The translations under genes were made by a program, and so were the position numbers. Shown piece after piece: positions 1 through 64,000 of a stretch of 64,000 nt of DNA. Each line of letters starts with the position of its first letter. Position 1 is the stretch's first letter. This DNA is from Thermococcus thioreducens (lineage in GTDB: Archaea; Methanobacteriota_B; Thermococci; Thermococcales; Thermococcaceae), in the NCBI RefSeq assembly GCF_002214545.1, contig NZ_CP015105.1, forward strand, positions 310,001 to 374,000, in the 5' to 3' direction. The notes beneath the pieces are model-generated. The model was not told the DNA's origin. It worked only from the letters and a program-made list of their open reading frames with translations, and made no database searches.

Positions 1-1361
1 CTTATGCTCAGGAGCCAGTCCTTTGCCTTCTGGATAAGGGGATCGTTTGCGGAAACCCCGAGCTCACGGAGGGCCTTGATCGCCAGGGCGGTCTCGTAGG
101 GTTGCGGCCCAAGTACAGTGTTGCCCCAGAGGCCGTAGTCGAGCTGGACACTCCGTATCAGTTCCTCCGCCTGGGCTTTCTCCTCGGTGGTTATGTTGCT
201 GTACATGAGAAGCGTTTTAAGGGCGTAGTAGTATCCGACGGACATCCTGTGGTTCTTCTCCATCCAGGCCGCGTCGTTCTTAAATGCCTCCCTCGTCCAC
301 GCGAGGGCCTTCTCTATGCTCTCCTCCTCAGGATAGCACGCCTGAATGGCGGTCAGTGCATAATAGGTGGCCTTTTCATCCGAGGGCTCGTTGAGTCCGA
401 GGCCCCATCCGCCGTCAGGGTTCTGCATGTTTTTGAGCTCCTGACACGGCATCTCGTAGGGGTTCTTGACCTCCTTTGCAGGGGGCAGTTCGAAGGTGGT
501 TGAAAGGGCCATGAGGGCGTAAGATGTGGTGGCTATGAGCTCCGTTGATGAGAACAGATCCGGAGTGTTCATCCAGTACACAAGGTCGTTTGTGCTTTTG
601 CCGTATGATTCGAGTTTGATTAGTATTCTCGCGGTGTCAAAATCCACGGGAGTGTACAGGACAAGGGCGTACGTGAGCATGGCACGCTCCTTCATCTTCA
701 GGCCGTCCTCGTTGAGGAGGAGCTCCTTTACGCTCTCCAACGTCTCGTTGGATACCTGGTAGCCTATGCTGTGGTAGGCTATGAGCCTGAGGGCGAGTGC
801 CTCGTACTCGGGGATATCGCAGGTGGCGTTCTCCACGTACTCAACAGCGTTTCTGACTACCCTGCTGTTGTAGCTGTATCCGTTCTCGCCTAGGGCCCAG
901 AGGGCCAGCAGCGTCGGATAGCAGGAGCTCGGTGTTCCGGGCACGTACCCCCAACCCGCCTTGTTTTCGGCAGAGAGAAGGTATGAAAGGCCGCGGTTGA
1001 GGGCTGATTTTATCTCCAGCCTCTCCAGGGTCTTGAGGTGCGGATAAGCCCTCTTGAGGGCTATGACGGCATAGGCCGTGTCGAGCACGTTGCTGGTCTC
1101 CCTGGGATAGAGACCCCATCCGCCGTCCGGATTCTGATAGCTGAGCATGCTGTTGACAAGGGTAACCAGGTCGGGTGTTATGTCCCAGTTCAGGTCACTG
1201 GCCCCCACCGAGAGGGCCATTATGGCCAGGCTTATCTCCCTCGTCTGTTGGGTGGATTTGGCGGCATCTTTGAGAAACCTTGCGGAGCCGTCTATTGCTC
1301 CGGCGCTAACGGCTGGAATCAGCATGAGAACAATCATTACTAGAGCCAGAACCTTCTTCAT
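1..1361 (-). CDS. Secreted alpha/alpha-repeat (prenyltransferase/squalene-cyclase-like) protein, 3' end cut by window
   Basis: The reverse strand is open from an ATG at 1361 to the window edge (about 453 codons, no stop). A short hydrophobic N-terminal signal peptide ending near AVSAG is followed by repeated helical units carrying the motif NPDGGWGL or close variants, the hallmark of terpene-cyclase/prenyltransferase alpha/alpha toroids. The catalytic DxDD or zinc ligands of true cyclases or prenyltransferases are not evident, so this is probably an exported binding or scaffold protein rather than an enzyme. The start is supported by AAGGTG just upstream and an AT-rich TATA-like stretch near 1393-1405. 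The partner and substrate are unknown. The C-terminus lies outside the window. Confidence 0.8.
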   Translation of the reverse strand, partial: MKKVLALVMIVLMLIPAVSAGAIDGSARFLKDAAKSTQQTREISLAIMALSVGASDLNWDITPDLVTLVNSMLSYQNPDGGWGLYPRETSNVLDTAYAVIALKRAYPHLKTLERLEIKSALNRGLSYLLSAENKAGWGYVPGTPSSCYPTLLALWALGENGYSYNSRVVRNAVEYVENATCDIPEYEALALRLIAYHSIGYQVSNETLESVKELLLNEDGLKMKERAMLTYALVLYTPVDFDTARILIKLESYGKSTNDLVYWMNTPDLFSSTELIATTSYALMALSTTFELPPAKEVKNPYEMPCQELKNMQNPDGGWGLGLNEPSDEKATYYALTAIQACYPEEESIEKALAWTREAFKNDAAWMEKNHRMSVGYYYALKTLLMYSNITTEEKAQAEELIRSVQLDYGLWGNTVLGPQPYETALAIKALRELGVSANDPLIQKAKDWLLSI

Positions 1362-1435
1362 CACCTTACACCCCTAAGCTCATTCTAAGCGGCCAGAATA
1401 AATAAACTTTTTCCATAATGGGGAGAAGAGGGGGC

Positions 1436-2437
1436 TCAGTGTCCTATGAACCTGCCTTCCCTGCCGGAGCCGTGAGAATCAACGTCGTCCCTCATGATGA
1501 GCACGACCCTGCTCGGCTCGTACTCGTCCTCGATGTGGTATCCGGGGAGGTGCCTGACGAGCTCCTCAGCGAAGGCCCGTATCTCCTCGTGGCGGGGCAT
1601 GTTGTTGATAGTCAGCCTGTTCCTCGAAAAGCCGACGAACATGTAAGCCTTGGCCTCAACGAACATCGGGTTGGCCAGCTTTATCAGCTTCGCGTAGCCC
1701 TCCGGGTTGTGCATGTTCTCGCCCTTGACGAGGGTGAGCCTGACCACCGTCCTCGTATCGGCGCTGCCCATAAGTCTGAGGAACTCCTTTATCTTGTCCC
1801 AACCATCTGGAATCATCGGCACGTTGACGCCCTTGTAGGTCTCGATGTCCGGAGCTGTCAGCGAGACGTAGAGCTGGGTCGGGAGCTTGTCCTCCCTGAT
1901 CATCTCCTCAAGCCTTTCCGGGACGGTTCCGTTCGTGACTATGAAGGTGGTAAATCCGCGCTTGTGGAACTCCTCCACCAGGTCACCCATGTAGGGGTAG
2001 AGCATTGGCTCGCCGGAGAGGCTTATGGCGGCGTGCTTCGGGTTCCACGCCTCCTCGAACTTCTTCATGTTTATGCCCGGCATGCCCTTGTAGCCGACGA
2101 GGAGCTTGCGCTGGGCCTTTATGCTCTCCTCAACGATGAAGGCGGGGTCGTCCCATGGTTCTGGAAGCTCGGTTCCAAGGAAGCCCTCCATCGGGCGCCA
2201 GCAGAATATGCAGTTGTGGCTGCACCACGCTGTAACTGGTGTCATCTGGAGGCAGCGGTGGCTGTGTATCCCGTAGAACTTCTGCTTGTAGCAGAACCTG
2301 TCCTTCTTTATGCTCTCCTTTAGCCAGTGGCATAGCTTGACCGAGCTGTGCCTTCCCACCAGGGCGTAGTGCTGCTTCTTAAACAGTCTCGCGATCTCCT
2401 CGGGCATGTTGGGGTTAGACTTGAAAGTTAATGCCAT
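1436..2437 (-). CDS. taw1: tRNA 4-demethylwyosine synthase (TYW1/Taw1), radical SAM
   Basis: Makes 4-demethylwyosine from N1-methylguanosine-37 of tRNA-Phe using pyruvate and SAM. The radical-SAM CxxxCxxC cluster is C72-C76-C79 (WCSHNCIFCW), and C36, C49 and C62 upstream fit the second 4Fe-4S cluster of archaeal TYW1. There is no flavodoxin domain, as usual in archaea; length (333 aa) is normal. The ATG at 2437 has GGTGAGG just upstream. The longer GTG start at 2446 would lie inside that ribosome-binding site, so the ATG is preferred. It stands alone between the cut-off exported gene and a divergent small gene. Confidence 0.93.
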   Translation of the reverse strand: MALTFKSNPNMPEEIARLFKKQHYALVGRHSSVKLCHWLKESIKKDRFCYKQKFYGIHSHRCLQMTPVTAWCSHNCIFCWRPMEGFLGTELPEPWDDPAFIVEESIKAQRKLLVGYKGMPGINMKKFEEAWNPKHAAISLSGEPMLYPYMGDLVEEFHKRGFTTFIVTNGTVPERLEEMIREDKLPTQLYVSLTAPDIETYKGVNVPMIPDGWDKIKEFLRLMGSADTRTVVRLTLVKGENMHNPEGYAKLIKLANPMFVEAKAYMFVGFSRNRLTINNMPRHEEIRAFAEELVRHLPGYHIEDEYEPSRVVLIMRDDVDSHGSGREGRFIGH

Positions 2438-2550
2438 TAGCCTCACCTAAATCTCTCTCTGGGTTCAACTCATGGAATCCTTTTAAAAAGGTGATGGGTC
2501 AGGAGTGGGATATTTTATCGTCGAAAAATAGTTCGGCAATCTGCGAAAAC

Positions 2551-2558
2551 TTTAAAAG
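2551..2558 (+). promoter_or_regulatory. TATA box of small gene at 2580 (leaderless)
   Basis: An AACTTTAAAAG stretch is centred about 26 nt before the ATG at 2580, so transcription should begin at or next to the start codon. No Shine-Dalgarno sequence is present, which fits a leaderless transcript. Confidence 0.55.
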
Positions 2559-2579
2559 CTGGCCGTCGCTTTTTCCTCC

Positions 2580-2717
2580 ATGTTCGAGAGAGTGAAGCCA
2601 GAACCCGCGCTAAATGCAAAGGAGATTAAAATTGACTTCTTTGAGGACGAGGTTGAGCCGGTTGAGAGGCCCAGGATTAAATTCCTCTTCGAGGTCAAAC
2701 GCAATCGCTCAGCGTAG
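2580..2717 (+). CDS. Small acidic/basic conserved-looking protein, 45 aa
   Basis: An ATG-initiated ORF of 45 codons with alternating acidic and basic residues and no membrane segment. It has a good archaeal TATA box 26 nt upstream and no ribosome-binding site. The last 23 nt overlap the convergent HemK-like gene tail to tail. Function is not recognised. The promoter geometry and coding-like codon use support a real gene, but it is short. Confidence 0.55.
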
Positions 2718-3282
2718 CGTTTATCAGGACGATGTCCTCGAAAAATACATGCATCCTAGCTGCTATTTTTCCCCTCAGCCCGGCTTTTTCCAGCTGTTTA
2801 ATGGTCTCATCCACCCCGGTTATCGAGCTCTGGACTATCTGGACGACTCCGCAGGGCTTGAGGTATTCTGGGACTTCCCGGATAAACCTGTCGAGGACTT
2901 CTCTTCCACTTTTGCCCCCCACCAGTGCCAGGTCTATCGGCTCCTCCGGTTCGCCGGGGAGGTAGGGGGCGTTGAAGGTTATCACGTCGAACTTTCCGGA
3001 AACGTTCTCAAAGAGGTCGCTCAGGCGGAACTCAATGTTTTGGATGCCGTTCAGCCTGGCGTTTTCTCTAGCTAGTTCAACCGCGAGGGGGTTAATATCC
3101 ACCCCCAGAACGAAGCGGGCTTTTCTGGCCATCAGAAGGGCTATCAGCCCTGTGCCCGTGCCGACGTCGAGTGCCCTGTCGCCTTCCCTGACCGCGAGGT
3201 TCTCCGCTAAGAGGAACGTGTCTTCGGCTGGTTCATAGACATCTGGATGAAGCTTGAGTTTGATACCGTAATAGGTGGGCAT
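2695..3282 (-). CDS. HemK/Mtq2-like SAM-dependent methyltransferase
   Basis: A 195-aa class I methyltransferase. The glycine-rich SAM motif [12 protein letters not shown] lies near residues 40-50, and the catalytic tetrapeptide is NAPY (canonical NPPY) in the FNAPYLPGE segment. This size and motif match the archaeal HemK2/Mtq2 group, which methylates the glutamine of the GGQ loop in release factor aRF1, usually with the Trm112 partner. The NAPY variant is odd but seen in this group. The gene converges with the small ORF at 2580-2717. Confidence 0.85.
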
Positions 3283-3488
3283 GACGTGGGGTATGATGTT
3301 CAGTTTTTGAACTTAACGGAGAGTGTTAACCGAAGCCGCTGATACTTTGTAAATCTGACACGTTCTTTTTTTCAAGTTGGATCCGGGACAACATCTCATC
3401 CTCAGAACTTTCAATTTTTCCACTGGTCACAACCCAAGGCTTAAATTATTTGTCATCAATGTTCTTGACTGCTTGTGGATGTATGTAA

Positions 3489-4757
3489 ATGGGCAGGAAG
3501 GATATAACAATTGCTCTAGTGGCCCTGATTGTGCTTTCCCTTTTAGGGGTTCCAGCGACGGCAGAAAAGCCTGAGCTTGTTAGAGTGATAGTGCACGTGG
3601 ACAGGGGACACTTCAACACGGCAGACGTTGCCACGATAGGCGGCCACGTTGTTTATCAGTTTAAGCTGATAGACGCGGTAGTAGTGGAAGTGCCTTCAAC
3701 AGCCGTGGGAAGGCTCAAGAAGCTTCCGGGAGTCAAAATGGTAGAGTTTGACCACAAGGCGAGGATACTTGCCGGGCCACCCTCCTGGCTCGGAGGTGGA
3801 CAGCCTTCCCAGCAGATTCCGTGGGGAATCAGCAGAGTCAGAGCCCCGGATGTATGGGGCATAACCGATGGCTCTGGAGGTGTTATTGAGGTCGCCGTTC
3901 TTGATACTGGGGTTGACTACGACCATCCGGATCTGGCTGGTAATATAGCATGGTGTGTTAGCACTCTCCGGGGCAGGGTTACAACAAATCCAGCCCAGTG
4001 TAAAGACCAGAATGGTCATGGGACACATGTTATAGGGACAATAGCCGCGCTCAACAATGACATCGGCGTTGTTGGTGTTGCTCCCGGGGTTGAAATATAC
4101 TCCATCAGGGTTCTGGATGCAAGCGGGAGCGGTTCCTACAGCGATATAGCCATCGGAATCGAACAGGCCCTCCTTGGCCCCGATGGAATTCTCGACAAGG
4201 ACGGCGACGGGATAATCGTCGGCGACCCGGACGACGATGCCGCAGAAGTTATAAGCATGTCCCTCGGAGGCCCAACGGACGACCAGTATCTCCACGACAT
4301 GATTATCACGGCATACAACTACGGTGTGGTTATAGTGGCAGCGAGCGGCAACGAGGGAGCTTCCAGTCCCAGCTATCCCGCCGCATATCCTGAGGTCATA
4401 GCCGTTGGTGCGAGTGATGTAAACGATCAGATCGCTTCCTGGAGCAACAGACAGCCAGAAGTTAGTGCTCCGGGCGTTGACATTCTAAGCACCTACCCGG
4501 ACGACACCTACGAGACCCTCAGCGGAACCAGCATGGCAACGCCACACGTCAGCGGTGTGGTTGCTCTCATACAGGCGGCCTACTACAACAAGTACGGCAA
4601 GGTTCTCCCGGTTGGAACCTTCGACGACATGGGAACCAACACCGTCAGGGGAATCCTCCACGTTACGGCCGATGACCTTGGGGACGCTGGCTGGGACATA
4701 TACTACGGCTACGGAATAGTCCGGGCAGACTTAGCCGTTCAGGCGGCCATCGGCTGA
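3489..4757 (+). CDS. Secreted subtilisin-like serine protease (Tk-subtilisin type)
   Basis: A 422-aa preproprotease. A signal peptide ends near residue 25, a propeptide inhibitor domain spans about 26-95, and the S8 catalytic domain follows. The triad is Asp139 (DTGVDYDHP), His177 (NGHGTH) and Ser348 (GTSMATPH), with oxyanion Asn288 (AASGNEG). A calcium-binding insertion with a DKDGDG...DPDDD pattern sits at about 236-250. Sequence and layout closely match Tk-subtilisin of T. kodakarensis, which folds on calcium binding and matures by autoprocessing. An A/T-rich TTAAATTATT promoter element lies near 3441-3450; the ribosome-binding site is weak (GGATG). Confidence 0.96.
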
Positions 4758-4776
4758 TTTTCATTTCTTATTTTTG
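4758..4776 (+). terminator. T-rich terminator after the subtilisin gene
   Basis: The stop codon of the protease is followed at once by a T-rich stretch with runs of 4 and 5 T. This is the usual archaeal intrinsic termination signal and lies before the convergent eS27 gene. Confidence 0.4.
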
Positions 4777-4863
4777 CCATCCCCTGTTAAAAAGCTTGCA
4801 ACAATCGGAGAGATGATTCTCAAGAAACGTTCTGAGACAATTTTGTATGAAGAGAAAAAGAAA

Positions 4864-5019
4864 TCACTTCCTCTTCCACTCGGTGTAGCCGCACCTACCG
4901 CAGCTCCAGCGGTCCTTGTGCTCGGCCATAAACACTCCAGGACCGCAGCGCGGGCAGAACTTGTTCTTCCTCCTGACCTTACCGCCCTGAACCTCGTACA
5001 TCTTCCACTTCTGCCCCAT
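4864..5019 (-). CDS. rps27ae: 30S ribosomal protein eS27 (S27ae)
   Basis: A 51-aa zinc-ribbon ribosomal protein. Four cysteines in CPRCG and CGRCG pairs coordinate zinc. Start ATG at 5019 is preceded by AGGAGGAGTG, which overlaps the end of the upstream eS24 gene. It is the last gene of the eS24-eS27 end of a translation/transcription operon. Its length is normal for archaeal S27ae. Confidence 0.95.
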
Positions 5020-5020
5020 T

Positions 5021-5317
5021 TCACTCCTCCTCCTTTGTGATTATTCCGTCCCTTATGAGGATGTACTCGGGCTCGATGTAGAGCATCCTCTCCTTGCTCT
5101 CATAAGCTTTCGCGTAGCCCTTACTAACGCGGTTGCCAAAGTAGCTCCTTATGTACTGGAGCACGACCGTCTCCGGGTTGAGGTCGAGCATGGCGACGAG
5201 CTTGCCCTTGACATCGGCCCTGCTCGGCGTCGGTTCACCCTCGTGGATGACATCGAAGTATATCTCCTTTCTCCCGAGGAGCTTGTTCTCCCTTATCTCG
5301 GTAACCTTAATCTCCAT
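5021..5317 (-). CDS. rps24e: 30S ribosomal protein eS24
   Basis: A 98-aa protein beginning [11 protein letters not shown], with the HEGEPTPSR and [15 protein letters not shown] segments typical of S24e. ATG at 5317 is preceded by GGAGGTGG; the longer reading frame up to 5353 runs into the dephospho-CoA kinase gene and is not needed. It overlaps that upstream gene by 11 nt and is 1 nt from eS27, so the genes are co-transcribed. Confidence 0.95.
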
Positions 5318-5840
5318 CGCGAACCACCTCCATCTTAGACATGAGCTTCCCACACTTGAGCTTGCATTCGGGTGTTACCCTTATAAGCACTACTCCCTCA
5401 TCCGGCTGGCCGTAGAGCACGATCGAGCCAAGGGGCGCGTAGAGCACGGCCGGAATGGCCGCCAAATCCTCCTCACCGCACACCTTTATGTAAACCCTCC
5501 GGCCCCTTTCGGCCAGTCCAAAGCCCTTTCTGATTGCGTTTAATAAAGCTTTCGTTATCGTCCCGGCCGGGTTCTGGACGGTCATCACCACAGCGCCGGT
5601 CTCGATGTCCGGGTTGTACTCCCGGCGTTTCGTTTTGTGGTCGTATATCGCCACGCTCGGCTTTATCCCGAGCCTGAGGACGTTTTCTGTGACCACGTCT
5701 CCAACCGTAACAACGTGTCGCGCTTTTTCAAGCTCCTCCCTAATCCGGAGGTACGGCTCGGGAATCTCGCCCTCTACGAGCTCACCGAGGGGAACCTTCA
5801 GCTCCCGTCTGAGTTCGGGCGTTAGTACGAACAGCATCAT
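5307..5840 (-). CDS. GTP-dependent dephospho-CoA kinase (DUF359)
   Basis: A 177-aa protein of the DUF359 family, shown for the T. kodakarensis member to phosphorylate dephospho-CoA with GTP in the last step of archaeal CoA synthesis. Segments [22 protein letters not shown] and VQNPAGTIT are family hallmarks. It lies between spt4 and eS24, the usual position in Thermococcales. It starts with two ATGs (5840 and 5837) overlapping the spt4 stop codon. Confidence 0.92.
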
Positions 5841-6025
5841 CTGACCCTTATGGCGTACTTTCCTGGGACCTTAACGCCCAGTTTTTCGGCTATCCTCGAC
5901 TTCTTTGGCTCGGTGATTATGACGAGGTCAAACCACTCGTCGCTCAGATCCCTGCTGCCGCAGACCGGACAGCGGTCTTCCGTGGTTATGTAGTGGCAGT
6001 GCCTGCACGCCCTCTCCTTCGTCAT
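5837..6025 (-). CDS. spt4: Transcription elongation factor Spt4 (RpoE'')
   Basis: A 62-aa zinc-finger protein with CRHCHY and CPVCGS pairs, followed by the SDEWFDLVII segment that binds Spt5. It partners Spt5 on the RNA polymerase clamp to raise processivity. Its ATG overlaps the Rpo7 stop codon (ATGA), showing translational coupling. Confidence 0.95.
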   Translation of the reverse strand: MTKERACRHCHYITTEDRCPVCGSRDLSDEWFDLVIITEPKKSRIAEKLGVKVPGKYAIRVR

Positions 6026-6582
6026 GCCTCAGCCTCCCTGCGCTTCTCCTTTTCTATCCAGTCCTTCTTTCCGAGACCGGGCTGGCGCATGGTGAGGCCT
6101 ATCTTGTTCTCTCTGATTACCCTGCTCTTGATGCTTATGGCGATGACCCTTGCCCTGACTTCGTCCCCGAGCTTGAGGATCCTCTTGGTCTCCTTACCGA
6201 GGAACTGCTTGTTCTTCTCGTCGAAGACGACGTAGTCATCCATGAGCTGGCTGATGTGGACGAGACCGTCCATCGGGCCGATTCTGATGAAGGCACCGTA
6301 GGGCGCGACATCTATAACCTCGCCCTCAACGACCTCGTGCATCTCGGGCTTCCAGACGAGGACGTCAAAGACAACCTCATGGTAGGTTGCACCGTCTCCG
6401 GGCACGATGACTCCCTGGCCTATCTCCTCAACGTCCATTACCGCCAGAATAACGCCCTCGTCCCTATCATAGATACCCTCGTAGGTCTCGCGGAGGACGA
6501 GTTTGGCGGCTTCCTTTGGATCCATCGTGAACATCCTGGGCGGGATCCTCACAACGTCCTTAATCTTCAGGAGCTTGTACAT
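6022..6582 (-). CDS. rpoE: DNA-directed RNA polymerase subunit Rpo7 (E')
   Basis: A 186-aa protein with an N-terminal RNP-like tip domain (about 1-80) and a C-terminal S1 RNA-binding domain (about 80-165, GEVIDVAPYGAFIRIGPMDG). With Rpo4 it forms the stalk of RNA polymerase, which helps open-complex formation and binds the nascent RNA. AGGGGAGG precedes the ATG at 6582. It is followed by spt4 with a 4-nt overlap. Confidence 0.96.
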   Translation of the reverse strand: MYKLLKIKDVVRIPPRMFTMDPKEAAKLVLRETYEGIYDRDEGVILAVMDVEEIGQGVIVPGDGATYHEVVFDVLVWKPEMHEVVEGEVIDVAPYGAFIRIGPMDGLVHISQLMDDYVVFDEKNKQFLGKETKRILKLGDEVRARVIAISIKSRVIRENKIGLTMRQPGLGKKDWIEKEKRREAEA

Positions 6583-6621
6583 GCCTTTACCTCCCCTTGG
6601 GATAGGAATAGAAAGAGAAAA

Positions 6622-7158
6622 TCACTCCTCCTTGCCGAACTTCTCCTTGTACATCTCGATGGCCCTGAGTATCTCCCTCTTGGCCTCCTCGGCGTTGCCC
6701 CAGCCCTCTATCTTGGTGGTCTTTCCTTGCAGCTCCTTGTACCTCTGGAAGAAGTGGGCGATCTCGTCGAGGAAAGCCTTGGGAACATCACTTATGTCCT
6801 TCCAGTCGTTGAAGTAGGGGTCCTCGACCGGAACGGCGAGAACCTTCCAGTCCTTATCGCCAGAGTCCTCCATCTTCATGATGCCTATCGGCCTGGCCTC
6901 GATGATGGTGAGCGGGTAGACAGGTTCGCGCATGATGACCATGATGTCGAAGGGGTCGCCGTCGTCGTACCAGGTCTGCGGGATTATTCCGTAGTCGACC
7001 GGATAGAAGAACGGGCTGTAAAGGACGCGGTCGAGCTTAAGTAAACCAGTCTTCTTGTCGAGCTCGTACTTGTTCCTGCTCCCCTTCGGTATCTCTATGA
7101 GAGCGTAAACGACCTCTGGAACCTCCGGTCCGGGCTCAAGCTCGTGGAACGGGTTCAT
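6622..7158 (-). CDS. ppa: Inorganic pyrophosphatase (family I)
   Basis: A 178-aa soluble pyrophosphatase that hydrolyses PPi released by biosynthesis. Family I active-site segments are visible: [28 protein letters not shown] (metal aspartates), and [20 protein letters not shown] precedes the ATG at 7158. It is the likely first gene of the Rpo7-Spt4-CoaE-eS24-eS27 run, 39 nt upstream of rpoE. Confidence 0.96.
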
Positions 7159-7268
7159 CTCTAACCACCTCTTACCTCTTGTAGAACTTCTAGGTTAGCC
7201 TTTCGGATAGTGCTTTTAAAGTTGTTGGTTATGAAAACCAGAAAAGCAGTAGGAGAAGGGGAGGGCCC

Positions 7269-8291
7269 TCAGCTGGCCTCCTCCCCTCCCTGGGGCAATG
7301 GCTTCCGGTACTCATACGATATTCCGTCGTCTATTATGGCGAAGACCTCGTCCTCACCCTCTATGTAGTGTAGTACCGGCTTGTCCACAAGCTCGAAGGT
7401 CGTCTCCAAATCCTTGGGGGTCTTCAGGACGACCCTCTTCTGGACAGGCCCGGGTGCGCCCTTGACGATGTACGGCCTTATCTTGGCCAGCTCATCCTTG
7501 GATGGCCTTGATGTGTAAACGTATCCCACCAGGGGTATCAGCATCAGGAGTGCCAGCAGTGTGGTCATTACCTTCGCCGTATCGAGGCTGCTGGTTACTC
7601 CCAGAACGCTTGCGCTGACTTCTTCCTTGGTTGTCGTTGTCAGGGTTTTCTTTGCGCTCTTGCTGGTGTCAGTGAAGTAGTAAAGCCCGGCTCCGCTGTC
7701 CCTGATGAGTTCAACCTCATGGTCAAAGCTCCTGGTTATCTCCTTTCCACCGACGTTGCCGGTTCCCAAGACCTTTGTCGTTATTATCACCCTTCTGTTT
7801 AGCCTTTTCATTCCAAGCTCATTGGACACCTCTGCGGTCATCCTGTCCAGCTCTCCCATGTCGAGCGTATACTCCACTGTGAATCCGCCGTTCTGGAGCT
7901 TGCCCTTCTCATCAAAGAGCGTGCCTTCCCACATGGTGACTTCTTCGCTCCCCTTGGTGACGTAGTACACAACCTTTCCTGTGACTTCATAGGTGCCGGT
8001 GCTGAGCGGCGGGTTTGAGCTGTATGTGTACGTCAGCAGGAACCTGTCAACGAGGGATATCGGATATTCGTCTCTGAAGACCATGTACCCGTAGATTTCG
8101 TTGGGCTTGAGATAAGCGGCGTGCTTCAGCTGTCCCTCTTCCTTAAACGTTCCCAGGGTCTGGGTGTTCACCACGTACGGACTTGCGCTCATGAGCTTCA
8201 CTGAGTAAAATGCAAAGACCAGGAAGAGAATCAGGAATACTCCCAGGACTTCCTTCCTTCTAATAAATCCAGCAAACTTTTCCTTCTTCAT
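7269..8291 (-). CDS. DUF5305-type membrane-anchored extracellular protein
   Basis: A 340-aa protein with an N-terminal membrane segment (about 14-33), an extracytoplasmic beta-rich domain (about 40-220), a second membrane segment near 237-260 and a short cytoplasmic tail. This layout and the PNEIYGYMVFRDEYPISLVDRF region fit DUF5305, a family found beside archaeal signal peptidases. Last gene of the SipW-type operon; its start overlaps the preceding gene by 4 nt. A role in assembling or anchoring the exported proteins is inference. Confidence 0.75.
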   Translation of the reverse strand: MKKEKFAGFIRRKEVLGVFLILFLVFAFYSVKLMSASPYVVNTQTLGTFKEEGQLKHAAYLKPNEIYGYMVFRDEYPISLVDRFLLTYTYSSNPPLSTGTYEVTGKVVYYVTKGSEEVTMWEGTLFDEKGKLQNGGFTVEYTLDMGELDRMTAEVSNELGMKRLNRRVIITTKVLGTGNVGGKEITRSFDHEVELIRDSGAGLYYFTDTSKSAKKTLTTTTKEEVSASVLGVTSSLDTAKVMTTLLALLMLIPLVGYVYTSRPSKDELAKIRPYIVKGAPGPVQKRVVLKTPKDLETTFELVDKPVLHYIEGEDEVFAIIDDGISYEYRKPLPQGGEEAS

Positions 8292-9337
8292 CCTTCACAT
8301 TCTCCTGTGCCGTTTTCATGATTGGAACTGTGGTCGTGATTGCATCCGCACTCATACTGCTCCTGACAGCACCCGTCGTGGTCGTCACAGCAATCCACGG
8401 TCACGACGAGAGCGTTGCTCGTTATGCCGTACTGAACTATGGTTGCCCCTTCGTTCAGGCTGTACTCGCCGCACGAGGTAAACTCCTGCTGTCCTCCGGG
8501 GTTCATTCTGGTGGATATCGTTATGTTCATGTGGACGCTCCCCTCCGCTGGAACGGTTACGTTCCATTCCATCTTTGTGGCAGGCTGGGCGTCGTGTCCC
8601 CCGTGTCCTCCTCCACAGTGTCCTCCGCACTGGTTGCCATCGTTTGCTGCCCAGAACCTGTACGTGCCGGCGCTTGCACCGGTCTCGCTGAGACTAACGT
8701 TGAACTCCGCAGGTATCGTGTCGGTTATGGTCAGGGTGAGGTCATCCCCGGTTGGGTTTGTTACCAGTATCTGGAAGACCCATTCTTGGTACGTCTTCAG
8801 GGGTATCCCGCTGGTGTTGCCGTAGAGGAGTATCTTTTCTATGGTCGGGTCACCAGTGACGACGAGTTTTATTGGGCAGGTTTCTACAACGGCATCTCCG
8901 ACATCCCACCGGGCGCGCATTGTAATCGGGATTATGTACTCTCCCGGGACGACATCGGTTACGTTCACGTGGCCGGCAAAGGTGTACTCATCCTCTGGGG
9001 CTATCATCCGCTCAGCGCCGTCTTCGGTTTCTATGAACATGTCCACGTTGCCCGGAAGACTGGAGTAGTCCGGGTCGAGGGAGATCCATACATCCTTCAT
9101 TTCGTTCAGATAGTTTCTTACCGTCAGCGCGTCAAAGTATGTTTCGCTGTGTGGGGTGACCTCAACAACCGCGGCATAGCCGTCTTCACAGTCAAAGCCG
9201 AGGTACTCCTTATCATGGGAAACGACGGCAACTTTGACTTCTCTCGATGCTTCAAGGCTTACAAAGGTCCCACTGGAGCCTACGAGAATCAGCGATGCCA
9301 GTGCGAACGTTATAATAATTGAGAACAGAGCTTTCAT
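8288..9337 (-). CDS. Exported His/Cys-rich protein of the signal-peptidase locus
   Basis: A 349-aa protein with an N-terminal signal/anchor (about 5-25, SSGTFVSLEASREV at the cleavage region, resembling SipW-processed exports), two beta-sandwich-like regions, and two metal-ligand-rich stretches: about 237-248 (Cys/His/Gly) and 316-347 (nine Cys, four His plus Asp/Glu). Such a tail suggests metal binding or disulfide bonding at the cell surface. It overlaps both neighbours by 4 nt, so it is translated with the signal peptidase and the DUF5305 protein. Function is unknown. Confidence 0.75.
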   Translation of the reverse strand: MKALFSIIITFALASLILVGSSGTFVSLEASREVKVAVVSHDKEYLGFDCEDGYAAVVEVTPHSETYFDALTVRNYLNEMKDVWISLDPDYSSLPGNVDMFIETEDGAERMIAPEDEYTFAGHVNVTDVVPGEYIIPITMRARWDVGDAVVETCPIKLVVTGDPTIEKILLYGNTSGIPLKTYQEWVFQILVTNPTGDDLTLTITDTIPAEFNVSLSETGASAGTYRFWAANDGNQCGGHCGGGHGGHDAQPATKMEWNVTVPAEGSVHMNITISTRMNPGGQQEFTSCGEYSLNEGATIVQYGITSNALVVTVDCCDDHDGCCQEQYECGCNHDHSSNHENGTGECEG

Positions 9338-10398
9338 GTCCTAAACACCTCCGATATCTCTCTAAGGAGGGAAGTCCTCCTTCTCCTGATTCTAAGGATG
9401 TCCTCGTTCCCAATGCCCAATATTACGTAGAAAATTCCGAGAAACAGGGAAATCTCCACCAGAATGGCTAGGAGAGGCACCATCGGGTGAATTCTGTAGA
9501 GTGCATCCAGAACCGGGACTGGAAGGATTGGCATGTATGCGTTGACTTGTAATCTGGGCGAATACATTGCAGTTTTTTGGGGGGCCTTCAGGGTAACCGT
9601 GATGGACCTCTCTTCCCCCTCCTCCAGCATGAACCCGTCCTCTGATACGGCTGTGATGGTCGGCCCCATTGAGACAAAATACGTCATAGGGTACAGGTTT
9701 CTGTTCTTTATGGTAATTTCCTGCTGGAATTCCTCCCCTGGAAGATACCAGCCCTCCCTTAGTCCCCCCGCTGAGGTGACGGAATAGGTTATGGGTACTG
9801 TTTCCCACGAAACAAATGTGGATACGGCCACCATGATTAGGAGGAACACTGATGCCAGTGCATAGAGTGTCCTGAACTTTACTGTGATTTTTTTCTTTCT
9901 TTTTCTGGAGTGTGAAGTCTCGTCTCCTGCGAATGCTAAAATCCCGACTAGTATTAGGGCACCTGCAAGGAGCACCTTTCCTCGGTCTGAGAGGCCTGTT
10001 CCGAGATAGTTTCCAAGCTGGGGTATCCTTAGGGGAGTGCCTTTAACTGTAATCACCGTGCCCGCTATTCTCTCTTTGGGTATCGGGGGGATGTCGTGGC
10101 TTTGCTGGTCGGTTGCTATGTTGTTGTCCCCTTTTGTTATGTACCCGTCTTCGGTAATGGCGTAAACCCTGTGAACTGTCCATACATCTCCAGTTTGAAA
10201 AACGATGATGTCCCCCACTTCGGGATTTCTTGAAATGGGGTTGATGAAAAATACATCTCCCTTGTTTATGGTGGGTTCCATGCTCCCGGAGTATGCGTAC
10301 GACATAAAAACCGGCCTGTCAATGAGCATGCCTACGAGGGAGCCCGTAACGAGGATGCCTATGACCGTTAGTGCGAGGTACTCCACTACCCTTCTCAT
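9334..10398 (-). CDS. Signal peptidase I (SipW/ER type) with C-terminal extension
   Basis: A 354-aa membrane protease. A membrane segment at about 8-27 is followed by box B SGSMEPT with nucleophile Ser39, then His76 (WTVHRVYA) in place of the bacterial lysine, and Asp91 (KGDNN): the Ser-His-Asp arrangement of archaeal/ER and SipW enzymes. Beyond about residue 150 lie further membrane segments around 139-156 and 178-195, an Ig-like extracellular domain (about 200-290) and a last membrane helix (about 300-325). The extension is not part of housekeeping archaeal signal peptidases, so this is probably a dedicated enzyme for the exported proteins encoded next to it. Confidence 0.9.
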   Translation of the reverse strand: MRRVVEYLALTVIGILVTGSLVGMLIDRPVFMSYAYSGSMEPTINKGDVFFINPISRNPEVGDIIVFQTGDVWTVHRVYAITEDGYITKGDNNIATDQQSHDIPPIPKERIAGTVITVKGTPLRIPQLGNYLGTGLSDRGKVLLAGALILVGILAFAGDETSHSRKRKKKITVKFRTLYALASVFLLIMVAVSTFVSWETVPITYSVTSAGGLREGWYLPGEEFQQEITIKNRNLYPMTYFVSMGPTITAVSEDGFMLEEGEERSITVTLKAPQKTAMYSPRLQVNAYMPILPVPVLDALYRIHPMVPLLAILVEISLFLGIFYVILGIGNEDILRIRRRRTSLLREISEVFRT

Positions 10399-10904
10399 CC
10401 GCAGCCTCCTCCCCAGGCTTCTATTGTAATTCCCTCACTGTAGTCTCCCAGGTGGAGGCCGTAGGTGTCAATCCTCACTCCAACACCTACGCTATCGTTG
10501 GCATTCAGTTGGACTTCAACTGTACCGCTCCAGTTCCCCTCAAACTTCCCGACAAAGAACCCCACCTTCTGGTTTTCTGAGCCTATCCTCACACATATCT
10601 CGCTATATCCGGTCTGGCTCTGGTTATTTTTAATGATAAAGGCGTTATTAAATACATATGTGGAATTTGCACCCAGTCCCTCCCCGTATCCTGGATACAA
10701 TGGGCTATCCGGTGAGATATCGATAACAAGAACACCACTATCAGAGTAAGCGTACGGGGGAACGGGATAATCAACCGATAATGTTCCGTTTTCTGGAGTA
10801 GCGTAGACAACCGTGAGGGGGTCTGCGGAGTATAGCTCCCACACTCCTATGAGTAGAACTATGATGATTCCAATACTTGTGCCAACCTTTGTTGTCCTTT
10901 TCAC
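10395..10904 (-). CDS. DUF1102-type exported protein (169 aa)
   Basis: A signal/anchor helix (about 9-25) precedes a beta-rich domain with the motif YPVPPYAYSDSGVLVIDIS, shared with the two following exported proteins (PYAY-N/S-D-G-x-LVID). The GTG at 10904 is preceded by GGGGGAGAG. Its 3' end overlaps the signal peptidase start by 4 nt. The common layout (short leader, PYAY...LVIDxS, GLG.S.Y.F..F.V.N) suggests a surface or fibre subunit processed by the adjacent peptidase. Confidence 0.8.
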   Translation of the reverse strand: MKRTTKVGTSIGIIIVLLIGVWELYSADPLTVVYATPENGTLSVDYPVPPYAYSDSGVLVIDISPDSPLYPGYGEGLGANSTYVFNNAFIIKNNQSQTGYSEICVRIGSENQKVGFFVGKFEGNWSGTVEVQLNANDSVGVGVRIDTYGLHLGDYSEGITIEAWGGGCG

Positions 10905-10961
10905 ATCTCTCTCCCCCTACATATATGATAAAAAGGAGCAAATGCTCCGGAACTAAACTGT

Positions 10962-11495
10962 TCACTCTTCATCGCACGGTCCAGGAACCGCGTAGAACTG
11001 AACCTGTCCGTTTATTGCGTCTCCATCAACCAAGCCAGTGCTGTCCAGAATAAGTCCAATAGGCACGACTTCGCCGGGCATCACGGTTACATCGAGGGTG
11101 GTCTCACCGGGCTGGCCTGTGTAGTTCCCGACAAAGAACTTGACACCACCGTCTCCGCTGTAGGTTATGTGCATGCAGATGGGGGTCCCTTCCCAGAGGT
11201 CGTTGCTGACACCGAAGACTTCCTTGAACACGTAAGTGCTGTTCGGGCTGACGCCCTCACCGAGTCCTTCCTGCCAGTTTCCGTTGTACTTGCTCAGGTC
11301 TATGACCAGCATACCGTTGTCGTTAATGTACGCGTAAGGCTGCATAGGCCGTAGGTCTATAAGCTCACTGTCATCCGGGACAACCTGTATATGGACGCCT
11401 CTGTCGGCTTCAAAGTATGCAAAGTGAGCGCTACTTGCTGCTACTGCAACTAGGAGCCCTATCATAAGTGCAAAGAGTCCTATGATCTTTCTCAT
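10962..11495 (-). CDS. DUF1102-type exported protein (177 aa)
   Basis: A paralogue of the next two exports: leader MRKIIGLFALMIGLLVAVAA, then AHFAYFEADRGVHIQVVPDDSELIDL and PYAYINDNGMLVIDLS. The ATG at 11495 has GGAGGTGG upstream and starts 1 nt after the previous gene's stop region. The processed N-terminus (A-x-F-x-x-F/Y) resembles TasA/camelysin-type exports. Probable surface protein or filament subunit. Confidence 0.82.
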   Translation of the reverse strand: MRKIIGLFALMIGLLVAVAASSAHFAYFEADRGVHIQVVPDDSELIDLRPMQPYAYINDNGMLVIDLSKYNGNWQEGLGEGVSPNSTYVFKEVFGVSNDLWEGTPICMHITYSGDGGVKFFVGNYTGQPGETTLDVTVMPGEVVPIGLILDSTGLVDGDAINGQVQFYAVPGPCDEE

Positions 11496-11496
11496 C

Positions 11497-12132
11497 TCAG
11501 CCACCTCCACACTCAATAGGTGCTTCGCTGGCAGGCCATGCCTGGATGGTTATGTTTATGTCGTAGCTTCCCAAGGTGTTGGCTGCTGCGAGTTCCATCC
11601 CAACGCCAAGTGCCTCCCCGGGTTCGAGATAGAAGCAGACATCTCCGACGGCTGTATCGGAGTTGTAAGGCTGACCGCCTCCGTTTGTGTTGTACATCAT
11701 GCCGTTGGGCTCGTAGAATGAGACCATTCCGGGATCCGATGAGGTGATTCTGACTACGATGGTTTCCTGCTCCCAGAGGTGGTTGCTCACGTTAAATACC
11801 TCGTCAAAGTTGTACCTGCTCTGCGGGCTGAGTCCCATTCCCCTTGCAGGAACTGACATATTCTGCTCCTCGTCCCACTTCCACCAGCTCTCATCATCCC
11901 ATCCTGGCCAGTTGGGATTGTCCGCTGAGAAGTCAATAACAAGTTGCCCACCATCATTCAGGTACGCGTAGGGCTGAACCGGCGTCAGGTCAATGAGCTC
12001 GCTGTCGTCGGGAACGACGGCGATATGAACGCTCCTCTGGGCCCTGTAGTCCCTGAAGGTTGCGCTCGTGCCTAGTGCAAAGGCCGCCGCGATCATCAGC
12101 CCCAGCATACCCAGGGCCAAAACTTTCTTCAT
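11497..12132 (-). CDS. DUF1102-type exported protein (211 aa), first gene of the operon
   Basis: Leader MKKVLALGMLGLMIAAAF, then GTSATFRDYRAQRSVHIAVV and the shared PDDSELIDLTPVQPYAYLNDGG region. It is longer than its paralogues by a loop rich in Trp/Asp/Glu near residues 75-95. The ATG at 12132 has GAGGAATG upstream; the longer frame to 12258 covers the promoter. As first and best-expressed gene of the operon it is the best candidate for a major surface-fibre subunit. Confidence 0.82.
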   Translation of the reverse strand: MKKVLALGMLGLMIAAAFALGTSATFRDYRAQRSVHIAVVPDDSELIDLTPVQPYAYLNDGGQLVIDFSADNPNWPGWDDESWWKWDEEQNMSVPARGMGLSPQSRYNFDEVFNVSNHLWEQETIVVRITSSDPGMVSFYEPNGMMYNTNGGGQPYNSDTAVGDVCFYLEPGEALGVGMELAAANTLGSYDINITIQAWPASEAPIECGGG

Positions 12133-12218
12133 GGTACATTCCTCCATGTCTTCCAATACCGACACCCTAGGCAGAAGGCCATCATGGGGATGCCTCATTG
12201 ACTGTGGCGGGGTCAACC

Positions 12219-12230
12219 TATATAGTAAAT
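12219..12230 (-). promoter_or_regulatory. TATA box of the DUF1102/signal-peptidase operon
   Basis: On the reverse strand TTTACTATATAGG lies about 90 nt before the ATG at 12132, giving a leader of roughly 65 nt. It is the only clear promoter between the two regulator genes and the six-gene operon. Confidence 0.5.
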
Positions 12231-12315
12231 TCCGGCTTACCGGGTGGTAATCCCTCATTACCTGGGATGAAACAACTTAATTTGATTAAAACAGGCGGGA
12301 TATAGCGGTGATTCG

Positions 12316-12762
12316 CTAAAACAGCCTCTTAATTTTCCTGTGGTGGATTATACTTATGACCAGGTACACCATGGCAGCCAGCAATAGGGACATGCTGCCG
12401 AGATACCAGCCCGCGATTATGAATATTACCGACGTCCCCATGTAGAAGGTGCTCCAGCTGATGTCGTGCTTGTTGACAACTTCCATATAGACAGTTACAT
12501 CCTCCGGAATCTTCAGAAGGGTAACTATGCCGTGGTTAAATGTTACGACACCTTCCCGCTCCAGCTTAGGGATATGCGTCTGGATCAGGCTGACATAGAC
12601 GCTTTTCCTGTGCTTCCGGTTGGTGTCTCCCTCCCTCTCAGCTATGTATTCCACCAGTTCCCTGAGTTCGGCATGGCCCTCTCTCTGTTGGAGGAACTCA
12701 ATCATCATCATCCTCCTTGTGTTTCCGAGGATCACGGTTGAGCTGTCAATACTCCCGGCCAT
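12316..12762 (-). CDS. Membrane-anchored winged-helix regulator (DUF7344-like)
   Basis: A 148-aa protein. A winged-helix domain spans about 12-90 (LGNTRRMMMIEFL...LREL VEYIAEREG...YVSLIQTHIPKLEREGVV), followed by two membrane helices (about 105-140). DNA-binding domains tethered to the membrane by helix pairs are common in archaeal surface-structure loci. It lies 180 nt upstream of the DUF1102 operon on the same strand and probably controls it. Confidence 0.75.
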   Translation of the reverse strand: MAGSIDSSTVILGNTRRMMMIEFLQQREGHAELRELVEYIAEREGDTNRKHRKSVYVSLIQTHIPKLEREGVVTFNHGIVTLLKIPEDVTVYMEVVNKHDISWSTFYMGTSVIFIIAGWYLGSMSLLLAAMVYLVISIIHHRKIKRLF

Positions 12763-12766
12763 CGTA

Positions 12767-12982
12767 TCACCGCAGCCTGTAATGCTTTCTTTTATTCCCG
12801 TTGGTGTAGAATGCCTCTACTTTCTTCTGCTCCACGAGTTTCCTGAGGGTTCTCTCAACCTTCTGCCTTGTACAGAAGATGCCTCTTTCGTTGAGAAACC
12901 GGGTCAGAAAAGCAACACTGAGCGATCCGTGCCTTCTGAGGAGGTCTGTAATCTCAACCTCCAGGTTAACTACGTTGCTCAC
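12767..12982 (-). CDS. Small winged-helix DNA-binding protein, 71 aa
   Basis: A 71-aa protein that is nearly all one winged-helix domain (VEITDLLRRHGSLSVAFLTRF...RQKVERTLRKLVEQKKVEAF). It ends 4 nt before the membrane-anchored regulator, so the two are co-transcribed, with a TATA box near 13044-13053. Likely a local regulator of the export locus; the target is inferred from position only. Confidence 0.75.
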   Translation of the reverse strand: MSNVVNLEVEITDLLRRHGSLSVAFLTRFLNERGIFCTRQKVERTLRKLVEQKKVEAFYTNGNKRKHYRLR

Positions 12983-13388
12983 ATCCTCACCCCCTCCATG
13001 TTAAGCAATGTGTATGTAACATTATCATAAGTTGGTGGCCGACTATTTAAAAGTTCCTGAAAAGTTCGATTTCCGTGTTTTTTAGCGTTTTGTGCCTTCT
13101 TATAGAAAATGGGGGGATTATCGTTTAGAACTGCCGATAAGGGGGCATTTATTAAATGGAGGTTTTTGGAACGTGTTCAAGGCTTTGGAAAAAAATCCAA
13201 ACTCATGCGGAATCTTGGGATGTCCCCAGTAAAAATCCGGGCAGAATGGGGGATCTGGATTATTTCCTGAATGGTTTCTGAAAAGCCTTTTTCTACATGA
13301 AACTTTGTGGAGTTGAACATGAGGGTTGAAAACCGAACTTGAAGCCGGGAGAAAATGGTGGGGTTCGAGGGTCTGGAGCCCAGTTGAA
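12983..13388. other. 406-nt region without a gene
   Basis: AT-rich sequence between the regulator pair and tRNA-Gln. It holds the reverse-strand TATA box for the regulators near 13044-13053. I see no convincing ORF and no hairpin like those beside the other tRNA genes. Confidence 0.5.
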
Positions 13389-13464
13389 TGGTAGCCCCGC
13401 GGGGATTCGAACCCCGGTCGCGGGATCCAGAGTCCCGCATGCTTGGCCGCTACACCACGGGGCT
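13389..13464 (-). tRNA. tRNA-Gln (anticodon CTG)
   Basis: The reverse strand folds as a full cloverleaf. Acceptor AGCCCCG pairs with CGGGGCT, the anticodon stem CGGGA/TCCCG encloses loop CTCTGGA (anticodon CTG), and the T-loop is TTCGAAT. CCA is encoded at 13389-13391. A TATA box lies about 30 nt upstream. Confidence 0.95.
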
Positions 13465-13490
13465 GTGCCCGTTGATAGCTTAAGGAATGG

Positions 13491-13500
13491 ATTTATAAAT
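13491..13500 (-). promoter_or_regulatory. TATA box of tRNA-Gln
   Basis: ATTTATAAAT is centred about 31 nt upstream of the mature 5' end at 13464, the usual spacing for archaeal tRNA promoters. Confidence 0.65.
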
Positions 13501-13511
13501 TTTATCCCTCG

Positions 13512-13811
13512 AAACTTTGCCCTGCAAAGTTTCATCAAAGTTCGTGATTCCTTTTGTGCGGCTTATTTTGGAGTGGTTTTCTCTGGATATTGCCCTTTTG
13601 GTAGAATTGGATTCTCTTTCCAGAGCTTGTTTAAGAAGGTTAAGTTTTTTAGCGCTCCGTAGGAGCGCGGGTTAAAGTTGAACCCGTTAAAAGTTTTCCT
13701 GGGTTATTGAATCCAACGTGCAATCAGGTCACCAAAGCAAAAACCCACTAAAAATCAACCCCACAAAAGGAATCACGATCTTTTGATCAAACTTTTGCAG
13801 AGCAAAAGTTT
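13512..13811. repeat. 300-bp element A with inverted hairpin ends, abutting tRNA-Pro
   Basis: Each end holds a hairpin: AAACTTTGC-CCT-GCAAAGTTT at 13512-13532 and AAACTTTTGC-AGA-GCAAAAGTTT at 13789-13811. Going inward each continues with a shared tail (ATCAAAG.TCGTGATTCCTTTTGTG), so the ends are inverted repeats of about 45 nt. The right end stops 4 nt from the encoded CCA of tRNA-Pro. The interior is AT-rich with only degenerate coding potential. The same design and almost the same length (298-300 bp) occur at 58155-58452 and 58514-58812. Most likely a small non-autonomous mobile element. Confidence 0.7.
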
Positions 13812-13815
13812 GTAC

Positions 13816-13893
13816 TGGTGGGGCCGCCGAGATTTGAACTCGGGTCCCCGGCTCCCGAAGCCGGAAGGATAGGCCAAGCTACCCCACGGCCCC
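13816..13893 (-). tRNA. tRNA-Pro (anticodon CGG)
   Basis: The reverse strand begins GGGGCCGTGGGGTAGC. The anticodon stem CCGGC/GCCGG encloses loop TTCGGGA (anticodon CGG), the T-loop is TTCAAAT and the acceptor closes with GGCCCC. CCA is encoded at 13816-13818. It shares its TATA region with the divergent mannosyltransferase gene. Confidence 0.95.
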
Positions 13894-13920
13894 ATGCCCG
13901 CTGTTAAGGGCAGTCGCAGG

Positions 13921-13931
13921 ACTTATAAAGT
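13921..13931. promoter_or_regulatory. Near-palindromic TATA element shared by tRNA-Pro and the DPM synthase gene
   Basis: ACTTATAAAGT reads as a TATA box on both strands. It lies about 33 nt upstream of tRNA-Pro on the reverse strand and about 41 nt upstream of the GTG at 13967 on the forward strand. No other TATA box serves either gene. Confidence 0.5.
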
Positions 13932-13966
13932 TTACGGAACACCCTGATGAAGGTGGAGGGATAGGG

Positions 13967-15025
13967 GTGAAAGTCAGCGTTATAGTTCCCACCTACAACG
14001 AACGCGAAAACCTTGAAGAGCTCTTTGAGAGAATCAGCAGGACTTTGAAAGACTACGACTATGAAATCATCGTTGTCGATGACGATTCTCCTGACAGGAC
14101 ATGGGAGTTCGCCCAGGAGCTTTCGGAAAGGTACCCCGTCAGGGTCATACGGAGAACCGAGGAGAAAGGCCTCTCCTCCGCCGTCATCAGGGGTTTTAAA
14201 GAGGCCCATGGCGATATATTTGTCGTCATGGACGCCGACCTTCAGCATCCACCTGAGGTGATACCCGAGCTCCTGAACGCCATTAAAAACGGCGCCGATG
14301 TGGCAATCGCAAGCAGGTATGTCCCTGGCGGCGGTGTGAGGAACTGGTACTGGTACCGGAAGCTTATCTCCAGGGGCGCGATTATGGTGGGCCGCCTCGC
14401 ACTCCCGAGGATAAGGGACGTCAAAGACCCGGTTAGCGGCTTCTTCGCCCTCAGAAGGGAGGTCGTTGAAGGGGTGGAGCTCAATCCAGTCGGGTTTAAG
14501 ATCCTGATGGAGGTTCTGATTAAAGGCAGGTACAAGAAGGTTACCGAGGTCCCCTTCACATTTGGCCTCAGACGGGCGGGAGAGAGCAAGCTTGGGACGA
14601 AGACCATGCTGAACTATCTCAGGCACGTCTACCGGCTCATGCGCTGGGAGGGCGAGCTGGATAGGCTGATTAAGTTCACCCTCGTTGGCCTCTCAGGGGT
14701 TGTGGTTAACCAGAGTTTTCTGTGGCTCTTTGTTTCGGGCTTCGGCTGGGACAAAATACTGGCCAACATACCCGCGACCGAACTGGCCATACTGAACAAC
14801 TTCACCTGGAACGACCTCTGGACGTTCAGAGACCTCAAGAGAAAGCCGCTGTGGAGGAGGCTCGTCAACTTCCACATCGCGGCCTTAACCGGGGCGGTTG
14901 TCCAGTGGATTATCTACGCTGGACTTGTGCTCCTCGGGATGAACTACCTCGTGGCGAACATGTTCGGTATCGTGGTTTCATTCGTCGTGCGCTTCCTCGT
15001 TAACAGGCACGTGACGTGGGGCTAG
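13967..15025 (+). CDS. Dolichol-phosphate mannose synthase: GT2 glycosyltransferase plus GtrA membrane domain
   Basis: A 352-aa enzyme that moves mannose from GDP-mannose to dolichol phosphate for N-glycan and lipid glycosylation. The GT-A fold at about 1-225 has IVPTYNERENL, VVDDDSPDRT and the metal-binding DAD (MDADLQHPPE). The GtrA-like part at about 230-350 has four membrane helices. Size and layout match the structurally studied Pyrococcus furiosus DPM synthase. GGAGGG precedes the GTG start. The end overlaps the convergent membrane protein by 48 nt. Confidence 0.92.
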   Translation: MKVSVIVPTYNERENLEELFERISRTLKDYDYEIIVVDDDSPDRTWEFAQELSERYPVRVIRRTEEKGLSSAVIRGFKEAHGDIFVVMDADLQHPPEVIPELLNAIKNGADVAIASRYVPGGGVRNWYWYRKLISRGAIMVGRLALPRIRDVKDPVSGFFALRREVVEGVELNPVGFKILMEVLIKGRYKKVTEVPFTFGLRRAGESKLGTKTMLNYLRHVYRLMRWEGELDRLIKFTLVGLSGVVVNQSFLWLFVSGFGWDKILANIPATELAILNNFTWNDLWTFRDLKRKPLWRRLVNFHIAALTGAVVQWIIYAGLVLLGMNYLVANMFGIVVSFVVRFLVNRHVTWG

Positions 15026-15442
15026 CGCCCCTATGACAACTCCTATCAGCGTCATGAGGTACAAGAAGAACACGACGAGGGCGAAGTCTTCCCCAATTCC
15101 GGCGGGGAGCCTTTTGGAGGTCGCTATTGTGGTAGTGACGAAAAATGCCAGTGTTCCGGGAAGTCCCAGAGCGGCCGTGGAGGCAAAGAGTAAGAGTCCA
15201 TCGACGTTTCTCCACTTCCTGCAAAGCCATGTGACCAGGGCCACGGCGATAATTGGGAGCACAAGGAAAAGCAGTTCAAAGAAATCGTGGCACCGAAGGC
15301 TCCATTCGACGTCGGCAATCCCAGGGCAGAGGTGCTTCCTGAAGAACCAGGAGGGGTTGAAGTAATCCTCCAGCAAAAAGAGGCCGGCAGTGAGCCATGA
15401 TGCGAGAAGCCCGAAGATTCCTCCCAGGGTTCCGGTTCTCAT
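14978..15442 (-). CDS. Four-helix membrane protein, unknown function
   Basis: A 154-aa protein with about four hydrophobic helices and a cytoplasmic His/Glu-rich tail. A TATA box (TTTATATG, 15466-15474) lies about 27 nt before the ATG at 15442 and there is no ribosome-binding site, so the transcript is probably leaderless and the ATG at 15457 is unlikely. The last 48 nt overlap the convergent DPM synthase gene. No family recognised; possibly linked to lipid or glycan metabolism by position. Confidence 0.65.
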   Translation of the reverse strand: MRTGTLGGIFGLLASWLTAGLFLLEDYFNPSWFFRKHLCPGIADVEWSLRCHDFFELLFLVLPIIAVALVTWLCRKWRNVDGLLLFASTAALGLPGTLAFFVTTTIATSKRLPAGIGEDFALVVFFLYLMTLIGVVIGALAPRHVPVNEEAHDE

Positions 15443-15689
15443 GGTGGGTAATGACATAGGCCGGCATATAAATCTTCGGGACGCTATCTGCCTGTTTGCT
15501 CCATAGTGTTATGATATCCTCTTTTCGTTGGGCTATGGCTCTTTGAAAGGTAACGTTGGGATATCCAGTGTGTCACTCGGTTACGTCACGTTTCAACCCG
15601 CTTTTCACATCGTAGGTTCATGTGGACATCAATGGACACTTCAACCTTAAATACCCTTGGAGCGTTTATGTAGTACGGAGGGAGTGGTC

Positions 15690-16403
15690 ATGTACGTGGG
15701 AGAACTCCTCAAGAGCCTTGACCGGGTTTCAACTGGCGTTCCTGGACTTGACAATCTCATCGGAGGGGGATTCATCCCGGGCAGGGTTTATCTTATAATC
15801 GGCCCCCCTGGAAGCGGAAAGACGACCTTTGGAATTCAGTTTCTTATTGAGGGTGCTAAAAAAGACGAGAAGGGGCTTTTTATATCCCTTCTGGAGCATC
15901 CGAAGATAATAACACAGGACATGCTCCGCTACAACTTTGGCCTCCTGACCCACCTCCAGTCGAAGAGGATACTCTTCTACGACATGGGAGAGAGCATCTT
16001 TGGCGCTGGAAGAAGGTTTACATGGAGCGAGATATTTGAGAGAATCCTTCGCATTATTGAGACGGAGGACGTTAAAAGGGTCGTCATAGACTCGTTCACT
16101 TCGCTGGAGTATTCGGTCCTTGACCCCGAGCACAAGAGGATGGCCCTGGGCAGGTTCATAAGGAAGCTCCACGAGATGGGGATTACGTGCCTTGTACTGG
16201 CGGAGATGATGAGTTCTGAGACCTACACCGAGGACTACTACCTCACCGATGGTGTCATAGTACTCCACCACTTCATGAGGAACTACCAGATGGTGCGGGC
16301 CCTTCAGGTTCTGAAGATGCATGGCGTTGCCCACGACAGCAACCTCAAGAAACTTCGCTTCACCGAAGAAGGGCTCAGGGTCTATCCAGAGGCACCGTTC
16401 TGA
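15690..16403 (+). CDS. KaiC/RadA-like RecA-superfamily ATPase
   Basis: A 237-aa single-domain ATPase. It starts with the typical VSTGVPGLDNLIGGG, then Walker A GPPGSGKTT, and a Walker B region VKRVVIDSFTSLEY. Members of this archaeal family act in signalling rather than recombination. ATG at 15690 follows GGAGGGA, and a TATA-like CCTTAAATACCC sits at 15647-15657. It is 9 nt upstream of the next gene, so the two form an operon. Confidence 0.85.
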   Translation: MYVGELLKSLDRVSTGVPGLDNLIGGGFIPGRVYLIIGPPGSGKTTFGIQFLIEGAKKDEKGLFISLLEHPKIITQDMLRYNFGLLTHLQSKRILFYDMGESIFGAGRRFTWSEIFERILRIIETEDVKRVVIDSFTSLEYSVLDPEHKRMALGRFIRKLHEMGITCLVLAEMMSSETYTEDYYLTDGVIVLHHFMRNYQMVRALQVLKMHGVAHDSNLKKLRFTEEGLRVYPEAPF

Positions 16404-16412
16404 GGTGGAACC

Positions 16413-16817
16413 ATGGAAGAAGTGAAAAAGCTCGTTCAGGAGGCCTACGAGTTCGGCTACTTCGTGGGCTACAAAGGACACAGCGAATGGGCCGAGTGGG
16501 TTCGCGAGCGCAGGGAGAGGCTCTACGCAAGGGCACAGGAGCTCGGCGTCTACGAGCTCGTAAAGAACGCCTACAACCGTGGAAAACTGGACGGGGCGAA
16601 GAAGAGGGAAGAGGAGATAAGAAAGGGGCTTGGAAAGGAGGGCGCAGGCGAGCAGCGCCCGGGACCAAAGACGGCTCTCCCTGAAGGTACAGAGGAAGAG
16701 ACAGGGGAGGTGGAGTTTGCGCGCTTCCTTGAAACCACCCGGCTTTTCCTCCCTCCCGACCTTCTGGATACCATGAAGCACCTGAGGCCTCCGAAGATGC
16801 TCCGTATAGGGCACTGA
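16413..16817 (+). CDS. Conserved-looking hypothetical protein co-transcribed with the KaiC-like ATPase
   Basis: A 134-aa soluble, highly charged protein. The first 70 residues are helical (EEVKKLVQEAYEFGYFVGYKG...YNRGKLDGAKK), followed by a Gly/Glu/Pro-rich linker and a short C-terminal segment. The paired Y.FGY..GYKGH and YNRGKLDGA segments look like an internal helical repeat. It starts 9 nt after the ATPase stop. Function unknown; perhaps its partner. Confidence 0.7.
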   Translation: MEEVKKLVQEAYEFGYFVGYKGHSEWAEWVRERRERLYARAQELGVYELVKNAYNRGKLDGAKKREEEIRKGLGKEGAGEQRPGPKTALPEGTEEETGEVEFARFLETTRLFLPPDLLDTMKHLRPPKMLRIGH

Positions 16818-16878
16818 GCTCTTCTCTTCCATGCGAGCACCTTAAATATTCGGTGGAAGATTATCCTTGGGGATAACC

Positions 16879-18567
16879 ATGAAGCGCTTTTTAAAGGAAG
16901 CCGAGGTTTTTGATTCCTCAAACGTTCTCCACTACATAGCCGAGATAAGCCAGTTCCACAGGATACAGGGCTCAAAAGAACTCCCCGAGGCGGTTCGCTT
17001 TATCAGGGAAGAGCTCAGGATATGGGGGATCAACGCGGGGCTTTACGAGGAATTCTACGACGGCAAAAGCTGGTTCCTGACCCTCAAGTCCCCCATAGCC
17101 TGGGATCTGGTGCACGGAAAGGTCGAGGTTCTGGATAAAACCCTGACGACCTCTCAAAGTCCCCTCGTCGTCATGGCCCACTCACCAAGCGGAAAGGCCG
17201 AGGGCGAAGTGGTTCACATAGTCCGCGAGGAGGACTGGGAGAACGCCGGAGGAAAGATAGTCCTGGTTGGGAAGGAGTGGCGCGACGCCTATAGGAAGGC
17301 CAACGAGGCCGGAGCGGTGGGCTTCATCGCTTACCGCGAAGGAACCGGGGAAGCCATACCCTACATCGGCCTGTTTCTTACCAAAGATGACCTCGAATGG
17401 GCAAAGATTCCCGCCGTTGCCATTCCCGAAAGTCTGGCCAGAGGCATAATGGGGAAGCTCAACGCCGGGGAGAGAGTTGAGGCCAGGGTCGAGGTTGAAG
17501 CCCAGATAAACGAGCACCAGGTTCTGCCGATCCTCTATGCCGAGATTGGAAAGGAGCCGTTCATCCTCTTCACCGCCCACATCTGCCATCCGAAGCCCGG
17601 TGCCAACGACAACGCCAGCGGAAGCGCGATGCTCATGGAGCTGGCGAGGGTTCTCAGCCGGCTCTACGACGACTCCTTCCGCTTCGGCTTTGCCTTCCTC
17701 TGGATCCCGGAGTACTACGGCACGCAGGCCTTCGTGGAGAGATACGCCGAGCTTGAAAAATACTACGCCGTTATAAACCTCGATATGGTGGGGGGAAGCG
17801 AGGACCGGGCCGGCTCAACGATAATGCTTGTAAGAACTCCGCTGTCGAGGTTTTCGGTGGTTTCTGGGGTTCTTGAGTACTTCCTGGAGCTGGCCAATGG
17901 GAAAGGAAAGAGCTTCTCGGGAAGCCCGATGCCGCGCTTAAAGCTCAAGAGCTATCCCTACGAGATGGGCAGCGACCACGATGTCTTCAACTTCTTTGGA
18001 ATCCCCTCAGTGATGCCCATTACTTGGCCCGACCGCTTCTACCACTCCAGCGAGGACACCGTTGAAAAGGTGAGCAAGACCAGCATAGAGATCATCGGTA
18101 AAGCAGTTCTGGCCACCGCCCTGGCCCTTGCCAAGGCAACTGGGGATGAACTCGGGCGCTTTGCACGCGGCTACGCCATGAAGTACCTCGGCGAACTCTC
18201 CATGGAGAGGGACACGGAAAACGCAGAAAAGCTGGTGATGATGGGTCTGGCCAGGGATTCCAGGTTCCTTGGCATCGAGAGCGGTCACCCCTTTGAGAGA
18301 AAGCCGTGGATGCGGTGGGTGCGGAAGGGCAGGATCTCGGGTGAGCTCATAAAGAGCATCGATGAGAATGTCCATGGAGAATTCAAGGAGCTTACCAGGG
18401 ACAGGAAGATGCTCGTGCACCTCCACGAGCTCCTGATGCTCGGCGAGCTCCTTCCAAAGGAAGAAGCAATGCGCTCCCTGCGGGAAGAGTTCGGGGAGGT
18501 TGAAGAAGAAAAGCTCGAAAGACTCCTGGACCTTCTGGAGGAGATAGGGGTTATAGAGAGGCTCTAG
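16879..18567 (+). CDS. M28-like zinc aminopeptidase (DUF4910 type) with C-terminal winged-helix-like region
   Basis: A 562-aa protein. An N-terminal lid/PA-like domain (about 60-200) is inserted before a di-zinc exopeptidase core with HICHPKPGANDNASGSA, PEYYGTQ, NLDMVGG and SDHDVFNFFGIPSVMP, which hold the metal ligands and catalytic acid. The last 130 residues are helical and charged. ATG at 16879 has GGGGAT upstream; CCTTAAATATT at 16839-16850 is the promoter. No signal peptide, so it acts in the cytoplasm on peptides. Its stop codon overlaps the stop of the next, convergent gene. Confidence 0.85.
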   Translation: MKRFLKEAEVFDSSNVLHYIAEISQFHRIQGSKELPEAVRFIREELRIWGINAGLYEEFYDGKSWFLTLKSPIAWDLVHGKVEVLDKTLTTSQSPLVVMAHSPSGKAEGEVVHIVREEDWENAGGKIVLVGKEWRDAYRKANEAGAVGFIAYREGTGEAIPYIGLFLTKDDLEWAKIPAVAIPESLARGIMGKLNAGERVEARVEVEAQINEHQVLPILYAEIGKEPFILFTAHICHPKPGANDNASGSAMLMELARVLSRLYDDSFRFGFAFLWIPEYYGTQAFVERYAELEKYYAVINLDMVGGSEDRAGSTIMLVRTPLSRFSVVSGVLEYFLELANGKGKSFSGSPMPRLKLKSYPYEMGSDHDVFNFFGIPSVMPITWPDRFYHSSEDTVEKVSKTSIEIIGKAVLATALALAKATGDELGRFARGYAMKYLGELSMERDTENAEKLVMMGLARDSRFLGIESGHPFERKPWMRWVRKGRISGELIKSIDENVHGEFKELTRDRKMLVHLHELLMLGELLPKEEAMRSLREEFGEVEEEKLERLLDLLEEIGVIERL

Positions 18568-18905
18568 TTTCTCTGCTTGGATGTGCTTTTGAGCTCCTTT
18601 TCGATTTCGTTTATCCTCTTTATCAAGCTCTCCTTGATGTGTTCAAGAACCTCGCTCGGTGAAACGGCTGTATAAACGTAGCCCAGCCAGCCCTGTTCAA
18701 TGAGCTTTCTTCTGAGTATCCCCTTGCGGTAGAGGCTGAGCACGTGCTCCCTAACCGAGCGCTCGCTTATGCCTAGTTCCCTCTGTATCTCGGTTATCCT
18801 CATGGGCTCACTCTTTTCAAGCAGGAGACGGTATATCCTCAGCTCCGTCTTCTTAACGCCAAGTGAGCGCAGCAGTGCCTCAAGCCTCTCGTAGACGTCG
18901 CTCAT
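18564..18905 (-). CDS. Winged-helix transcriptional regulator (TrmB/ArsR-like)
   Basis: A 113-aa protein with a winged-helix domain at about 15-75 (ELRIYRLLLEKSEPMRITEIQRELGISERSVREHV) and a helical C-terminus likely used for dimerisation. ATG at 18905 has AGGTGACC upstream; the ORF extension to 18956 covers the promoter. The stop codons of this gene and the M28 peptidase share CTAG. Target unknown. Confidence 0.8.
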   Translation of the reverse strand: MSDVYERLEALLRSLGVKKTELRIYRLLLEKSEPMRITEIQRELGISERSVREHVLSLYRKGILRRKLIEQGWLGYVYTAVSPSEVLEHIKESLIKRINEIEKELKSTSKQRN

Positions 18906-19008
18906 CTTCAGGTCACCTGATATACTTTTATCCCACCTATGAAGTATTATCTTCATAACCTTAATAAACTTTGCCTGTCCGCGAATGTTATAACGACTCT
19001 CTATTGCC

Positions 19009-19656
19009 CTAGAGTGAAATACGCCCCAAGTAAATTCCCTCCGGCAGGAAAGCCTCCCCCTCCCTAAAATCCTTCAGGAAAGGCACCATCTTTATTCCCT
19101 GCCTCACATCAAAGCCCTCGATGAAGGGGTTGATCGTGGGGAGGATGAGAAACCTGCCCACGCGGAAGAAGACCTTCGTTTTCCTGGATGTCCCGCCCCT
19201 TTTGAATGTATACGCGGGGTGTATGTGCCCCAGGTAGCCTTCGGAAAACTCGACCTCTGGCAGGTTCCTATGCCCGTGGAGGAAGAGGAACCCGTCTATA
19301 AGCGAGTGCTCAGCGACCTCAACGTTGGGAAACTTTTCGGCTATCTCCTCTATCCTGCCGTCGTGGTTTCCCTTGGTGATTATAGTGGGTGTTCCCCGAA
19401 GGTCTGAGAAAAAGCCCATAAGGAGGCGCTTCATCGTGAAGCTCAGCCCTATCGGTTCCTTGATGTCACCGAGAAGGATCAGCAGGTCGGGGTCTTTTTC
19501 GGCTATGAACTCCGCGAGCCTCTCCTCAAAGTGAGTCCGTACCCTTAACCCCCTTGAGAGCTCAAAGCCGATGTGAGGGTCCGCTATTAGAAGAGTCCTC
19601 CCCCGGGAAGTTTCGATCTCCATTGAGAGCCGCTCGAAGGCTTCAAAAGAGTACAT
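19009..19656 (-). CDS. Calcineurin-like metallophosphoesterase
   Basis: A 215-aa phosphoesterase with all metal-binding blocks: ADPHIG, LGDIKE, KGNHDG, LHGH, GHIHP. The fold and size match the archaeal COG1407 group, often found with DNA helicases, suggesting a nucleic-acid role, though the substrate is unknown. ATG at 19656 follows GGTGG. The gene is 31 nt downstream of eL41 on the same strand. Confidence 0.88.
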   Translation of the reverse strand: MYSFEAFERLSMEIETSRGRTLLIADPHIGFELSRGLRVRTHFEERLAEFIAEKDPDLLILLGDIKEPIGLSFTMKRLLMGFFSDLRGTPTIITKGNHDGRIEEIAEKFPNVEVAEHSLIDGFLFLHGHRNLPEVEFSEGYLGHIHPAYTFKRGGTSRKTKVFFRVGRFLILPTINPFIEGFDVRQGIKMVPFLKDFREGEAFLPEGIYLGRISL

Positions 19657-19687
19657 GGAACCACCGGGCAAAAATGGGGAAAGAGCA

Positions 19688-19801
19688 TCAGATCAGCCCG
19701 CGCTCCTTCCTGCGCTGCCTCTTCAAGCGCCTAATCCTCTTCTTGATCCACTTCCACCTCATCCTTCCTTTCTTCTTCCACTTCCTTGGGCGCCTCTTCA
19801 T
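19688..19801 (-). CDS. rpl41e: 50S ribosomal protein eL41
   Basis: A 37-aa Arg/Lys/Trp-rich peptide ([16 protein letters not shown]...RRKERGLI), one helix that sits in ribosomal RNA. It is below most gene-calling limits. GGGGTGAT precedes the start; an in-frame ATG two codons upstream is also possible. Sequence matches the Thermococcales eL41 family as I know it. Confidence 0.85.
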
Positions 19802-20157
19802 GATCATCACCCCTGACTTTTCTCTCCAGCCTTAGCTCCAGCGGTTCCTTTTTAAGCTTTTCCGTGAGAGAGTGTCGGTTACCTTTGAACCGTCGAAACG
19901 GTGTATCAACGCCCCAGTGGGGCACAAACCTCCGAAGACAGCGGCTTCCCGCCCTCAAAAATTTCCAGAATTTTAACGGCTTTTTATCCATATCTTGCTC
20001 TGTAAATCCTATTTTTGTATGAATGCGTTACTGTTGATATTGCAATTCAATGTTGGATACAGGATTCTGGGTAAACCATTCATAAAGACCCAGATAAATG
20101 CGAGACACGCCTCCGCTAATCTTATCTATTCTGGAGACAACTTTGAACGGTGGTAGT
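19802..20157. other. 356-nt region without a gene
   Basis: Leader of eL41 on one side and of nitrilase on the other. I see no ORF with credible codon use and no clear RNA fold. A TATA-like TCTTATCTATT lies near 20120-20130. Confidence 0.4.
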
Positions 20158-20952
20158 ATGAAAGTGGCATATGTCCAGATGGAGCCGGCCCTCCTTGAGC
20201 CCGAGGTTAACTACTCGAAGGCGGAGGAGATGGTTCGTGAGGCTGTGGATAAGGGAGCCAAACTCGTGGTTTTACCGGAGCTCTTTGACACAGGGTACAA
20301 CTTCGAGAGCAGGAGCGAGGTTGAAGAGGTTGCAGGTCAGATTCCGGACGGCCCCACGACCCGCTTCCTCATGGAGCTTTCGAACGAGCTGGGGGTCTTC
20401 ATCGTGGCCGGAACCGCTGAAAAGGATGAGAAGGGCAGGCTCTATAACTCCGCCGTGATGACGGGCCCGATAGGTAGCGGATACATAGGCAAGTACCGCA
20501 AGGTCCACCTGTTCTACCGCGAGAAGCTCTTCTTCGAGCCGGGCAACCTCGGCTTCCACGTCTTCAACATCGGCATAGCCAAAGTTGGGGTGATGATATG
20601 CTTCGACTGGTTCTTCCCTGAAAGCGCGAGAACCCTTGCCCTCAAAGGGGCCGACATCATAGCCCACCCCAGCAACCTCGTCATGCCCTACGCCCCGAGG
20701 GCGATGCCGATAAGGGCCCTGGAGAACCGTGTTTACACGATAACCGCCAATAGGATCGGTGAGGAGAGAGGTCTGCGCTTCATAGGTAAGAGCACAATAG
20801 CCTCCCCGAGGGCTGAGGTCTTGGCCCTGGGAAGCGAGGATAAGGAGGAGGTTGCCGTTGTCGAGGTCGACCTCTCGCTCGCGAGGGACAAGCGGCTCAA
20901 TGACATCAACGATGTCTTCAGGGACAGACGACCTGAGTTCTACTCGCTGTGA
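20158..20952 (+). CDS. Nitrilase-superfamily carbon-nitrogen hydrolase
   Basis: A 264-aa enzyme with the Glu-Lys-Cys triad: Glu41 (VVLPELFD), Lys115 (KYRKVHLF) and Cys148 (MICFDWFFPE). It closely resembles the Pyrococcus abyssi nitrilase that acts on small aliphatic dinitriles; the physiological substrate may be an amide. ATG at 20158 follows GGTGGTAGT. Monocistronic. Confidence 0.92.
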   Translation: MKVAYVQMEPALLEPEVNYSKAEEMVREAVDKGAKLVVLPELFDTGYNFESRSEVEEVAGQIPDGPTTRFLMELSNELGVFIVAGTAEKDEKGRLYNSAVMTGPIGSGYIGKYRKVHLFYREKLFFEPGNLGFHVFNIGIAKVGVMICFDWFFPESARTLALKGADIIAHPSNLVMPYAPRAMPIRALENRVYTITANRIGEERGLRFIGKSTIASPRAEVLALGSEDKEEVAVVEVDLSLARDKRLNDINDVFRDRRPEFYSL

Positions 20953-21191
20953 TAATATCCATCCTATCCATTTCTTTGTATTTTGGAGTGTTTGCATCTT
21001 TTTTGCTCCAATCCTGCGCCATTACCAACCGTGTTGTAATGTTGCCAATATTTGAAGGGCAGCATCCAATAACATCCAATGGAATGCACTGTCCGTTGGA
21101 AAATCCCCATAAAACTCGCCCCGAGGGGCTCTGTTCCCGGTTCTGTGTCCTCTTCCGAAAGTATTTTAAGAACTAGGGCAGTAGATGCTAG

Positions 21192-21581
21192 ATGATGGCG
21201 AGAAAAAGGAAGTACATCCTTTTGGTTGCGCCCGTTGCGGTTGCCCTCGTGATTGGACTAGTGGTCAATGCCGAGATGTTCCCTGCAGACTATTCATACC
21301 AGAAAGGCATTTTTGGGCCCCACAACGTCCAGGCTGAGCTTCTTCCGGCGAATTCACATATACGCGGCCAGATAACAGCCAAGAACCCGTTTTCGGCCTA
21401 TGTTATCGTCTCGAAGTCTGGCTACTTTGAGGATGTTGACGGAGATAACGTCGTTCTCAGCTGGGAAAACGTCACCGAGGTCAACCTTGATTTCAATGTC
21501 TCCGACGGAAACTACTACCTCGTCATCAAAAACGGCAACGTTAGCCAGGAAATAGAAATGAGGTTTAGAGCGGAGCGCTGA
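21192..21581 (+). CDS. Membrane-anchored extracellular protein, unknown
   Basis: A 129-aa protein with an N-terminal membrane anchor (about 8-27) and a beta-rich outer domain containing several N-glycosylation sequons (ENVT, NVS). TTTTAAGAAC near 21164-21174 is the likely promoter. Its 3' end overlaps the convergent methyltransferase by 17 nt. Function not recognised. Confidence 0.65.
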   Translation: MMARKRKYILLVAPVAVALVIGLVVNAEMFPADYSYQKGIFGPHNVQAELLPANSHIRGQITAKNPFSAYVIVSKSGYFEDVDGDNVVLSWENVTEVNLDFNVSDGNYYLVIKNGNVSQEIEMRFRAER

Positions 21582-22359
21582 AGTCACTTAGGACAAGCTC
21601 TGCAACGTCTTTTCTCGGGTGTTTAAAATAGAGGACGTCTCCCACGCGCGTGAATCCGTGCTCCCCCGGTCTTATGAGCCTAGCCTCACCGAAGAATATC
21701 CGCCCGATCGCCAGCTGTGTCGCCAGGTCCCAGTGGTGGAAGTCGAACTCCCCCACCTTTCTGAAGCCAGGCAGTAGGTAGTAGGCTCTTTTGAACGTCC
21801 CCCTTCTGACGTCGTATCCCTCGTGGACGGAGGCGAGGGTGTGGTTTTCTCCCTTACTCTCGACGAAGAATTCCTTGTAGCCGATGCTGTATAATATCCT
21901 GTAAACCCTGTCGGTGTCTTCTACAATGAAAACACCGTCCTCGGTCAATGTCAAGGCTACGTTGGCGAATATCCTGACCGCGTCGAAGGGATCGAAGTGT
22001 ATCATGGTGTTGCCGAAGAGAAGCGCGACCTCGTGCTCCTCAATAAGTTCTGCTGCTTCTCTCACGTCCCCGCGAACCTTTGTCGGGACAATTCCCAGGC
22101 CTGCGAATTCGAGCCATTCTCGGACTCTCTCCAGATCTTCGGCCCTGAGGTCAAGCAGGGTTAGCTTTTTGGCATTCGTTGCCTTTGCTGCCGCGCTTCC
22201 GGCTATTCCCGTGCCAGCGCAGAGGTCAAGGATCCTTCCACCTCTGGGGAGCTTCAGCTTTTCAAAGAACTCCGACAGTTCCATGAACCTTTTTCTCGCC
22301 CCCTCGTTGCCCGGCTCCATATATCCCCTCGCGTACCTGTACAGCTCCTCCAGGGACAT
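21565..22359 (-). CDS. Class I SAM-dependent methyltransferase
   Basis: A 264-aa enzyme with SAM motif I LDLCAGTGIAGSAA (about 44-57), acidic residue in LLDLRAEDL and a motif-IV-like ALLFGNTMIHFDPFD. The C-terminal 100 residues are family specific. The substrate cannot be read from sequence. GGTGATGGC precedes the start. A TATA box for the divergent operon lies upstream. Confidence 0.8.
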   Translation of the reverse strand: MSLEELYRYARGYMEPGNEGARKRFMELSEFFEKLKLPRGGRILDLCAGTGIAGSAAAKATNAKKLTLLDLRAEDLERVREWLEFAGLGIVPTKVRGDVREAAELIEEHEVALLFGNTMIHFDPFDAVRIFANVALTLTEDGVFIVEDTDRVYRILYSIGYKEFFVESKGENHTLASVHEGYDVRRGTFKRAYYLLPGFRKVGEFDFHHWDLATQLAIGRIFFGEARLIRPGEHGFTRVGDVLYFKHPRKDVAELVLSDFSAPL

Positions 22360-22410
22360 GCCATCACCACGATGAAGAATGTGTGAAATTATTTAAACCC
22401 ATCGAAAGAC

Positions 22411-22420
22411 TTAAATATTT
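22411..22420 (+). promoter_or_regulatory. TATA box of the membrane-paralogue operon
   Basis: TTAAATATTT preceded by a purine-rich BRE-like stretch lies about 20 nt upstream of the predicted transcription start, immediately before a perfect inverted repeat. Confidence 0.6.
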
Positions 22421-22442
22421 TGTCAACTTACATAGGTTGACA
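22421..22442 (+). promoter_or_regulatory. Operator: 7-bp perfect inverted repeat directly after the TATA box
   Basis: TGTCAAC-8 nt-GTTGACA. It covers the transcription start, so a bound dimer would block polymerase. The likely ligand is the HTH protein encoded at the end of the same operon (24066-24458), by inference. Confidence 0.6.
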
Positions 22443-22453
22443 AAGGCGAAGTA

Positions 22454-22573
22454 CATGAGAACCGGAACTGCGAGGGAATTACCTCAATTGAAGAGGGCAC
22501 TTACTCCCTCGTCCTCTCATCGCGGAAGGAGATGAAAAGGCTAATGGGGGTAGTTGGCAGTGGTGAGGCTTAG
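22454..22573 (+). pseudogene. Short frameshifted ORF ahead of the first membrane paralogue
   Basis: A reading frame from about 22460 to the TAG at 22571-22573 has good codon use (ENRNCEGITSIEEGTYSLVL...) but no in-frame start. The only nearby ATG (22454) is in another frame. One added base after ATGAG would give a 39-aa protein. It is either a broken small gene or a leader peptide. It overlaps the start of the next gene. Confidence 0.3.
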
Positions 22574-23261
22574 GGGAGCGTGGCCCCTTTCCGCACCGGG
22601 GATCGCGCTCTTCCTCCGTTTTGTTGCCGTTGCCCTGCTGTCCTCAGTCGGGTGGGTTATGGAGAACTATGGCCCAGCTGGATACTTCGCGCTTCTGCTC
22701 GCGAGTGCCTTCCTCTTTGGGGTATCTTCCGGCTGGAAGGTTGAGGTTTCGGAGAAGGGGCTGACCTTGGTCTACGGTTTTGGCATCCTCCGCGTTAACG
22801 CCGGCGAGGTGCTTGAGGTCAAGAACGTCGGAGAACTCAAACTAGGAACGCTTTGGAAAGACCTTGCAAACTCTTTGCTGGTCCCGTTCTTCTTCATGCT
22901 GCTCTCTTTCGTGCTCTTCGGCGTTAAGGGTTTTCTGGTCCTTCCCTTCGTTGCTTACTGGCTCGTTCTCTACTGGATAACGCTGGCGTTCCCGGTAAGG
23001 ACTCTAAAAGAAAGGATGGGGAGGCTTTTCCTGCTTGCACTCCTTCTTCCCTGGGCCCTTTCAGCGCCATTCGCGGCCTCGGGGATGGAGTTCCAGTGGT
23101 TCGGGCTCTCGCTTTTTACCTCCTTAATAGGTTTCTGGTTTGTCCTTTCCTGGGTCTCGATGGAGTACGTTGAGGTTCTAGTGGAGAATGGCAGGTTCCT
23201 GATAGGCTGTCACGACGCTGAAAGGGTCATAAAGGCACTGGGTGGTGCAGATGGCGCTTAG
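22560..23261 (+). CDS. Multi-pass membrane protein, paralogue 1
   Basis: A 233-aa protein with about six hydrophobic helices interrupted by a short beta-rich loop KVEVSEKGLTLVYGFGILRVNAGEVLEV. The same block, with LLYGFGLIRQRIDLSSIEEV, appears in the protein encoded 110 nt downstream, so the two are tandem paralogues. Start chosen as GTG 22560 with GGGGG upstream; GTG 22563 is equally possible. Function unknown. Confidence 0.65.
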   Translation: MVRLRGAWPLSAPGIALFLRFVAVALLSSVGWVMENYGPAGYFALLLASAFLFGVSSGWKVEVSEKGLTLVYGFGILRVNAGEVLEVKNVGELKLGTLWKDLANSLLVPFFFMLLSFVLFGVKGFLVLPFVAYWLVLYWITLAFPVRTLKERMGRLFLLALLLPWALSAPFAASGMEFQWFGLSLFTSLIGFWFVLSWVSMEYVEVLVENGRFLIGCHDAERVIKALGGADGA

Positions 23262-23382
23262 ACATTATCCCTCTATAGTATGGGGAGTCTTTCTCCCCAC
23301 AACCTATGATGAAAAAGAGGCCGAGGGGTTCATTGAAGAGCTTAAGAGGCAAATATATTGGGGGATTTATCATGTGGATTAA
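23251..23382 (+). CDS. Small overlapping protein, 43 aa
   Basis: An ATG ORF that begins inside the last codons of membrane paralogue 1 (11-nt overlap) with GGTGGTGC as ribosome-binding site, and ends 11 nt inside membrane paralogue 2. It has an acidic/amphipathic central helix (YDEKEAEGFIEELKRQ) and an aromatic-rich C-terminus. It fills the only gap between the paralogues. Function unknown; codon use looks genuine. Confidence 0.5.
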   Translation: MALRHYPSIVWGVFLPTTYDEKEAEGFIEELKRQIYWGIYHVD

Positions 23383-24082
23383 GGGAACTGGCCCCTTTCC
23401 AGTTAGAGGACTGCCTCTTTTCCTGTTCTCCGCAGGGCTTATAGGGATTTCCATCTCAGATTACATCTCCCGACTCACGGGAGTTTACCTGCAACCGGTT
23501 TTTGTATTCCTCTGGATATTTTCAACCGGCATGGGTGCTAAAATCGAAGGGAAAAATCTCGTCCTCCTCTATGGCTTCGGATTAATACGGCAGAGGATAG
23601 ACCTCAGCTCAATCGAAGAGGTTGCCATGCTCTCAGGACTGGAAAAGGGAAGGGTTGTGAAATACTTCAAGGCATACACTTTCACGTGGTTCATTGTTGC
23701 TCTCTGGGCCCTCCTTGACCTGACTGTTTTGGGAGGGGCTGAGGGGGGACTGAGATTGTACGTGGACGTTTTCGTGGCGGCGCTTTTCATGGTCTTCTTC
23801 CTTTCCTTAACACTTCCGAGGAGCTGGAGAACTCCTCTCCAGGTGGGGGCGCTTTGCTGTGCAGTCTTTCTCTTAGTGGTGCCCCTCATAAAACTTGGCC
23901 CCAAAACCTTAATCCCCGGGATGTTTTTTGTGCTTTTGATATGGTTTATCATCAGGGGATTTTCCGATGATGGCCTGATCATGGTGGTCGCGGAAGGAAA
24001 GGCTTACCTCCTTTCATCCAGGCGAGCAAGGGAGGCCCTGAAAATCATTAGGGAGGCCATGAAAAATGCTTCGACTTCCTGA
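23372..24082 (+). CDS. Multi-pass membrane protein, paralogue 2
   Basis: A 236-aa protein with the same topology as paralogue 1: two N-terminal helices, the loop IEGKNLVLLYGFGLIRQ, then four helices and a C-terminal VVAEGKAYLLSSRRAREALKII segment that parallels LVENGRFLIGCHDAERVIKAL in paralogue 1. ATG at 23372 has GGGGGAT. Its end overlaps the HTH gene by 17 nt. Confidence 0.7.
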   Translation: MWIKGTGPFPVRGLPLFLFSAGLIGISISDYISRLTGVYLQPVFVFLWIFSTGMGAKIEGKNLVLLYGFGLIRQRIDLSSIEEVAMLSGLEKGRVVKYFKAYTFTWFIVALWALLDLTVLGGAEGGLRLYVDVFVAALFMVFFLSLTLPRSWRTPLQVGALCCAVFLLVVPLIKLGPKTLIPGMFFVLLIWFIIRGFSDDGLIMVVAEGKAYLLSSRRAREALKIIREAMKNASTS

Positions 24083-24458
24083 GGGCATGGAGCGGGTCTG
24101 GCTGATGAGGGCCAAGGGGATGAGAGAGGTCGAGATAGCCGAGGCCCTCGGTGTCTCACGTCAGGCTGTCAATAAAGCTTTGAAGGACGCGCGGGTGAAG
24201 CTCTTTGAGGCCTTCTTTGGCATCGCCGGAGTGTTTGGCTTCGAGGTGATAAGGGTCAACGCGGAGAAGGGCTTCATGGTCGCGAGGGGAAAATGCTTAG
24301 ATAAAAACGTTAGAGTTTACGCCTTCTACTTCCCTGGGAAGGGGATAAGGGCATTCTTCGGAGAGGATCTGCCGGAGTATGTGATTGAGCACGCAGTTGA
24401 GATGGGGATAATAAGAAAACCCGAACGGGAAGAGCTGATAAAGGCCCTTGAGAGTTAA
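24066..24458 (+). CDS. Tfx/sigma-70-region-4-like HTH regulator
   Basis: A 130-aa protein with an N-terminal helix-turn-helix (VWLMRAKGMREVEIAEALGVSRQAVNKALKDA split at about 9-40) followed by a mixed domain of about 80 residues. The HTH resembles that of the archaeal Tfx family. As last gene of the operon it may bind the operator at 22421-22442. Its TAA shares TTAA with the stop of the convergent membrane gene. Confidence 0.75.
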   Translation: MLRLPEGMERVWLMRAKGMREVEIAEALGVSRQAVNKALKDARVKLFEAFFGIAGVFGFEVIRVNAEKGFMVARGKCLDKNVRVYAFYFPGKGIRAFFGEDLPEYVIEHAVEMGIIRKPEREELIKALES

Positions 24459-25195
24459 TAGTAGCCCTCCTCGTAGGCTCCCGTTAGGGCGATGAAAGCG
24501 GCATAGAAGATAACGCCGAGCGAGGCCATAATAAGCAAGACGACACCAAGCGGCCCGGGTTCATAGCCGAGTGCCGCTAAGGCCATCTCTGCCGTTGTCA
24601 ATCCCGAGACGAGGGTCAGCGCCCTTGCGAACTTCCGCGCCATAATCCCAGAGAAGCCGGGCGCCAGCTGGAAAACCAGCGGCCGGGAAACTAAAAACGT
24701 CAGTGCGAGGAGCAGGAGGAGCGCCCCGCCGATAACGATGGCGGTTTCCCGGGGAACTCTTCCAGCTATACAAAGGCCAGCGAAGATGGCCAGAAAGGCG
24801 GCCTGGAGGGCGATGTACCCTTTTAAATTTGGGGTTTTTATTGCCTTTCCAGGTTTCTCAGGGGCTCCCTCCGAGAACTCCTCAAGCTCGTACTCGCGCT
24901 TTGCAGTCAGATAGGCGAGGAGCATGGTTGTTCCGATGCCCAGGAGCAGTAGGGCGGCAAGCCGTGGGAAGCTCAGAAACGGGGAGAGGATTATTAGAAG
25001 AAACCCGGTGAGAACCGTCCCGATTCCTGAAACGCGGTTGGATTTCCTCCTCGCGCGCTCGGAGAGGTAGGTGTAGCCTATCCTGAACCCTATTCCAGGC
25101 TCACCTTTCGAGGTAAATGTAAGGATCCCCATGGCGATTATACCGAGGCCCAGGAAGGTCGCCCAGAGGACTCTGAGGAGATCATACCCGTTCAC
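24455..25195 (-). CDS. SdpI-type membrane protein
   Basis: A protein of about 246 aa with six to eight helices. The SdpI signature GIGFRIGYTYLSERARRKSNRVSG lies in the first 60 residues and is shared with the upstream gene. SdpI proteins give immunity and signal for the SdpC toxin in Bacillus; in archaea the role is unknown. Start placed at GTG 25195 with GGTGGTGGGATT; earlier starts at 25216 or 25243 overlap the upstream gene. Confidence 0.72.
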   Translation of the reverse strand: MNGYDLLRVLWATFLGLGIIAMGILTFTSKGEPGIGFRIGYTYLSERARRKSNRVSGIGTVLTGFLLIILSPFLSFPRLAALLLLGIGTTMLLAYLTAKREYELEEFSEGAPEKPGKAIKTPNLKGYIALQAAFLAIFAGLCIAGRVPRETAIVIGGALLLLLALTFLVSRPLVFQLAPGFSGIMARKFARALTLVSGLTTAEMALAALGYEPGPLGVVLLIMASLGVIFYAAFIALTGAYEEGYY

Positions 25196-25230
25196 CCTAA
25201 TCCCACCACCGGCCATTCCACATGGTTTTG

Positions 25231-26031
25231 TCAAACTCCCCATCTCACGGTCTTTATTAACCTGATAGTCTCAATGACTATGAACCCCACACCACCAATG
25301 ACGATGGCCTCAAGCAACACCGGCGAGCTGAAGGAGTACGCGTTGTAAAGGATTGAATAGACGAACGCACCCCACATTATGAACTGGAGGGCCGTCAACA
25401 GCTCCAGAACTATCTTCGCTGTCTTTGTGTTCCCCCTGGGAATCCTCAGGGCCACGGGATCACGGCCGAGGTAAGTTAACCCAATAAGGAACAGGAAAGC
25501 ACCGAGGGGTATTAGGAAAGCTCCGACCGACTTAGGCTCGAAGCGGTCGGCGATTCCCTGGGCATTAAAGTGAGTTGCTATGATCTCGGGCATTTTCTCC
25601 CAGCTCACCCAGAGAAGAAGCAGGTACGAGAAGAGGAGAGTCAGCTGAACCACCAGATAGGGCTTGACGTCCACCCTTTCAAGGGGCTTTGGCTTCCCCT
25701 CAGCTGGGGTTGAGATGGTCTCGCGCTCAAAGGTTTCCTTTGCTATGGCGTAGCTCCTCCAGGTTATTATCGAGACCCCTATGAGCATCACCACGATCAG
25801 GATAATGATGTTCCCCGTTAAGCCGAGAATCCCCAGGAAAACGCCGAGTACCATGAAGGCCTTTCCTGCGAAAGTGTTTGCGTCTCTCCAGGCTTCCTCC
25901 GAGAGGTAGGTGTAGCCTATCCTCACCCCTATCGCGTGGTTGGGCCTGTCCCTGTAGAGGTACGTCAGGAATCCGGCCAGAAACATGGTGGCTGAGATGA
26001 AAAGCCCAAAGGTTACCTCGGGACTCATCAT
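25231..26031 (-). CDS. SdpI/DUF1648 membrane protein
   Basis: A 266-aa protein. The SdpI block AIGVRIGYTYLSEEAWRDAN is near residues 33-52, and a DUF1648 block EIIATHFNAQGIADRFEPKS lies at about 165-185. The combination is that of full-length SdpI proteins, while the downstream neighbour has lost the DUF1648 motif. It overlaps the PadR regulator by 4 nt, as bacterial sdpI is paired with a regulator gene. Confidence 0.8.
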   Translation of the reverse strand: MMSPEVTFGLFISATMFLAGFLTYLYRDRPNHAIGVRIGYTYLSEEAWRDANTFAGKAFMVLGVFLGILGLTGNIIILIVVMLIGVSIITWRSYAIAKETFERETISTPAEGKPKPLERVDVKPYLVVQLTLLFSYLLLLWVSWEKMPEIIATHFNAQGIADRFEPKSVGAFLIPLGAFLFLIGLTYLGRDPVALRIPRGNTKTAKIVLELLTALQFIMWGAFVYSILYNAYSFSSPVLLEAIVIGGVGFIVIETIRLIKTVRWGV

Positions 26032-26396
26032 TTTCCCATCTCCATCCTCTCAAGCGTCTCCATTATCGCCCCTATCTCCATCCTCAGCTCGCTCAGGACT
26101 TCCCTGCCCAGCTTCGTCAGGGAGTAGTACTTCCTCGGCCTTCCGCCAACCTCGGCCCAGGTGTCCTGAACCAGCCCGGTCTTTTTCAGGCTCTTGAGGA
26201 TGTCGTACAGGGCCCCTTCACTGGGCACGATTCTGCCGTCGCTGAGTTCGATTAACCTCTTCCGTATCGCGTAGCCGTGGAGCTCTTCCTCCCTCTCCAG
26301 GAGCAGGAGCACCAGGTACGAGTAGAGCCCAGAGCGGAGGTCTTTTCTCAGCTTCTTGAGGGCTTTCTCCTTTCTGTCAACCAGCACGTCGCTCAC
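26028..26396 (-). CDS. PadR-family transcriptional regulator
   Basis: A 122-aa winged-helix protein (SYLVLLLLEREEELHGYAIRKRL..., SEGALYDILKSLKKTGLV, GGRPRKYYSLTKLG). The GRPRKYY wing is a PadR hallmark. It starts with GTG at 26396 overlapping the stop of the YhfC-type gene (GTGA). Likely represses the operon that holds the SdpI proteins and the membrane protease. Confidence 0.9.
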   Translation of the reverse strand: MSDVLVDRKEKALKKLRKDLRSGLYSYLVLLLLEREEELHGYAIRKRLIELSDGRIVPSEGALYDILKSLKKTGLVQDTWAEVGGRPRKYYSLTKLGREVLSELRMEIGAIMETLERMEMGK

Positions 26397-27097
26397 CACA
26401 GGGCTTCCTCTTCCTTCGGGAGCTCGACCTTTGCCTTTGGAATCATGTAATAGAGCAGCCCCAGTGCGGCGAGGGCGGTTATAAACTCTACCGCGTACAT
26501 GACCGGCTCGCTTTTCGTGAGCTGGTAATAAGCTGCCAGGGAATCGATGAGGGTATGAATACCTATCATGGCGAGGAGTCCCTCCTTCCCGTAGCCTTCG
26601 CTGTAAGTATAGGCCAGGTATATCCCTGTCCCAACGTGGAAGAGCACCACGAAGTAGCGCTCCACCATTGAGAGGAGCGCCGTGCTTAACGGTACGTCGA
26701 GCGGTTTTCCGGTCGCCATAGCTCCGGCGAGGGCCGCCCCGGCTATGAGGAAGACCTCCGTTACTCCGAAGCCCAGCCCCATGAACAGGCCGGTGTTCAG
26801 ACTCTTCCCCTTTACCAGGAGGTATTTTGCCCCCTCCTGAACTATGCCGGCGATGAGTCCGAACCATATCGAGACACCCACGACGAAGGCCGTCCCCCTG
26901 GCTATGACGTCTGCGTTGGACTTTATCCCCATTCCGAGGAGCGGGAGCTGCTGGAGGGGATTCTGGATTATCATCGCAATGAAGAAGGCCGCTAAGCCTA
27001 AGAGAAACTCGCCCCACCTCTGCTTTTCGAAGCCGAGGAAGTACAGCGTTGCCCATGCCAGCAGTCCGCCGAGTATGGGGAACGGAAGGAGGTACAT
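26393..27097 (-). CDS. YhfC-family intramembrane metalloprotease-like protein
   Basis: A 234-aa protein with about seven helices and the YhfC/CAAX-protease-like signature: VQEGAKYLL (Glu-Glu type motif), LFHVGTG and GIHTLIDSL, which supply Glu and two His ligands. The start at ATG 27097 follows GGAGGAG. It is between YbjQ and PadR and overlaps both, so probably co-regulated. Substrate unknown. Confidence 0.8.
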   Translation of the reverse strand: MYLLPFPILGGLLAWATLYFLGFEKQRWGEFLLGLAAFFIAMIIQNPLQQLPLLGMGIKSNADVIARGTAFVVGVSIWFGLIAGIVQEGAKYLLVKGKSLNTGLFMGLGFGVTEVFLIAGAALAGAMATGKPLDVPLSTALLSMVERYFVVLFHVGTGIYLAYTYSEGYGKEGLLAMIGIHTLIDSLAAYYQLTKSEPVMYAVEFITALAALGLLYYMIPKAKVELPKEEEALW

Positions 27098-27099
27098 GC

Positions 27100-27435
27100 T
27101 CACTCCTCCAGCTTTTCAACGACCACCGCCGTACCGTAGGCGTATATCTCAGCCATGCCCGAGGCAACAGCTGAAGTCATGAAGCGGACCCCTATGACGG
27201 CATTGGCCCCCATGTCCTCCGCGTGGAGCCTCATCCTCCTCAGCGCCTCCTCCCTGGCCTCTGCCAGCATCTGGGTGTACTCCTGCACTTCACCGCCCTT
27301 CAGGTTCTTGAAGAATGCCATTATGTCCCTCCCGACGTGGGTTGCCCTGACTATGCCACCCCTGGCAAGGCCTCTGACCTCGACCACCCTATACCCCGGA
27401 ATTTTCTCGGTGGTCGTTATGATGAACTCATCCAT
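27100..27435 (-). CDS. YbjQ/UPF0145 (DUF74) family protein
   Basis: A 111-aa soluble protein: ITTTEKIPGYRVVEVRGLARGGIVRA and GANAVIGVRFMTS are family hallmarks. Members form pentamers; the name heavy-metal-binding is not well supported. ATG at 27435 follows GGTGGTGGG. It is the first gene of the YbjQ-YhfC-PadR-SdpI run. Confidence 0.88.
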   Translation of the reverse strand: MDEFIITTTEKIPGYRVVEVRGLARGGIVRATHVGRDIMAFFKNLKGGEVQEYTQMLAEAREEALRRMRLHAEDMGANAVIGVRFMTSAVASGMAEIYAYGTAVVVEKLEE

Positions 27436-27522
27436 ACCCACCACCCCGATGCATCGAACTTCGAGGTATTATCTGCTTTAGAATATTTAAGGATTTCTGT
27501 CCGGAAAAAGAATGGAGAAGAA

Positions 27523-28110
27523 TCAGGCCGAGTGGTAGTATATCACGTAGGTGTCACCGTCGTCGTAGACCTCCTGCGGCGCGACTCCGTTGAGGTACTT
27601 CCAGCTGAAGCCGGGGTTTGCATCTATATCCGGTCCGCCGGCGGCTATGTAGGATGCCCACACAAGCTCTGAGCAGTAGTAGCTGTCACCGTAGACCTGC
27701 TTCGTCCACCAGCCCCAGTCGTAGGGCTTGCCCAGCTGTTGGAGGGCGAAGGAAACCGCGTTCTGCCTTACGTAGTCGGTGGTGGCAACGCGCAGAACCG
27801 CAACCGTGTCGTACCTCCTGAGGAAGTCTGAGAGATAAACAAGTCTGACCGCACTTGGGTCATCCCATGCCTCAACGACAACCCAGTCGTTTGCGTAGTA
27901 GTCATAGTAGGCTATGATCCCTGTGTGCGTCCAGTAGCCTGGGATTACGATGCTGCTCAATGGGTTGTGTCCTATGACGATGTCTCCGGGCACTATTCCG
28001 GTTGGGTATGGGTGGTAGTAGTTTGAACCGCCCAGACTGCCGGATGCTGCAACCGGATTCAACATTGTCGCGAGTATCAACAGGGCAACTATTGGAGCGG
28101 CCGTTTTCAT
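27523..28110 (-). CDS. Secreted YiiX/NlpC-P60 superfamily cysteine hydrolase
   Basis: A 195-aa exported protein. The signal peptide ends near NPVAAS. The permuted papain-like order is visible: GDIVIGHN, His in WTHTGIIAYYD, then the nucleophile Cys in YYCSELVW. Such enzymes cleave amide or ester bonds in peptides or lipids. Start at ATG 28110 with GGAGGTG. In Thermococcales, which lack murein, the substrate is unknown. Confidence 0.82.
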   Translation of the reverse strand: MKTAAPIVALLILATMLNPVAASGSLGGSNYYHPYPTGIVPGDIVIGHNPLSSIVIPGYWTHTGIIAYYDYYANDWVVVEAWDDPSAVRLVYLSDFLRRYDTVAVLRVATTDYVRQNAVSFALQQLGKPYDWGWWTKQVYGDSYYCSELVWASYIAAGGPDIDANPGFSWKYLNGVAPQEVYDDGDTYVIYYHSA

Positions 28111-28279
28111 TCGGAACACCTCCAAAATATTGAAAAAATTTAGTGCATTAATGTTTAATAAAGATTTCGGTTGCACGTTTGTGGCATATAATGTATTTTT
28201 ACGTTCACTAAAACACTGTACACTTCTGCGAATCGGTGATGATTTAAAGGGTTCCTTCCAACATTTGTTGGTGGGTTCA

Positions 28280-29302
28280 ATGCACGAAGTTTCGAGCCGC
28301 GAGATACTGAAAACCCTTCGAGAGCTCAACGCTGAGCGGGTACTCATCCAGACACCTGAGGGGCTGAAGAGAGAGGCCCAGTCTCTGGCCGACTTCCTTG
28401 AGGAGAACGGGATCGAGGCAATAATAAGCGGGGACATAAACTACGGCGCCTGCGATCCGGCCGATAGGGAAGCAAAGCTACTCGGCTGCGACGCACTGAT
28501 ACACCTCGGTCACAGCTACATGCGCCTCCATCTGGAGGTTCCCACGATATTTATCCCGGCCTTTGCCGGGGTGGACGTTGTTCCGGCCCTGGAGAAGAAT
28601 CTGGGGGAAGTCCGAAAGCTCGGGAAGAGGATAGCCCTCGTCACGACGGCCCAGCACATTCACCAGCTCAGAAGGGCGAAGGAGTTCCTGGAAGGGAAAG
28701 GCTTTGAGGTCCTAATCGGAAAGGGCGACTCCCGCGTTTCTTGGCCCGGCCAGGTTCTCGGATGTAACTTTACGGCGGCAAAGGTTGATGCGGAAGGAGT
28801 TCTCTTCATCGGCGCCGGCTATTTCCACCCCCTCGGCGTTGCGGTCGCGACGGGTAAACCGACCTTGGCGGTCAACCCCTACTCCGGCGATGCTATGTGG
28901 ATGGACCGGGAGTCTGAGAGACTCATAAGGAAGCGCTGGGCTCAGATAGCAAAGGCCATGGACGCTCAAAAGTTCGGCGTAGTAACCAGCACCAAAAAGG
29001 GCCAGCTTCGCTTGGCTGAGGCGAAGCGCATCGTCAACCTCCTCCGGGAGCACGGGAAATACGCGAGGCTCATAGCCATGAACCACATTAACTACCCGGC
29101 TTTGGAAGGCTTCGACTTCGATGCTTACGTCGTCGTTGCCTGTCCCCGAGTGCCTATAGACGACTACGAGAACTGGAGGAAGCCCGTGCTGACGCCGGCC
29201 GAGGTGGAGGTACTGCTTGGCCTCCGCGAGGACTACGCTTTCGATGAGATACTCGGGGCTGAACGAAAATTCGATGAGCCTCTTGGAGTGAGTGTCAGGT
29301 AG
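28280..29302 (+). CDS. dph2: Diphthamide synthase radical-SAM subunit Dph2
   Basis: A 340-aa enzyme that adds the 3-amino-3-carboxypropyl group from SAM to His of elongation factor aEF2. The three Fe-S cysteines sit in three domains: Cys58 (NYGACDPAD), Cys162 (LGCNFT) and Cys288 (VVACPRV), the non-classical radical-SAM arrangement. Start at ATG 28280 with GGTGGG; TATA box TGATTTAAAGG near 28238-28248. Full length. Confidence 0.95.
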   Translation: MHEVSSREILKTLRELNAERVLIQTPEGLKREAQSLADFLEENGIEAIISGDINYGACDPADREAKLLGCDALIHLGHSYMRLHLEVPTIFIPAFAGVDVVPALEKNLGEVRKLGKRIALVTTAQHIHQLRRAKEFLEGKGFEVLIGKGDSRVSWPGQVLGCNFTAAKVDAEGVLFIGAGYFHPLGVAVATGKPTLAVNPYSGDAMWMDRESERLIRKRWAQIAKAMDAQKFGVVTSTKKGQLRLAEAKRIVNLLREHGKYARLIAMNHINYPALEGFDFDAYVVVACPRVPIDDYENWRKPVLTPAEVEVLLGLREDYAFDEILGAERKFDEPLGVSVR

Positions 29303-29564
29303 CTCTACCGCTCCTTTCAAGGCTCCTCAGAACGTTTAGGGCATCCTCCCGCGTTCTTACCCGCACTCTGATGCCATTTTCATTTGCCAAATCTTGTATC
29401 AACTTTTTAGTTGGAAACTCGCCGAGAAAAGTTGTTAATGTCGTGTATATACTTTCGGGGTCTCCCTGTTCTTCAAGCTCTTTCATGGCGTATTCAACAC
29501 ATTCGATCATTGCACTCAAAAAGCTGTGCTTTCTTCGGAGAGTTTTGAGTACCTCTTCGGCCAT
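29295..29564 (-). CDS. NitrOD5-like small domain protein, 89 aa
   Basis: A helical protein. The C-terminal half PESIYTTLTTFLGEFPTKKLIQDL...REDALNVLRSLE aligns with the next gene's PRTFYTALKELFGEFAARVFIYDL...IEDMITALEGYL, so the two are paralogous. Both resemble the NitrOD5 output domain seen in archaeal signalling proteins. ATG at 29564 follows GGTGAATAGG. They appear to act with the KaiC-like ATPase upstream. Confidence 0.6.
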   Translation of the reverse strand: MAEEVLKTLRRKHSFLSAMIECVEYAMKELEEQGDPESIYTTLTTFLGEFPTKKLIQDLANENGIRVRVRTREDALNVLRSLERSGRAT

Positions 29565-29566
29565 AC

Positions 29567-29863
29567 CTATTCACCGAGATACCCCTCCAAGGCCGTTATC
29601 ATATCCTCGATATCGGTTGATTTAATTGGAATGTCTAGTTCTTTTATGAGGTCGTAGATGAAGACTCTCGCCGCGAACTCTCCAAAAAGCTCTTTGAGAG
29701 CAGTGTAAAAAGTGCGGGGATTGTCTTCTATGATTTCTATGCCCTTCCCGTATTTAGAAAGAAGGTATGTGTTAATTGTGGCTTCAAAAGGTTTCCCCAA
29801 CTTCTGGAGGATTTCATGGGTTGTAACGGCCACAAATGCGGGGGTTATCTTGATGCTACTCAA
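29567..29863 (-). CDS. NitrOD5-like small domain protein, 98 aa
   Basis: A helical protein with the ILQKLGKPFEATINTYLLSKYGKGIE...NPRTFYTALKELFG pattern of NitrOD5. It starts at TTG 29863, which is overlapped by the KaiC stop; GGGGGTG 7 nt upstream supports it. It is the middle gene of three co-transcribed with the KaiC-like ATPase. Predicted signalling partner by inference. Confidence 0.65.
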   Translation of the reverse strand: MSSIKITPAFVAVTTHEILQKLGKPFEATINTYLLSKYGKGIEIIEDNPRTFYTALKELFGEFAARVFIYDLIKELDIPIKSTDIEDMITALEGYLGE

Positions 29864-31217
29864 TTATAACACCCCCTTCACCTATGTAGAACTCTTTGAG
29901 CAATGGTTTGTGTTCAGAATGCCTTGACTTGAGCACAAGTATGCGGCGTTCCATGGATTCCCCCGGGTGTTTGGGCAGCTGGTAATCGAGTACTATTATC
30001 GTATCCATTAATGTGCTGAACCCTGTAGAAATAAACCCCTCGGCGCTCCTAGACGTGTGAGTCAGGATAAACGTAATTCCCCTTTCCTTGGTCAACAGCT
30101 GGAGGTATCTCAGGGCCTTTATAAAATCCCTCTCATCCATGTGGCTTTTCATGGCAGACAGGGAATCTATGACTAGGACATCTGACGATGTTTCATCCAA
30201 TAACTTTCTTATTGTCGCGTAATACTGAACGGGGGTCTTCGCTTCCGGAACCATGGCCACGATTTTAATATTGCCTGTGAGCCCCAGCTTGGTCATGGCT
30301 TCCTGTATTGCGCCAATTGACTCCTCGAAGGTTATGTAGAGCACGTTTTTACCCTTTTTGGCCATGTTGGATGCTATCGTGAGGGCCAGTATCGTTTTGC
30401 CACTGCCGGTGGGCCCTGTTATCATCGTAATACTGCCTTTGTATAGTCCTCCGCCGATCAGGTCATCGAGTACGGGCATGCCCGTCTCAAACCGCTCACT
30501 GGTGTCTATGCTCCTTTTGGTAAATTCCAGTTCCGGGACTGAAAGGACATCAATGCCCTCATTGGTGATTATATACTCGTAGGCGCTTTTCACTATCCGT
30601 CTGCCCCGCATTTTTGGTATTGTCAGGTACCTTTTTATGACCTCGCCTTTCCGTTCCATTTCAAGGACTATTACTCCATCTACGACGAACTCCTCAACGC
30701 CAAAACCCACCCTTTTTTCCCCGTAGGGTATCTCACCTATTAGTATGGCCAGGACATCCAGGGCATTAACGATTCTACCTATAATCGAATGGAGGAAAGA
30801 CCTCAGCATGACCTCTCCAAAGATCTGGCCCACAACGGTTACTGAGTCAAAAACTACTATCTCCGGTTGCCATTCTATCAGATCCCGGATAAGGAAGTCA
30901 ATGAATTCTTTCATCTCCTCCCTTGGCATTGTTAACATATCGTAAAACCTAAAGAGCCCCTGTTTTTCCATTTCCCGAAAATCTACACCGCTTTCCAGGG
31001 CATTTTTGTAAAATTGTTTTTTGCTTTCAGCAAAAGAGACGTACGCACCCTTTAGACCCTTCTGCAGATTGTTGTAGAGAATATGGATTGCCAGGTGGGT
31101 TTTTCCTGTCCCGGGGTTTCCCGCTATTAAAATGCTGGTTCCCTTGGAGAAACCTCCAGCAAGGGCCTTGTCAAGACTGGGTATGCCGGTGGCTATTAGC
31201 CCCATTTTTTCTCCCAT
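29856..31217 (-). CDS. Two-domain KaiC-like ATPase
   Basis: A 453-aa protein with two RecA-like domains. Domain 1 starts LIATGIPSLDKALAGG with Walker A GNPGTGKTH; domain 2 starts FETGMPVLDDLIGGG with GPTGSGKTI and Walker B DVLVIDSLSAM. The second has the paired EE of KaiC (FEES). The order matches archaeal KaiC-like signalling ATPases. TATA centre is about 25 nt before the ATG at 31217, so it is leaderless. Two small NitrOD5-like genes follow. Confidence 0.88.
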   Translation of the reverse strand: MGEKMGLIATGIPSLDKALAGGFSKGTSILIAGNPGTGKTHLAIHILYNNLQKGLKGAYVSFAESKKQFYKNALESGVDFREMEKQGLFRFYDMLTMPREEMKEFIDFLIRDLIEWQPEIVVFDSVTVVGQIFGEVMLRSFLHSIIGRIVNALDVLAILIGEIPYGEKRVGFGVEEFVVDGVIVLEMERKGEVIKRYLTIPKMRGRRIVKSAYEYIITNEGIDVLSVPELEFTKRSIDTSERFETGMPVLDDLIGGGLYKGSITMITGPTGSGKTILALTIASNMAKKGKNVLYITFEESIGAIQEAMTKLGLTGNIKIVAMVPEAKTPVQYYATIRKLLDETSSDVLVIDSLSAMKSHMDERDFIKALRYLQLLTKERGITFILTHTSRSAEGFISTGFSTLMDTIIVLDYQLPKHPGESMERRILVLKSRHSEHKPLLKEFYIGEGGVIIE

Positions 31218-31236
31218 GGGGATATTATTGCAGTAA

Positions 31237-31246
31237 AAATATAAAT
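31237..31246 (-). promoter_or_regulatory. TATA box of the KaiC-like gene
   Basis: On the reverse strand ATTTATATTT, centred 25 nt before the ATG at 31217. There is no ribosome-binding site, which decides for a leaderless start. The METTL5-type gene is divergent. Confidence 0.6.
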
Positions 31247-31278
31247 ACATTTCGTTAGAATTTTGGAAGGGGGATAAT

Positions 31279-31890
31279 GTGAAAAAAAAGCACCTCGCCA
31301 TTGCCCTTTCGAGGCTGGGCGGCTTCAGAAACCCAAAGCCCGAGCTTGAGCAGTACAGGACGCCGGGGGACGTTGCGGCAGAGCTGCTCTGGCTGGCGTA
31401 CTCGCAGGGGGACATAGGGGACAAAATCGTGGCCGACCTCGGTGCAGGGACAGGGGTTCTCTCGGCCGGGGCCTGTCTCCTTGGGGCGGAGAGGGTTTAC
31501 GCGGTTGAGGTTGACGGTGATGCTGTGGAGGTTCTTCTTGGGAACTTGGAATCCCTCGACCTGCTGGACTGCGTTGATGTCTTTCACGGGGATGTGTCAG
31601 ATTTTTCGGAGAAAGTCGACACGGTCGTCATGAACCCGCCCTTCGGCAGCCAGAACCCCCACGCGGACAGGCCGTTTTTGATAAAGGCCTTCGAGGTAAG
31701 CGACGTTGTTTACTCCATACACCTTGCCAAGCCAGAGGTCAGACGCTTTATCGAAGCCTTTGTGAGGGACTTCAATTTTTCAATAACACACAGAGTAACT
31801 CTTTCTTTTGAGATTCCGGCTCAGTTCTTCTTTCACCGGAAGAGGCTGGAAAGGATACCCGTCGACGTGTACAGGTTCCAACGTGTGTAA
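31279..31890 (+). CDS. METTL5-type rRNA/RNA m6A methyltransferase
   Basis: A 203-aa methyltransferase. SAM motif VADLGAGTGVLSAGACLLGA and the catalytic NPPF (VVMNPPFGSQNPHADRPFL) match archaeal homologues of METTL5, which methylates an adenosine of small-subunit rRNA with the partner Trm112. GTG at 31279 follows GAAGGGGGAT. The gene is divergent from the KaiC-like ATPase. Confidence 0.9.
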   Translation: MKKKHLAIALSRLGGFRNPKPELEQYRTPGDVAAELLWLAYSQGDIGDKIVADLGAGTGVLSAGACLLGAERVYAVEVDGDAVEVLLGNLESLDLLDCVDVFHGDVSDFSEKVDTVVMNPPFGSQNPHADRPFLIKAFEVSDVVYSIHLAKPEVRRFIEAFVRDFNFSITHRVTLSFEIPAQFFFHRKRLERIPVDVYRFQRV

Positions 31891-31951
31891 AGCGAAAACA
31901 ATATATTGGATGAAGTTCAATATCTCGTGGGTATAATGAGGGGTGAGGCCC

Positions 31952-32905
31952 ATGGATCAAATTAGGGAGCTAGTGATGTCCTGGCGGGCGATGGATATAA
32001 TAAACATTGCAAATGGAGATGAATACGTGGTTGAATCTCTCCTCGGGCTTCTGGGGGACGAAGACACAACCACCCGTTTGCGGGCACTCACAGCCATCGG
32101 AAAACTCCTCGGAGATCCTGACGGCAAGATAAAGTCCGTAGTGTTGAAAAAAGGTTTTAACCGCTTAGTGACTCTTCTGGGCGATGAAGACGGCAGGATT
32201 GTCTCAAGAACTCTGGAGGTTCTTCTCAGGCTTCTTGAGGGGGTGCAGATAGACGAGAACAGACTTCTAACGCTGATAGAAGCCTCGGTTCCGGTGGCGG
32301 AAAGGGGGGACACCTTCATATACCTCTCGCTCTTGGAGCTGTTCCGTAAACTCCAAATGCCCCCCTTAAGCTGGAGGGTGGGGGCTAAGATAGATGGACT
32401 CCTTAATGCGGACAACATATACCTGCGGACACTTGGTATGCGCCTCCTCCTCAATTCGGGAAGCCTTGATGGGAAGGGCAAAGTGGTGCTGGGGTGCATT
32501 ACTGACCTTCTGACCAGCAGTAACGTCCTGCTCATTGAGGCAGGGCTGGATTTTCTGGAGGAAGTCCTTGCGTTCCATCTCTCTCCCGATATGATGAAGC
32601 ATCTCGTAAGATTCTTGCACGTTCTTAAGGGCCTTGAAAACGGGGCCGAGAGTGTTCTTGTCCGTTCCAGGGCTTCTAGTGTGAGAACTGAAGTCGAGAG
32701 GGTGCTGTTTTCATACTACCGCTCTAGAACTGAGGAGGCACTGGAGGTAATAAAAGAACTTCTCCTTGGCAGGCACGTTGAAGAGGCCCTGCACCTTGCA
32801 TTGATACTCGGCGGAACTTCGCTCCTTTTGAGCCTGTGGACAGGCGAGAGTGGTGATCCCGATCCAAAGTTAATGGAGCTACTTATGCCTTCCAGGACGC
32901 CCTAA
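31952..32905 (+). CDS. HEAT/ARM-repeat-like protein 1
   Basis: A 317-aa alpha-helical solenoid protein with repeating LLGDEDTTTRLRALTAIGKLL-type units. No enzymatic motif or signal is seen. ATG at 31952 follows GGGGTGAG. Its N-terminus (DQIRELVMSWRAMDIINIA) matches that of the next gene (DELRELVLSWQIKEAVRLA), so they arose by duplication. Presumed protein-protein interaction module of Thermococcales. Confidence 0.75.
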   Translation: MDQIRELVMSWRAMDIINIANGDEYVVESLLGLLGDEDTTTRLRALTAIGKLLGDPDGKIKSVVLKKGFNRLVTLLGDEDGRIVSRTLEVLLRLLEGVQIDENRLLTLIEASVPVAERGDTFIYLSLLELFRKLQMPPLSWRVGAKIDGLLNADNIYLRTLGMRLLLNSGSLDGKGKVVLGCITDLLTSSNVLLIEAGLDFLEEVLAFHLSPDMMKHLVRFLHVLKGLENGAESVLVRSRASSVRTEVERVLFSYYRSRTEEALEVIKELLLGRHVEEALHLALILGGTSLLLSLWTGESGDPDPKLMELLMPSRTP

Positions 32906-32928
32906 CTCCGGATAACAAAGGGGCGAAA

Positions 32929-34671
32929 GTGATATATGTAAAGTTGACTATACTACACATTGTGCCGTCCGGAGGGGCCGTCCTATCTAAAGATGAACTG
33001 CGCGAACTGGTGCTCTCGTGGCAGATAAAGGAGGCCGTCAGGCTGGCTATGGAAGACAGCGACGTCCTCCTGATGCTCTTGGACTTGGTTAGGGAGGATG
33101 ACGTGAATACAAAGGTTAGAGCGCTGCTTGCCCTCTACGAGGTTTTGAAGGGAGAGGACGGGGAAACAAAGCTTCTTGTAATCAACGAAGGTTTTGATGC
33201 AATAATTTCTGCACTGAAGTCAAAAGAACCCCGCCTTGTAACGAAATCCCTGAAGGTCCTCTCTGCACTGGTGGAGGGATTTCCCCTGAGGAAGGAGGAG
33301 TTTCTGAAGCTGGTGGATATCCTGGTTGAGCTGGTAAAAGACCCTGGAATGGAGTTTGCTTCCATTGAAATGGCCGAGCTGGTTACGAAGCTAACAGTTG
33401 CCCAGCCTTCTCCTGCGGTTCGCTCCAAAGTCGCCTGGCTGATTTCCAGTGACAATCCCCGTTTGAAGGGAATGGGGCTCAGGCTTCTGCTCAACATCTT
33501 TGTGTTTACAGGAGACCCTAAAAGCTTTAAAACGCTCCTTGAGGGGGCATCGGAACTCCTTTTGAGCGATGATGACATACTGGTGGACTTCGTCCTTGAT
33601 GTGCTCGCGGAGGCACTTCAGAGGGGGGTTCCGGAGGATGCCATGAAAGTTCTTCCCCGGGTTCTTTCGAGGGTTAAAAGGATTGTCGCCCGCAGTGATG
33701 ATTTCTTTATCCGCTCAAAGGCAAAAAGACTGGCCCGTATGGGTGAGGAGGCGCTCTATAATTACTACCGCTCCAGGCCAGAAGAGGCTAAGAACACCCT
33801 TCACAGGCTTGTGCTGAACGGAGAATACTCCACGGCGATGGATCTGGCCATTTCACTCGGCGATGAATTTCTCATTAAGTGGCTCTCAAAGACCCTCGAA
33901 AAAGAGGGAGTGGAGGAGTTCACCCCCAGGGTTCAGGTTGTCGGTGGCCCGAGAGGTGGCTCTGCTGGAGTTGTGGAGTTTTCGCCTCCAGCTCCCTCTG
34001 AACGACAGAGGAAACCTGCCGGAATTACTGTGGAGAAGTTTTCCGACGTAGAATCCATACCCTCCCTTGAGAGGGTGATAGAGGAGGGGGACGCCGAGGC
34101 GTTGCTGGATATCCTCCGCTCGCGGCCGGATTCCGTTCGGGAGATTGAGAGGTTCCTCCGTTCGGGAGACCCTGGAAAGAGGTCGAACGCCCTTTGGACA
34201 CTCTCAAGGCTTGTAAACAGGATGAACAATGGAGAATTTGAATTGCTGTATCCCCTGATACCTACGTTCTTTGACGTGGCCGATTCCGGAAACCCCTGGG
34301 AGAGGAACAAGGGAGCAAAAATTCTTGCAATCCTTGCCTCAAAAGGCGGCAGGCAAGATATCCTTGAAAAGATGCTCTCCCTGCTCCCGGAGCATCCAGT
34401 TCCTGCGCTGGAGTTCTTCAGCTACTACTTTATCTACACCTGGGACGAGGAGGCGGTGTCTAGAGTACTGAGGTTCCTGAAGGGGGCTCTTTCAAACCAT
34501 GAACTTCAGTTCTCTGCCCTCATGGTTCTCGATGCGGTAACGATGTGGGGGATACGCCCCGAAATAGACAGGGAAAGCTTCCTGCCAATTCTTGAGGGCC
34601 TCATTAACTCGGACGACGATGAGATACGTAAGGTTGCGAGAAGGGTCATGGAAAGGTTCAAAACTGCGTGA
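32929..34671 (+). CDS. HEAT/ARM-repeat-like protein 2
   Basis: A solenoid protein of about 560-580 aa. The first 300 residues parallel the upstream gene, a Pro/Gly-rich linker follows (about 335-365), then a second helical array. The start is uncertain: GTG 32929 and GTG 32962 are possible, but the strong GGAGGGG at 32971-32977 is spaced for codon 32983 (CTA), which is exactly where the paralogue's start aligns. I give the longest frame. Confidence 0.75.
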   Translation: MIYVKLTILHIVPSGGAVLSKDELRELVLSWQIKEAVRLAMEDSDVLLMLLDLVREDDVNTKVRALLALYEVLKGEDGETKLLVINEGFDAIISALKSKEPRLVTKSLKVLSALVEGFPLRKEEFLKLVDILVELVKDPGMEFASIEMAELVTKLTVAQPSPAVRSKVAWLISSDNPRLKGMGLRLLLNIFVFTGDPKSFKTLLEGASELLLSDDDILVDFVLDVLAEALQRGVPEDAMKVLPRVLSRVKRIVARSDDFFIRSKAKRLARMGEEALYNYYRSRPEEAKNTLHRLVLNGEYSTAMDLAISLGDEFLIKWLSKTLEKEGVEEFTPRVQVVGGPRGGSAGVVEFSPPAPSERQRKPAGITVEKFSDVESIPSLERVIEEGDAEALLDILRSRPDSVREIERFLRSGDPGKRSNALWTLSRLVNRMNNGEFELLYPLIPTFFDVADSGNPWERNKGAKILAILASKGGRQDILEKMLSLLPEHPVPALEFFSYYFIYTWDEEAVSRVLRFLKGALSNHELQFSALMVLDAVTMWGIRPEIDRESFLPILEGLINSDDDEIRKVARRVMERFKTA

Positions 34672-34697
34672 CTCCAGCTCACACGGGGGGAGACAAT

Positions 34698-36026
34698 TTG
34701 GGAAAGCTCAAGCTCAGTGACAGACAGCTGTATGCACTTATTGAGGCCGTGAAGCTCGGCGAGGAGGTAAAGCCGAGCCAGCAGGCGAAGAGGAAGGCCT
34801 TCGCGAAGTACAAAATCAACGGCTGGGAGAACTCCAAGCTGACGGGGATATTTTACTCCATCCAGAGGAGGCTCGGGCTGATAGATGAGGTTATCGAGGA
34901 GCTTGTTGGAGTTTCCCCGCTGGTACTCGACCCCTGGCTGAGGGCTACCCTCAGGGTGGCCGTTGAGATTGCGGTTTTCAGGGATCCCAGCGAAAAAACC
35001 CGGGGGCACCTTAGGGGCCTTGCCCGGTTTCTGTCGAAGAGGACGCACCCCTACGTCGGCTATTACTACTACGACTTCCTCCCGAAGGTTTTCGAATACG
35101 TCCCTGTTATCGATACGGAGGAAAAGCGGCTGAAATGGGACTACCTGTTCCCGGAGTGGTTCATAGTGAAGATGAGGGGGCTGGTGGGGGACGAGGCCGA
35201 GGAGCTCCTCAAGGCACTCAACGAGACCCTGCCCACGAGCATCAGGGTCAACCTCCTGAAGGCAAGCGTTGAGGACGTTGAGCACTATCTGAGAAAAAAG
35301 AGCGTCCGCTTCGAGAGGAGCGAGCGGGTAGAGACCGTCATCAGGATTCTTGACCCCTTCAACCCGGAATGGCTCTTCAACAAGGGCTTCGCCGTAGCCC
35401 AGGAGGAGGCTGCTGCCGTCGCATCGCTTGTACTGGCTCCGAAGCCCAGCGAGACCGTCGTCGACCTGGCAGCTGCTCCCGGTGGCAAGACAGCCCACAT
35501 GGCGGAGCTGATGAAAAACGAGGGGAAAATCTACGCCTTCGATGTTGATAAAGCCAGAATAAAGCGCATGAATGAGGTTCTCAGGCGTACTGGCGTTGAA
35601 ATTGCCGAGACACTCAGAGCGGACGGAAGGAAGGCCCCTGATATTCTTGGGGAGGGGATCGCCGATAGGGTGATGCTCGATGCGCCGTGCACGAGCGACG
35701 GGACGATAGCCAAGAACCCGGAGCTGAGGTGGCGCCTCCGCGAGAAGAACATCCCAAAGGTAGTGGAGCTTCAGAAAGAACTCCTTGAGAGCGCCTGGAA
35801 GCTCCTGAAGCCTGGTGGAAGGTTACTCTACTCGACGTGCTCGATGTTCCGTGAGGAGAACGAGGGCGTTGTGGAGTGGTTCCTGGGCAGGCACCCCGAT
35901 GCGGGGCTTATCCCCCTGACCGGCCCCTACGACCCTGGTTTCTTGCCGGGGACGATGAGGGCCTGGCCCCACAGGCATAAGACTATAGGGTTCTTCTACG
36001 CGTTGATAGAAAAGAGAGGGGATTAG
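34698..36026 (+). CDS. NOL1/NOP2/Sun family RNA m5C methyltransferase
   Basis: A 442-aa enzyme. A NusB-like RNA-binding domain (about 1-150) precedes a methyltransferase with LAAAPGGKTAHMAEL, catalytic Cys in DAPCTSDGT and a second Cys in YSTCSMF. It makes 5-methylcytosine in rRNA or tRNA. TTG at 34698 is chosen because GGGGGGAG lies 5-6 nt upstream; the ORF to 34668 has no site. Convergent with mscS, with overlapping stop codons. Confidence 0.9.
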   Translation: MGKLKLSDRQLYALIEAVKLGEEVKPSQQAKRKAFAKYKINGWENSKLTGIFYSIQRRLGLIDEVIEELVGVSPLVLDPWLRATLRVAVEIAVFRDPSEKTRGHLRGLARFLSKRTHPYVGYYYYDFLPKVFEYVPVIDTEEKRLKWDYLFPEWFIVKMRGLVGDEAEELLKALNETLPTSIRVNLLKASVEDVEHYLRKKSVRFERSERVETVIRILDPFNPEWLFNKGFAVAQEEAAAVASLVLAPKPSETVVDLAAAPGGKTAHMAELMKNEGKIYAFDVDKARIKRMNEVLRRTGVEIAETLRADGRKAPDILGEGIADRVMLDAPCTSDGTIAKNPELRWRLREKNIPKVVELQKELLESAWKLLKPGGRLLYSTCSMFREENEGVVEWFLGRHPDAGLIPLTGPYDPGFLPGTMRAWPHRHKTIGFFYALIEKRGD

Positions 36027-37111
36027 GTGCCCTCTCCGCTCCCCTCCGGTTTCTCAGGGGGTTCCTCGATTCTGACCCTCAGATCGTTGGCGAACCAGTT
36101 CACCCTCTGCGGGAACGGTATCTCTATGCCTTCTCTGTCGAGGGCCTTTTTGACATCGAGCACTATCCGGGTTCTCACATCGAACCACTTCTCGCTGGGT
36201 GCCCACGCCCTGATGGCTATCACGACAGCGCTGTCGGAAAGCTCGCTTATGTACACCGCCGGTTCGGGCTCGGCGAGCACCAGGGGGATGGCGTCCAGTA
36301 CCTCCTTGATTATCTCCACCGCCCTGTCGGCGTCGGTGCTGTAGGCTATCCCGACCTGGATGTCCACTCTCCTGACGGGGTGCCGCATCAGGTTCACGAT
36401 GTTGCTGTTGAATAGCTTCTCGTTCGGTATCCTTATCAGCGTCCCGTCCCAGGAGCGTATTCTTGTGGAGAATATCCTTATGTCCTCAACGATTCCACCT
36501 GCGTCTCCGACTTTAACCGCGTCCCCTATCTGGAGGGGCTTGTCGAAGTACATGAAGACTCCCGAGATAAAGTTCGAAACTACTGTCTGGGCCGAGAAAC
36601 CAAGGATGATACCGGTTATTCCCGCCGCCGCCAGGAGGGCGCTGAGCTGGGCGCTAACCCCCGCAAAGCTCAGCGCCATAAAGAATGCGATGGTTACAAG
36701 GACGTAGTAGAACAGCTTGGCCCTGATAACAACGTCGGGCCCGGGCTCTCCCCCGGAGCCCTCTATCATGTAGTCCCTGGACTTCCTTGCTATCAGGTAC
36801 GTGAAGTAGAAGAACCCCGCGGCGAAGGCGATGTTCCCGACTGTTGTTGGCCCGATGCTGTAGTTCATTATCCCGAGAACGTACAGCGCCCAGATCGCCC
36901 CCCCGAGGACGAACATCCTGAAGAGTATGTCAGCCGTATCCTGGTTTATTATCCATTTCAGGGAAGTCTCTTTGGACTTTCTGATGATGAGCTTTCTGAT
37001 GACCCTCCCAGCCAGAAGGGCAACCACAATTATCACTGCCGCCTTGAGGATGTCCTCAACGGCCAGTTCAACCGGCAGGGGAGGTAGCCAGGGCAGTGTG
37101 ACGTTGGCCAT
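36023..37111 (-). CDS. MscS-type mechanosensitive channel
   Basis: A 362-aa membrane protein. About five helices are followed by the MscS beta domain (QTVVSNFISGVFMYFDKPLQIGDAVKVGD) and the C-terminal alpha/beta domain. The pore helix AGITGIILGFSAQ is glycine- and alanine-rich as in MscS. Releases solutes on osmotic downshock. ATG at 37111 with GAGGTGGTAGG, overlapping the DUF432 gene. Confidence 0.93.
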   Translation of the reverse strand: MANVTLPWLPPLPVELAVEDILKAAVIIVVALLAGRVIRKLIIRKSKETSLKWIINQDTADILFRMFVLGGAIWALYVLGIMNYSIGPTTVGNIAFAAGFFYFTYLIARKSRDYMIEGSGGEPGPDVVIRAKLFYYVLVTIAFFMALSFAGVSAQLSALLAAAGITGIILGFSAQTVVSNFISGVFMYFDKPLQIGDAVKVGDAGGIVEDIRIFSTRIRSWDGTLIRIPNEKLFNSNIVNLMRHPVRRVDIQVGIAYSTDADRAVEIIKEVLDAIPLVLAEPEPAVYISELSDSAVVIAIRAWAPSEKWFDVRTRIVLDVKKALDREGIEIPFPQRVNWFANDLRVRIEEPPEKPEGSGEGT

Positions 37112-37113
37112 AC

Positions 37114-37752
37114 CTACCACCTCATCCTGAAGTTGGGTATCGGCTCCGCCTCATGGGTCTTCCCGAGGGTTCCGTCAGGTGGATTGCCTGTGTTGTTCAC
37201 CTCGTAGGGCTCCCTCGTTGTGAGCACAACCAGGGGGTAATAGGCTTTGTCTTTTGAATAAAACATGGCACTTCCCTTTATCGGAATGACGACCTTCTCC
37301 ACCAGCTTCCAGTCCCCGGTGGGGTTGTTTATGATGAGTTTTACAACACCCGGTGCCTCGGGGACTTCCGTGTAGAATCCGCTGGTGTGGTACCTGGCTA
37401 TGACCCCGGACGTTATCCTTCCGTAAAGCGCGTACTTCTCCCTCCCGACGACAAAGCGGTCTATCTCTGTCCCTCCGCTCCTGACGGTGATGTCTATCGG
37501 GGCGGATAGGTATCCGGTGAGCCTGTCCTTTGGGGGAACCGCTATCTTCTCCTGGAGCTTTATCATCAGGAACCTCACGCCGTAGCCCTCAGCTGGAGCC
37601 GGAAGGACGAACAGTCCGTTCTCACTCCTCTTTATGAGAACCCTCACTTCATCACGTCTGTAGAGAACGGTGTCCCCGGGTTTCTCAACGAGGTGAATTT
37701 TTTTGTCCAGGATTTTGATGAACTGGGTCTTCAGCTCGTGCTCTCCAAACAT
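37114..37752 (-). CDS. DUF432 family protein
   Basis: A 212-aa mainly beta protein, no signal peptide. Segments FLMIKLQEKIAVPPKDRLTGYLSAPID and KYALYGRITSGVIARY are typical of DUF432, which is often next to MscS genes in Thermococcales. The end is 3 nt from the MscS start, so they are co-expressed and may work together. Function unknown. Confidence 0.82.
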   Translation of the reverse strand: MFGEHELKTQFIKILDKKIHLVEKPGDTVLYRRDEVRVLIKRSENGLFVLPAPAEGYGVRFLMIKLQEKIAVPPKDRLTGYLSAPIDITVRSGGTEIDRFVVGREKYALYGRITSGVIARYHTSGFYTEVPEAPGVVKLIINNPTGDWKLVEKVVIPIKGSAMFYSKDKAYYPLVVLTTREPYEVNNTGNPPDGTLGKTHEAEPIPNFRMRW

Positions 37753-37806
37753 GAATAGAAATAGGGCTAGGAAAATTTAAAGTTGTCTAAAATTGGGAGA
37801 AGGAAT

Positions 37807-38859
37807 TCACTCCTCCTCGAATCCGATGTCTTCAAGTTTCATATAGGAGTATATGTTTGTTCCCCCTGCCACGAAGAGCCCCTCTGCCTCTAGGGGAACC
37901 GGCAGGTTTGGTGCTATTATCGCCCATCCGTTGCCCCTTGCGTCGCCAACGATGTATGACCATTCAACCCTCACGGTCTTGAAGGTCTTTTCGCCTATGC
38001 TGGTGGTTCCTTGTGGCTCTATTTTGTATTTGTACTGGTAGTTCATGAAGCCGTAGCTTCCCTCGGTTGATGTCATCAGGTTTTCTTCCTCCAGCACTCC
38101 CCAGAAGCCGAACGTCGTCATCGCGAAGAATGCCGTGTACGTAAGGTCAGTGTCCGGAACGTCAGCGAGACTGAAACCCTCGCTCATGTAGAAGTCATAG
38201 TCGTCCTTTCCAACGGCGCTCGGATTGTAAACCTCGTAGACGTTGTCCTTGTACTTGATCTTGAATCCAATGACCTCTGGATAGCCCATTCCAAAAGTCT
38301 GGGCTATCGGGAACAGGAAAAAGCCCTCATAGAACTCCAGCGGCTGAGTTCCCCACAGCCAGTACTCCACCGGTGCATCGAGCTGATCTGCGTTTATTGG
38401 TATAAGCTTCCCATAGTACTCGTAGGCATCGTACTCGCCCAGCTCGACTTTCCTGGCCTCCCCAGTCTGCATGTCCCATTCGGTTCCGTAAACTGTGACC
38501 TTGCCGGGGCCGCGTCTCTTTTCGACTTCGTATTCATAAACCGGTGTCCCCTCTGCCTGCCGGACCTTGATGCTGTACTTAAGATACGTTATCCTGTAAA
38601 CGCCGTCCCCAATGCGGACTGGCTTCGATGCGTCCCAGGGGTTGGCCCAGGTGGCGTATTCCGATGTGGCGGTGGTCGTTTCCTCTCCCGTCCCGGTTTC
38701 GCTGTACGTTTCAGTGGTCTCGCCCGTGCTCGTGTATTCCCCCTGGGTCGAGGTCGCAGGAGTTGTTGTGCTCCCGCTTCCTCCCAAGCATCCGCTCACG
38801 TTTATAAAAACCAAAAGAACGACAAAAATTGCAAAAACAGTCTTGGTCTTGACATTCAT
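37807..38859 (-). CDS. Surface lipoprotein 1, tandem paralogue
   Basis: A 350-aa lipoprotein with lipobox VSGCLGG (Cys24), a Thr/Ser/Glu-rich linker (about 28-70) probably O-glycosylated, and a beta-rich domain: WANPWDASKPVRIGDGVYRITYLKY. The same WxNPW...Y.ITYYKYRYKI block is in the next gene. Likely a cell-surface protein of unknown function; not a substrate-binding protein by fold. Confidence 0.75.
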   Translation of the reverse strand: MNVKTKTVFAIFVVLLVFINVSGCLGGSGSTTTPATSTQGEYTSTGETTETYSETGTGEETTTATSEYATWANPWDASKPVRIGDGVYRITYLKYSIKVRQAEGTPVYEYEVEKRRGPGKVTVYGTEWDMQTGEARKVELGEYDAYEYYGKLIPINADQLDAPVEYWLWGTQPLEFYEGFFLFPIAQTFGMGYPEVIGFKIKYKDNVYEVYNPSAVGKDDYDFYMSEGFSLADVPDTDLTYTAFFAMTTFGFWGVLEEENLMTSTEGSYGFMNYQYKYKIEPQGTTSIGEKTFKTVRVEWSYIVGDARGNGWAIIAPNLPVPLEAEGLFVAGGTNIYSYMKLEDIGFEEE

Positions 38860-38951
38860 ATTGTCCCAACTCCCAGTTATCTTACATCAAATACAACTGG
38901 GAAATACTTAAACATTTGCATAGTCAGGTAAAAGAAATGAGGAGAAGAGCC

Positions 38952-40100
38952 TCAGGGCAGGTTTTTATCCAGCTTCAGGTCTTCCAGTTTCAGGTAGCCG
39001 TAAACGACAGTTGTCTGACCTGTGTTTGGATCCTTGTAGGAGTAGTAGCCTTCGCTCTCAATCACCAGGGGCAGATCGGGTGAGAATTTTCCTTCTCCCT
39101 GGAGCTTGACGCCCTCCACAGTTCCTTCGTACTTCCACTGGTAGTTGACCAGCTTGAAGGTGAATCCGGAGTAGCTTGTAACGCCGTCGGGGCTTGTGCT
39201 CCATGTCCAGGTGTGACCCATTCCGTCGCTCCAGACGCCCGACTGCGGAACCAGAACGTTAACGTTGCTCCACTCATACCAGAATCCCAGATGTACGAGG
39301 GCAACCCATCCCATGTAAAGGTATCCGAGGTCTTCGTTCACAGCATCGGGCAGAGTCATGTCCCCATCAAAGCACGGGAAGAGGCCGCTCTGGAACGGGG
39401 CGGGGTTCATGACACTGAAGCTCCGTCCCTTGTAGTCGAACTGGATGCCGACAAAAACGTTGTCTCCGGCTCCGGTCGGGGACATGTACGAGAACCACAA
39501 CACGTCCCACGGATAGATGAACGCATCGCTCATGTTGGAGAGGTACCAGACCGTTATGGTGAGGGTATCGTCAAGCCCCGCGGCTTTGATGGGGTTAACA
39601 ACGGTTCTATAGGCGTAAGCTTCCTGCTCACCCAGATCTTTCTTGTTCCCCATAATGTCCATACCGCAAACGTTGACGGTGGTCTTATCAACGCTCTTCT
39701 CTATGACGTATTCATAAATCTGTGAGTTCTGATCCGGCTGAATCTTGTAGCGGTACTTGTAGTAGGTTATCCAGTATGTCTCGCCTTTGATGTTTATCGG
39801 GGCATACTCCCATGGGTTCTCCCAGTAGGCTTCCTCAGTAGGGGTCTGGGTTTCGGTTTCAGTGGCAGAGCTGGTCTCGGTCGCGGTTGTTTGGGTTTCC
39901 GTCACCGGGGATGGGGTTGTCCCGGAGGGAGCTGAAGGGCTGGGGGCGGATGACGGTGATGTAGCCTCGGTAGAAGTTCCCGGGGTGGTTGTTGGGGACG
40001 AGGGAGTGGTTGAGGTCTCCCCACCTCCCCCGAGACAGCCGCTCGCGACGACCATTCCGAGGAGCAACAATACCAACACGGCCGTTACGACACGTTTCAT
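38952..40100 (-). CDS. Surface lipoprotein 2, tandem paralogue
   Basis: A 382-aa lipoprotein with lipobox ASGCLGG, a long Ser/Thr/Pro linker (about 28-90), and the domain shared with its neighbour (WENPWEYAPINIKGETYWITYYKYRYKI, VYGYLKLEDL at the end; YSYMKLEDI in the paralogue). It probably arose by duplication. Separated by 92 nt, with its own AT-rich promoter. Confidence 0.75.
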   Translation of the reverse strand: MKRVVTAVLVLLLLGMVVASGCLGGGGETSTTPSSPTTTPGTSTEATSPSSAPSPSAPSGTTPSPVTETQTTATETSSATETETQTPTEEAYWENPWEYAPINIKGETYWITYYKYRYKIQPDQNSQIYEYVIEKSVDKTTVNVCGMDIMGNKKDLGEQEAYAYRTVVNPIKAAGLDDTLTITVWYLSNMSDAFIYPWDVLWFSYMSPTGAGDNVFVGIQFDYKGRSFSVMNPAPFQSGLFPCFDGDMTLPDAVNEDLGYLYMGWVALVHLGFWYEWSNVNVLVPQSGVWSDGMGHTWTWSTSPDGVTSYSGFTFKLVNYQWKYEGTVEGVKLQGEGKFSPDLPLVIESEGYYSYKDPNTGQTTVVYGYLKLEDLKLDKNLP

Positions 40101-40223
40101 CCAAATCCCTCCGAACCCGCAAAAAAGGAAGCGGGTCGTATAGACATGTTATATTCTTGTCACTCGTCATATTAAAAACTTTCTAAGACTTCAAACAAAA
40201 CTGAAGCGGTTGAATATATGCCC

Positions 40224-40883
40224 CTACTCTCTCAAGGCTGCCGATTTGAAAAGTCTGAAAAATGACTTTGCTTCCTTCCCCAGCCTGAGGCCCGTGTAGG
40301 TCGCCAGATCAAAAATGGAGGGAACCTTTTCGATGATGCCGACATCGGCGGTCGCCACGGTGTCGTGAGTTTTAAGCTCGAAATCCGGGCTCTTGACGAG
40401 TCGGACCTCCCCTGCCACATCCTCGACCTCTAGTGCCTCCTCGGTGAGCTTTCTGATGATGCCGCTTTGGGAAACGCTTCTGCCGTAGAAGAAAACCGCC
40501 TCTGAAACCTCCAGCTCAAGGAGCGCCCCGGCTATTTCACGGAGCAGGTTTTCTGTCTCTTCTTTGAGCCTGTACTTTCCCTGATATTTTAAGTCCCTCA
40601 CGAGCCCGTCCTCACAGAGTATGGCCTTTCCCTCAAGGAGCGATTCGAGGGTTATCAGGACGTTGAAGCCGTCTATGGCCAGAACTTTCCCCCTGAGCTC
40701 ATTGGGCCCCAGAATTTTTTTCCCGACCTCCTCGATCCATGAGTCGGGAAACACGCACCTGGCCAGCAGGTGCCTCTCCTCTCTGCTTAGCCTGTAGTGG
40801 TTGGCCACGAATTCGAGGGCATACTTCTTTCTGTAGCCCCTGTTGAGGAGGTATTTAAGGTCACGGTAGGCCTCGAAGAGCAT
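40224..40883 (-). CDS. DUF434 family protein
   Basis: A 219-aa soluble protein. DUF434 segments: EAYRDLKYLLNRGYRKKYALEFVANHYRL, KVLAIDGFNVLITLESLLEGK, and KTHDTVATADVGIIEK. The Asp-rich IDGFN motif suggests a PIN-like nuclease fold, but the activity is not known. A TATA box lies 26 nt before the ATG at 40883 and no RBS is present, so leaderless. Confidence 0.82.
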   Translation of the reverse strand: MLFEAYRDLKYLLNRGYRKKYALEFVANHYRLSREERHLLARCVFPDSWIEEVGKKILGPNELRGKVLAIDGFNVLITLESLLEGKAILCEDGLVRDLKYQGKYRLKEETENLLREIAGALLELEVSEAVFFYGRSVSQSGIIRKLTEEALEVEDVAGEVRLVKSPDFELKTHDTVATADVGIIEKVPSIFDLATYTGLRLGKEAKSFFRLFKSAALRE

Positions 40884-40904
40884 GGTGAAAATTTGGGGGA
40901 GGGA

Positions 40905-40914
40905 GTTAAATAAC
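40905..40914 (-). promoter_or_regulatory. TATA box of the DUF434 gene
   Basis: Reverse strand GTTATTTAAC, centred about 26 nt before the ATG. It sits in the last codons of the HD-domain gene, whose stop is at 40906. Confidence 0.5.
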
Positions 40915-41676
40915 CTTCTCCATGAGCTCTTCCCCAACGTGGATCCTCAGCTTTACCTTCCCGCTCAGGAGGGAGCTCTTCACCTTCTTTGTCAGTATCT
41001 CATCAACCTGGAAGATGCCTGCGAGATGCTTCATCCATATCTCAATGACTATGGGTTGCTCTTCAGTACCCTCCTTGATATCGACCTTCTCTATGGCGAG
41101 TGCTGAAACGGCGTGTATGTCGACCCTGTCCCTCTTGTGGGCCAGTCTGCTCCTTCCGGCCTCCATGTCGCAGCCGTCGGCTACGGTAACCAGCGAGCCT
41201 TCTATGGTGGTGCACGGGACGTGTTCGTCGTGGGTGTATATAGCGTTCAGTGTCAGTGCCTTGAGCAGCAGCGGGTCGTCCCCTTCGAACTCCGCGACGA
41301 GCTTTTCCACTATCGGCTCGGCCAGGAAGGCGCTGAACCCGTAGTGGTTGACGCGGTGAACCATGTTCCCTATGTCGTGGAACAGGGCCCCAAAGGCGAC
41401 TATGAACTTGCTCCACCTGAAGGGCTTGCCGAGCTTTTCTGCCGTCGTCTGGATTCCGAACTTCCGGATGATGTTCAGAAGCTCCAGCGCGCGCCTGGTG
41501 GTTAGGAGGACGTGGATCGGCCCGTGGTCGTTGAACTGGTAAACGTTCAGGACGATGTAGTTGGTGGTCTCGAAGTAGTAGCGGTACTCCCTGAATGCCC
41601 TCTCGTAGAGCCCGTAGAGCTCCTCATCTTCGAGAAGTTTCTTAATCTCGCCCAGCAGTTCTTTTTCCGTGTACAT
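40906..41676 (-). CDS. HD-domain metal-dependent phosphohydrolase
   Basis: A 256-aa protein with the HD signature: His in NDHGPIHVLLTTRR, HD in GALFHDIGNMVHRVNH, a later His in IYTHDEHV and Asp in TVADGCDMEAGR. Such enzymes cleave nucleotides or phosphodiesters. ATG at 41676 follows GGGTGAAAA. Conserved next to DUF434, suggesting linked function by inference. Confidence 0.85.
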   Translation of the reverse strand: MYTEKELLGEIKKLLEDEELYGLYERAFREYRYYFETTNYIVLNVYQFNDHGPIHVLLTTRRALELLNIIRKFGIQTTAEKLGKPFRWSKFIVAFGALFHDIGNMVHRVNHYGFSAFLAEPIVEKLVAEFEGDDPLLLKALTLNAIYTHDEHVPCTTIEGSLVTVADGCDMEAGRSRLAHKRDRVDIHAVSALAIEKVDIKEGTEEQPIVIEIWMKHLAGIFQVDEILTKKVKSSLLSGKVKLRIHVGEELMEKVI

Positions 41677-41769
41677 CTTTTTCACCCAAGGGCGTGGGGA
41701 GGAAGGGGTTTTAAGAATTGTGTCGAAATGGATAAATATGAGGTCACTGAAATAATAGCTGTGGTAGGT

Positions 41770-41958
41770 ATGGAAAGTGTGAGGGCAGTTTACAGGCATG
41801 GGGTGCTGGTTCCTGAGAATAGGCTTGATTTAAAAGAAGGTGAAGAGGTAATCATCGTCCTTAAAAAGCCGAGTAGGATTGACAGGTATTTTGGCATATT
41901 TAAAAAGGAGGACGTTGAAAAGGTCATAGAGGAGATAGAGAATGAGGGTGTTCTTTGA
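41770..41958 (+). CDS. AF2212-like (DUF104) antitoxin
   Basis: A 62-aa protein with the VRAVYRHGVLVPENRLDLKEGEEVIIVL motif of DUF104 antitoxins. Its stop overlaps the start of the VapC gene by 17 nt, the usual antitoxin-toxin order. The antitoxin is intact, but its partner is interrupted by an insertion element. Confidence 0.88.
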   Translation: MESVRAVYRHGVLVPENRLDLKEGEEVIIVLKKPSRIDRYFGIFKKEDVEKVIEEIENEGVL

Positions 41959-42047
41959 CAGCAACGTGTTCCTGAAGTTCCTTGGAGGCGAGGAAAAAGC
42001 CCGCAGTCTTATTGAGCTCGTTGAGTTGGGAGAAATTGAAGGGGCTG
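41942..42047 (+). pseudogene. vapC: vapC 5' part (PIN toxin split by the insertion element)
   Basis: Starts MRVFFDSNVFLKFLGGEEKA with the first PIN Asp (FFDSN). After GAVL the frame hits TAG inside the insertion element. Codons to 42047 join in phase with 43894 to restore a full PIN protein (EIEGA then VINPVVLSEVSYGY). Confidence 0.88.
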
Positions 42048-42115
42048 TTCTATAGATGATAACAAGCGAGACGGTTAAATACTTTTGTTACTCAATTCTT
42101 CTTGGTGAGGGGTGA

Positions 42116-42724
42116 GTGCGACTTTATCGGACTGGTGAAGTCGCCAAGAAACTTGGAGTTTCAAAGATGACGGTTCTGAGATGGATTAAATCAGGCAAGC
42201 TGAAAGCTCACAGAATTGGAAAAGAATATCGAGTTCCAGAGAGTGAAATCCTGAGAATTCTCGAAGGAAAACTTCCTGATAAAGTTGTCATTTATGCCAG
42301 AGTTTCAAGCAGAGACCAGAAAGAGGACTTGGAACGACAGGTCGAATACATTAAAAACTACTGCTCCTCAAAAGGTTACCAAGTGGCAAAAATCATAACT
42401 GACGTCTCTTCAGGCCTAAACGAGAACAGGAGAGGCTTAAAACAGCTCTTCAAACTCGTTGAGAGCGGAGAAATAACCAAGGTAGTCATAACCTTAAGGG
42501 ATAGGCTGACCCGCTTTGGCTTTCGATACCTCGAACAATACTTCAACTCCCACGGCGTTGAAATCGAAGTAATCTTCGATGACGATAAGAAAACGCCGGA
42601 GAAAGAACTGGTCGAAGACCTTTTAGCCATTGTAACTTCCTTCGCTGGAAAACTTTACGGAATGCGTTCTCACAAGAAAAAACGCCTCGTCGAGGCGGTA
42701 AAGAATGCCCTCAGAGACGATTAA
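42116..42724 (+). CDS. tnpA: IS607-type serine recombinase TnpA
   Basis: A 202-aa transposase. A MerR-like HTH (RTGEVAKKLGVSKMTVLRWIKSGKL) is followed by the resolvase catalytic domain with active Ser in YARVSSRDQKEDLERQ and conserved Arg in TLRDRLTRFG. Start at GTG 42116 with GGTGAGGGG; TATA-like GGTTAAATAC at 42073-42082. The sequence is intact and could be active. Confidence 0.93.
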   Translation: MRLYRTGEVAKKLGVSKMTVLRWIKSGKLKAHRIGKEYRVPESEILRILEGKLPDKVVIYARVSSRDQKEDLERQVEYIKNYCSSKGYQVAKIITDVSSGLNENRRGLKQLFKLVESGEITKVVITLRDRLTRFGFRYLEQYFNSHGVEIEVIFDDDKKTPEKELVEDLLAIVTSFAGKLYGMRSHKKKRLVEAVKNALRDD

Positions 42725-43885
42725 GCTGACGGCCAAATTCAAGCTGAAGGAAACTCCGGCGAGGTTAGACAGCCTTTTCTCCACTTATCGGGAGATTGTG
42801 AACTTTCTCATAACTTACGCTTTTGAGAACAACGTTACGGGCTTTTACCGGCTGAAGAAGGAAACTTACAAGGGATTACGCAAAGAATACCACGAACTCC
42901 CGAGTCATTACCTTTACACGGCCTGCCAGATGGCGACTGCAATATTTAAGAGTTTCAGAAAGAGGAGGAAGAAGAGGAAAGCTAAGGGGAAGCCAGTATT
43001 CAAAAAAGAAGTCATAATGCTCGACGACCACTTGTTCAAACTTGACTTGGAGAATAAAACCATAAAACTCTCCACTCCGAACGGGAGAATTCAGTTGGAG
43101 TTTTATCCTGCAAGGTATCACGAGAAGTTCAAGGGCTGGAAGGTTGGGCAGGCTTGGCTCGTTAGAACGCCGAAGGGTGTTTTCGTGAACGTAGTCTTCT
43201 CTAAGGAGGTTGAGGTTAGAGAGCTTGAAGCTTTTGTTGGCGTGGATTTGAACGAGAATAACGTAACCCTCTCCCTCCCAAACGGTGAATTCGTTCAAAT
43301 CATTACTCATGAAAGGGAAATTAGGACGGGCTACTATGTGAAGAGGCGGAGAATTCAAAGAAAGTTGAGAACCGGCAGGAAAAGGAAAGAACTCCTTGAA
43401 AAATACGGACAGAGGGAGAGGAACAGGCTTAATGACCTTTATCACAAGTTGGCTAACAAATCGTGGAAATTGCTGGGAAATACGGTGGGATTGCTCTGGA
43501 AGACTTGACGGAAATCCGGGATTCGATTAGGTATTCGGCTGAGATGAATGGTAGGCTTCACAGGTGGAGTTTTCGCAAGCTTCAATCAATCATTGAATAC
43601 AAGGCTAAACTAAGGGGAGTTAGGGTTGTTTTCGTGAATCCTGCTCACACTTCCTCCCTGTGCCCGGTATGTGGGGGTAAGTTAAGCCCGAATGGGGGCA
43701 GGGTTTTGAAGTGTCCAAAGTGTGGTTTTGAGGCTGATAGGGATGTGGTTGGAAGTTGGAATGTTCGCTTGAGGGCCTTGAAGATGTGGGGAGTTTCCGT
43801 TCCCCCCGAAAGCCGGCCGATGAAAACGGGAGGCTGGAAGGTTATCTGCTACGATTGGTTCACAAGTTCCAAAAGTAGCGGATAA
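42705..43885 (+). pseudogene. tnpB: TnpB RNA-guided nuclease gene, broken by a one-base deletion
   Basis: The first part (42705-43508) holds the N-terminal domain and the first RuvC Asp (GVDLNENN). The second part in the next frame (43463-43885) holds Glu (ALEDLTEIRDS), the CPVCG/CPKCG zinc finger and the last Asp (ADRDVVGSWN). At 43452-43470 AACAAATCGTGG lacks one A that would make AACAAAATCGTGG and restore the frame (NKIVEIAGKYG). All catalytic residues remain. ATG 42705 overlaps the end of tnpA. Programmed frameshifting is less likely. Confidence 0.9.
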
Positions 43886-43893
43886 CCAGAACG

Positions 43894-44211
43894 GTCATTA
43901 ATCCTGTTGTTCTCTCTGAAGTGAGTTATGGGTATCTACGGTTGATGACAGGTTTGAGCCCGTACAACTTAAAGAAAAAGTTTTCGAAGATTAGCATGGA
44001 TTTGTCACCTGTCAGGGAGCTTTTGTCAGATTTTACGCTTGTGAACCCAGCGTATTCCGTGAACGACCTTCTTGGGGTAATCTCAACTTACCGGCTCCTC
44101 CCAAACGACGCTTCCATAGCATTGACGTGCAGGATTGAAGGTATCAAAAAGATAGCTACCTTCGATTCTGACTTTGAACGAGTTGACTTCCTTGAAATAA
44201 TAGACGTTTAG
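43894..44211 (+). pseudogene. vapC: vapC 3' part (PIN toxin split by the insertion element)
   Basis: The remaining 106 codons: VINPVVLSEVSYGYLRL, then Asp in LLPNDASIALTC and Asp in ATFDSDFERVD. Glu in LSEV and these Asp residues are the PIN active-site acids. Phase fits the 5' part exactly, so the toxin would be restored by precise loss of the element. Confidence 0.88.
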
Positions 44212-44628
44212 TTACTCCAGCATGCCCTCAAGCTCAAGGATCTTCTTCGAGCGGAGGTAGACGACTGGAACGCCCCTCTCTCTCAGCCTTCTCTTCAGCC
44301 CCTTATCGTTGGTGCATACAACCACGCGCTCGTTTTTCACTGCAAAGTCAAAAATCTGGTCGTCTATAGGTTTTTCGCCAAAGCGGCCCATCTCAACGAC
44401 TTCGAACCTCTCCGCGAGCTTCTTGGCCATCCTGATGGCCATTAGGTCCTTTCCCCTAGCCTTCCTCTCTATGACCTCCAGCTCTTGGAGGACGATGTTT
44501 GGAACAATCACCCTGAACCTCACGTCGAGAACCCTGTTCAGTTCGGATATTATATCGACGCCGAACTGCCCCGGGACGAGGAGAAAGTTCGTGTCAGGAA
44601 CTACCAGCCACTCCCTTCTTTCGCCCAT
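44212..44628 (-). CDS. PIN-domain protein of the aIF2-gamma operon
   Basis: A 138-aa PIN nuclease-fold protein: first Asp in VVPDTNFLLVPGQFG, Glu in LQELEVIERKA, Asp in KPIDDQIFDFA and CTNDKGLKRRL. It matches the archaeal Fcf1-like PIN protein that follows aIF2-gamma, thought to process rRNA. ATG at 44628 follows GGTGAGGTTG. It is 33 nt downstream of eif2g. Confidence 0.88.
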   Translation of the reverse strand: MGERREWLVVPDTNFLLVPGQFGVDIISELNRVLDVRFRVIVPNIVLQELEVIERKARGKDLMAIRMAKKLAERFEVVEMGRFGEKPIDDQIFDFAVKNERVVVCTNDKGLKRRLRERGVPVVYLRSKKILELEGMLE

Positions 44629-44661
44629 CAACCTCACCGAAATTAAAGGGATAAGAAAAGC

Positions 44662-45894
44662 TCACTCCCTGATGAAGCCGTAGCCTATGAGACGCCATCT
44701 TGAGCCGACCTGCCTGCTTATTGCCACCCTGTCGCCGACTTCCGCACATATCGGTATCTGGAGCTTGAGCTCGACCTCGTCCTTTCCGAGGCCGGTGACG
44801 AGGCCCATCGTCCTGGCGGTGCCAACGTTGAGGAGGAGAACCTCACGCCTCTTTATCGGCTCGACCTTGAGCTCCTCCTCGGTTCCTACAACGCGCTCAA
44901 GGAGGTGGGCCTCAAGCCTCAGATCCTCCCATACCGGCGGCAGCTGGCCCGGCTTTCCGACGACGTTTCCGGCCATCAGATCGCCCTTGGTGAGGTAGGG
45001 GTCGAGCTTGGTTCCCACTCCGACGAGTCCACCCGGATAGGCCTCCTCGACGAACCTTCCGCCGGCCTGGAGGGAGACTATCTCGGTGGTTATCGGCTCG
45101 TACTTTATCCTGCCGTGGTCCTCGTAGGGAACGCCTGGCCTTATCTCAATCTCGTCGCCCACCTTGAGCTTGCCCTGGATTATCGAACCTCCAATGACTC
45201 CACCGACGAGCTTCTCAGGCTTGGTTCCCGGTTTGTTGACGTCAAAGCTCCTCAGAACCAGCATCTTGGGGGGCTTGTTGAGGTCGTGCTCTGGAGTGGG
45301 TATGAACTCCTCTATCGCCTGAAGGAGGACGTCGACGTTGGCGCCGTGGAGCGCTGATATCGGGATTATGGGGGCGTTTTCTGCCACAGTCCCCCTGACG
45401 AACTCTCTTATCTCATGATACCTCTCGATGACCTTTTCTCTATCAACAAGCTCAATTTTGTTGAGGGCTATGACGATGTTTTTGTTGCCAACTATCTGAA
45501 GGGCCATGAGGTGCTCCCTGGTCTGGGGCATCACACCTTCGTTTGCGGCTATTACGAGAACGGCACCGTCCATGAGGGAGGCACCGGCGAGCATGGTGGT
45601 CATCAGTGCCTCGTGGCCAGGTGCATCTATGAACGAAACGCGCCTCTCGAATTCGGTTTCGGCACCGCAGTACGGACAGACCGGTGAGTTGGAGTATCTG
45701 CCGCAGCTCGGACACTTCCTTATCTCGGCATCTGCGAATCCTATCTTGATTGTGATTCCTCTCCTCAGCTCCTCGCTGTGGGTGTCAGTCCATATTCCGG
45801 TTAAAGCCTTCGTGAGTGTCGTTTTACCGTGATCAACGTGACCAACCATTCCAATGTTAACCTCGGCCTGTCTAAACTCCTTCTTCTTTGCCAT
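44662..45894 (-). CDS. eif2g: Translation initiation factor aIF2 subunit gamma
   Basis: A 410-aa GTPase. G-domain: [22 protein letters not shown]; a zinc knuckle CPSCGRY...CPYCG is inserted. Domains II and III bind Met-tRNAi. The core of ternary complex eIF2. It begins just after an AT-rich island that separates it from eS6. Confidence 0.96.
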
Positions 45895-46035
45895 CTTCTC
45901 TCACCCCTATGGAGTAAAAATGGTGGGCGCTTATTAAGGTTTCTTCATTCCTCGATAGGTCATTAGTATTTATGAAGCCACGATAGAATTCCTACGGGAG
46001 AGAATTTGGTGTATTAAGGGAAAAATATACCGGAT

Positions 46036-46488
46036 TCATCTATATTTGGATTTACCTTGTTGCTTGTTGTCTCCCGCAGTTGCAAAAGCCCAGCCACTAT
46101 AAAAAGTGAGGATACGATCACCATAAACGCCATCGTCAGAAGATGTTCCTCGGGCATATAAGGTGCCTTCTGACATATCCCCTCTGGGGAGACTTCCCAG
46201 GGTGTTAAAATGCTGTCCAGTGGCGTGATTAGCAGTAAGAAGGAACAGGAACGAACCGATAAGAGCGGGTATTCCTATGCTTTCAAGTTTCTCTCGTCCC
46301 AGTAACTTTCCAAGGAAGTGTCCAAAGTACAGGAACACCGCAGTGGGGATTAGAATGTCTAGGTAGAGATCCGTTAAGATGCTGGCTAACATGGAAGTTC
46401 CGTCCTTTTTCATTTCCCCCAACGCTATTGATACCACCGTCCAGCCAAGGGCGGAGGAGGAAATAATTAAGGAGAGGAGGACGATCAA
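46036..46488 (-). CDS. Hypothetical membrane protein
   Basis: A 150-aa protein with about three helices in the first 95 residues and a soluble tail. It starts at TTG 46488, 10 nt after GGTGAG; no better start exists in frame. The C-terminal part is rich in Gly/Ser/Asp, unlike a membrane segment. It lies in an AT-rich island. No family recognised. Confidence 0.5.
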   Translation of the reverse strand: MIVLLSLIISSSALGWTVVSIALGEMKKDGTSMLASILTDLYLDILIPTAVFLYFGHFLGKLLGREKLESIGIPALIGSFLFLLTANHATGQHFNTLGSLPRGDMSEGTLYARGTSSDDGVYGDRILTFYSGWAFATAGDNKQQGKSKYR

Positions 46489-46498
46489 GGGTAGTTTC

Positions 46499-46690
46499 TC
46501 ACCTCATTCTGGCCACCTTCCGTTTCAACATTTGAATGAGTAGTCGCAATGTGATTTGTGTCTGTCTCCATGCTTCGGCGTGTTCTATGATCTGAACTAC
46601 GTTGCCAGACTTAGTCAGTATGTCTACCTGCTCACTATTAAAACACTTTTTGAGTGCTAAATCCGTCAGAAAGATCACAGATAAAATCAC
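46499..46690 (-). CDS. Small hypothetical protein, 63 aa
   Basis: Begins at GTG 46690 with AGAGGAG about 11 nt upstream. One hydrophobic N-terminal segment, then an amphipathic basic helix. It ends just upstream of the membrane protein at 46488, so the two may be co-translated. Support is weak. Confidence 0.4.
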   Translation of the reverse strand: MILSVIFLTDLALKKCFNSEQVDILTKSGNVVQIIEHAEAWRQTQITLRLLIQMLKRKVARMR

Positions 46691-46709
46691 GTAATGCAGA
46701 ACTCCTCTT

Positions 46710-46811
46710 TCAATAGCCTGTAAATAGGGGGAAGATAAATAGCAAGAAAAGAATGAACTCCGCTAAGATTAGGATTCTAACCTTGTCCTCTCTCGGAAGT
46801 AGTGTTTTCAC
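46710..46811 (-). CDS. Very small membrane peptide, 33 aa
   Basis: Starts at GTG 46811: a charged N-terminus (KTLLPREDKVR) followed by a single hydrophobic helix of about 20 residues. GAGGG lies about 10 nt upstream. It could be a genuine single-helix protein or a remnant of a larger gene. Confidence 0.3.
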   Translation of the reverse strand: MKTLLPREDKVRILILAEFILFLLFIFPLFTGY

Positions 46812-46988
46812 TGCATCATGCCCTCATGACTTTTTTAGGCTGATTCCTGAGGCTCTGAGAGTCTAATCAAACACCTCCTCCGAAGATCACAAAGTTACTA
46901 CTCCCAATGAGATTAGCCTCGTGATAAAGTTAAGGATGAGAGCTTCTTCACGTCGCTCTCTTTAATGCCCCCAAAATAAGACAAAACA
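46812..46988. other. 177-nt AT-rich stretch with gene remnants
   Basis: On the reverse strand a short open frame (EEALILNFITRLISLGVVTL then stop) lacks a start codon, with other fragments in other frames. This suggests a decayed membrane-protein gene. Confidence 0.3.
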
Positions 46989-47471
46989 CTAAATTGGAGG
47001 AGGAAGCAGTAAAAACACCAAAATCCCAATTAAAAGTGCCCCAACTATTGGCCACATTGTAGTATTCTTGTCTGTTCTAAATAGTGTTCCTAATCTATAG
47101 TATGAGACAAACCAAGCCATGACCAGAGATATTTGTTCTATGAGTATTCTAACTTGTAAAATCTGTGGAACTATCAAATTAGCGAATCTCAAAAGCAAAG
47201 ACAAAATACCCCAGCACGATAGAGGTAGAAAATATTTAAAAAACTCTATGGAAGGTTTTTTCCAAAATATTATACTCATAAGTCCTACGGATATCGCCAT
47301 CATAAGTAGGGCCCTAAGAGTATATCCAACGCTAGCCGCTATGAATATAGCCAGGAGTCCAGAGTATCCAGCCAGTTTGCCAAGTACAGAGAGAGCTACT
47401 ATCTGTGGTATGTAAAACATCCACCCGTAGGCTAAAATTTTTAGGACTGTTATCAGTCCCTTATGTCCCAT
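46989..47471 (-). CDS. Multi-pass membrane protein, unknown
   Basis: A 160-aa protein with four to five helices. ATG at 47471 follows AGGGGG. It overlaps no gene but starts 14 nt after the preceding gene's stop, so it is the third gene of the operon that begins at 48483. It is notably AT-rich and has no recognised family. Confidence 0.6.
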   Translation of the reverse strand: MGHKGLITVLKILAYGWMFYIPQIVALSVLGKLAGYSGLLAIFIAASVGYTLRALLMMAISVGLMSIIFWKKPSIEFFKYFLPLSCWGILSLLLRFANLIVPQILQVRILIEQISLVMAWFVSYYRLGTLFRTDKNTTMWPIVGALLIGILVFLLLPPPI

Positions 47472-47484
47472 GTTATACCCCCTA

Positions 47485-47820
47485 CTATCTTGTGACAAGA
47501 TGATTTATCCAAGTAATCAAGAGAGATATGAAAATAATCCCAATTAAAGCCAGAAATGATGTGTCATAAACTAATATTATTGTTCCAACAAAACCAAAAA
47601 GCCACACCATAGCTAATCTGACAAATATATGTTTGAAATTCCCCATCTCTACTCTTTCGACGAATTCTCCAAAATCACTTATGAGTAAACCGATCGTCAT
47701 GACACTCGCTAAGAAAACTGCTTGCATGAGCGTCGATTCACTGTTGGATACAATGCGTTTAGCAAAAGAATAAAACAAAAGGGAACCAAAAATGGAGAAG
47801 ACAAAATTGGAAGCTTTCAT
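47485..47820 (-). CDS. Multi-pass membrane protein, unknown (111 aa)
   Basis: Three to four helices, beginning MKASNFVFSIFGSLLFYSFA. AGGAGG lies 7 nt before the ATG at 47820, just after the stop of the exported protein gene, so translation is probably coupled. Its small size and position after a secreted protein recall immunity or transport partners, but this is inference. Confidence 0.65.
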   Translation of the reverse strand: MKASNFVFSIFGSLLFYSFAKRIVSNSESTLMQAVFLASVMTIGLLISDFGEFVERVEMGNFKHIFVRLAMVWLFGFVGTIILVYDTSFLALIGIIFISLLITWINHLVTR

Positions 47821-47823
47821 GCG

Positions 47824-48483
47824 CTATACCTCCTTAAACACCAGCACGTCAGCATTAGCTCCTGAGGCCAGTGCAAACGCTATTATTGTAATGACATTGC
47901 TCCTGGTTATTTGTCCTCTTAGCAAAGCTTTAAGTGCTGTAAAAAGCTTTGGTTTTTCTCCGTTTACGAGAGATGCTATCGGACCCCCAATAAGTACTTC
48001 TGGACTCCCACCAAAGGAGAGGACTGCGTGGAGTCCTTTGCCTGCTGTGAACTTAACGGGAAGTTTTAACTGAGCTTTCCATACGAACCAGCCACCTTTT
48101 CTGAAATGGTATGCTATGCCCACTTTCCCCTCGTATTCCATTCCTGTTGCTCTGCTGGGATATACCTTCATGTTTTCAGGGAAAACTATCAATGTATCAT
48201 AACCGAAAACAGGAATTCTATATACACTCAAAGTGAAGTATCCACTGGAACCATGCCTAACCTTCTGATATACAAGATACCTTTGAAGTTTTGGGATATA
48301 AATTGGATATGTTGAAGTGGAGATAACACCAGATCCAATGAATCTCGTATCAATTATTGAACCTCCTCCAATGCCACCCTGGGGGTTATGCGTGTCATTA
48401 ATTGGCGTAGCCATTGCGCTCCCTGCTGTTACTCCAACCATCAGCAGTCCCAGCAGGACTGCCAACAGGCCTTTCCACTTCAC
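47824..48483 (-). CDS. Secreted protein of unknown family, first gene of an AT-rich operon
   Basis: A 219-aa protein with a signal peptide (KWKGLLAVLLGLLMVGVTAGSAMA), a Gly-rich stretch (GGIGGGS), a beta-rich centre and a hydrophobic/amphipathic C-terminal third (about 175-219). GTG at 48483 follows GGAGGTG. A clear TATA box lies at 48530-48540. Two small membrane proteins follow. No family recognised. Confidence 0.68.
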   Translation of the reverse strand: MKWKGLLAVLLGLLMVGVTAGSAMATPINDTHNPQGGIGGGSIIDTRFIGSGVISTSTYPIYIPKLQRYLVYQKVRHGSSGYFTLSVYRIPVFGYDTLIVFPENMKVYPSRATGMEYEGKVGIAYHFRKGGWFVWKAQLKLPVKFTAGKGLHAVLSFGGSPEVLIGGPIASLVNGEKPKLFTALKALLRGQITRSNVITIIAFALASGANADVLVFKEV

Positions 48484-48529
48484 GTGGTTCACCTCCTTGT
48501 GGCTTTGCATCATCATATGAACAACTTGC

Positions 48530-48540
48530 CTTTATAAGTT
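48530..48540 (-). promoter_or_regulatory. TATA box of the secreted-protein operon
   Basis: AACTTATAAAG on the reverse strand, about 52 nt before the GTG at 48483. It shows that this operon is transcribed separately from eS6 upstream. Confidence 0.6.
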
Positions 48541-48707
48541 TTTCCTTTTACTATAAGTAAATTTTTTTCATTTTTTTTTCGAGTATAAATTCATTCTAAC
48601 GTAAGTTTTCCTTGCAGAACAGTTCAAAAGAAGCCAGAGTAAAAGAGTTGCACGGTGATGCAACTGGAGAACTTAACCGACTGCAGAAAGGGTTAAGGAA
48701 AAGAAGC

Positions 48708-49085
48708 TCAGAAGACGAGCTTCATGTTGATCTGAACGATCTCGGGGCTGATGGTGTTGCCCCTAACCGTCTTCTTCCTCCTCTCACCCTTCTCCTTCGG
48801 CCTGAAGCCCGGCCCCTTTGAAACGAGGATCTTGACCCTCCTCGGGCCGTGAACGTCGGGCCTCATGGGGAAGCCGTCCTTGTCGGTTCCACCGGTTATT
48901 CTGAGCTTAACGTCGCCCGGAATCTCCTCACCAAATATCTCGGTGAGGTTGAGCCCGAGCTCGCTCGCGGGGATTTCCTCCCCTATGCGCTTTCCTACCA
49001 GCTTCTCAGCCTCTTCACCGCTTATCTCAACCTGCCTGGCTATGCCGTTCTTCGGGTTGGATATAACGAGCTTAAAGGTCGCCAT
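48708..49085 (-). CDS. rps6e: 30S ribosomal protein eS6
   Basis: A 125-aa protein: [34 protein letters not shown] and [21 protein letters not shown] are S6e hallmarks. GGAGG precedes the ATG at 49085. Found apart from aIF2-gamma, with which it is often adjacent in other euryarchaea. Confidence 0.96.
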
Positions 49086-49227
49086 TTCCTCCCACCTCCT
49101 GTGTCATTAGCGGGATTCATTGGGTAAACCCCTTATCCAGTGAGCGCTGTGGCTTGGTGTTTAAAAAGTTTCTCATCAAAACTTTTTTATACTTCCAGCG
49201 GTAGCCACTCCTTGAGGGGTGAGATGG

Positions 49228-49398
49228 ATGGCAAAAGAAAGAGCAACACTTCCGCCAACCGGTGCCGGTCTCATGAGGTTCTTCGATGAGGACACTAGGG
49301 CGATAAAGATAAGCCCGAGGGGGGTCATAGCGGTTACGCTTATCCTGGTTGCCCTTGAGATACTACTCCACGCATTCGGCCCGCAGCTTTTCGGTTAA
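49228..49398 (+). CDS. Preprotein translocase subunit Sec61-beta (SecG)
   Basis: A 56-aa tail-anchored protein: LPPTGAGLMRFFDED followed by one membrane helix (about 33-50). The GAGLMRF motif defines the archaeal Sec-beta. ATG at 49228 follows GGGGTGAG and a TATA box (TTTTTTATACTT, 49183-49195). The stop codon shares TTAA with the convergent coiled-coil gene. Confidence 0.93.
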   Translation: MAKERATLPPTGAGLMRFFDEDTRAIKISPRGVIAVTLILVALEILLHAFGPQLFG

Positions 49399-50051
49399 AT
49401 AAAGCTCGTCTTCTTTAATCCCCTTGCGTTCAGCTCCTCGTTGATTATTGCCCTGACGACTTCTTCCAGCTGTGTCTGTATGAGCCTGTCCACGTCGTCC
49501 TTTATCTTGTCTATGTCGTGCCTGAGTCCCTCCAGGAGCCTTATGTAGTCCTTGGCCATCTCTAACTGCCCTTCCTGCCTTACCAGCTGTTCCTTGAGGT
49601 GTTCGAAGTCCTCCTTCATCACCTGGAGCTTTCTCAGTTCCCTCTGTATCTCGTCAAGCTTCTTTGTCAGCTCATAGTTCTCCTCCTTGAGCTTCTCTAT
49701 CAGCCTCTCCTTGGCCTCAAGCTCCCTAACCAGGGAGTTGTACTCCTCAGCTATCTGGTTGAGTCTCTCTATCTCCCTGAGCGGCGGGACCTTACCGTTC
49801 CCGAGGATTATAACGTCCGGCCCAACGTTGACTATATCCCCGGGCCTTATTTTGAGCTTCCTTTCGCTGGAGAACATGCTCTGGCCCTTTCCTAGGTTCT
49901 CCACTTCCTTCATCTTGAGGATGAAGTAGAACTGGTCACCCTCAACCTCAACGTTTATATCGGTAACGTAGCCCAGTATCTTCCCGTCCGTCAGGGATAT
50001 GACGAACTTGTTGATGAGCTGATTGGCCTTGGTTTCGCCACCCTCTACCAT
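49395..50051 (-). CDS. PRC-barrel plus coiled-coil protein
   Basis: A 218-aa protein. The N-terminal 90 residues form a PRC-barrel-like beta domain (INKFVISLTDGKILGYVTDI, IRPGDIVNVGPDVIIL), then a coiled coil of about 110 residues (EIERLNQIAEEYNSLVRELEAKERLIEKL) and a helical tail. The order resembles CdvA, the crenarchaeal cell-division protein, although similarity is only architectural. ATG at 50051 follows GGTGGTG. Confidence 0.75.
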   Translation of the reverse strand: MVEGGETKANQLINKFVISLTDGKILGYVTDINVEVEGDQFYFILKMKEVENLGKGQSMFSSERKLKIRPGDIVNVGPDVIILGNGKVPPLREIERLNQIAEEYNSLVRELEAKERLIEKLKEENYELTKKLDEIQRELRKLQVMKEDFEHLKEQLVRQEGQLEMAKDYIRLLEGLRHDIDKIKDDVDRLIQTQLEEVVRAIINEELNARGLKKTSFI

Positions 50052-50144
50052 AAAACACCACCGTTGAGACTTATCCCTTTGCCTACTTAACTTTTCCGCC
50101 AAGGCTTATAAGGCGAAAAAGCTTCACCGCTTACGGTGAGAGGG

Positions 50145-50768
50145 ATGATAATATTCGTGGGACGTTCGAACGTTGGCAAGAGCACGCTCATCTTCCGCCT
50201 GACGGGGAAATGGGTCAAGAGGGGCAAAAGGCCGGGAGTCACGAGGAAGCCAGTGGAGATAAACTGGCGCGGAAAGCTGGTGGTGGACATGCCCGGCTTC
50301 GGCTTCATGAGCGGCGTTCCAAAGGCTAGGCAGGAAAGGATCAAGGACGAGATAGTGCACTTCATCGAGGACAACGCCGAGAAAATAGAGCTGGCTGTTC
50401 TGGTGGTTGACGGCAAGGCCGCCCCGGAGATAATAGAGCGCTGGGAGAAGCGGGGGGAGATACCCATCGATGTCGAGTTCTACCAGTTCCTCAGGGAGCT
50501 GGAGATTCCCGTGATAGTGGCCGTAAACAAGGTGGACAAGATAAAGAACCTCCAGAAGACCATAAACTTTCTCGCTGAGAAGTTCGGCGTTCCCTACAGC
50601 GAGATACCCGAGACGTTTGTGCCCATTTCAGCGAAGTTCGGAACGAACCTGCTGGAGCTCAGGAAGCTTATGGAGAAGAAGCTCAAAGAGGGCAGGAAAA
50701 AGCCCCCAGCTAAATCAAAGGACCTCAAGGACGATGTGGGTGATGGTCTCTTTGACACCGTCGAGTGA
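50145..50768 (+). CDS. engB: EngB-type ribosome/division GTPase
   Basis: A 207-aa TRAFAC GTPase: G1 GRSNVGKST, G2 RPGVTRKP, G3 DMPGFGF, G4 NKVDK, G5 ISAKFG. Size and motifs match archaeal EngB/YihA proteins, likely helping ribosome assembly. ATG at 50145 follows GGTGAGAGGG. It overlaps the convergent regulator by 54 nt. Confidence 0.9.
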   Translation: MIIFVGRSNVGKSTLIFRLTGKWVKRGKRPGVTRKPVEINWRGKLVVDMPGFGFMSGVPKARQERIKDEIVHFIEDNAEKIELAVLVVDGKAAPEIIERWEKRGEIPIDVEFYQFLRELEIPVIVAVNKVDKIKNLQKTINFLAEKFGVPYSEIPETFVPISAKFGTNLLELRKLMEKKLKEGRKKPPAKSKDLKDDVGDGLFDTVE

Positions 50769-51179
50769 GGCTATCTCCTCAAGTATTTCATCAAGCTTGG
50801 TCTTGTCGGCCTCGACGATAAGGTCAATGTCACCTGTAACGCGGTATATCCTCTTTATTTTAAGCTCCTTTATATGTTCGTAGACGTGCTTTCTCTTTGT
50901 GGGTTCTATCTTCACGAAGGCGAAGACGTCGCCTTTCTTCTCGCCTAGAAGGTCGAGGGCTTTATCGGTCAGGTCTATAAAGCCCCTTCCGGTTCTTATG
51001 TAGCCGAGCTCTTTAAGCACCTTGAGGTGATTGCTGAGGGCCTGTCTGGTGATTCCAAGCTCTTCTGCAAGCTCGTCCTGAGTCTTCTCAACGGTGTGCA
51101 CCTCGATGGTCTTTCCTTCCTCATAGAACTTCCTGAGCAACCTTATCTGTCTCGGAGTAAGGGTGGCCTTCCCTTCCAT
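50715..51179 (-). CDS. Lrp/AsnC-like regulator with winged helix
   Basis: A 154-aa protein: HTH at about 28-65 (TQDELAEELGITRQALSNHLKVLKELGYI) and an Lrp-type effector domain at about 85-154 (FAFVKIEPTKRKHVYEHIKEL...IYRVTGDIDLIVEADKTKLDEIL). AAAGGAGG precedes the ATG. Targets unknown; it may control itself through the inverted repeat upstream. Confidence 0.87.
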   Translation of the reverse strand: MEGKATLTPRQIRLLRKFYEEGKTIEVHTVEKTQDELAEELGITRQALSNHLKVLKELGYIRTGRGFIDLTDKALDLLGEKKGDVFAFVKIEPTKRKHVYEHIKELKIKRIYRVTGDIDLIVEADKTKLDEILEEIASLDGVKETITHIVLEVL

Positions 51180-51263
51180 TTCTAAAACCTCCTTTTTGCA
51201 AGATTAGCGTTTACAGCTTTATTAAACCAAACATTTTTAAGTCTTATGTAAACTTTTCATGAT

Positions 51264-51276
51264 CCATAAATTATGG
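51264..51276. promoter_or_regulatory. Inverted repeat CCATAA-A-TTATGG in a divergent promoter
   Basis: A perfect 6-bp inverted repeat with a 1-nt centre between the Lrp-like regulator and the polynucleotide kinase gene. It may be a regulator-binding site. Confidence 0.35.
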
Positions 51277-51312
51277 CCACTACCACTCTTATAAGTCTTT
51301 CTAAAAGTTACC

Positions 51313-51320
51313 TTTTTAAT
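51313..51320 (+). promoter_or_regulatory. TATA box of the polynucleotide kinase gene
   Basis: CTTTTTAAT is centred about 26 nt before the ATG at 51343, which has no ribosome-binding site; a leaderless start. Confidence 0.5.
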
Positions 51321-51342
51321 TCCAATCCCCCTATGAACGCAC

Positions 51343-52410
51343 ATGAACAAAGCAACCTACACGGAGGACGTTCCGCCGGATAGGTTTGAGCTCCTTGAAC
51401 GGATAATGAACCTGGAGAGGCCCGCAAAGGTCATGCTGATAGGCCCAACCGACAGCGGGAAGACAACCCTACTGACTTTTCTGGCAAACAGACTCCTTAA
51501 GGAGGGTCTCAGGGTTGCGGTGGTTGACAGCGATGTCGGTCAGAAGGGTATTCTTCCCCCGGCTACGGTAAGTCTGGCTTTTCCAGAGGGGCCGTTTGAG
51601 TCGATCGGTGAGCTTAGGGCATATGCACACTACTTCATAGGCACCATAACCCCCGGAAGCTACACTGGGGAGATGGCCGTTGGAGTTAAGCGGCTTGCAG
51701 ATATGGCCATTGAAAAAGCTGACGTGGTTCTCATAGACACTACGGGTTTCGTTACCGGTCAGGGAATTGAGATGAAGCGCCTCAAGGCCGAGCTTGTGGG
51801 GCCCGAGCTGATCGTCTTCCTCGAAAGGAACGGCGAGTTAACTCACCTTCAGAGGCTCCTTTCCCCCTATGGGGAAGCCCTGACCCTTTCCATCAGTGAG
51901 AAGGTGAGGGAGCATTCAAGGGGCGAGCGCAGGGAGGTCAGGAAGGAGAAGTGGAGGACGTACTTCTCAAATACTTCGCTGGTTGAGGTTAATCTTTCGG
52001 GGATCCTTCCCACAGGGACGGAGCTCTTCAAGGGCAGGCCTCTGACTCAGGAGGAGAGGGAACTGCTGTCGGCGCTCTTCAGGTGGCTCGTCATAGCGGG
52101 CTGGAAGGGGGAGCGCTACGTTGTAGTCAAAGCTGAAGAAGAGGGCGGAATCAGGGGGCACACTCGCTCGGTCATCAATGCCGTCGATTTTGATAGGCTC
52201 AGCAACCTTCTTGTGGGGTTTATCGATAGGAACGGCCTCTGTCTTGGTGTCGGGATACTGAAGTGGATAAACTTTGGTGAGATGAAGGCGCAGGTTTTGA
52301 CGCCCCTCCCGGCCCAGGAAGTTGGCAACGCAGTCGAGCTCCGTTTTGGCAGGATTAGGGTGCTTGAAACCGGTGAAGAGCTTGGCCTCCTCAGGAGGGA
52401 AGAGCTCTAG
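51343..52410 (+). CDS. Polynucleotide 5'-kinase (Clp1/Grc3 family)
   Basis: A 355-aa enzyme. P-loop GPTDSGKTTLLTFL, Clasp/Walker B-like VVDSDVGQKGILPPATV and IDTTGFVTGQG. Archaeal Clp1-like kinases phosphorylate the 5'-OH of RNA and DNA and may act in tRNA or rRNA ligation. Full length. Probably leaderless. Confidence 0.9.
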   Translation: MNKATYTEDVPPDRFELLERIMNLERPAKVMLIGPTDSGKTTLLTFLANRLLKEGLRVAVVDSDVGQKGILPPATVSLAFPEGPFESIGELRAYAHYFIGTITPGSYTGEMAVGVKRLADMAIEKADVVLIDTTGFVTGQGIEMKRLKAELVGPELIVFLERNGELTHLQRLLSPYGEALTLSISEKVREHSRGERREVRKEKWRTYFSNTSLVEVNLSGILPTGTELFKGRPLTQEERELLSALFRWLVIAGWKGERYVVVKAEEEGGIRGHTRSVINAVDFDRLSNLLVGFIDRNGLCLGVGILKWINFGEMKAQVLTPLPAQEVGNAVELRFGRIRVLETGEELGLLRREEL

Positions 52411-52454
52411 CAAAGATTTTTAAGGCAACAACCCAATCAAATTAGGTGTCCCTA

Positions 52455-53285
52455 ATGGAACTCAAAGCTTTCGTGGAAATAACCAGGCCCCACAACTGCA
52501 TTCTGGCCGGGATAGTGGGTGTCTTGGGCTCGATAGTTGCGGTAGGGCACTTCCCGGATCCGATTACCGCCCTTCGAGTGTTTCTCGTCGTTACACTTGG
52601 CTGTGCCGGGGGAAACACCATAAACGACTACTTCGATTACGAGATAGACAAAATCAACCGCCCGGAGAGGCCCCTTCCGCGGGGTGCAATGGGCAGAAAG
52701 GTCGCCCTATACTACTCACTCCTCCTGTTCGCAGTGGGGCTGGTTCTCGCTCATTTCATAAACATCCAGGCTTTCATACTGGCAGTTATCGCCTATGCGG
52801 CGATGGTTCTCTACGCCTGGAAGCTCAAACCTCTGCCGTTTATAGGAAACCTCGTTGTTGCAGGTTTGACCGGCGCGACACCGCTCTACGGTGCCCTTGC
52901 CGTTGAGCACATCGGTTTGGCCGGCTACCTCGCGCTATGTGCCTTCCTGGTAAACGTCGCCAGGGAGGTGATAAAGGACATCGAGGACGTAGAGGGCGAC
53001 GTTGCCAAGGGCGCCAGAACGCTTCCCATAATATGGGGCGAGAAAAGAGCAGCTTACGTCGGGGCCCTGTTCGCCCTCCTGACCGTTGCGGCCTCGTTCT
53101 TACCGGTGAGGGCAGGGGTCGGCCTCGGTTACTACGCGATGGTACCGGTTGACCTGATCATACTCTACGCCACATACATTATACTTAAGAACCAGGACAG
53201 GGAATCGGCACACAGGGCGCAGAAGCTGCTCAAGACGAGCATCTTCCTCGCCGTCATGGCGTTTATAATAGCCGCGATAGTGTGA
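52455..53285 (+). CDS. Digeranylgeranylglyceryl phosphate synthase (UbiA family)
   Basis: A 276-aa membrane prenyltransferase that adds the second geranylgeranyl chain to GGGP in archaeal lipid synthesis. Asp motifs NDYFDYEIDKINRPERPLP and IKDIEDVEGDVAKGARTLP bind Mg and diphosphate. About eight helices. ATG at 52455 follows AGGTG. Confidence 0.94.
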   Translation: MELKAFVEITRPHNCILAGIVGVLGSIVAVGHFPDPITALRVFLVVTLGCAGGNTINDYFDYEIDKINRPERPLPRGAMGRKVALYYSLLLFAVGLVLAHFINIQAFILAVIAYAAMVLYAWKLKPLPFIGNLVVAGLTGATPLYGALAVEHIGLAGYLALCAFLVNVAREVIKDIEDVEGDVAKGARTLPIIWGEKRAAYVGALFALLTVAASFLPVRAGVGLGYYAMVPVDLIILYATYIILKNQDRESAHRAQKLLKTSIFLAVMAFIIAAIV

Positions 53286-53297
53286 GGGGGTGGGATT

Positions 53298-53678
53298 ATG
53301 GTGTTTAAAGCCGAGGTCGTGAGAAACCTTGAATCCGAAGAACTCTGGACGGTAATTACATTTAAGACACCGTATGGGCCCGCTAAAACCCTTGAAAAGC
53401 TCATCGAAATCGTAGAAGAGTCCGGCTGGCGCGTTACCTTCAAGGCCAACTGGTGGACCGCCGACATACCCTACGGACTCGCTAGGATAGACGCCCGGAA
53501 AGGCAACAGGGAGAAGATAGTGCTCGGTAAGTGGATACTCGGCTCAAAATGCGAACTTATCGGTGTCGAAAACATGCCCCTTGAGAAGGGGAAGGACGAG
53601 TTCTTCCGCATGGTGGACAGCATAACCTCGACGCTGATATACGACCCGGTCATAAGAACTATGCGGGAGCAGTATTGA
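53298..53678 (+). CDS. Conserved hypothetical protein (126 aa)
   Basis: A small soluble alpha/beta protein with a Trp-rich segment (FKANWWTADIPYGLARIDARKG). It starts 12 nt after DGGGP synthase with GGGTGGG, so it is in the same operon. Family not recognised. Confidence 0.75.
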   Translation: MVFKAEVVRNLESEELWTVITFKTPYGPAKTLEKLIEIVEESGWRVTFKANWWTADIPYGLARIDARKGNREKIVLGKWILGSKCELIGVENMPLEKGKDEFFRMVDSITSTLIYDPVIRTMREQY

Positions 53679-53722
53679 CTCCCGCTCCTATATCTTCCGG
53701 GATAATTAAAAGATTAAAAAGC

Positions 53723-54526
53723 TCACAGCGGCTCGTAGTAGCCTATCTCGGGCTCGTATATCTCGCCCTCAGCCAGGAGCTGTGTTATTGCCTCCTCAAT
53801 CAGTTCCTCGTCGATTTCCTTCGAGAGCTTTTTGACTATGAACTTGTGCGATAGCGCCTTGCCCTTCTCGCGGAGGAGCTCTAAAACTGCCTTCTTGGCC
53901 TTCTCAAGCTCCGGGTTCTCTACCTTGGGCTCCTCTTCGACGACCTCCTCCTCAAAGAGTGCTTCCTCGGTGCTCCTCTGTTCGAGCATCATTGTATAGA
54001 GTTCGTCTATGGTCATGAGCATGTCCTCGCTTACCCCCTTGTTCTTGGCTATAACCTTGGCCTTGGCGGTTATCCCGTAGCGGTCGTATATCTCGAAGGC
54101 TATCCTGGCCTTCTTGGCGTGCTCGGCCTTCTCCTTCAGCGTCTCGAAGCGGTGGAGTATCCACATATTCGGCTCGACCCTCGCTATGCCCTCCACGAGT
54201 ATCTGCTTGTCGTCGCGCCATTCCGCTACCTTCCCGATTATCTGAACCAGGTCTCCCTTCTTCACGAGGTTTATGAAGCGGGTGTTCTCCCTGAAACCGA
54301 AGACCCAGAGAGTCCCGGTACCGTCGTCAATCTGGAACCTTCCATAGGTCTCGTCCTCGCTCATTATGGGCTCCCTGACGACGGTTGCAACGACCTTAAC
54401 GCGGTAGACTTTTCTGGCATCCCTCGTTATCAGATAGTTGGGCTCGAAGTCGCCCTCGCTCTTAACGTAGTAGCCGTCGATGATGTCCTTGATGTAGACC
54501 CTGCTGGCCGGAAGGCGCTTCTTCAT
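53723..54526 (-). CDS. rpa32: RPA32-like subunit of replication protein A
   Basis: A 267-aa subunit: one OB fold (about 35-120, TYGRFQIDDGTGTLWVFGFREN) and a C-terminal winged-helix region (about 205-265). Part of the heterotrimeric ssDNA-binding protein. It overlaps the RPA14 gene by 4 nt. Named after Pyrococcus subunits. Confidence 0.92.
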   Translation of the reverse strand: MKKRLPASRVYIKDIIDGYYVKSEGDFEPNYLITRDARKVYRVKVVATVVREPIMSEDETYGRFQIDDGTGTLWVFGFRENTRFINLVKKGDLVQIIGKVAEWRDDKQILVEGIARVEPNMWILHRFETLKEKAEHAKKARIAFEIYDRYGITAKAKVIAKNKGVSEDMLMTIDELYTMMLEQRSTEEALFEEEVVEEEPKVENPELEKAKKAVLELLREKGKALSHKFIVKKLSKEIDEELIEEAITQLLAEGEIYEPEIGYYEPL

Positions 54527-54900
54527 AGTTCCTCACCTCCGAAGAACTCTATGATGCCCTCAACTTTGGGCAGAACCCTCCGCTCAAGCTCTCTGATTTC
54601 CTCCAGTGCCTCCAAGTCCGCTCCACTGAAGTCCTGGACGACTTCGCCGTAGATGTGAACTCCCTCCTCGTTTCTGATGACCCTGCCGATGACCCTCACG
54701 ACCTGACCGTTCTCTGGAAGAACGTTCTCCTCGCTCTCGATGAGTATGACTCCGGTTCCATCGTCGAGCCAGAATGTGTAGTCCATCTTATCAACCTTGA
54801 ATGCCTTCCCGATGAGAGAAACCCTCGTGTCGTCCTCCCGTATCTCTCCAATCTTCCTTTCAACGGCGGGCTTCCTGCGTCTGAACTTAACTTCCTCCAT
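54523..54900 (-). CDS. rpa14: RPA14-like subunit of replication protein A
   Basis: A 125-aa single-OB protein: FKVDKMDYTFWLDDGTGVILIES...VVRVIGRV. Middle gene of RPA41-RPA14-RPA32. ATG at 54900 follows GAGGTGTTGGG. Confidence 0.92.
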   Translation of the reverse strand: MEEVKFRRRKPAVERKIGEIREDDTRVSLIGKAFKVDKMDYTFWLDDGTGVILIESEENVLPENGQVVRVIGRVIRNEEGVHIYGEVVQDFSGADLEALEEIRELERRVLPKVEGIIEFFGGEEL

Positions 54901-54910
54901 ACCCAACACC

Positions 54911-55975
54911 TCACATGAACTCCTTGAGAACCTCCTTCAGCTCGGCCCTGACCCTGGCAATCTCGCGCTTTGGATCTACCTCGTCCCAGCCGAAGGCCTT
55001 CAGTATGAGGCCCAGGAACTTGTCGTCCACGACGCTCCCCCTGACTACTATCTCCCTGCCGAGCAGGTGGTAGTACTCATCTTCGGCCAGCTTCCTTCCG
55101 GCTTCCCTCAGCGTCAGGCCGCTTTCAACGAGTTCCCTGAGCTTTTCGGCTATCTCCTCAGGGTCTTTGCCCACCAGCTCGGCCGCGTCGTCTCCAAAGA
55201 GGGTTGTCCTTATGTATCCCGTGGAGTCGTCAAGCCCGAAGTCGATTATCGTTATCTTCACCGGCTGAACTTCGCCGTGCTCGGGGCATATCCAGGTGTT
55301 CGTTGCGGGGTCGTAGTCAACCTTCCTCCTGCACTGCGGACAGGCGTCGTAGACCGTAACGCGGTAGAGCCTCGCAATTGTTCCGCGAACTTCAACGAAG
55401 CGCTCCCCGCCCATCAGTTCGCCTATCTTCCTTCTCTGGTAGTTGTAGCTCCTGACATCCTCTATGGGTGGTATCTCCTCCACGCGCGGGTCTTCTGGGT
55501 TGAGGATTATCCTCGTCCTGAAGTTGGCGTGGAGCTCTATACCGCTCCTGCCTTCCCTGACGCTGGGGTCGATGATCTTGATAACATCCCCGGGGTTGAG
55601 CTCGTTGTAGTACTTGGTTACGAGGCCGTCCCACAGAACGAGTCTAGTCTTCCCGGTGGCATCGTATATTATTACGTTGGCCACCTGTCCTGTAGAGCCG
55701 TCCCTCTTCCGGTACTCCCTGGGCGGATACTTCCTCAGTATCTTCACAACAACGTTAACTCCGGTCATTCCGGGAACGAGGTCTGCTATGTGGAGAAGCT
55801 CTTCCTTGCCCTCAAGATTCACGCCGAGCTCCTCTGCCAGCATTAGAGCGGCAGCGTGCTCGGAAATCCCCTCTCGCGAGGCTATCTCGGATATCTTTTT
55901 CTCGATTTCATCTCTTGAGAGGCCTTTCTGCCCCTCGATCATCTCGATAATCTGCTCCTTTGTCAGCACTCCCAT
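54911..55975 (-). CDS. rpa41: RPA41-like subunit of replication protein A
   Basis: A 354-aa subunit: helical N-terminus (about 1-55), an OB fold (about 65-160, VANVIIYDATGKTRLVLWDG) and a second OB fold with a zinc finger CPQCRRK...CPEHG (about 210-230). It binds ssDNA and leads the trimer. ATG at 55975 follows GGTGAGTG; first gene of the operon. Confidence 0.94.
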   Translation of the reverse strand: MGVLTKEQIIEMIEGQKGLSRDEIEKKISEIASREGISEHAAALMLAEELGVNLEGKEELLHIADLVPGMTGVNVVVKILRKYPPREYRKRDGSTGQVANVIIYDATGKTRLVLWDGLVTKYYNELNPGDVIKIIDPSVREGRSGIELHANFRTRIILNPEDPRVEEIPPIEDVRSYNYQRRKIGELMGGERFVEVRGTIARLYRVTVYDACPQCRRKVDYDPATNTWICPEHGEVQPVKITIIDFGLDDSTGYIRTTLFGDDAAELVGKDPEEIAEKLRELVESGLTLREAGRKLAEDEYYHLLGREIVVRGSVVDDKFLGLILKAFGWDEVDPKREIARVRAELKEVLKEFM

Positions 55976-56110
55976 AACACTCACCTTAATGGTAATGATA
56001 GCTCGGACTATTTAAACCTTTCTCTAAACCCCCTCCGGTGACCGAGTTTCCAGAAAAAAGGCATAATATAATCTTTTGAGAAGAAATGGGGGAACTAGAG
56101 GGCTGGGAAA

Positions 56111-56713
56111 TTACTCTCCGCTCCCCACGGCGACATCTTCCGGCTCAGTTGAAACCTCCTCTTCCCGGCCGTTGAGCTTGGCTATCAAGTCACTGTACTC
56201 GGCGTGGACAACCTTTCTAAAGGCATCCTTGATGATGTTGGGGTCGTTTTCAGGGAAGCCGTAGAGTTCGGCAAATTTTGGCGTCGTCCCGAGGAGCTTC
56301 GTCCTCTCATAGGGCTCGGCATAGATCAGGCCCATTTCAAGGAGCTTCCTTATGTGCTCGTATGCCTGACTCCCCCTGAGCTTCACAACCTTGCTTTGTT
56401 CTATCGGTTGGAGGTATGCTATGAGGGCGAGGGTCTTCAGTTCCCCTGTTCTAAGGTCCGGCCTCGGCATGAGGTGGACCACGCGCTGGCTGTATTCCTG
56501 CTTTACCTGCATAACGTACTTGTCCCCCAGAACCTTTACAACCTCTATCGCACTCTTTCTCTCCGCGTACTCGGCCGCTATAAGTTCTATCAGCTTTTCA
56601 AGGTAGTCCAGAGACCGTATTCCCAGAGCCCTTGAAAGCTCCTTCACACTAAGCGGCCTTCCAGAAACGAAAAGAGCGGCCTCAACGAGCGCTTTGTCCT
56701 CAAGGAGTCCCAT
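56111..56713 (-). CDS. scpB: Segregation and condensation protein ScpB
   Basis: A 200-aa winged-helix kleisin-interacting protein: VEAALFVSGRPLSVKELSRALG, LKTLALIAYLQPIEQSKVVKLRGSQAYEHIRKLLEMGLI. It binds ScpA to form the SMC complex. No ScpA or SMC gene is visible here. ATG at 56713 follows GGTGATAA. Confidence 0.93.
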   Translation of the reverse strand: MGLLEDKALVEAALFVSGRPLSVKELSRALGIRSLDYLEKLIELIAAEYAERKSAIEVVKVLGDKYVMQVKQEYSQRVVHLMPRPDLRTGELKTLALIAYLQPIEQSKVVKLRGSQAYEHIRKLLEMGLIYAEPYERTKLLGTTPKFAELYGFPENDPNIIKDAFRKVVHAEYSDLIAKLNGREEEVSTEPEDVAVGSGE

Positions 56714-56754
56714 TATTATCACCACACTGAAAATTGAGCGATTCCTTATAGGGT

Positions 56755-57801
56755 TTATCCCCCCATAAGAACACGCTTGATCGTCAGATAGTCCTTTCTG
56801 TCCAGCGCTTTTTCATCGGCAACGACGATTAGGCGACCGTCCCGCAGTATGACCAAATCTCTGAGGGTTCCAATGAATTTTGTCACTGCAGTCATGCCGT
56901 TGTGGATTATCAGGTACTCTATTCCATCTATCAGGACGACCCCTGTAATACCCCTCGTCTCCGCCTCCTGAAGGTATCTCCCGGAGAGCTCAAGGATGCG
57001 TGGGAGGTTCGTCGGGGGTATGGTGTCTTTTCCCGGCAGGCTGGTGAGGAAATAGGCCTTCCATTTGTCCGGGACGCTGAGCTCCCGTATGAATGCCAGA
57101 ACAGGATAGCCATTGAGGTCCTCCTTGATCCTCTTGTACTCCCTGCTGGCGACTAGCTCGATTCCCGGCTTGACAGTTATCTTTATCTCTCCTCCCAAGT
57201 GTGTGAATTCCCTGGACAGAACCATCTTTGCCATAAAGTACGCTGAGAAAACTGTGAGGATTGCCCCGAGGACGAACCCGAGAGGGGCGAACCACTCCAC
57301 ATCCCTGAGGAAAGGATAGTCCATTTTGTGAAGTCCCAGAAGGCACAGTGAAAAGGCAGTCCTCCGGGCGTTTGTGAAGGCACTGTTTATCGTTGTGATG
57401 ATCATAATGCCGGTGAGAACGATGAAAAACGCGGCAACACCATAGGGTATTCCCACGACAGAACTCCAGTCGTTCCCAAGTAGTATTCCGTACATGGCCG
57501 TGACAAGGGGCGGTGCGGCCCACAGGGTTTGGTACCTAACAGGCCTTCCCAGTTCCTCTGAGAGGAAGGCCAGCGATCCGAGAAAGAGTAGGGATGAGAA
57601 TGTGGCCTCTGTTAATGAAACAAGCTGGAGGACGCCAAGCGCATCTGCGGCTATGCTCATGGCGGCTACAAGCCATGCGAATGCCCACACGACCGCGGAT
57701 CTTCTCCGCGATTTTATGTAGACGGTGAGGAGTACTGCAGAGACCACCAACTTGGCAGAGAGGCTGAAAAACTGGCCCAGCAGGAGCACGGTGGTGTTCA
57801 T
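56755..57801 (-). CDS. DUF835 membrane protein
   Basis: A 348-aa protein with six to seven N-terminal helices (about 1-195) and a soluble DUF835 domain (about 210-345, ITGVVLIDGIEYLIIHNG). DUF835 resembles KaiC/RecA-type folds without the P-loop and is widespread in Thermococcales, probably in signal transduction. Confidence 0.85.
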   Translation of the reverse strand: MNTTVLLLGQFFSLSAKLVVSAVLLTVYIKSRRRSAVVWAFAWLVAAMSIAADALGVLQLVSLTEATFSSLLFLGSLAFLSEELGRPVRYQTLWAAPPLVTAMYGILLGNDWSSVVGIPYGVAAFFIVLTGIMIITTINSAFTNARRTAFSLCLLGLHKMDYPFLRDVEWFAPLGFVLGAILTVFSAYFMAKMVLSREFTHLGGEIKITVKPGIELVASREYKRIKEDLNGYPVLAFIRELSVPDKWKAYFLTSLPGKDTIPPTNLPRILELSGRYLQEAETRGITGVVLIDGIEYLIIHNGMTAVTKFIGTLRDLVILRDGRLIVVADEKALDRKDYLTIKRVLMGG

Positions 57802-57910
57802 CTTGACCCTCCCACGGTATCCAACTGTTAATTTGTGTTCTGACTCTATAAAAATCTTTGGCTACCGCGTGGGGATTCAGATGTTAGTATGGACTGCTGG
57901 CGACCGTAAT

Positions 57911-57920
57911 CTTTATAAAC
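57911..57920 (+). promoter_or_regulatory. TATA box of 5S rRNA
   Basis: CTTTATAAAC with a purine-rich element before it, about 28 nt upstream of the mature 5S start. Confidence 0.7.
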
Positions 57921-57943
57921 CCAACCTGGGAGGTCTGTACCGG

Positions 57944-58066
57944 TACGGCGGTCATAGCGGCGGGGTCACACCCGGTCTCGTTTCGCCCCCGGAAGTTAAG
58001 CCCGCCAGCGATCCCGGTTGTACTGCCCTCCGGGAGGGGGCGGGAAGCCGGGGACGCCGCCGGCCA
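57944..58066 (+). rRNA. rrf: 5S ribosomal RNA
   Basis: About 123 nt. TACGGCGGTCATAGCGG starts the molecule and GACGCCGCCGGCCAC ends it, pairing as helix I. The conserved CCGGAAGTTAAGC of loop C and GCGATCCCGGTTGTACTGC are present. Ends are judged from pairing and may be off by 1-3 nt. It is separated from 16S/23S, and tRNA-Asp follows after 7 nt. Confidence 0.95.
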
Positions 58067-58073
58067 CTCAAAC

Positions 58074-58151
58074 GCCCGGGTGGTGTAGCCAGGCCCATCA
58101 TACGGGACTGTCACTCCCGTGACTCGGGTTCAAATCCCGACCCGGGCGCCA
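58074..58151 (+). tRNA. tRNA-Asp (anticodon GTC)
   Basis: Acceptor GCCCGGG pairs with CCCGGGC, anticodon stem ACGGGA/TCCCGT encloses loop CTGTCAC (anticodon GTC), T-loop TTCAAAT, and CCA encoded at 58149-58151. It sits 7 nt after 5S rRNA, so they share a promoter. Confidence 0.95.
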
Positions 58152-58154
58152 TAG

Positions 58155-58452
58155 AAACTTTTACCAAGCAAAAGTTTTACCAAAGTCAGTAGCTCCTTTT
58201 CATGGCTCAATTCTGTGTGATTTCTTATCAATTGGCTGTTTTAAAGTTGAGAACTTTTCAAGTTGCTCTTTGAGCGTGGGTTTAACTTTAAGAATCGACG
58301 CCCTTTGGGGGTCAGGAGAGAATAAACCTCTTGTCGAGGTCTTTATCTGATGGTGTTCTCTTCTGAAAGATGAGTGTTCATGAGTAAAACCTCTCCCATT
58401 TGAACCTTGGATGAAGAGCTACCAACTTTTGGTGAAGCTTTTTCAAGTTTCT
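58155..58452. repeat. 298-bp element C with inverted ends, abutting tRNA-Asp
   Basis: Starts 3 nt after the tRNA-Asp CCA with an imperfect hairpin (AAACTTTTACCAAGCAAAAGTTTT) and tail TACCAAAGTCAGTAGCTCC. Its far end, 58410-58452, reads in reverse as a degenerate copy (AAACTTGAAAAAGC...GTAGCTCTTCATCC). More divergent than elements A and B but of the same length and design. Confidence 0.55.
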
Positions 58453-58513
58453 TTGGTATCTTCAGAATTTCTATAGTGATACTTCAATCCACATTAGGAT
58501 TTGAGAGTACAGG

Positions 58514-58812
58514 AACTTTGCAAGCAAAGTTTCATCGAAGTTCGTGGTTCCCTTTAAATTTGTCAGTTTGAGAGGGATTCCATCGAAACATGCTGGAGTG
58601 AATTTTGAAAAATTCTGCTTTTGTTATTTTGCTTTTTAATGGGAGTTCAATTTTAACCGACACCCGAAGAGCGTCAAAGAAGAGGAACTCCTTGAGAAAG
58701 GCATTGATGGGGGAATTTAAATCCAAAACAGCTCGTAAAAGGAATCCTCTTGAGTTTTAGCATTCCAAAAATTAACCACGAGCCTTGATCAAACTTCGCG
58801 CAGGCGAAGTTT
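58514..58812. repeat. 299-bp element B with inverted hairpin ends, abutting tRNA-Lys
   Basis: Left end: AACTTTGC-AA-GCAAAGTT then TCATCGAAGTTCGTGGTTCC. Right end, inverted: AAACTTCGC-CTGC-GCGAAGTTT then GATCAAGGCTCGTGGTT. The right end is 3 nt from the tRNA-Lys CCA. The interior contains a reverse-strand ORF (58532-58726, 64 aa) with a stretch like DALRVSVKIELPLKSK, and a related degenerate stretch occurs in element A. Confidence 0.7.
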
Positions 58813-58815
58813 GTG

Positions 58816-58893
58816 TGGCGGGCCGGACGGGATTCGAACCCGCGGCCACGGGGTTAAAAGCCCCGCGCTCTAACCAGGCTGAGCTACCGGCCC
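58816..58893 (-). tRNA. tRNA-Lys (anticodon TTT)
   Basis: Reverse strand GGGCCGGTAGCTCAGCC; anticodon stem CGGGG/CCCCG with loop CTTTTAA (anticodon TTT), T-loop TTCGAAT, acceptor CCGGCCC, CCA encoded at 58816-58818. TATA box about 32 nt upstream. Confidence 0.95.
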
Positions 58894-58920
58894 ACGCCCG
58901 ATGGGATAACGGCGGGGAGA

Positions 58921-58930
58921 TTTTATAAGC
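58921..58930 (-). promoter_or_regulatory. TATA box of tRNA-Lys
   Basis: GCTTATAAAA on the reverse strand, centred about 32 nt before the mature 5' end at 58893. Confidence 0.6.
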
Positions 58931-58950
58931 TTTGCCCCATGCGAAAACTA

Positions 58951-58960
58951 CTTAAACATT
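58951..58960 (+). promoter_or_regulatory. TATA box of the DtxR-family gene
   Basis: CTTAAACATT centred about 25 nt before the GTG at 58979. This favours a leaderless GTG start, although GGTGAGG could also serve a TTG at 58988. Confidence 0.45.
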
Positions 58961-58978
58961 TTTGGGTAGCCTAATCAG

Positions 58979-59425
58979 GTGAGGACGTTGGAGATAAGCA
59001 AGAGGGAAGAGGAGTACCTTGAGACGATGTACATCCTCCACAAGAACAAGGGCGTAATTAGGGTCAAGGACATCGCCAAAATGATGCGCGTCAAGCCCCC
59101 AAGTGTCGTCGATGCCCTCAAAAAGCTCAATGAGAAGGGACTGGTTGAATACGAGAAGTACGACAGGATTCTTCTCACCGATGAGGGCAGGGAGGTCGCC
59201 GAAAGAACGTATTCAAAACACCTCCTCCTCACGAAGTTCTTCATAGACATCCTTGGCATTCCGCCGGAGATAGCGGAGCGCGACGCCTGCCAGTTCGAGC
59301 ACTACGTCAGCGAGATAACTGTGAAGAGGATAAGGGAGTTTGCGCGGTTTATCCAGGAGGAGTGCCCCTACGTGCTGAAGCAGTTCATCAAGGAGAAGCT
59401 GGCCGAGAACGCTGAATCGGAGTGA
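58979..59425 (+). CDS. DtxR/MntR-family metal-dependent regulator
   Basis: A 148-aa protein: winged helix (about 8-70, EEEYLETMYILHKNKGVIRVKDIAKMMRVKPPSVVDAL) and the metal-binding dimerisation domain with HLLLTKFFIDILG, ERDACQFEHYVS and a Cys in EECPYV. Senses Fe or Mn and represses transporters. No clear target in the window. Confidence 0.9.
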   Translation: MRTLEISKREEEYLETMYILHKNKGVIRVKDIAKMMRVKPPSVVDALKKLNEKGLVEYEKYDRILLTDEGREVAERTYSKHLLLTKFFIDILGIPPEIAERDACQFEHYVSEITVKRIREFARFIQEECPYVLKQFIKEKLAENAESE

Positions 59426-59469
59426 TTCCTTCGTTCACTAAGTTTTTGCTCTTCTAAAATAAAAGGAGT

Positions 59470-60849
59470 TCAGAAGACTCCGCCGAGGTAGGCGAAGTAG
59501 GCCACGAATATTACCGCCAGGATGTACATGAGAGGGTGGAGCTCCTTTCCGCGGCCGCTGAAGAGCTTGAGCAGGGTGTAGCTTATGAAGCCCGCACCTA
59601 TGCCGTCCGCTATCGAGTAGGTGTAGGGTATCGTTATGAGGACGAGAAAGGCCGGAATCGCCTCGGTGTGGTCTGTGAAGTCTATCTCCTTGACCGCGCT
59701 GAGCATGTAGTAGCCCACTATGACGAGCGCCGGGGCGGTTGCGAAGGCTGGTATCGCTTGGACCAGCGGGGCTATGAAGAGGCCTATGCCGAGGAAGAGC
59801 AGGCCGGTAACGAGTGCGGTCATTCCGGTTCTTCCGCCCTCCTCTATGCCAGCGGCGCTCTCGATGTAGGTGGTTACCGTTGACGTTCCAAGAACCGCTC
59901 CAACGGTTGTGCCCACTGCATCCGTGAGGAGTATCTTTTCTGCCTCTGGGACCTTTCCGTCATTGGTGAGGAAGCCGGCCTTGGCACTGAGTCCAGTCAC
60001 TGTTCCCAGGGTGTCGAAGAAGTCCACCATGAAGAAGGCGAAGATAACGCCGAGCGCCCCGACGTTGAGGAGTCCCTTAAGGTCCATCTGCATGAAGGTG
60101 TAGCTTATGTCCGGCGTTGAGAACAGCTGGTCCGGCCAGGGGGCAACGCCGGTGACCCAGCCGATGACGCTCGTGGCGAGGATTGAGATGAGCAGTGAAC
60201 CCTTGATGCGGAGGGCTATGAGAACCATCGCCAGGAACAGGCCGAAGAAGAAGAGCAGTATTTCGCCGCTGGTCAGGAGGGAGGTGTTCAGCCCGGTGAA
60301 CTTGAGGGTTCCGATGAGGTTCACCTGGTTGTCGATGAGGAGCTCGGAGCCCTTGGGGGCGACGACCTTGGCCGAAAGCAGGCCGACGTCGTTGAGGCCT
60401 ATGAAGGTCAGAAAGAGGCCTATGCCGGCTCCAATGGCGTACTTCTGGCTGAGCGGTATCGCGTGGATTATCGCACTCCTAACTCTGGTGACGCTGAGGA
60501 CTATGAAGATGAGACCTTCAACGAAGACCGCCGCGAGGGCAACGCGCCAGTCGTAGCCCATGCCGATAACCACGCTGTAGGCGAAGTAGGCGTTCAGCCC
60601 CATTCCGGGAGCAAGGGCAAAGGGCTTCTTGGCGTAGAGGCCCATCAGAATGGTCGCGAAGCCAGCGGCCAGGGCTGTGACGGCGACGAGTGAATTGAAT
60701 GCCTCCTTACCCATGGCATCGCTGAGTATCGCAGGGTTCACGAAGAGGATGTAGGCCATGGTCATGAAGGTGGTGACACCGGCCAGGATTTCAGTCTTCA
60801 TGTCGGTTCTGTGTTCGTCAAACTCGAAGTAGTTCTCAAACCAGCCCAT
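59470..60849 (-). CDS. NCS2 purine/xanthine permease (AzgA type)
   Basis: A 459-aa transporter with about 12-13 helices: FEFDEHRTDMKTEILAGVTTFMTMAYILFVNPAIL, PGMGLNAYFAYSVV, FFDTLGTVTGLSAKAGFL and GTSTVTTYIESAAGIEEGGRTGMTA are AzgA/PbuG motifs. ATG at 60849 follows GGGGTG. An inverted repeat lies upstream of its TATA box. Confidence 0.94.
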   Translation of the reverse strand: MGWFENYFEFDEHRTDMKTEILAGVTTFMTMAYILFVNPAILSDAMGKEAFNSLVAVTALAAGFATILMGLYAKKPFALAPGMGLNAYFAYSVVIGMGYDWRVALAAVFVEGLIFIVLSVTRVRSAIIHAIPLSQKYAIGAGIGLFLTFIGLNDVGLLSAKVVAPKGSELLIDNQVNLIGTLKFTGLNTSLLTSGEILLFFFGLFLAMVLIALRIKGSLLISILATSVIGWVTGVAPWPDQLFSTPDISYTFMQMDLKGLLNVGALGVIFAFFMVDFFDTLGTVTGLSAKAGFLTNDGKVPEAEKILLTDAVGTTVGAVLGTSTVTTYIESAAGIEEGGRTGMTALVTGLLFLGIGLFIAPLVQAIPAFATAPALVIVGYYMLSAVKEIDFTDHTEAIPAFLVLITIPYTYSIADGIGAGFISYTLLKLFSGRGKELHPLMYILAVIFVAYFAYLGGVF

Positions 60850-60907
60850 GAGATTCACCCCTTGAGTTGACTGATTCTTGCTAATAATTTGGTTTTTTAA
60901 AGGTTTT

Positions 60908-60927
60908 TTTGACGTAAAAATGTCAAA
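60908..60927. promoter_or_regulatory. Inverted repeat TTTGAC-8 nt-GTCAAA upstream of the purine permease
   Basis: 6-bp perfect arms with an 8-nt spacer, on the upstream side of the likely TATA box CTTTAAAAAACC (60893-60904, reverse strand). A possible activator or repressor site for purine control. Confidence 0.4.
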
Positions 60928-60970
60928 GAAAAGGAGACGGAACGTGGGCACTATTTGGACGGGCGGAACC

Positions 60971-61891
60971 TTAACCCTCATCGCCCACTGCGCTGAAGGC
61001 TTTCGCGTAGGCCTTCACGACTCCCTCGTCCTCGCTGAGTACCATGAGAACCCTGACCAGGTCCAGACCCTTCACCTGGGCGAACTCCACGTAGAGGTAC
61101 TCGTCGCCCCTGCGATATAGCTTGACGCTGAGCGGCTTGAAGCAGTCGTTTTCTCCGGGTGTGGTCCAGAGTTCGGTCTCTTCGAAGCCCTGGGCTTTAA
61201 TAGAAGTTTCAAACCTCTTGACCAGCGTTTCTATCGGGCAGGTGCAGGTTGCGTTCAGCTCTATGGGGGTCTCAATGAAGATGTGGTAGTCCCTGAAGTC
61301 CGTCCAGGTCTTGGTCGGCGTCAGGACGGTGAGTTTCCAGGTTGTGTTAGCCGTTGGAATGAACTGGACCGCGAAGTAGGCCTTTCCCGGCGGCAGTTCC
61401 AACCATCGCCCTTTTCCTCCATCCCAGCACTCCGTTTCGTGTTTGGGGAAAGTCTCGTTAATCAAAGCTGCCTGGTAGAAGGATTCTCCGCTCTTTCTCC
61501 CCACCAGGGCCATTGTAAAACCGCCTATGGAGCAGGGCAACGTCAGGTTGAACTTCTCCGGCCAGTAGATGAGGTATGCGTTCCAGCCCTCGGGTGGGGA
61601 GGTGCGATTAATGTGGGGGTAAACGGCGAACCAGTCCTTCAGCGTAATCTCGGAGCCGTTGGTTACTTCGGTGATTTTATTGTCTATCCATTTGCCTACT
61701 GAGGTATTTTTTGGTTGTTTTGAGTGGATAATAAGCTTGCATTTCTGGTTGTATTCGTGGAGATTCAACGTCTGGTTGTTGGGAGAGATAGTTTCTTTTT
61801 CCCAGTGATGTATACCTAATGCAGTGACTACTATCAGAACAATCAATAGAAAAATAAAAAGACGAAACTTAAACCCTTTGGCGCCTTTCAT
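60971..61891 (-). CDS. Membrane-anchored extracellular protein beside the C39-like protease
   Basis: A 306-aa protein with an N-terminal anchor (about 8-27) and a large extracellular domain with many sequons and six or more cysteines (NATCTCPIETL, ETECWDGGKG). Start at ATG 61891 with GGGGTGA 9 nt upstream; an ATG at 61900 directly after the protease stop is an alternative. Function unknown; co-transcribed with the protease. Confidence 0.7.
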   Translation of the reverse strand: MKGAKGFKFRLFIFLLIVLIVVTALGIHHWEKETISPNNQTLNLHEYNQKCKLIIHSKQPKNTSVGKWIDNKITEVTNGSEITLKDWFAVYPHINRTSPPEGWNAYLIYWPEKFNLTLPCSIGGFTMALVGRKSGESFYQAALINETFPKHETECWDGGKGRWLELPPGKAYFAVQFIPTANTTWKLTVLTPTKTWTDFRDYHIFIETPIELNATCTCPIETLVKRFETSIKAQGFEETELWTTPGENDCFKPLSVKLYRRGDEYLYVEFAQVKGLDLVRVLMVLSEDEGVVKAYAKAFSAVGDEG

Positions 61892-61900
61892 AATAGTCAT

Positions 61901-63175
61901 TCACCCCTTGTAAATAGGTCTGACTATGGTCAATACTGGATTAGTTATACTTTCGAGCTGTATCCATGCTGCATAGGGACTGTTTTCTGTTGTGTGGACG
62001 TATATGTACTTGCTACCGTCGTCAAAAGCTTTGTATCCCGTTACTGCTACTGTATGATAATTGCCGAGACCCTGAGAAGGCCATTCAAAATTGCCATCTT
62101 CGCTTACTCCATGAGTGGATGTTAGTATAGTTGGTCTGTTCATGTTGATCTCGCTTTTAATGTACGTGTACAGCTGAAGATTATTCGAAGGATACAACGT
62201 AAACGAATCGTAGTCATATCTGGGTTTTCTGGAAATTATACCGCTGTTGTACAACTCCACAGCTTTTTCATAGAACCTCTTCATTCCTAGGGCAATGTTT
62301 TGATAAGATGTTTCTTTTCCTTGAGTATCCATGGTTATGTGGAGTATGTCTATCACCGCCTCGCGGTACCAGCTGTCTCGATACTGAAGTTCATAATACC
62401 CTACTATCATGGCTCCTGAGATCGGGGCACATCCATCATCCTTTTCCCAGGGATCGGGATCGGGTCCAACATAATCGTAACCGAGTTCTGTAACCTCAAT
62501 TGGGTGGGGTGTTGGGGGCAAACCATTATCTGCACCACCTTCATCGCTATCCTGCCAAGACCACGCCGGAACTGTGAGGATGACTTTGTATTCTACTGCA
62601 CTGGCAAGCAGTGTTGGATACCTCACCTCAACGGAGGTGTGGGCTTTTTCTGTCCAGAGTGATTTCCACTCTTTTTGGTTTCTGATGGCATCAACTTCCA
62701 GTGAGAGAGTGTATCTGCTTGGCTTTTTGTATTCTCCTCCTTTCATGTCTACTACTTTGTCTCCTGCCAGCAGGCCGTAGCTTAGCCCTCCAAAGTATGT
62801 GAGGCGATAGTTTTTCACTCCTTTTCTCGCGGCGAGTTCTTTCATCAGGTCGCTTGGGGTCTTCTCGCCAAAGCCTGCTTCGAGAATTGCCGGCGGCAAA
62901 TTCCTGTTGGCTGATACTATGATGTAGCCTATGGTTTTTCCGTTCTTGACCATTCTGAATTCGTAAGCCGCCAACCTGCCGTCGGGGAAGTAGAGGGGTG
63001 TTGGGTTGGTTGGGATTGCCCCGTTGAATTCCGGGAACTTGTGAAGTTCCCTGAGTGCGAGTGCTTTGACTGTGGCTAATGGTACTGCTTCTGGTTTTTC
63101 AACCGGTGCCGCCGTCACGACCCCCCCTAACAAGAAAAGTCCAATGAGTAACACTACAGGGGCCTTCCAGTTCAT
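61901..63175 (-). CDS. Secreted C39-like papain-fold peptidase
   Basis: A 424-aa exported protein. Signal peptide, then a prodomain-like region (about 25-220) and a C39-like catalytic domain: Cys in KDDGCAPISGAMIVGYYE, His in LGNYHTVAVTGYK, and a following Asn/Asp region. ATG at 63175 follows GGAGGTG. Likely matures by cleavage of the propeptide. Partner gene downstream may be its inhibitor or anchor. Confidence 0.82.
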   Translation of the reverse strand: MNWKAPVVLLIGLFLLGGVVTAAPVEKPEAVPLATVKALALRELHKFPEFNGAIPTNPTPLYFPDGRLAAYEFRMVKNGKTIGYIIVSANRNLPPAILEAGFGEKTPSDLMKELAARKGVKNYRLTYFGGLSYGLLAGDKVVDMKGGEYKKPSRYTLSLEVDAIRNQKEWKSLWTEKAHTSVEVRYPTLLASAVEYKVILTVPAWSWQDSDEGGADNGLPPTPHPIEVTELGYDYVGPDPDPWEKDDGCAPISGAMIVGYYELQYRDSWYREAVIDILHITMDTQGKETSYQNIALGMKRFYEKAVELYNSGIISRKPRYDYDSFTLYPSNNLQLYTYIKSEINMNRPTILTSTHGVSEDGNFEWPSQGLGNYHTVAVTGYKAFDDGSKYIYVHTTENSPYAAWIQLESITNPVLTIVRPIYKG

Positions 63176-63334
63176 GACCTGCACCTCCAATAGGGGATTG
63201 CATTACAAAATATTCTGTCGGATTATTTAACCCTTTCTATCACTAAAAGTGAAAGGCTAAGATACAATCAAGTTATACTCAATTGGACTTCATAGTGTTG
63301 TCAATGTACTTTTGCTTTGAAAAATATGTGCCTT

Positions 63335-64000
63335 TCATCCCAGCACCGAAAAGCTCCTCACCTCTATGCCCACACGTTCGGGCATGGCCTCAACTCCGAA
63401 GGGCAGCTCATCGAGGAAGCGTTCCGCGAGGATAACGCTGCCTTCGATTTCAAGCTTGAGCCTTATCCTGCCGGGCAGGAGTTCGTAGTCGATGATTTCG
63501 GCAGCATCCCCGGGTTTTACGTAGACGCTCTCCGGCCTGAAGAAGACCCTAACTTTCCCGTCCCTTCCGACGTTGAAGCACAGTCCATTGAGGCAGGCCC
63601 TCCCGTTTTCCGCTTTAAGCTCTAGTATGTTGCTCAAACCCAGAAAGCGCGCCACGAACTCGGTCTTTGGGCGGTAGTAGAGCTCCAGCGGTTTTCCCAC
63701 CTGCTCCACTCTTCCAAAGTTCATAACGGCAATCCTGTCGCTTACCGCCATGGCCTCCTCCTGGTCGTGGGTGACGTATATCGTCGTTATGCCAAGCTCG
63801 CGCTGGATTCTCTTTATCTCCCCCCTAAGCCTTTCCCTTATTTTGGCGTCGAGGTTGCTGAGTGGTTCATCCAAGAGAAGGACATCGGGCTCGACGACAA
63901 GGGCCCTCGCGAGAGCTACGCGCTGCTGCTGGCCACCGCTCAGCTGCTCCGGATAGCGGTTTTCGAGGCCTTCCAGACCGACGAGTTCCAGGGCCCATTT
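63335..64000 (-). CDS. ABC transporter ATP-binding protein, 5' end cut by window
   Basis: The reading frame is open from the edge to a stop at 63335 (about 221 codons). Signature [15 protein letters not shown], Walker [14 protein letters not shown]-loop VTHDQEEA, then a TOBE-like domain from about 155 onwards. The layout matches the sugar/iron/molybdate importer group. The Walker A and start lie outside the window; the substrate cannot be told. Confidence 0.9.

Follow-up and report, generated by a model that had tools for sequence, protein, structure and literature searches.

A compact gene cluster of Thermococcus thioreducens predicted to encode a surface pilus of the archaeal donor-strand kind

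The question raised by this locus is what is made from three paralogous small proteins that are encoded beside a signal peptidase. The locus lies in a stretch of 64,000 nucleotides (the window, bases 310001-374000) of the 2.07 Mb T. thioreducens chromosome, and the original prediction described it as an archaeal counterpart of sipW-tasA. Its eight genes (Table 1) are those that had been predicted, with open reading frames and Pfam/NCBIfam searches in agreement: three DUF1102 proteins (D1, D2 and D3), a peptidase (g3), g2, a DUF5305 protein (g1) and two regulators (g7 and g8). The spacing of the genes is operon-like, with 4-nt overlaps at D3/g3, g3/g2 and g2/g1, and gaps of 1 nt between D1 and D2, 57 nt between D2 and D3 and 4 nt between g8 and g7. 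The tight spacing claimed for the cluster holds from D1 to g1, but g7 and D1 are separated by 183 nt that carry a promoter of their own. D1 likely starts at the ATG at 12132 (211 residues) and D2 at the ATG at 11495 (177 residues), instead of at 12258 and 11516 as in the ORF list. Both upstream genes had been called winged-helix regulators, which g7 is by its DUF7344 match, while g8 has only sub-threshold helix-turn-helix matches.

Table 1. Features of the pilus-like locus, with positions in the window.
Feature	Position	Strand	Basis
Locus, eight genes	7269-12982	(-)	ORF list and Pfam/NCBIfam profile searches
g8: small winged-helix-like protein, 71 aa, GTG start	12767-12982	(-)	ORF; HTH-type Pfam matches sub-threshold
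g7: DUF7344 winged-helix regulator, hydrophobic C-terminal segments	12316-12762	(-)	PF24035 E 4e-19
Two imperfect inverted repeats, candidate operators: GGTAATgagggATTACC (12246-12262), GTAAgccggaatTTAC (12225-12240)	12225-12262	(-)	Conservation upstream of D1
D1 5' leader, possible hairpin ~12159-12198, Shine-Dalgarno GGAGG 12141-12145	12133-12216	(-)	Sequence, leader folds
g6 (D1): DUF1102 pilin-like subunit, 211 aa, signal peptide ends TSA, then TF	11497-12132	(-)	PF06510 E 4e-41
g5 (D2): DUF1102 pilin-like subunit, 177 aa, signal peptide ends SSA, then HF	10962-11495	(-)	PF06510 E 2e-36; AF2 model
g4 (D3): DUF1102 paralogue without cleavage motif or extra N-terminal segment	10395-10904	(-)	PF06510 E 4e-29, match confined to model positions 13-141
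g3: SipW-like Ser/His signal peptidase, 354 aa, C-terminal TM-Ig-like-TM extension	9334-10398	(-)	TIGR02228 68.1 bits
g2: DUF1102-like N-terminal domain, Ig-like adhesin-type domain, Cys/His-rich tail	8288-9337	(-)	Profile comparison, AF2, Foldseek
g1: DUF5305 membrane protein	7269-8291	(-)	PF17231 E 8e-12

All three small proteins belong to the DUF1102 family (PF06510; 141, 126 and 102 bits for D1, D2 and D3 against a gathering cut-off of 22.2). Each DUF1102 protein has two conserved cysteines, and D3 matched the D1/D2 profile at 100% when mature domains were compared. Small residues stand at -3/-1 before a conserved Phe in 19/21 scored homologues of D1 and 21/21 of D2. Among D3 homologues no conserved small residues at -3/-1, and hence no conserved cleavage site, were found; in D3 a hydrophobic helix is kept directly before the first strand and the membrane anchor is probably retained. 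Thus the expectation of three short exported paralogues stands for the DUF1102 relationship of all three and for the signal motif of D1 and D2, but D3 probably stays in the membrane. By its architecture D3 is the probable membrane-anchored base or initiator subunit.

The locus is a general feature of the order. DUF1102 proteins occur in 87/94 Thermococcales genomes (72/74 of good quality), and the locus recurs in all 20 of the Thermococcales loci examined, which were picked across six genera, in the order wHTH, DUF7344, D1, D2, (D3), peptidase, g2, DUF5305. D3 is present in about two thirds of these 20 loci and the small wHTH gene (g8) lies upstream of g7 in 16, being missing in four. In three g2 is shortened or absent, in one the peptidase is frameshifted, and a tRNA-Gln gene lies upstream in 16. 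The good genomes that have no DUF1102 (G026 and G041) likewise have no DUF5305, which fits loss as a unit. On the comparative evidence this arrangement is far beyond chance, because it recurs both in 20/20 Thermococcales loci and in Halobacteria.

The AF2 model of mature D2 (47 aligned sequences, pLDDT 85) is all-beta with ten strands, the first ten residues being poorly ordered and of lower confidence. In a search of 350,542 PDB chains its first-ranked match was AbpA (7ueg; E 1e-4, probability 1.00), the archaeal bundling pilus pilin of Pyrobaculum calidifontis. Ranks 2 to 4 were forms of FimA, two of them engineered or self-complemented, and rank 5 was the Sulfolobus thread pilin 7pnb; all five best matches are subunits of donor-strand filaments. 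The global superposition of D2 on AbpA is poor (TM 0.49, rmsd 9.4 Å), and so the likeness is one of kind of fold and not of close structure. A model of g2, used as a control for this search, matched Ig and adhesin domains instead.

By sequence, a profile of DUF1102 alone found no relative among PDB chains (9p0a reached 5.8% in profile comparison). When mature domains were compared, with signal peptides removed, the D1+D2 profile matched haloarchaeal Taf/DUF1102 subunits at 98.8% over 137 columns, and shuffled-column controls gave at most 1%. These haloarchaeal subunits match the NCBIfam fimbrial models TafE (E values to 3e-32), TafA, TafC and TafF, together with the PDB entry 9p0a, 'Pilin' (E 2e-17, or 1.5e-30 with the joint profile). 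The link from DUF1102 to 9p0a passes through haloarchaeal intermediates. In an alignment of both archaeal classes A(-1), F, R, D and N are invariant or nearly so. D1-D3 are probably fibre subunits, a role proposed for them at the outset and now well supported as a prediction by fold matches led by AbpA and FimA and by haloarchaeal relatives that match 9p0a and the Taf models.

A further pilin-like domain was found in g2. This protein had been described as a His/Cys-rich export, and it is secreted and has a Cys/His tail, but the description missed its DUF1102-like and Ig-like adhesin architecture. Its mature N-terminal domain, signal peptide removed, matches D1/D2 at 95.2%; the signal peptide ends in SSG in 17/17 scored homologues, with small -3/-1 residues preceding the conserved Phe in all of them. 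The second region is Ig-like in the AF2 model, and Foldseek matched it to the C-domains of streptococcal AgI/II adhesins and to integrin Ig domains. The Cys/His tail differs from one relative to the next, and some relatives are longer, with additional sequence on the C-terminal side. By analogy with chaperone-usher pili, where the fusion of a variable domain to a pilin domain points to a role at the tip, g2 is regarded as the probable tip adhesin.

The peptidase g3 is, as had been read from the sequence, a Ser-His signal peptidase with an Ig-like extension. It exceeds the cut-off of the signal peptidase I model TIGR02228 (68.1 against 51.85 bits), and its dyad motifs, SGSMEPT (Ser) and VHRV (His), align with the Ser and His motifs of SEC11. 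A regular expression found the Ser box and the His in 87/94 members of the g3 family, the misses being mostly pattern misses or split genes, and about 300 residues follow the His in the family. Against the Bacillus SipW equivalog model NF046067 it scores 40.4 bits, below the curated cut-off of 190. The DUF5305 assignment of g1 was likewise borne out by its PF17231 match, and the protein probably has two transmembrane segments and an extracellular beta domain. In the T. thioreducens genome a DUF5305 gene adjoins an extended signal peptidase in 2/2 cases, and the dedication of g3 to the exports of this locus, which it would cleave, is supported.

The same module was found in Halobacteria, where it comprises a DUF7344 regulator, DUF1102-like exports, the extended peptidase and DUF5305. 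A DUF1102 match on a Halocatena plasmid lies among genes for DUF5305, a DUF7344 regulator and a signal peptidase that carries the same extension, and three further plasmid DUF5305 loci have the order small export, peptidase, DUF5305. The DUF7344 protein of the haloarchaeal version L061 matches PF24035 at E 1e-26. Of 80 DUF5305 loci from archaea, almost all of them haloarchaea, the extended peptidase occurs in 67, a DUF1102-like protein in 61 and DUF7344 in 56. Six complete haloarchaeal genomes have only 2-5 TIGR02228 matches each, yet 9/9 of their DUF5305 genes lie within ~2.2 kb of such a peptidase, and the linkage of DUF5305 to the peptidase therefore cannot be chance.

From direct observations of gene content, conservation, peptidase dyad and signal motifs, fold resemblance and haloarchaeal relatives that are homologous to a solved pilin, we infer, with a probability of about 0.78, that the operon encodes a surface pilus outside the type IV class, of the bundling-pilus or Taf-fimbria kind. 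D1 and D2 would be exported and cut by g3 after the small residue that immediately precedes the conserved Phe. The N-terminal strand released in this way, with its alternating hydrophobic residues (GVHIQVV in D2), would then complete the beta-sandwich of the next subunit, and donor-strand exchange of this kind would build the fibre. g2, with its pilin-like and Ig-like domains, would cap the tip as an adhesin, and D3, keeping its hydrophobic helix, would sit at the base. At the membrane, subunits may be retained or passed on by g1, which by its architecture is probably an anchor or a partner in assembly, and by the Ig-like extension of g3, whose architecture would suit a chaperone. Transcription would be controlled by g7 and g8, probably through the GGTAAT repeats before D1.

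An alternative that we consider improbable is that D1, D2 and g2, though secreted and served by a dedicated peptidase, do not polymerise and are surface adhesins or sensors that are tethered to the membrane or associated with the S-layer. Monomeric adhesins commonly have Ig-like domains, and our literature search found no experimental Thermococcales filament from a DUF1102 locus. However, the paralogous pilin-like subunits have an N-terminal strand in common, the best fold matches are donor-strand pilins, and a solved pilin is found among the haloarchaeal relatives.

It is very unlikely that the locus is genuinely homologous to sipW-tasA, with D1-D3 as TasA/camelysin proteins that form biofilm-matrix fibres. 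The similarities that suggest this are the dedicated SipW-like peptidase, the small exports and the similar start of the mature protein (AxF); in addition, AbpA has been described as TasA-related (PMC9905601, PMC9674648). The D1+D2 profile, however, matched Thermococcales camelysin/TasA-like proteins at only 0.7% over mature domains, against 98.8% for haloarchaeal Taf/DUF1102, and on this comparison TasA/camelysin membership is rejected at the level of sequence. The camelysin/TasA models (PF12389, TIGR04088 and NF046066) and the cognate-SipW signal model gave no match to D1-D3 at E<=1. The proposed comparison with TasA folds turned out against the TasA assignment, since TasA was absent from the 50 best matches of the D2 model and AbpA came first. 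A genuine camelysin/SipW locus lies elsewhere in the genome: L059 (chromosome ~121235-125994) encodes a wHTH protein, two camelysin/cognate-SipW proteins, a SipW-like peptidase of 332 residues and DUF5305. Because it matches the camelysin, cognate-SipW and SipW models, L059 is the sequence-level counterpart of sipW-tasA. Thus what remains of the sipW-tasA comparison for the present locus is a dedicated SipW-like peptidase with small exports. Two parallel SipW systems, one of DUF1102 type and one of camelysin type, are told apart in a single genome. A third, lone TasA-like gene lies beside a DUF1616 gene.

That the genes contribute minor components to an archaellum or a type IV pilus is barely credible: no kind of archaeal pilus is commoner than the type IV filament (PMC4858521), but the operon has no genes for a type IV ATPase, platform or prepilin peptidase, g3 is SipW/type-I-like, and the modelled subunits are all-beta and lack a long N-terminal helix following the signal.

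The locus is best interpreted as encoding a putative Thermococcales representative of the archaeal donor-strand kind of pilus, closest to AbpA and Taf and with its own combination of parts. With AbpA bundling pili it shares a small predicted beta-sandwich pilin, the lack of type IV machinery and a hyperthermophilic archaeal host, but AbpA has no detectable sequence similarity to DUF1102. To the Taf fimbriae of haloarchaea (TafA/C/E/F, NF052520-NF052523; 9p0a), whose organism and gene list are taken from profile matches, the mature domains of D1 and D2 are homologous by profile through subunits that match the Taf models. The Thermococcales D1, D2 and g2 themselves match these models only weakly (E 0.001-0.06) and far below cut-off (g2 18.8 bits against 155 for TafE, D1 13.4 against 190 for TafA); the Thermococcales locus also differs in its tandem DUF1102 set and the probably membrane-retained D3. 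The Bacillus subtilis tapA-sipW-tasA operon likewise has a dedicated peptidase gene adjoining fibre-subunit genes, which are predicted ones here, and TasA fibres also form by donor-strand exchange (PMC9674648). Its subunit families are, however, unrelated by sequence profile; no TapA-like gene was recognised in the Thermococcus locus, and DUF5305 and the Ig extension of the peptidase are extra there. The thread of Sulfolobus acidocaldarius, Saci_0406 (7pnb), is a head-to-tail donor-strand archaeal filament for which cleavage by signal peptidase I has been proposed (PMC9715654); it is the fifth fold match of D2, but sequence similarity to DUF1102 was not detected.

No mention of DUF1102, DUF5305, DUF7344 or Taf fimbriae was found in the open-access papers searched. 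The three DUF families gain a joint and testable role in a compact pilus operon, which would be present in nearly every Thermococcales genome, genetically tractable species included, and in many haloarchaea.

The TATA element of D1 (~12217-12229) is flanked by the two inverted repeats, which are built on GGTAAT/ATTACC. Alignment of ten Thermococcus loci shows them to be conserved between diverging flanks, and they may be the operators on which g7 and g8 act. An Rfam search of the D1 leader matched no family and returned only neighbouring tRNAs and sub-threshold matches.

In 34/94 genomes, T. thioreducens not among them, D1 is preceded by a leader of ~110-165 nt, which occurs once in each of these genomes and, at E <= 0.01, in no other place; this leader too matched no family in Rfam. 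We tentatively raise, as a possibility that we would not expect to hold in full, that the SipW-Ig peptidase and DUF5305 form machinery that is widespread in archaea and dedicated to assembling DUF1102/Taf donor-strand pili, with the Ig-like extension as a tethered donor-strand chaperone, and that in one Thermococcus clade translation of D1 is governed by its two-state leader, a new class of cis-regulatory RNA. The leader of the 34 genomes appears to have two mutually exclusive helices, one of which would hide the ribosome-binding site, making it a candidate regulatory RNA for pilus production. Counted on real loci, helix P1 and the long-range helix P2 covary, with 10 double-change cells against 3.0 in shuffles, and 0/500 shuffles reached 10. 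The hairpin that hides the Shine-Dalgarno sequence, GCCTCC/GGAGGC, is paired in all rows of the alignment, and GCCTC is common to this hairpin and P2. When the leader was folded with the Shine-Dalgarno sequence forced open, P2 formed in 23/23 sequences.

Upstream of D1, the first pilin gene of the DUF1102 operon, a leader RNA is present in 34 of the 94 Thermococcales genomes compared, in a single copy per genome and solely before this operon; the window's own genome carries no D1 leader of this P1/P2 type. The RNA is composed of a hairpin (P1) and a long-range helix (P2), both of which covary. P2 and a hairpin that hides the Shine-Dalgarno sequence are mutually competing helices with GCCTC common to both, and we regard the leader as a candidate two-state regulatory RNA. 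Searching Rfam with it matched no families. The inverted repeats at the D1 TATA element are kept in ten Thermococcus loci and are candidate operators of the winged-helix regulator g7 and the winged-helix-like protein g8, encoded upstream of D1.

Features at the DUF1102 operon and related loci
Feature	Location	Strand	Remarks
Two inverted repeats around D1 TATA element	window 12225-12262	-	GGTAAT/ATTACC type
Leader RNA upstream of D1	loci L005-L034, e.g. L007:2059-2220	- (L007)	~110-165 nt
Lone TasA-like exported protein gene	L097:3982-4587	-	PDB TasA matches, E 0.025
Camelysin/TasA-type SipW locus, separate from DUF1102 operon	L059:5236-9994 = chromosome ~121235-125994

The second SipW locus, on the window's own chromosome, has its own DUF5305 gene; the strong DUF5305 type is sporadic across Thermococcales. 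An IS605 OrfB-type transposase gene lies nearby. PF12389 matches occur in 73 of the 94 genomes, and the lone TasA-like gene adjoins a DUF1616 membrane protein gene.

In one relative (L052:5272-6338, minus strand) a frameshift splits the peptidase gene, the remaining operon genes being intact. A contig labelled Mollicutes bacterium (L144), probably archaeal and misbinned, carries a DUF5305/peptidase/DUF1102-like cluster of haloarchaeal type.
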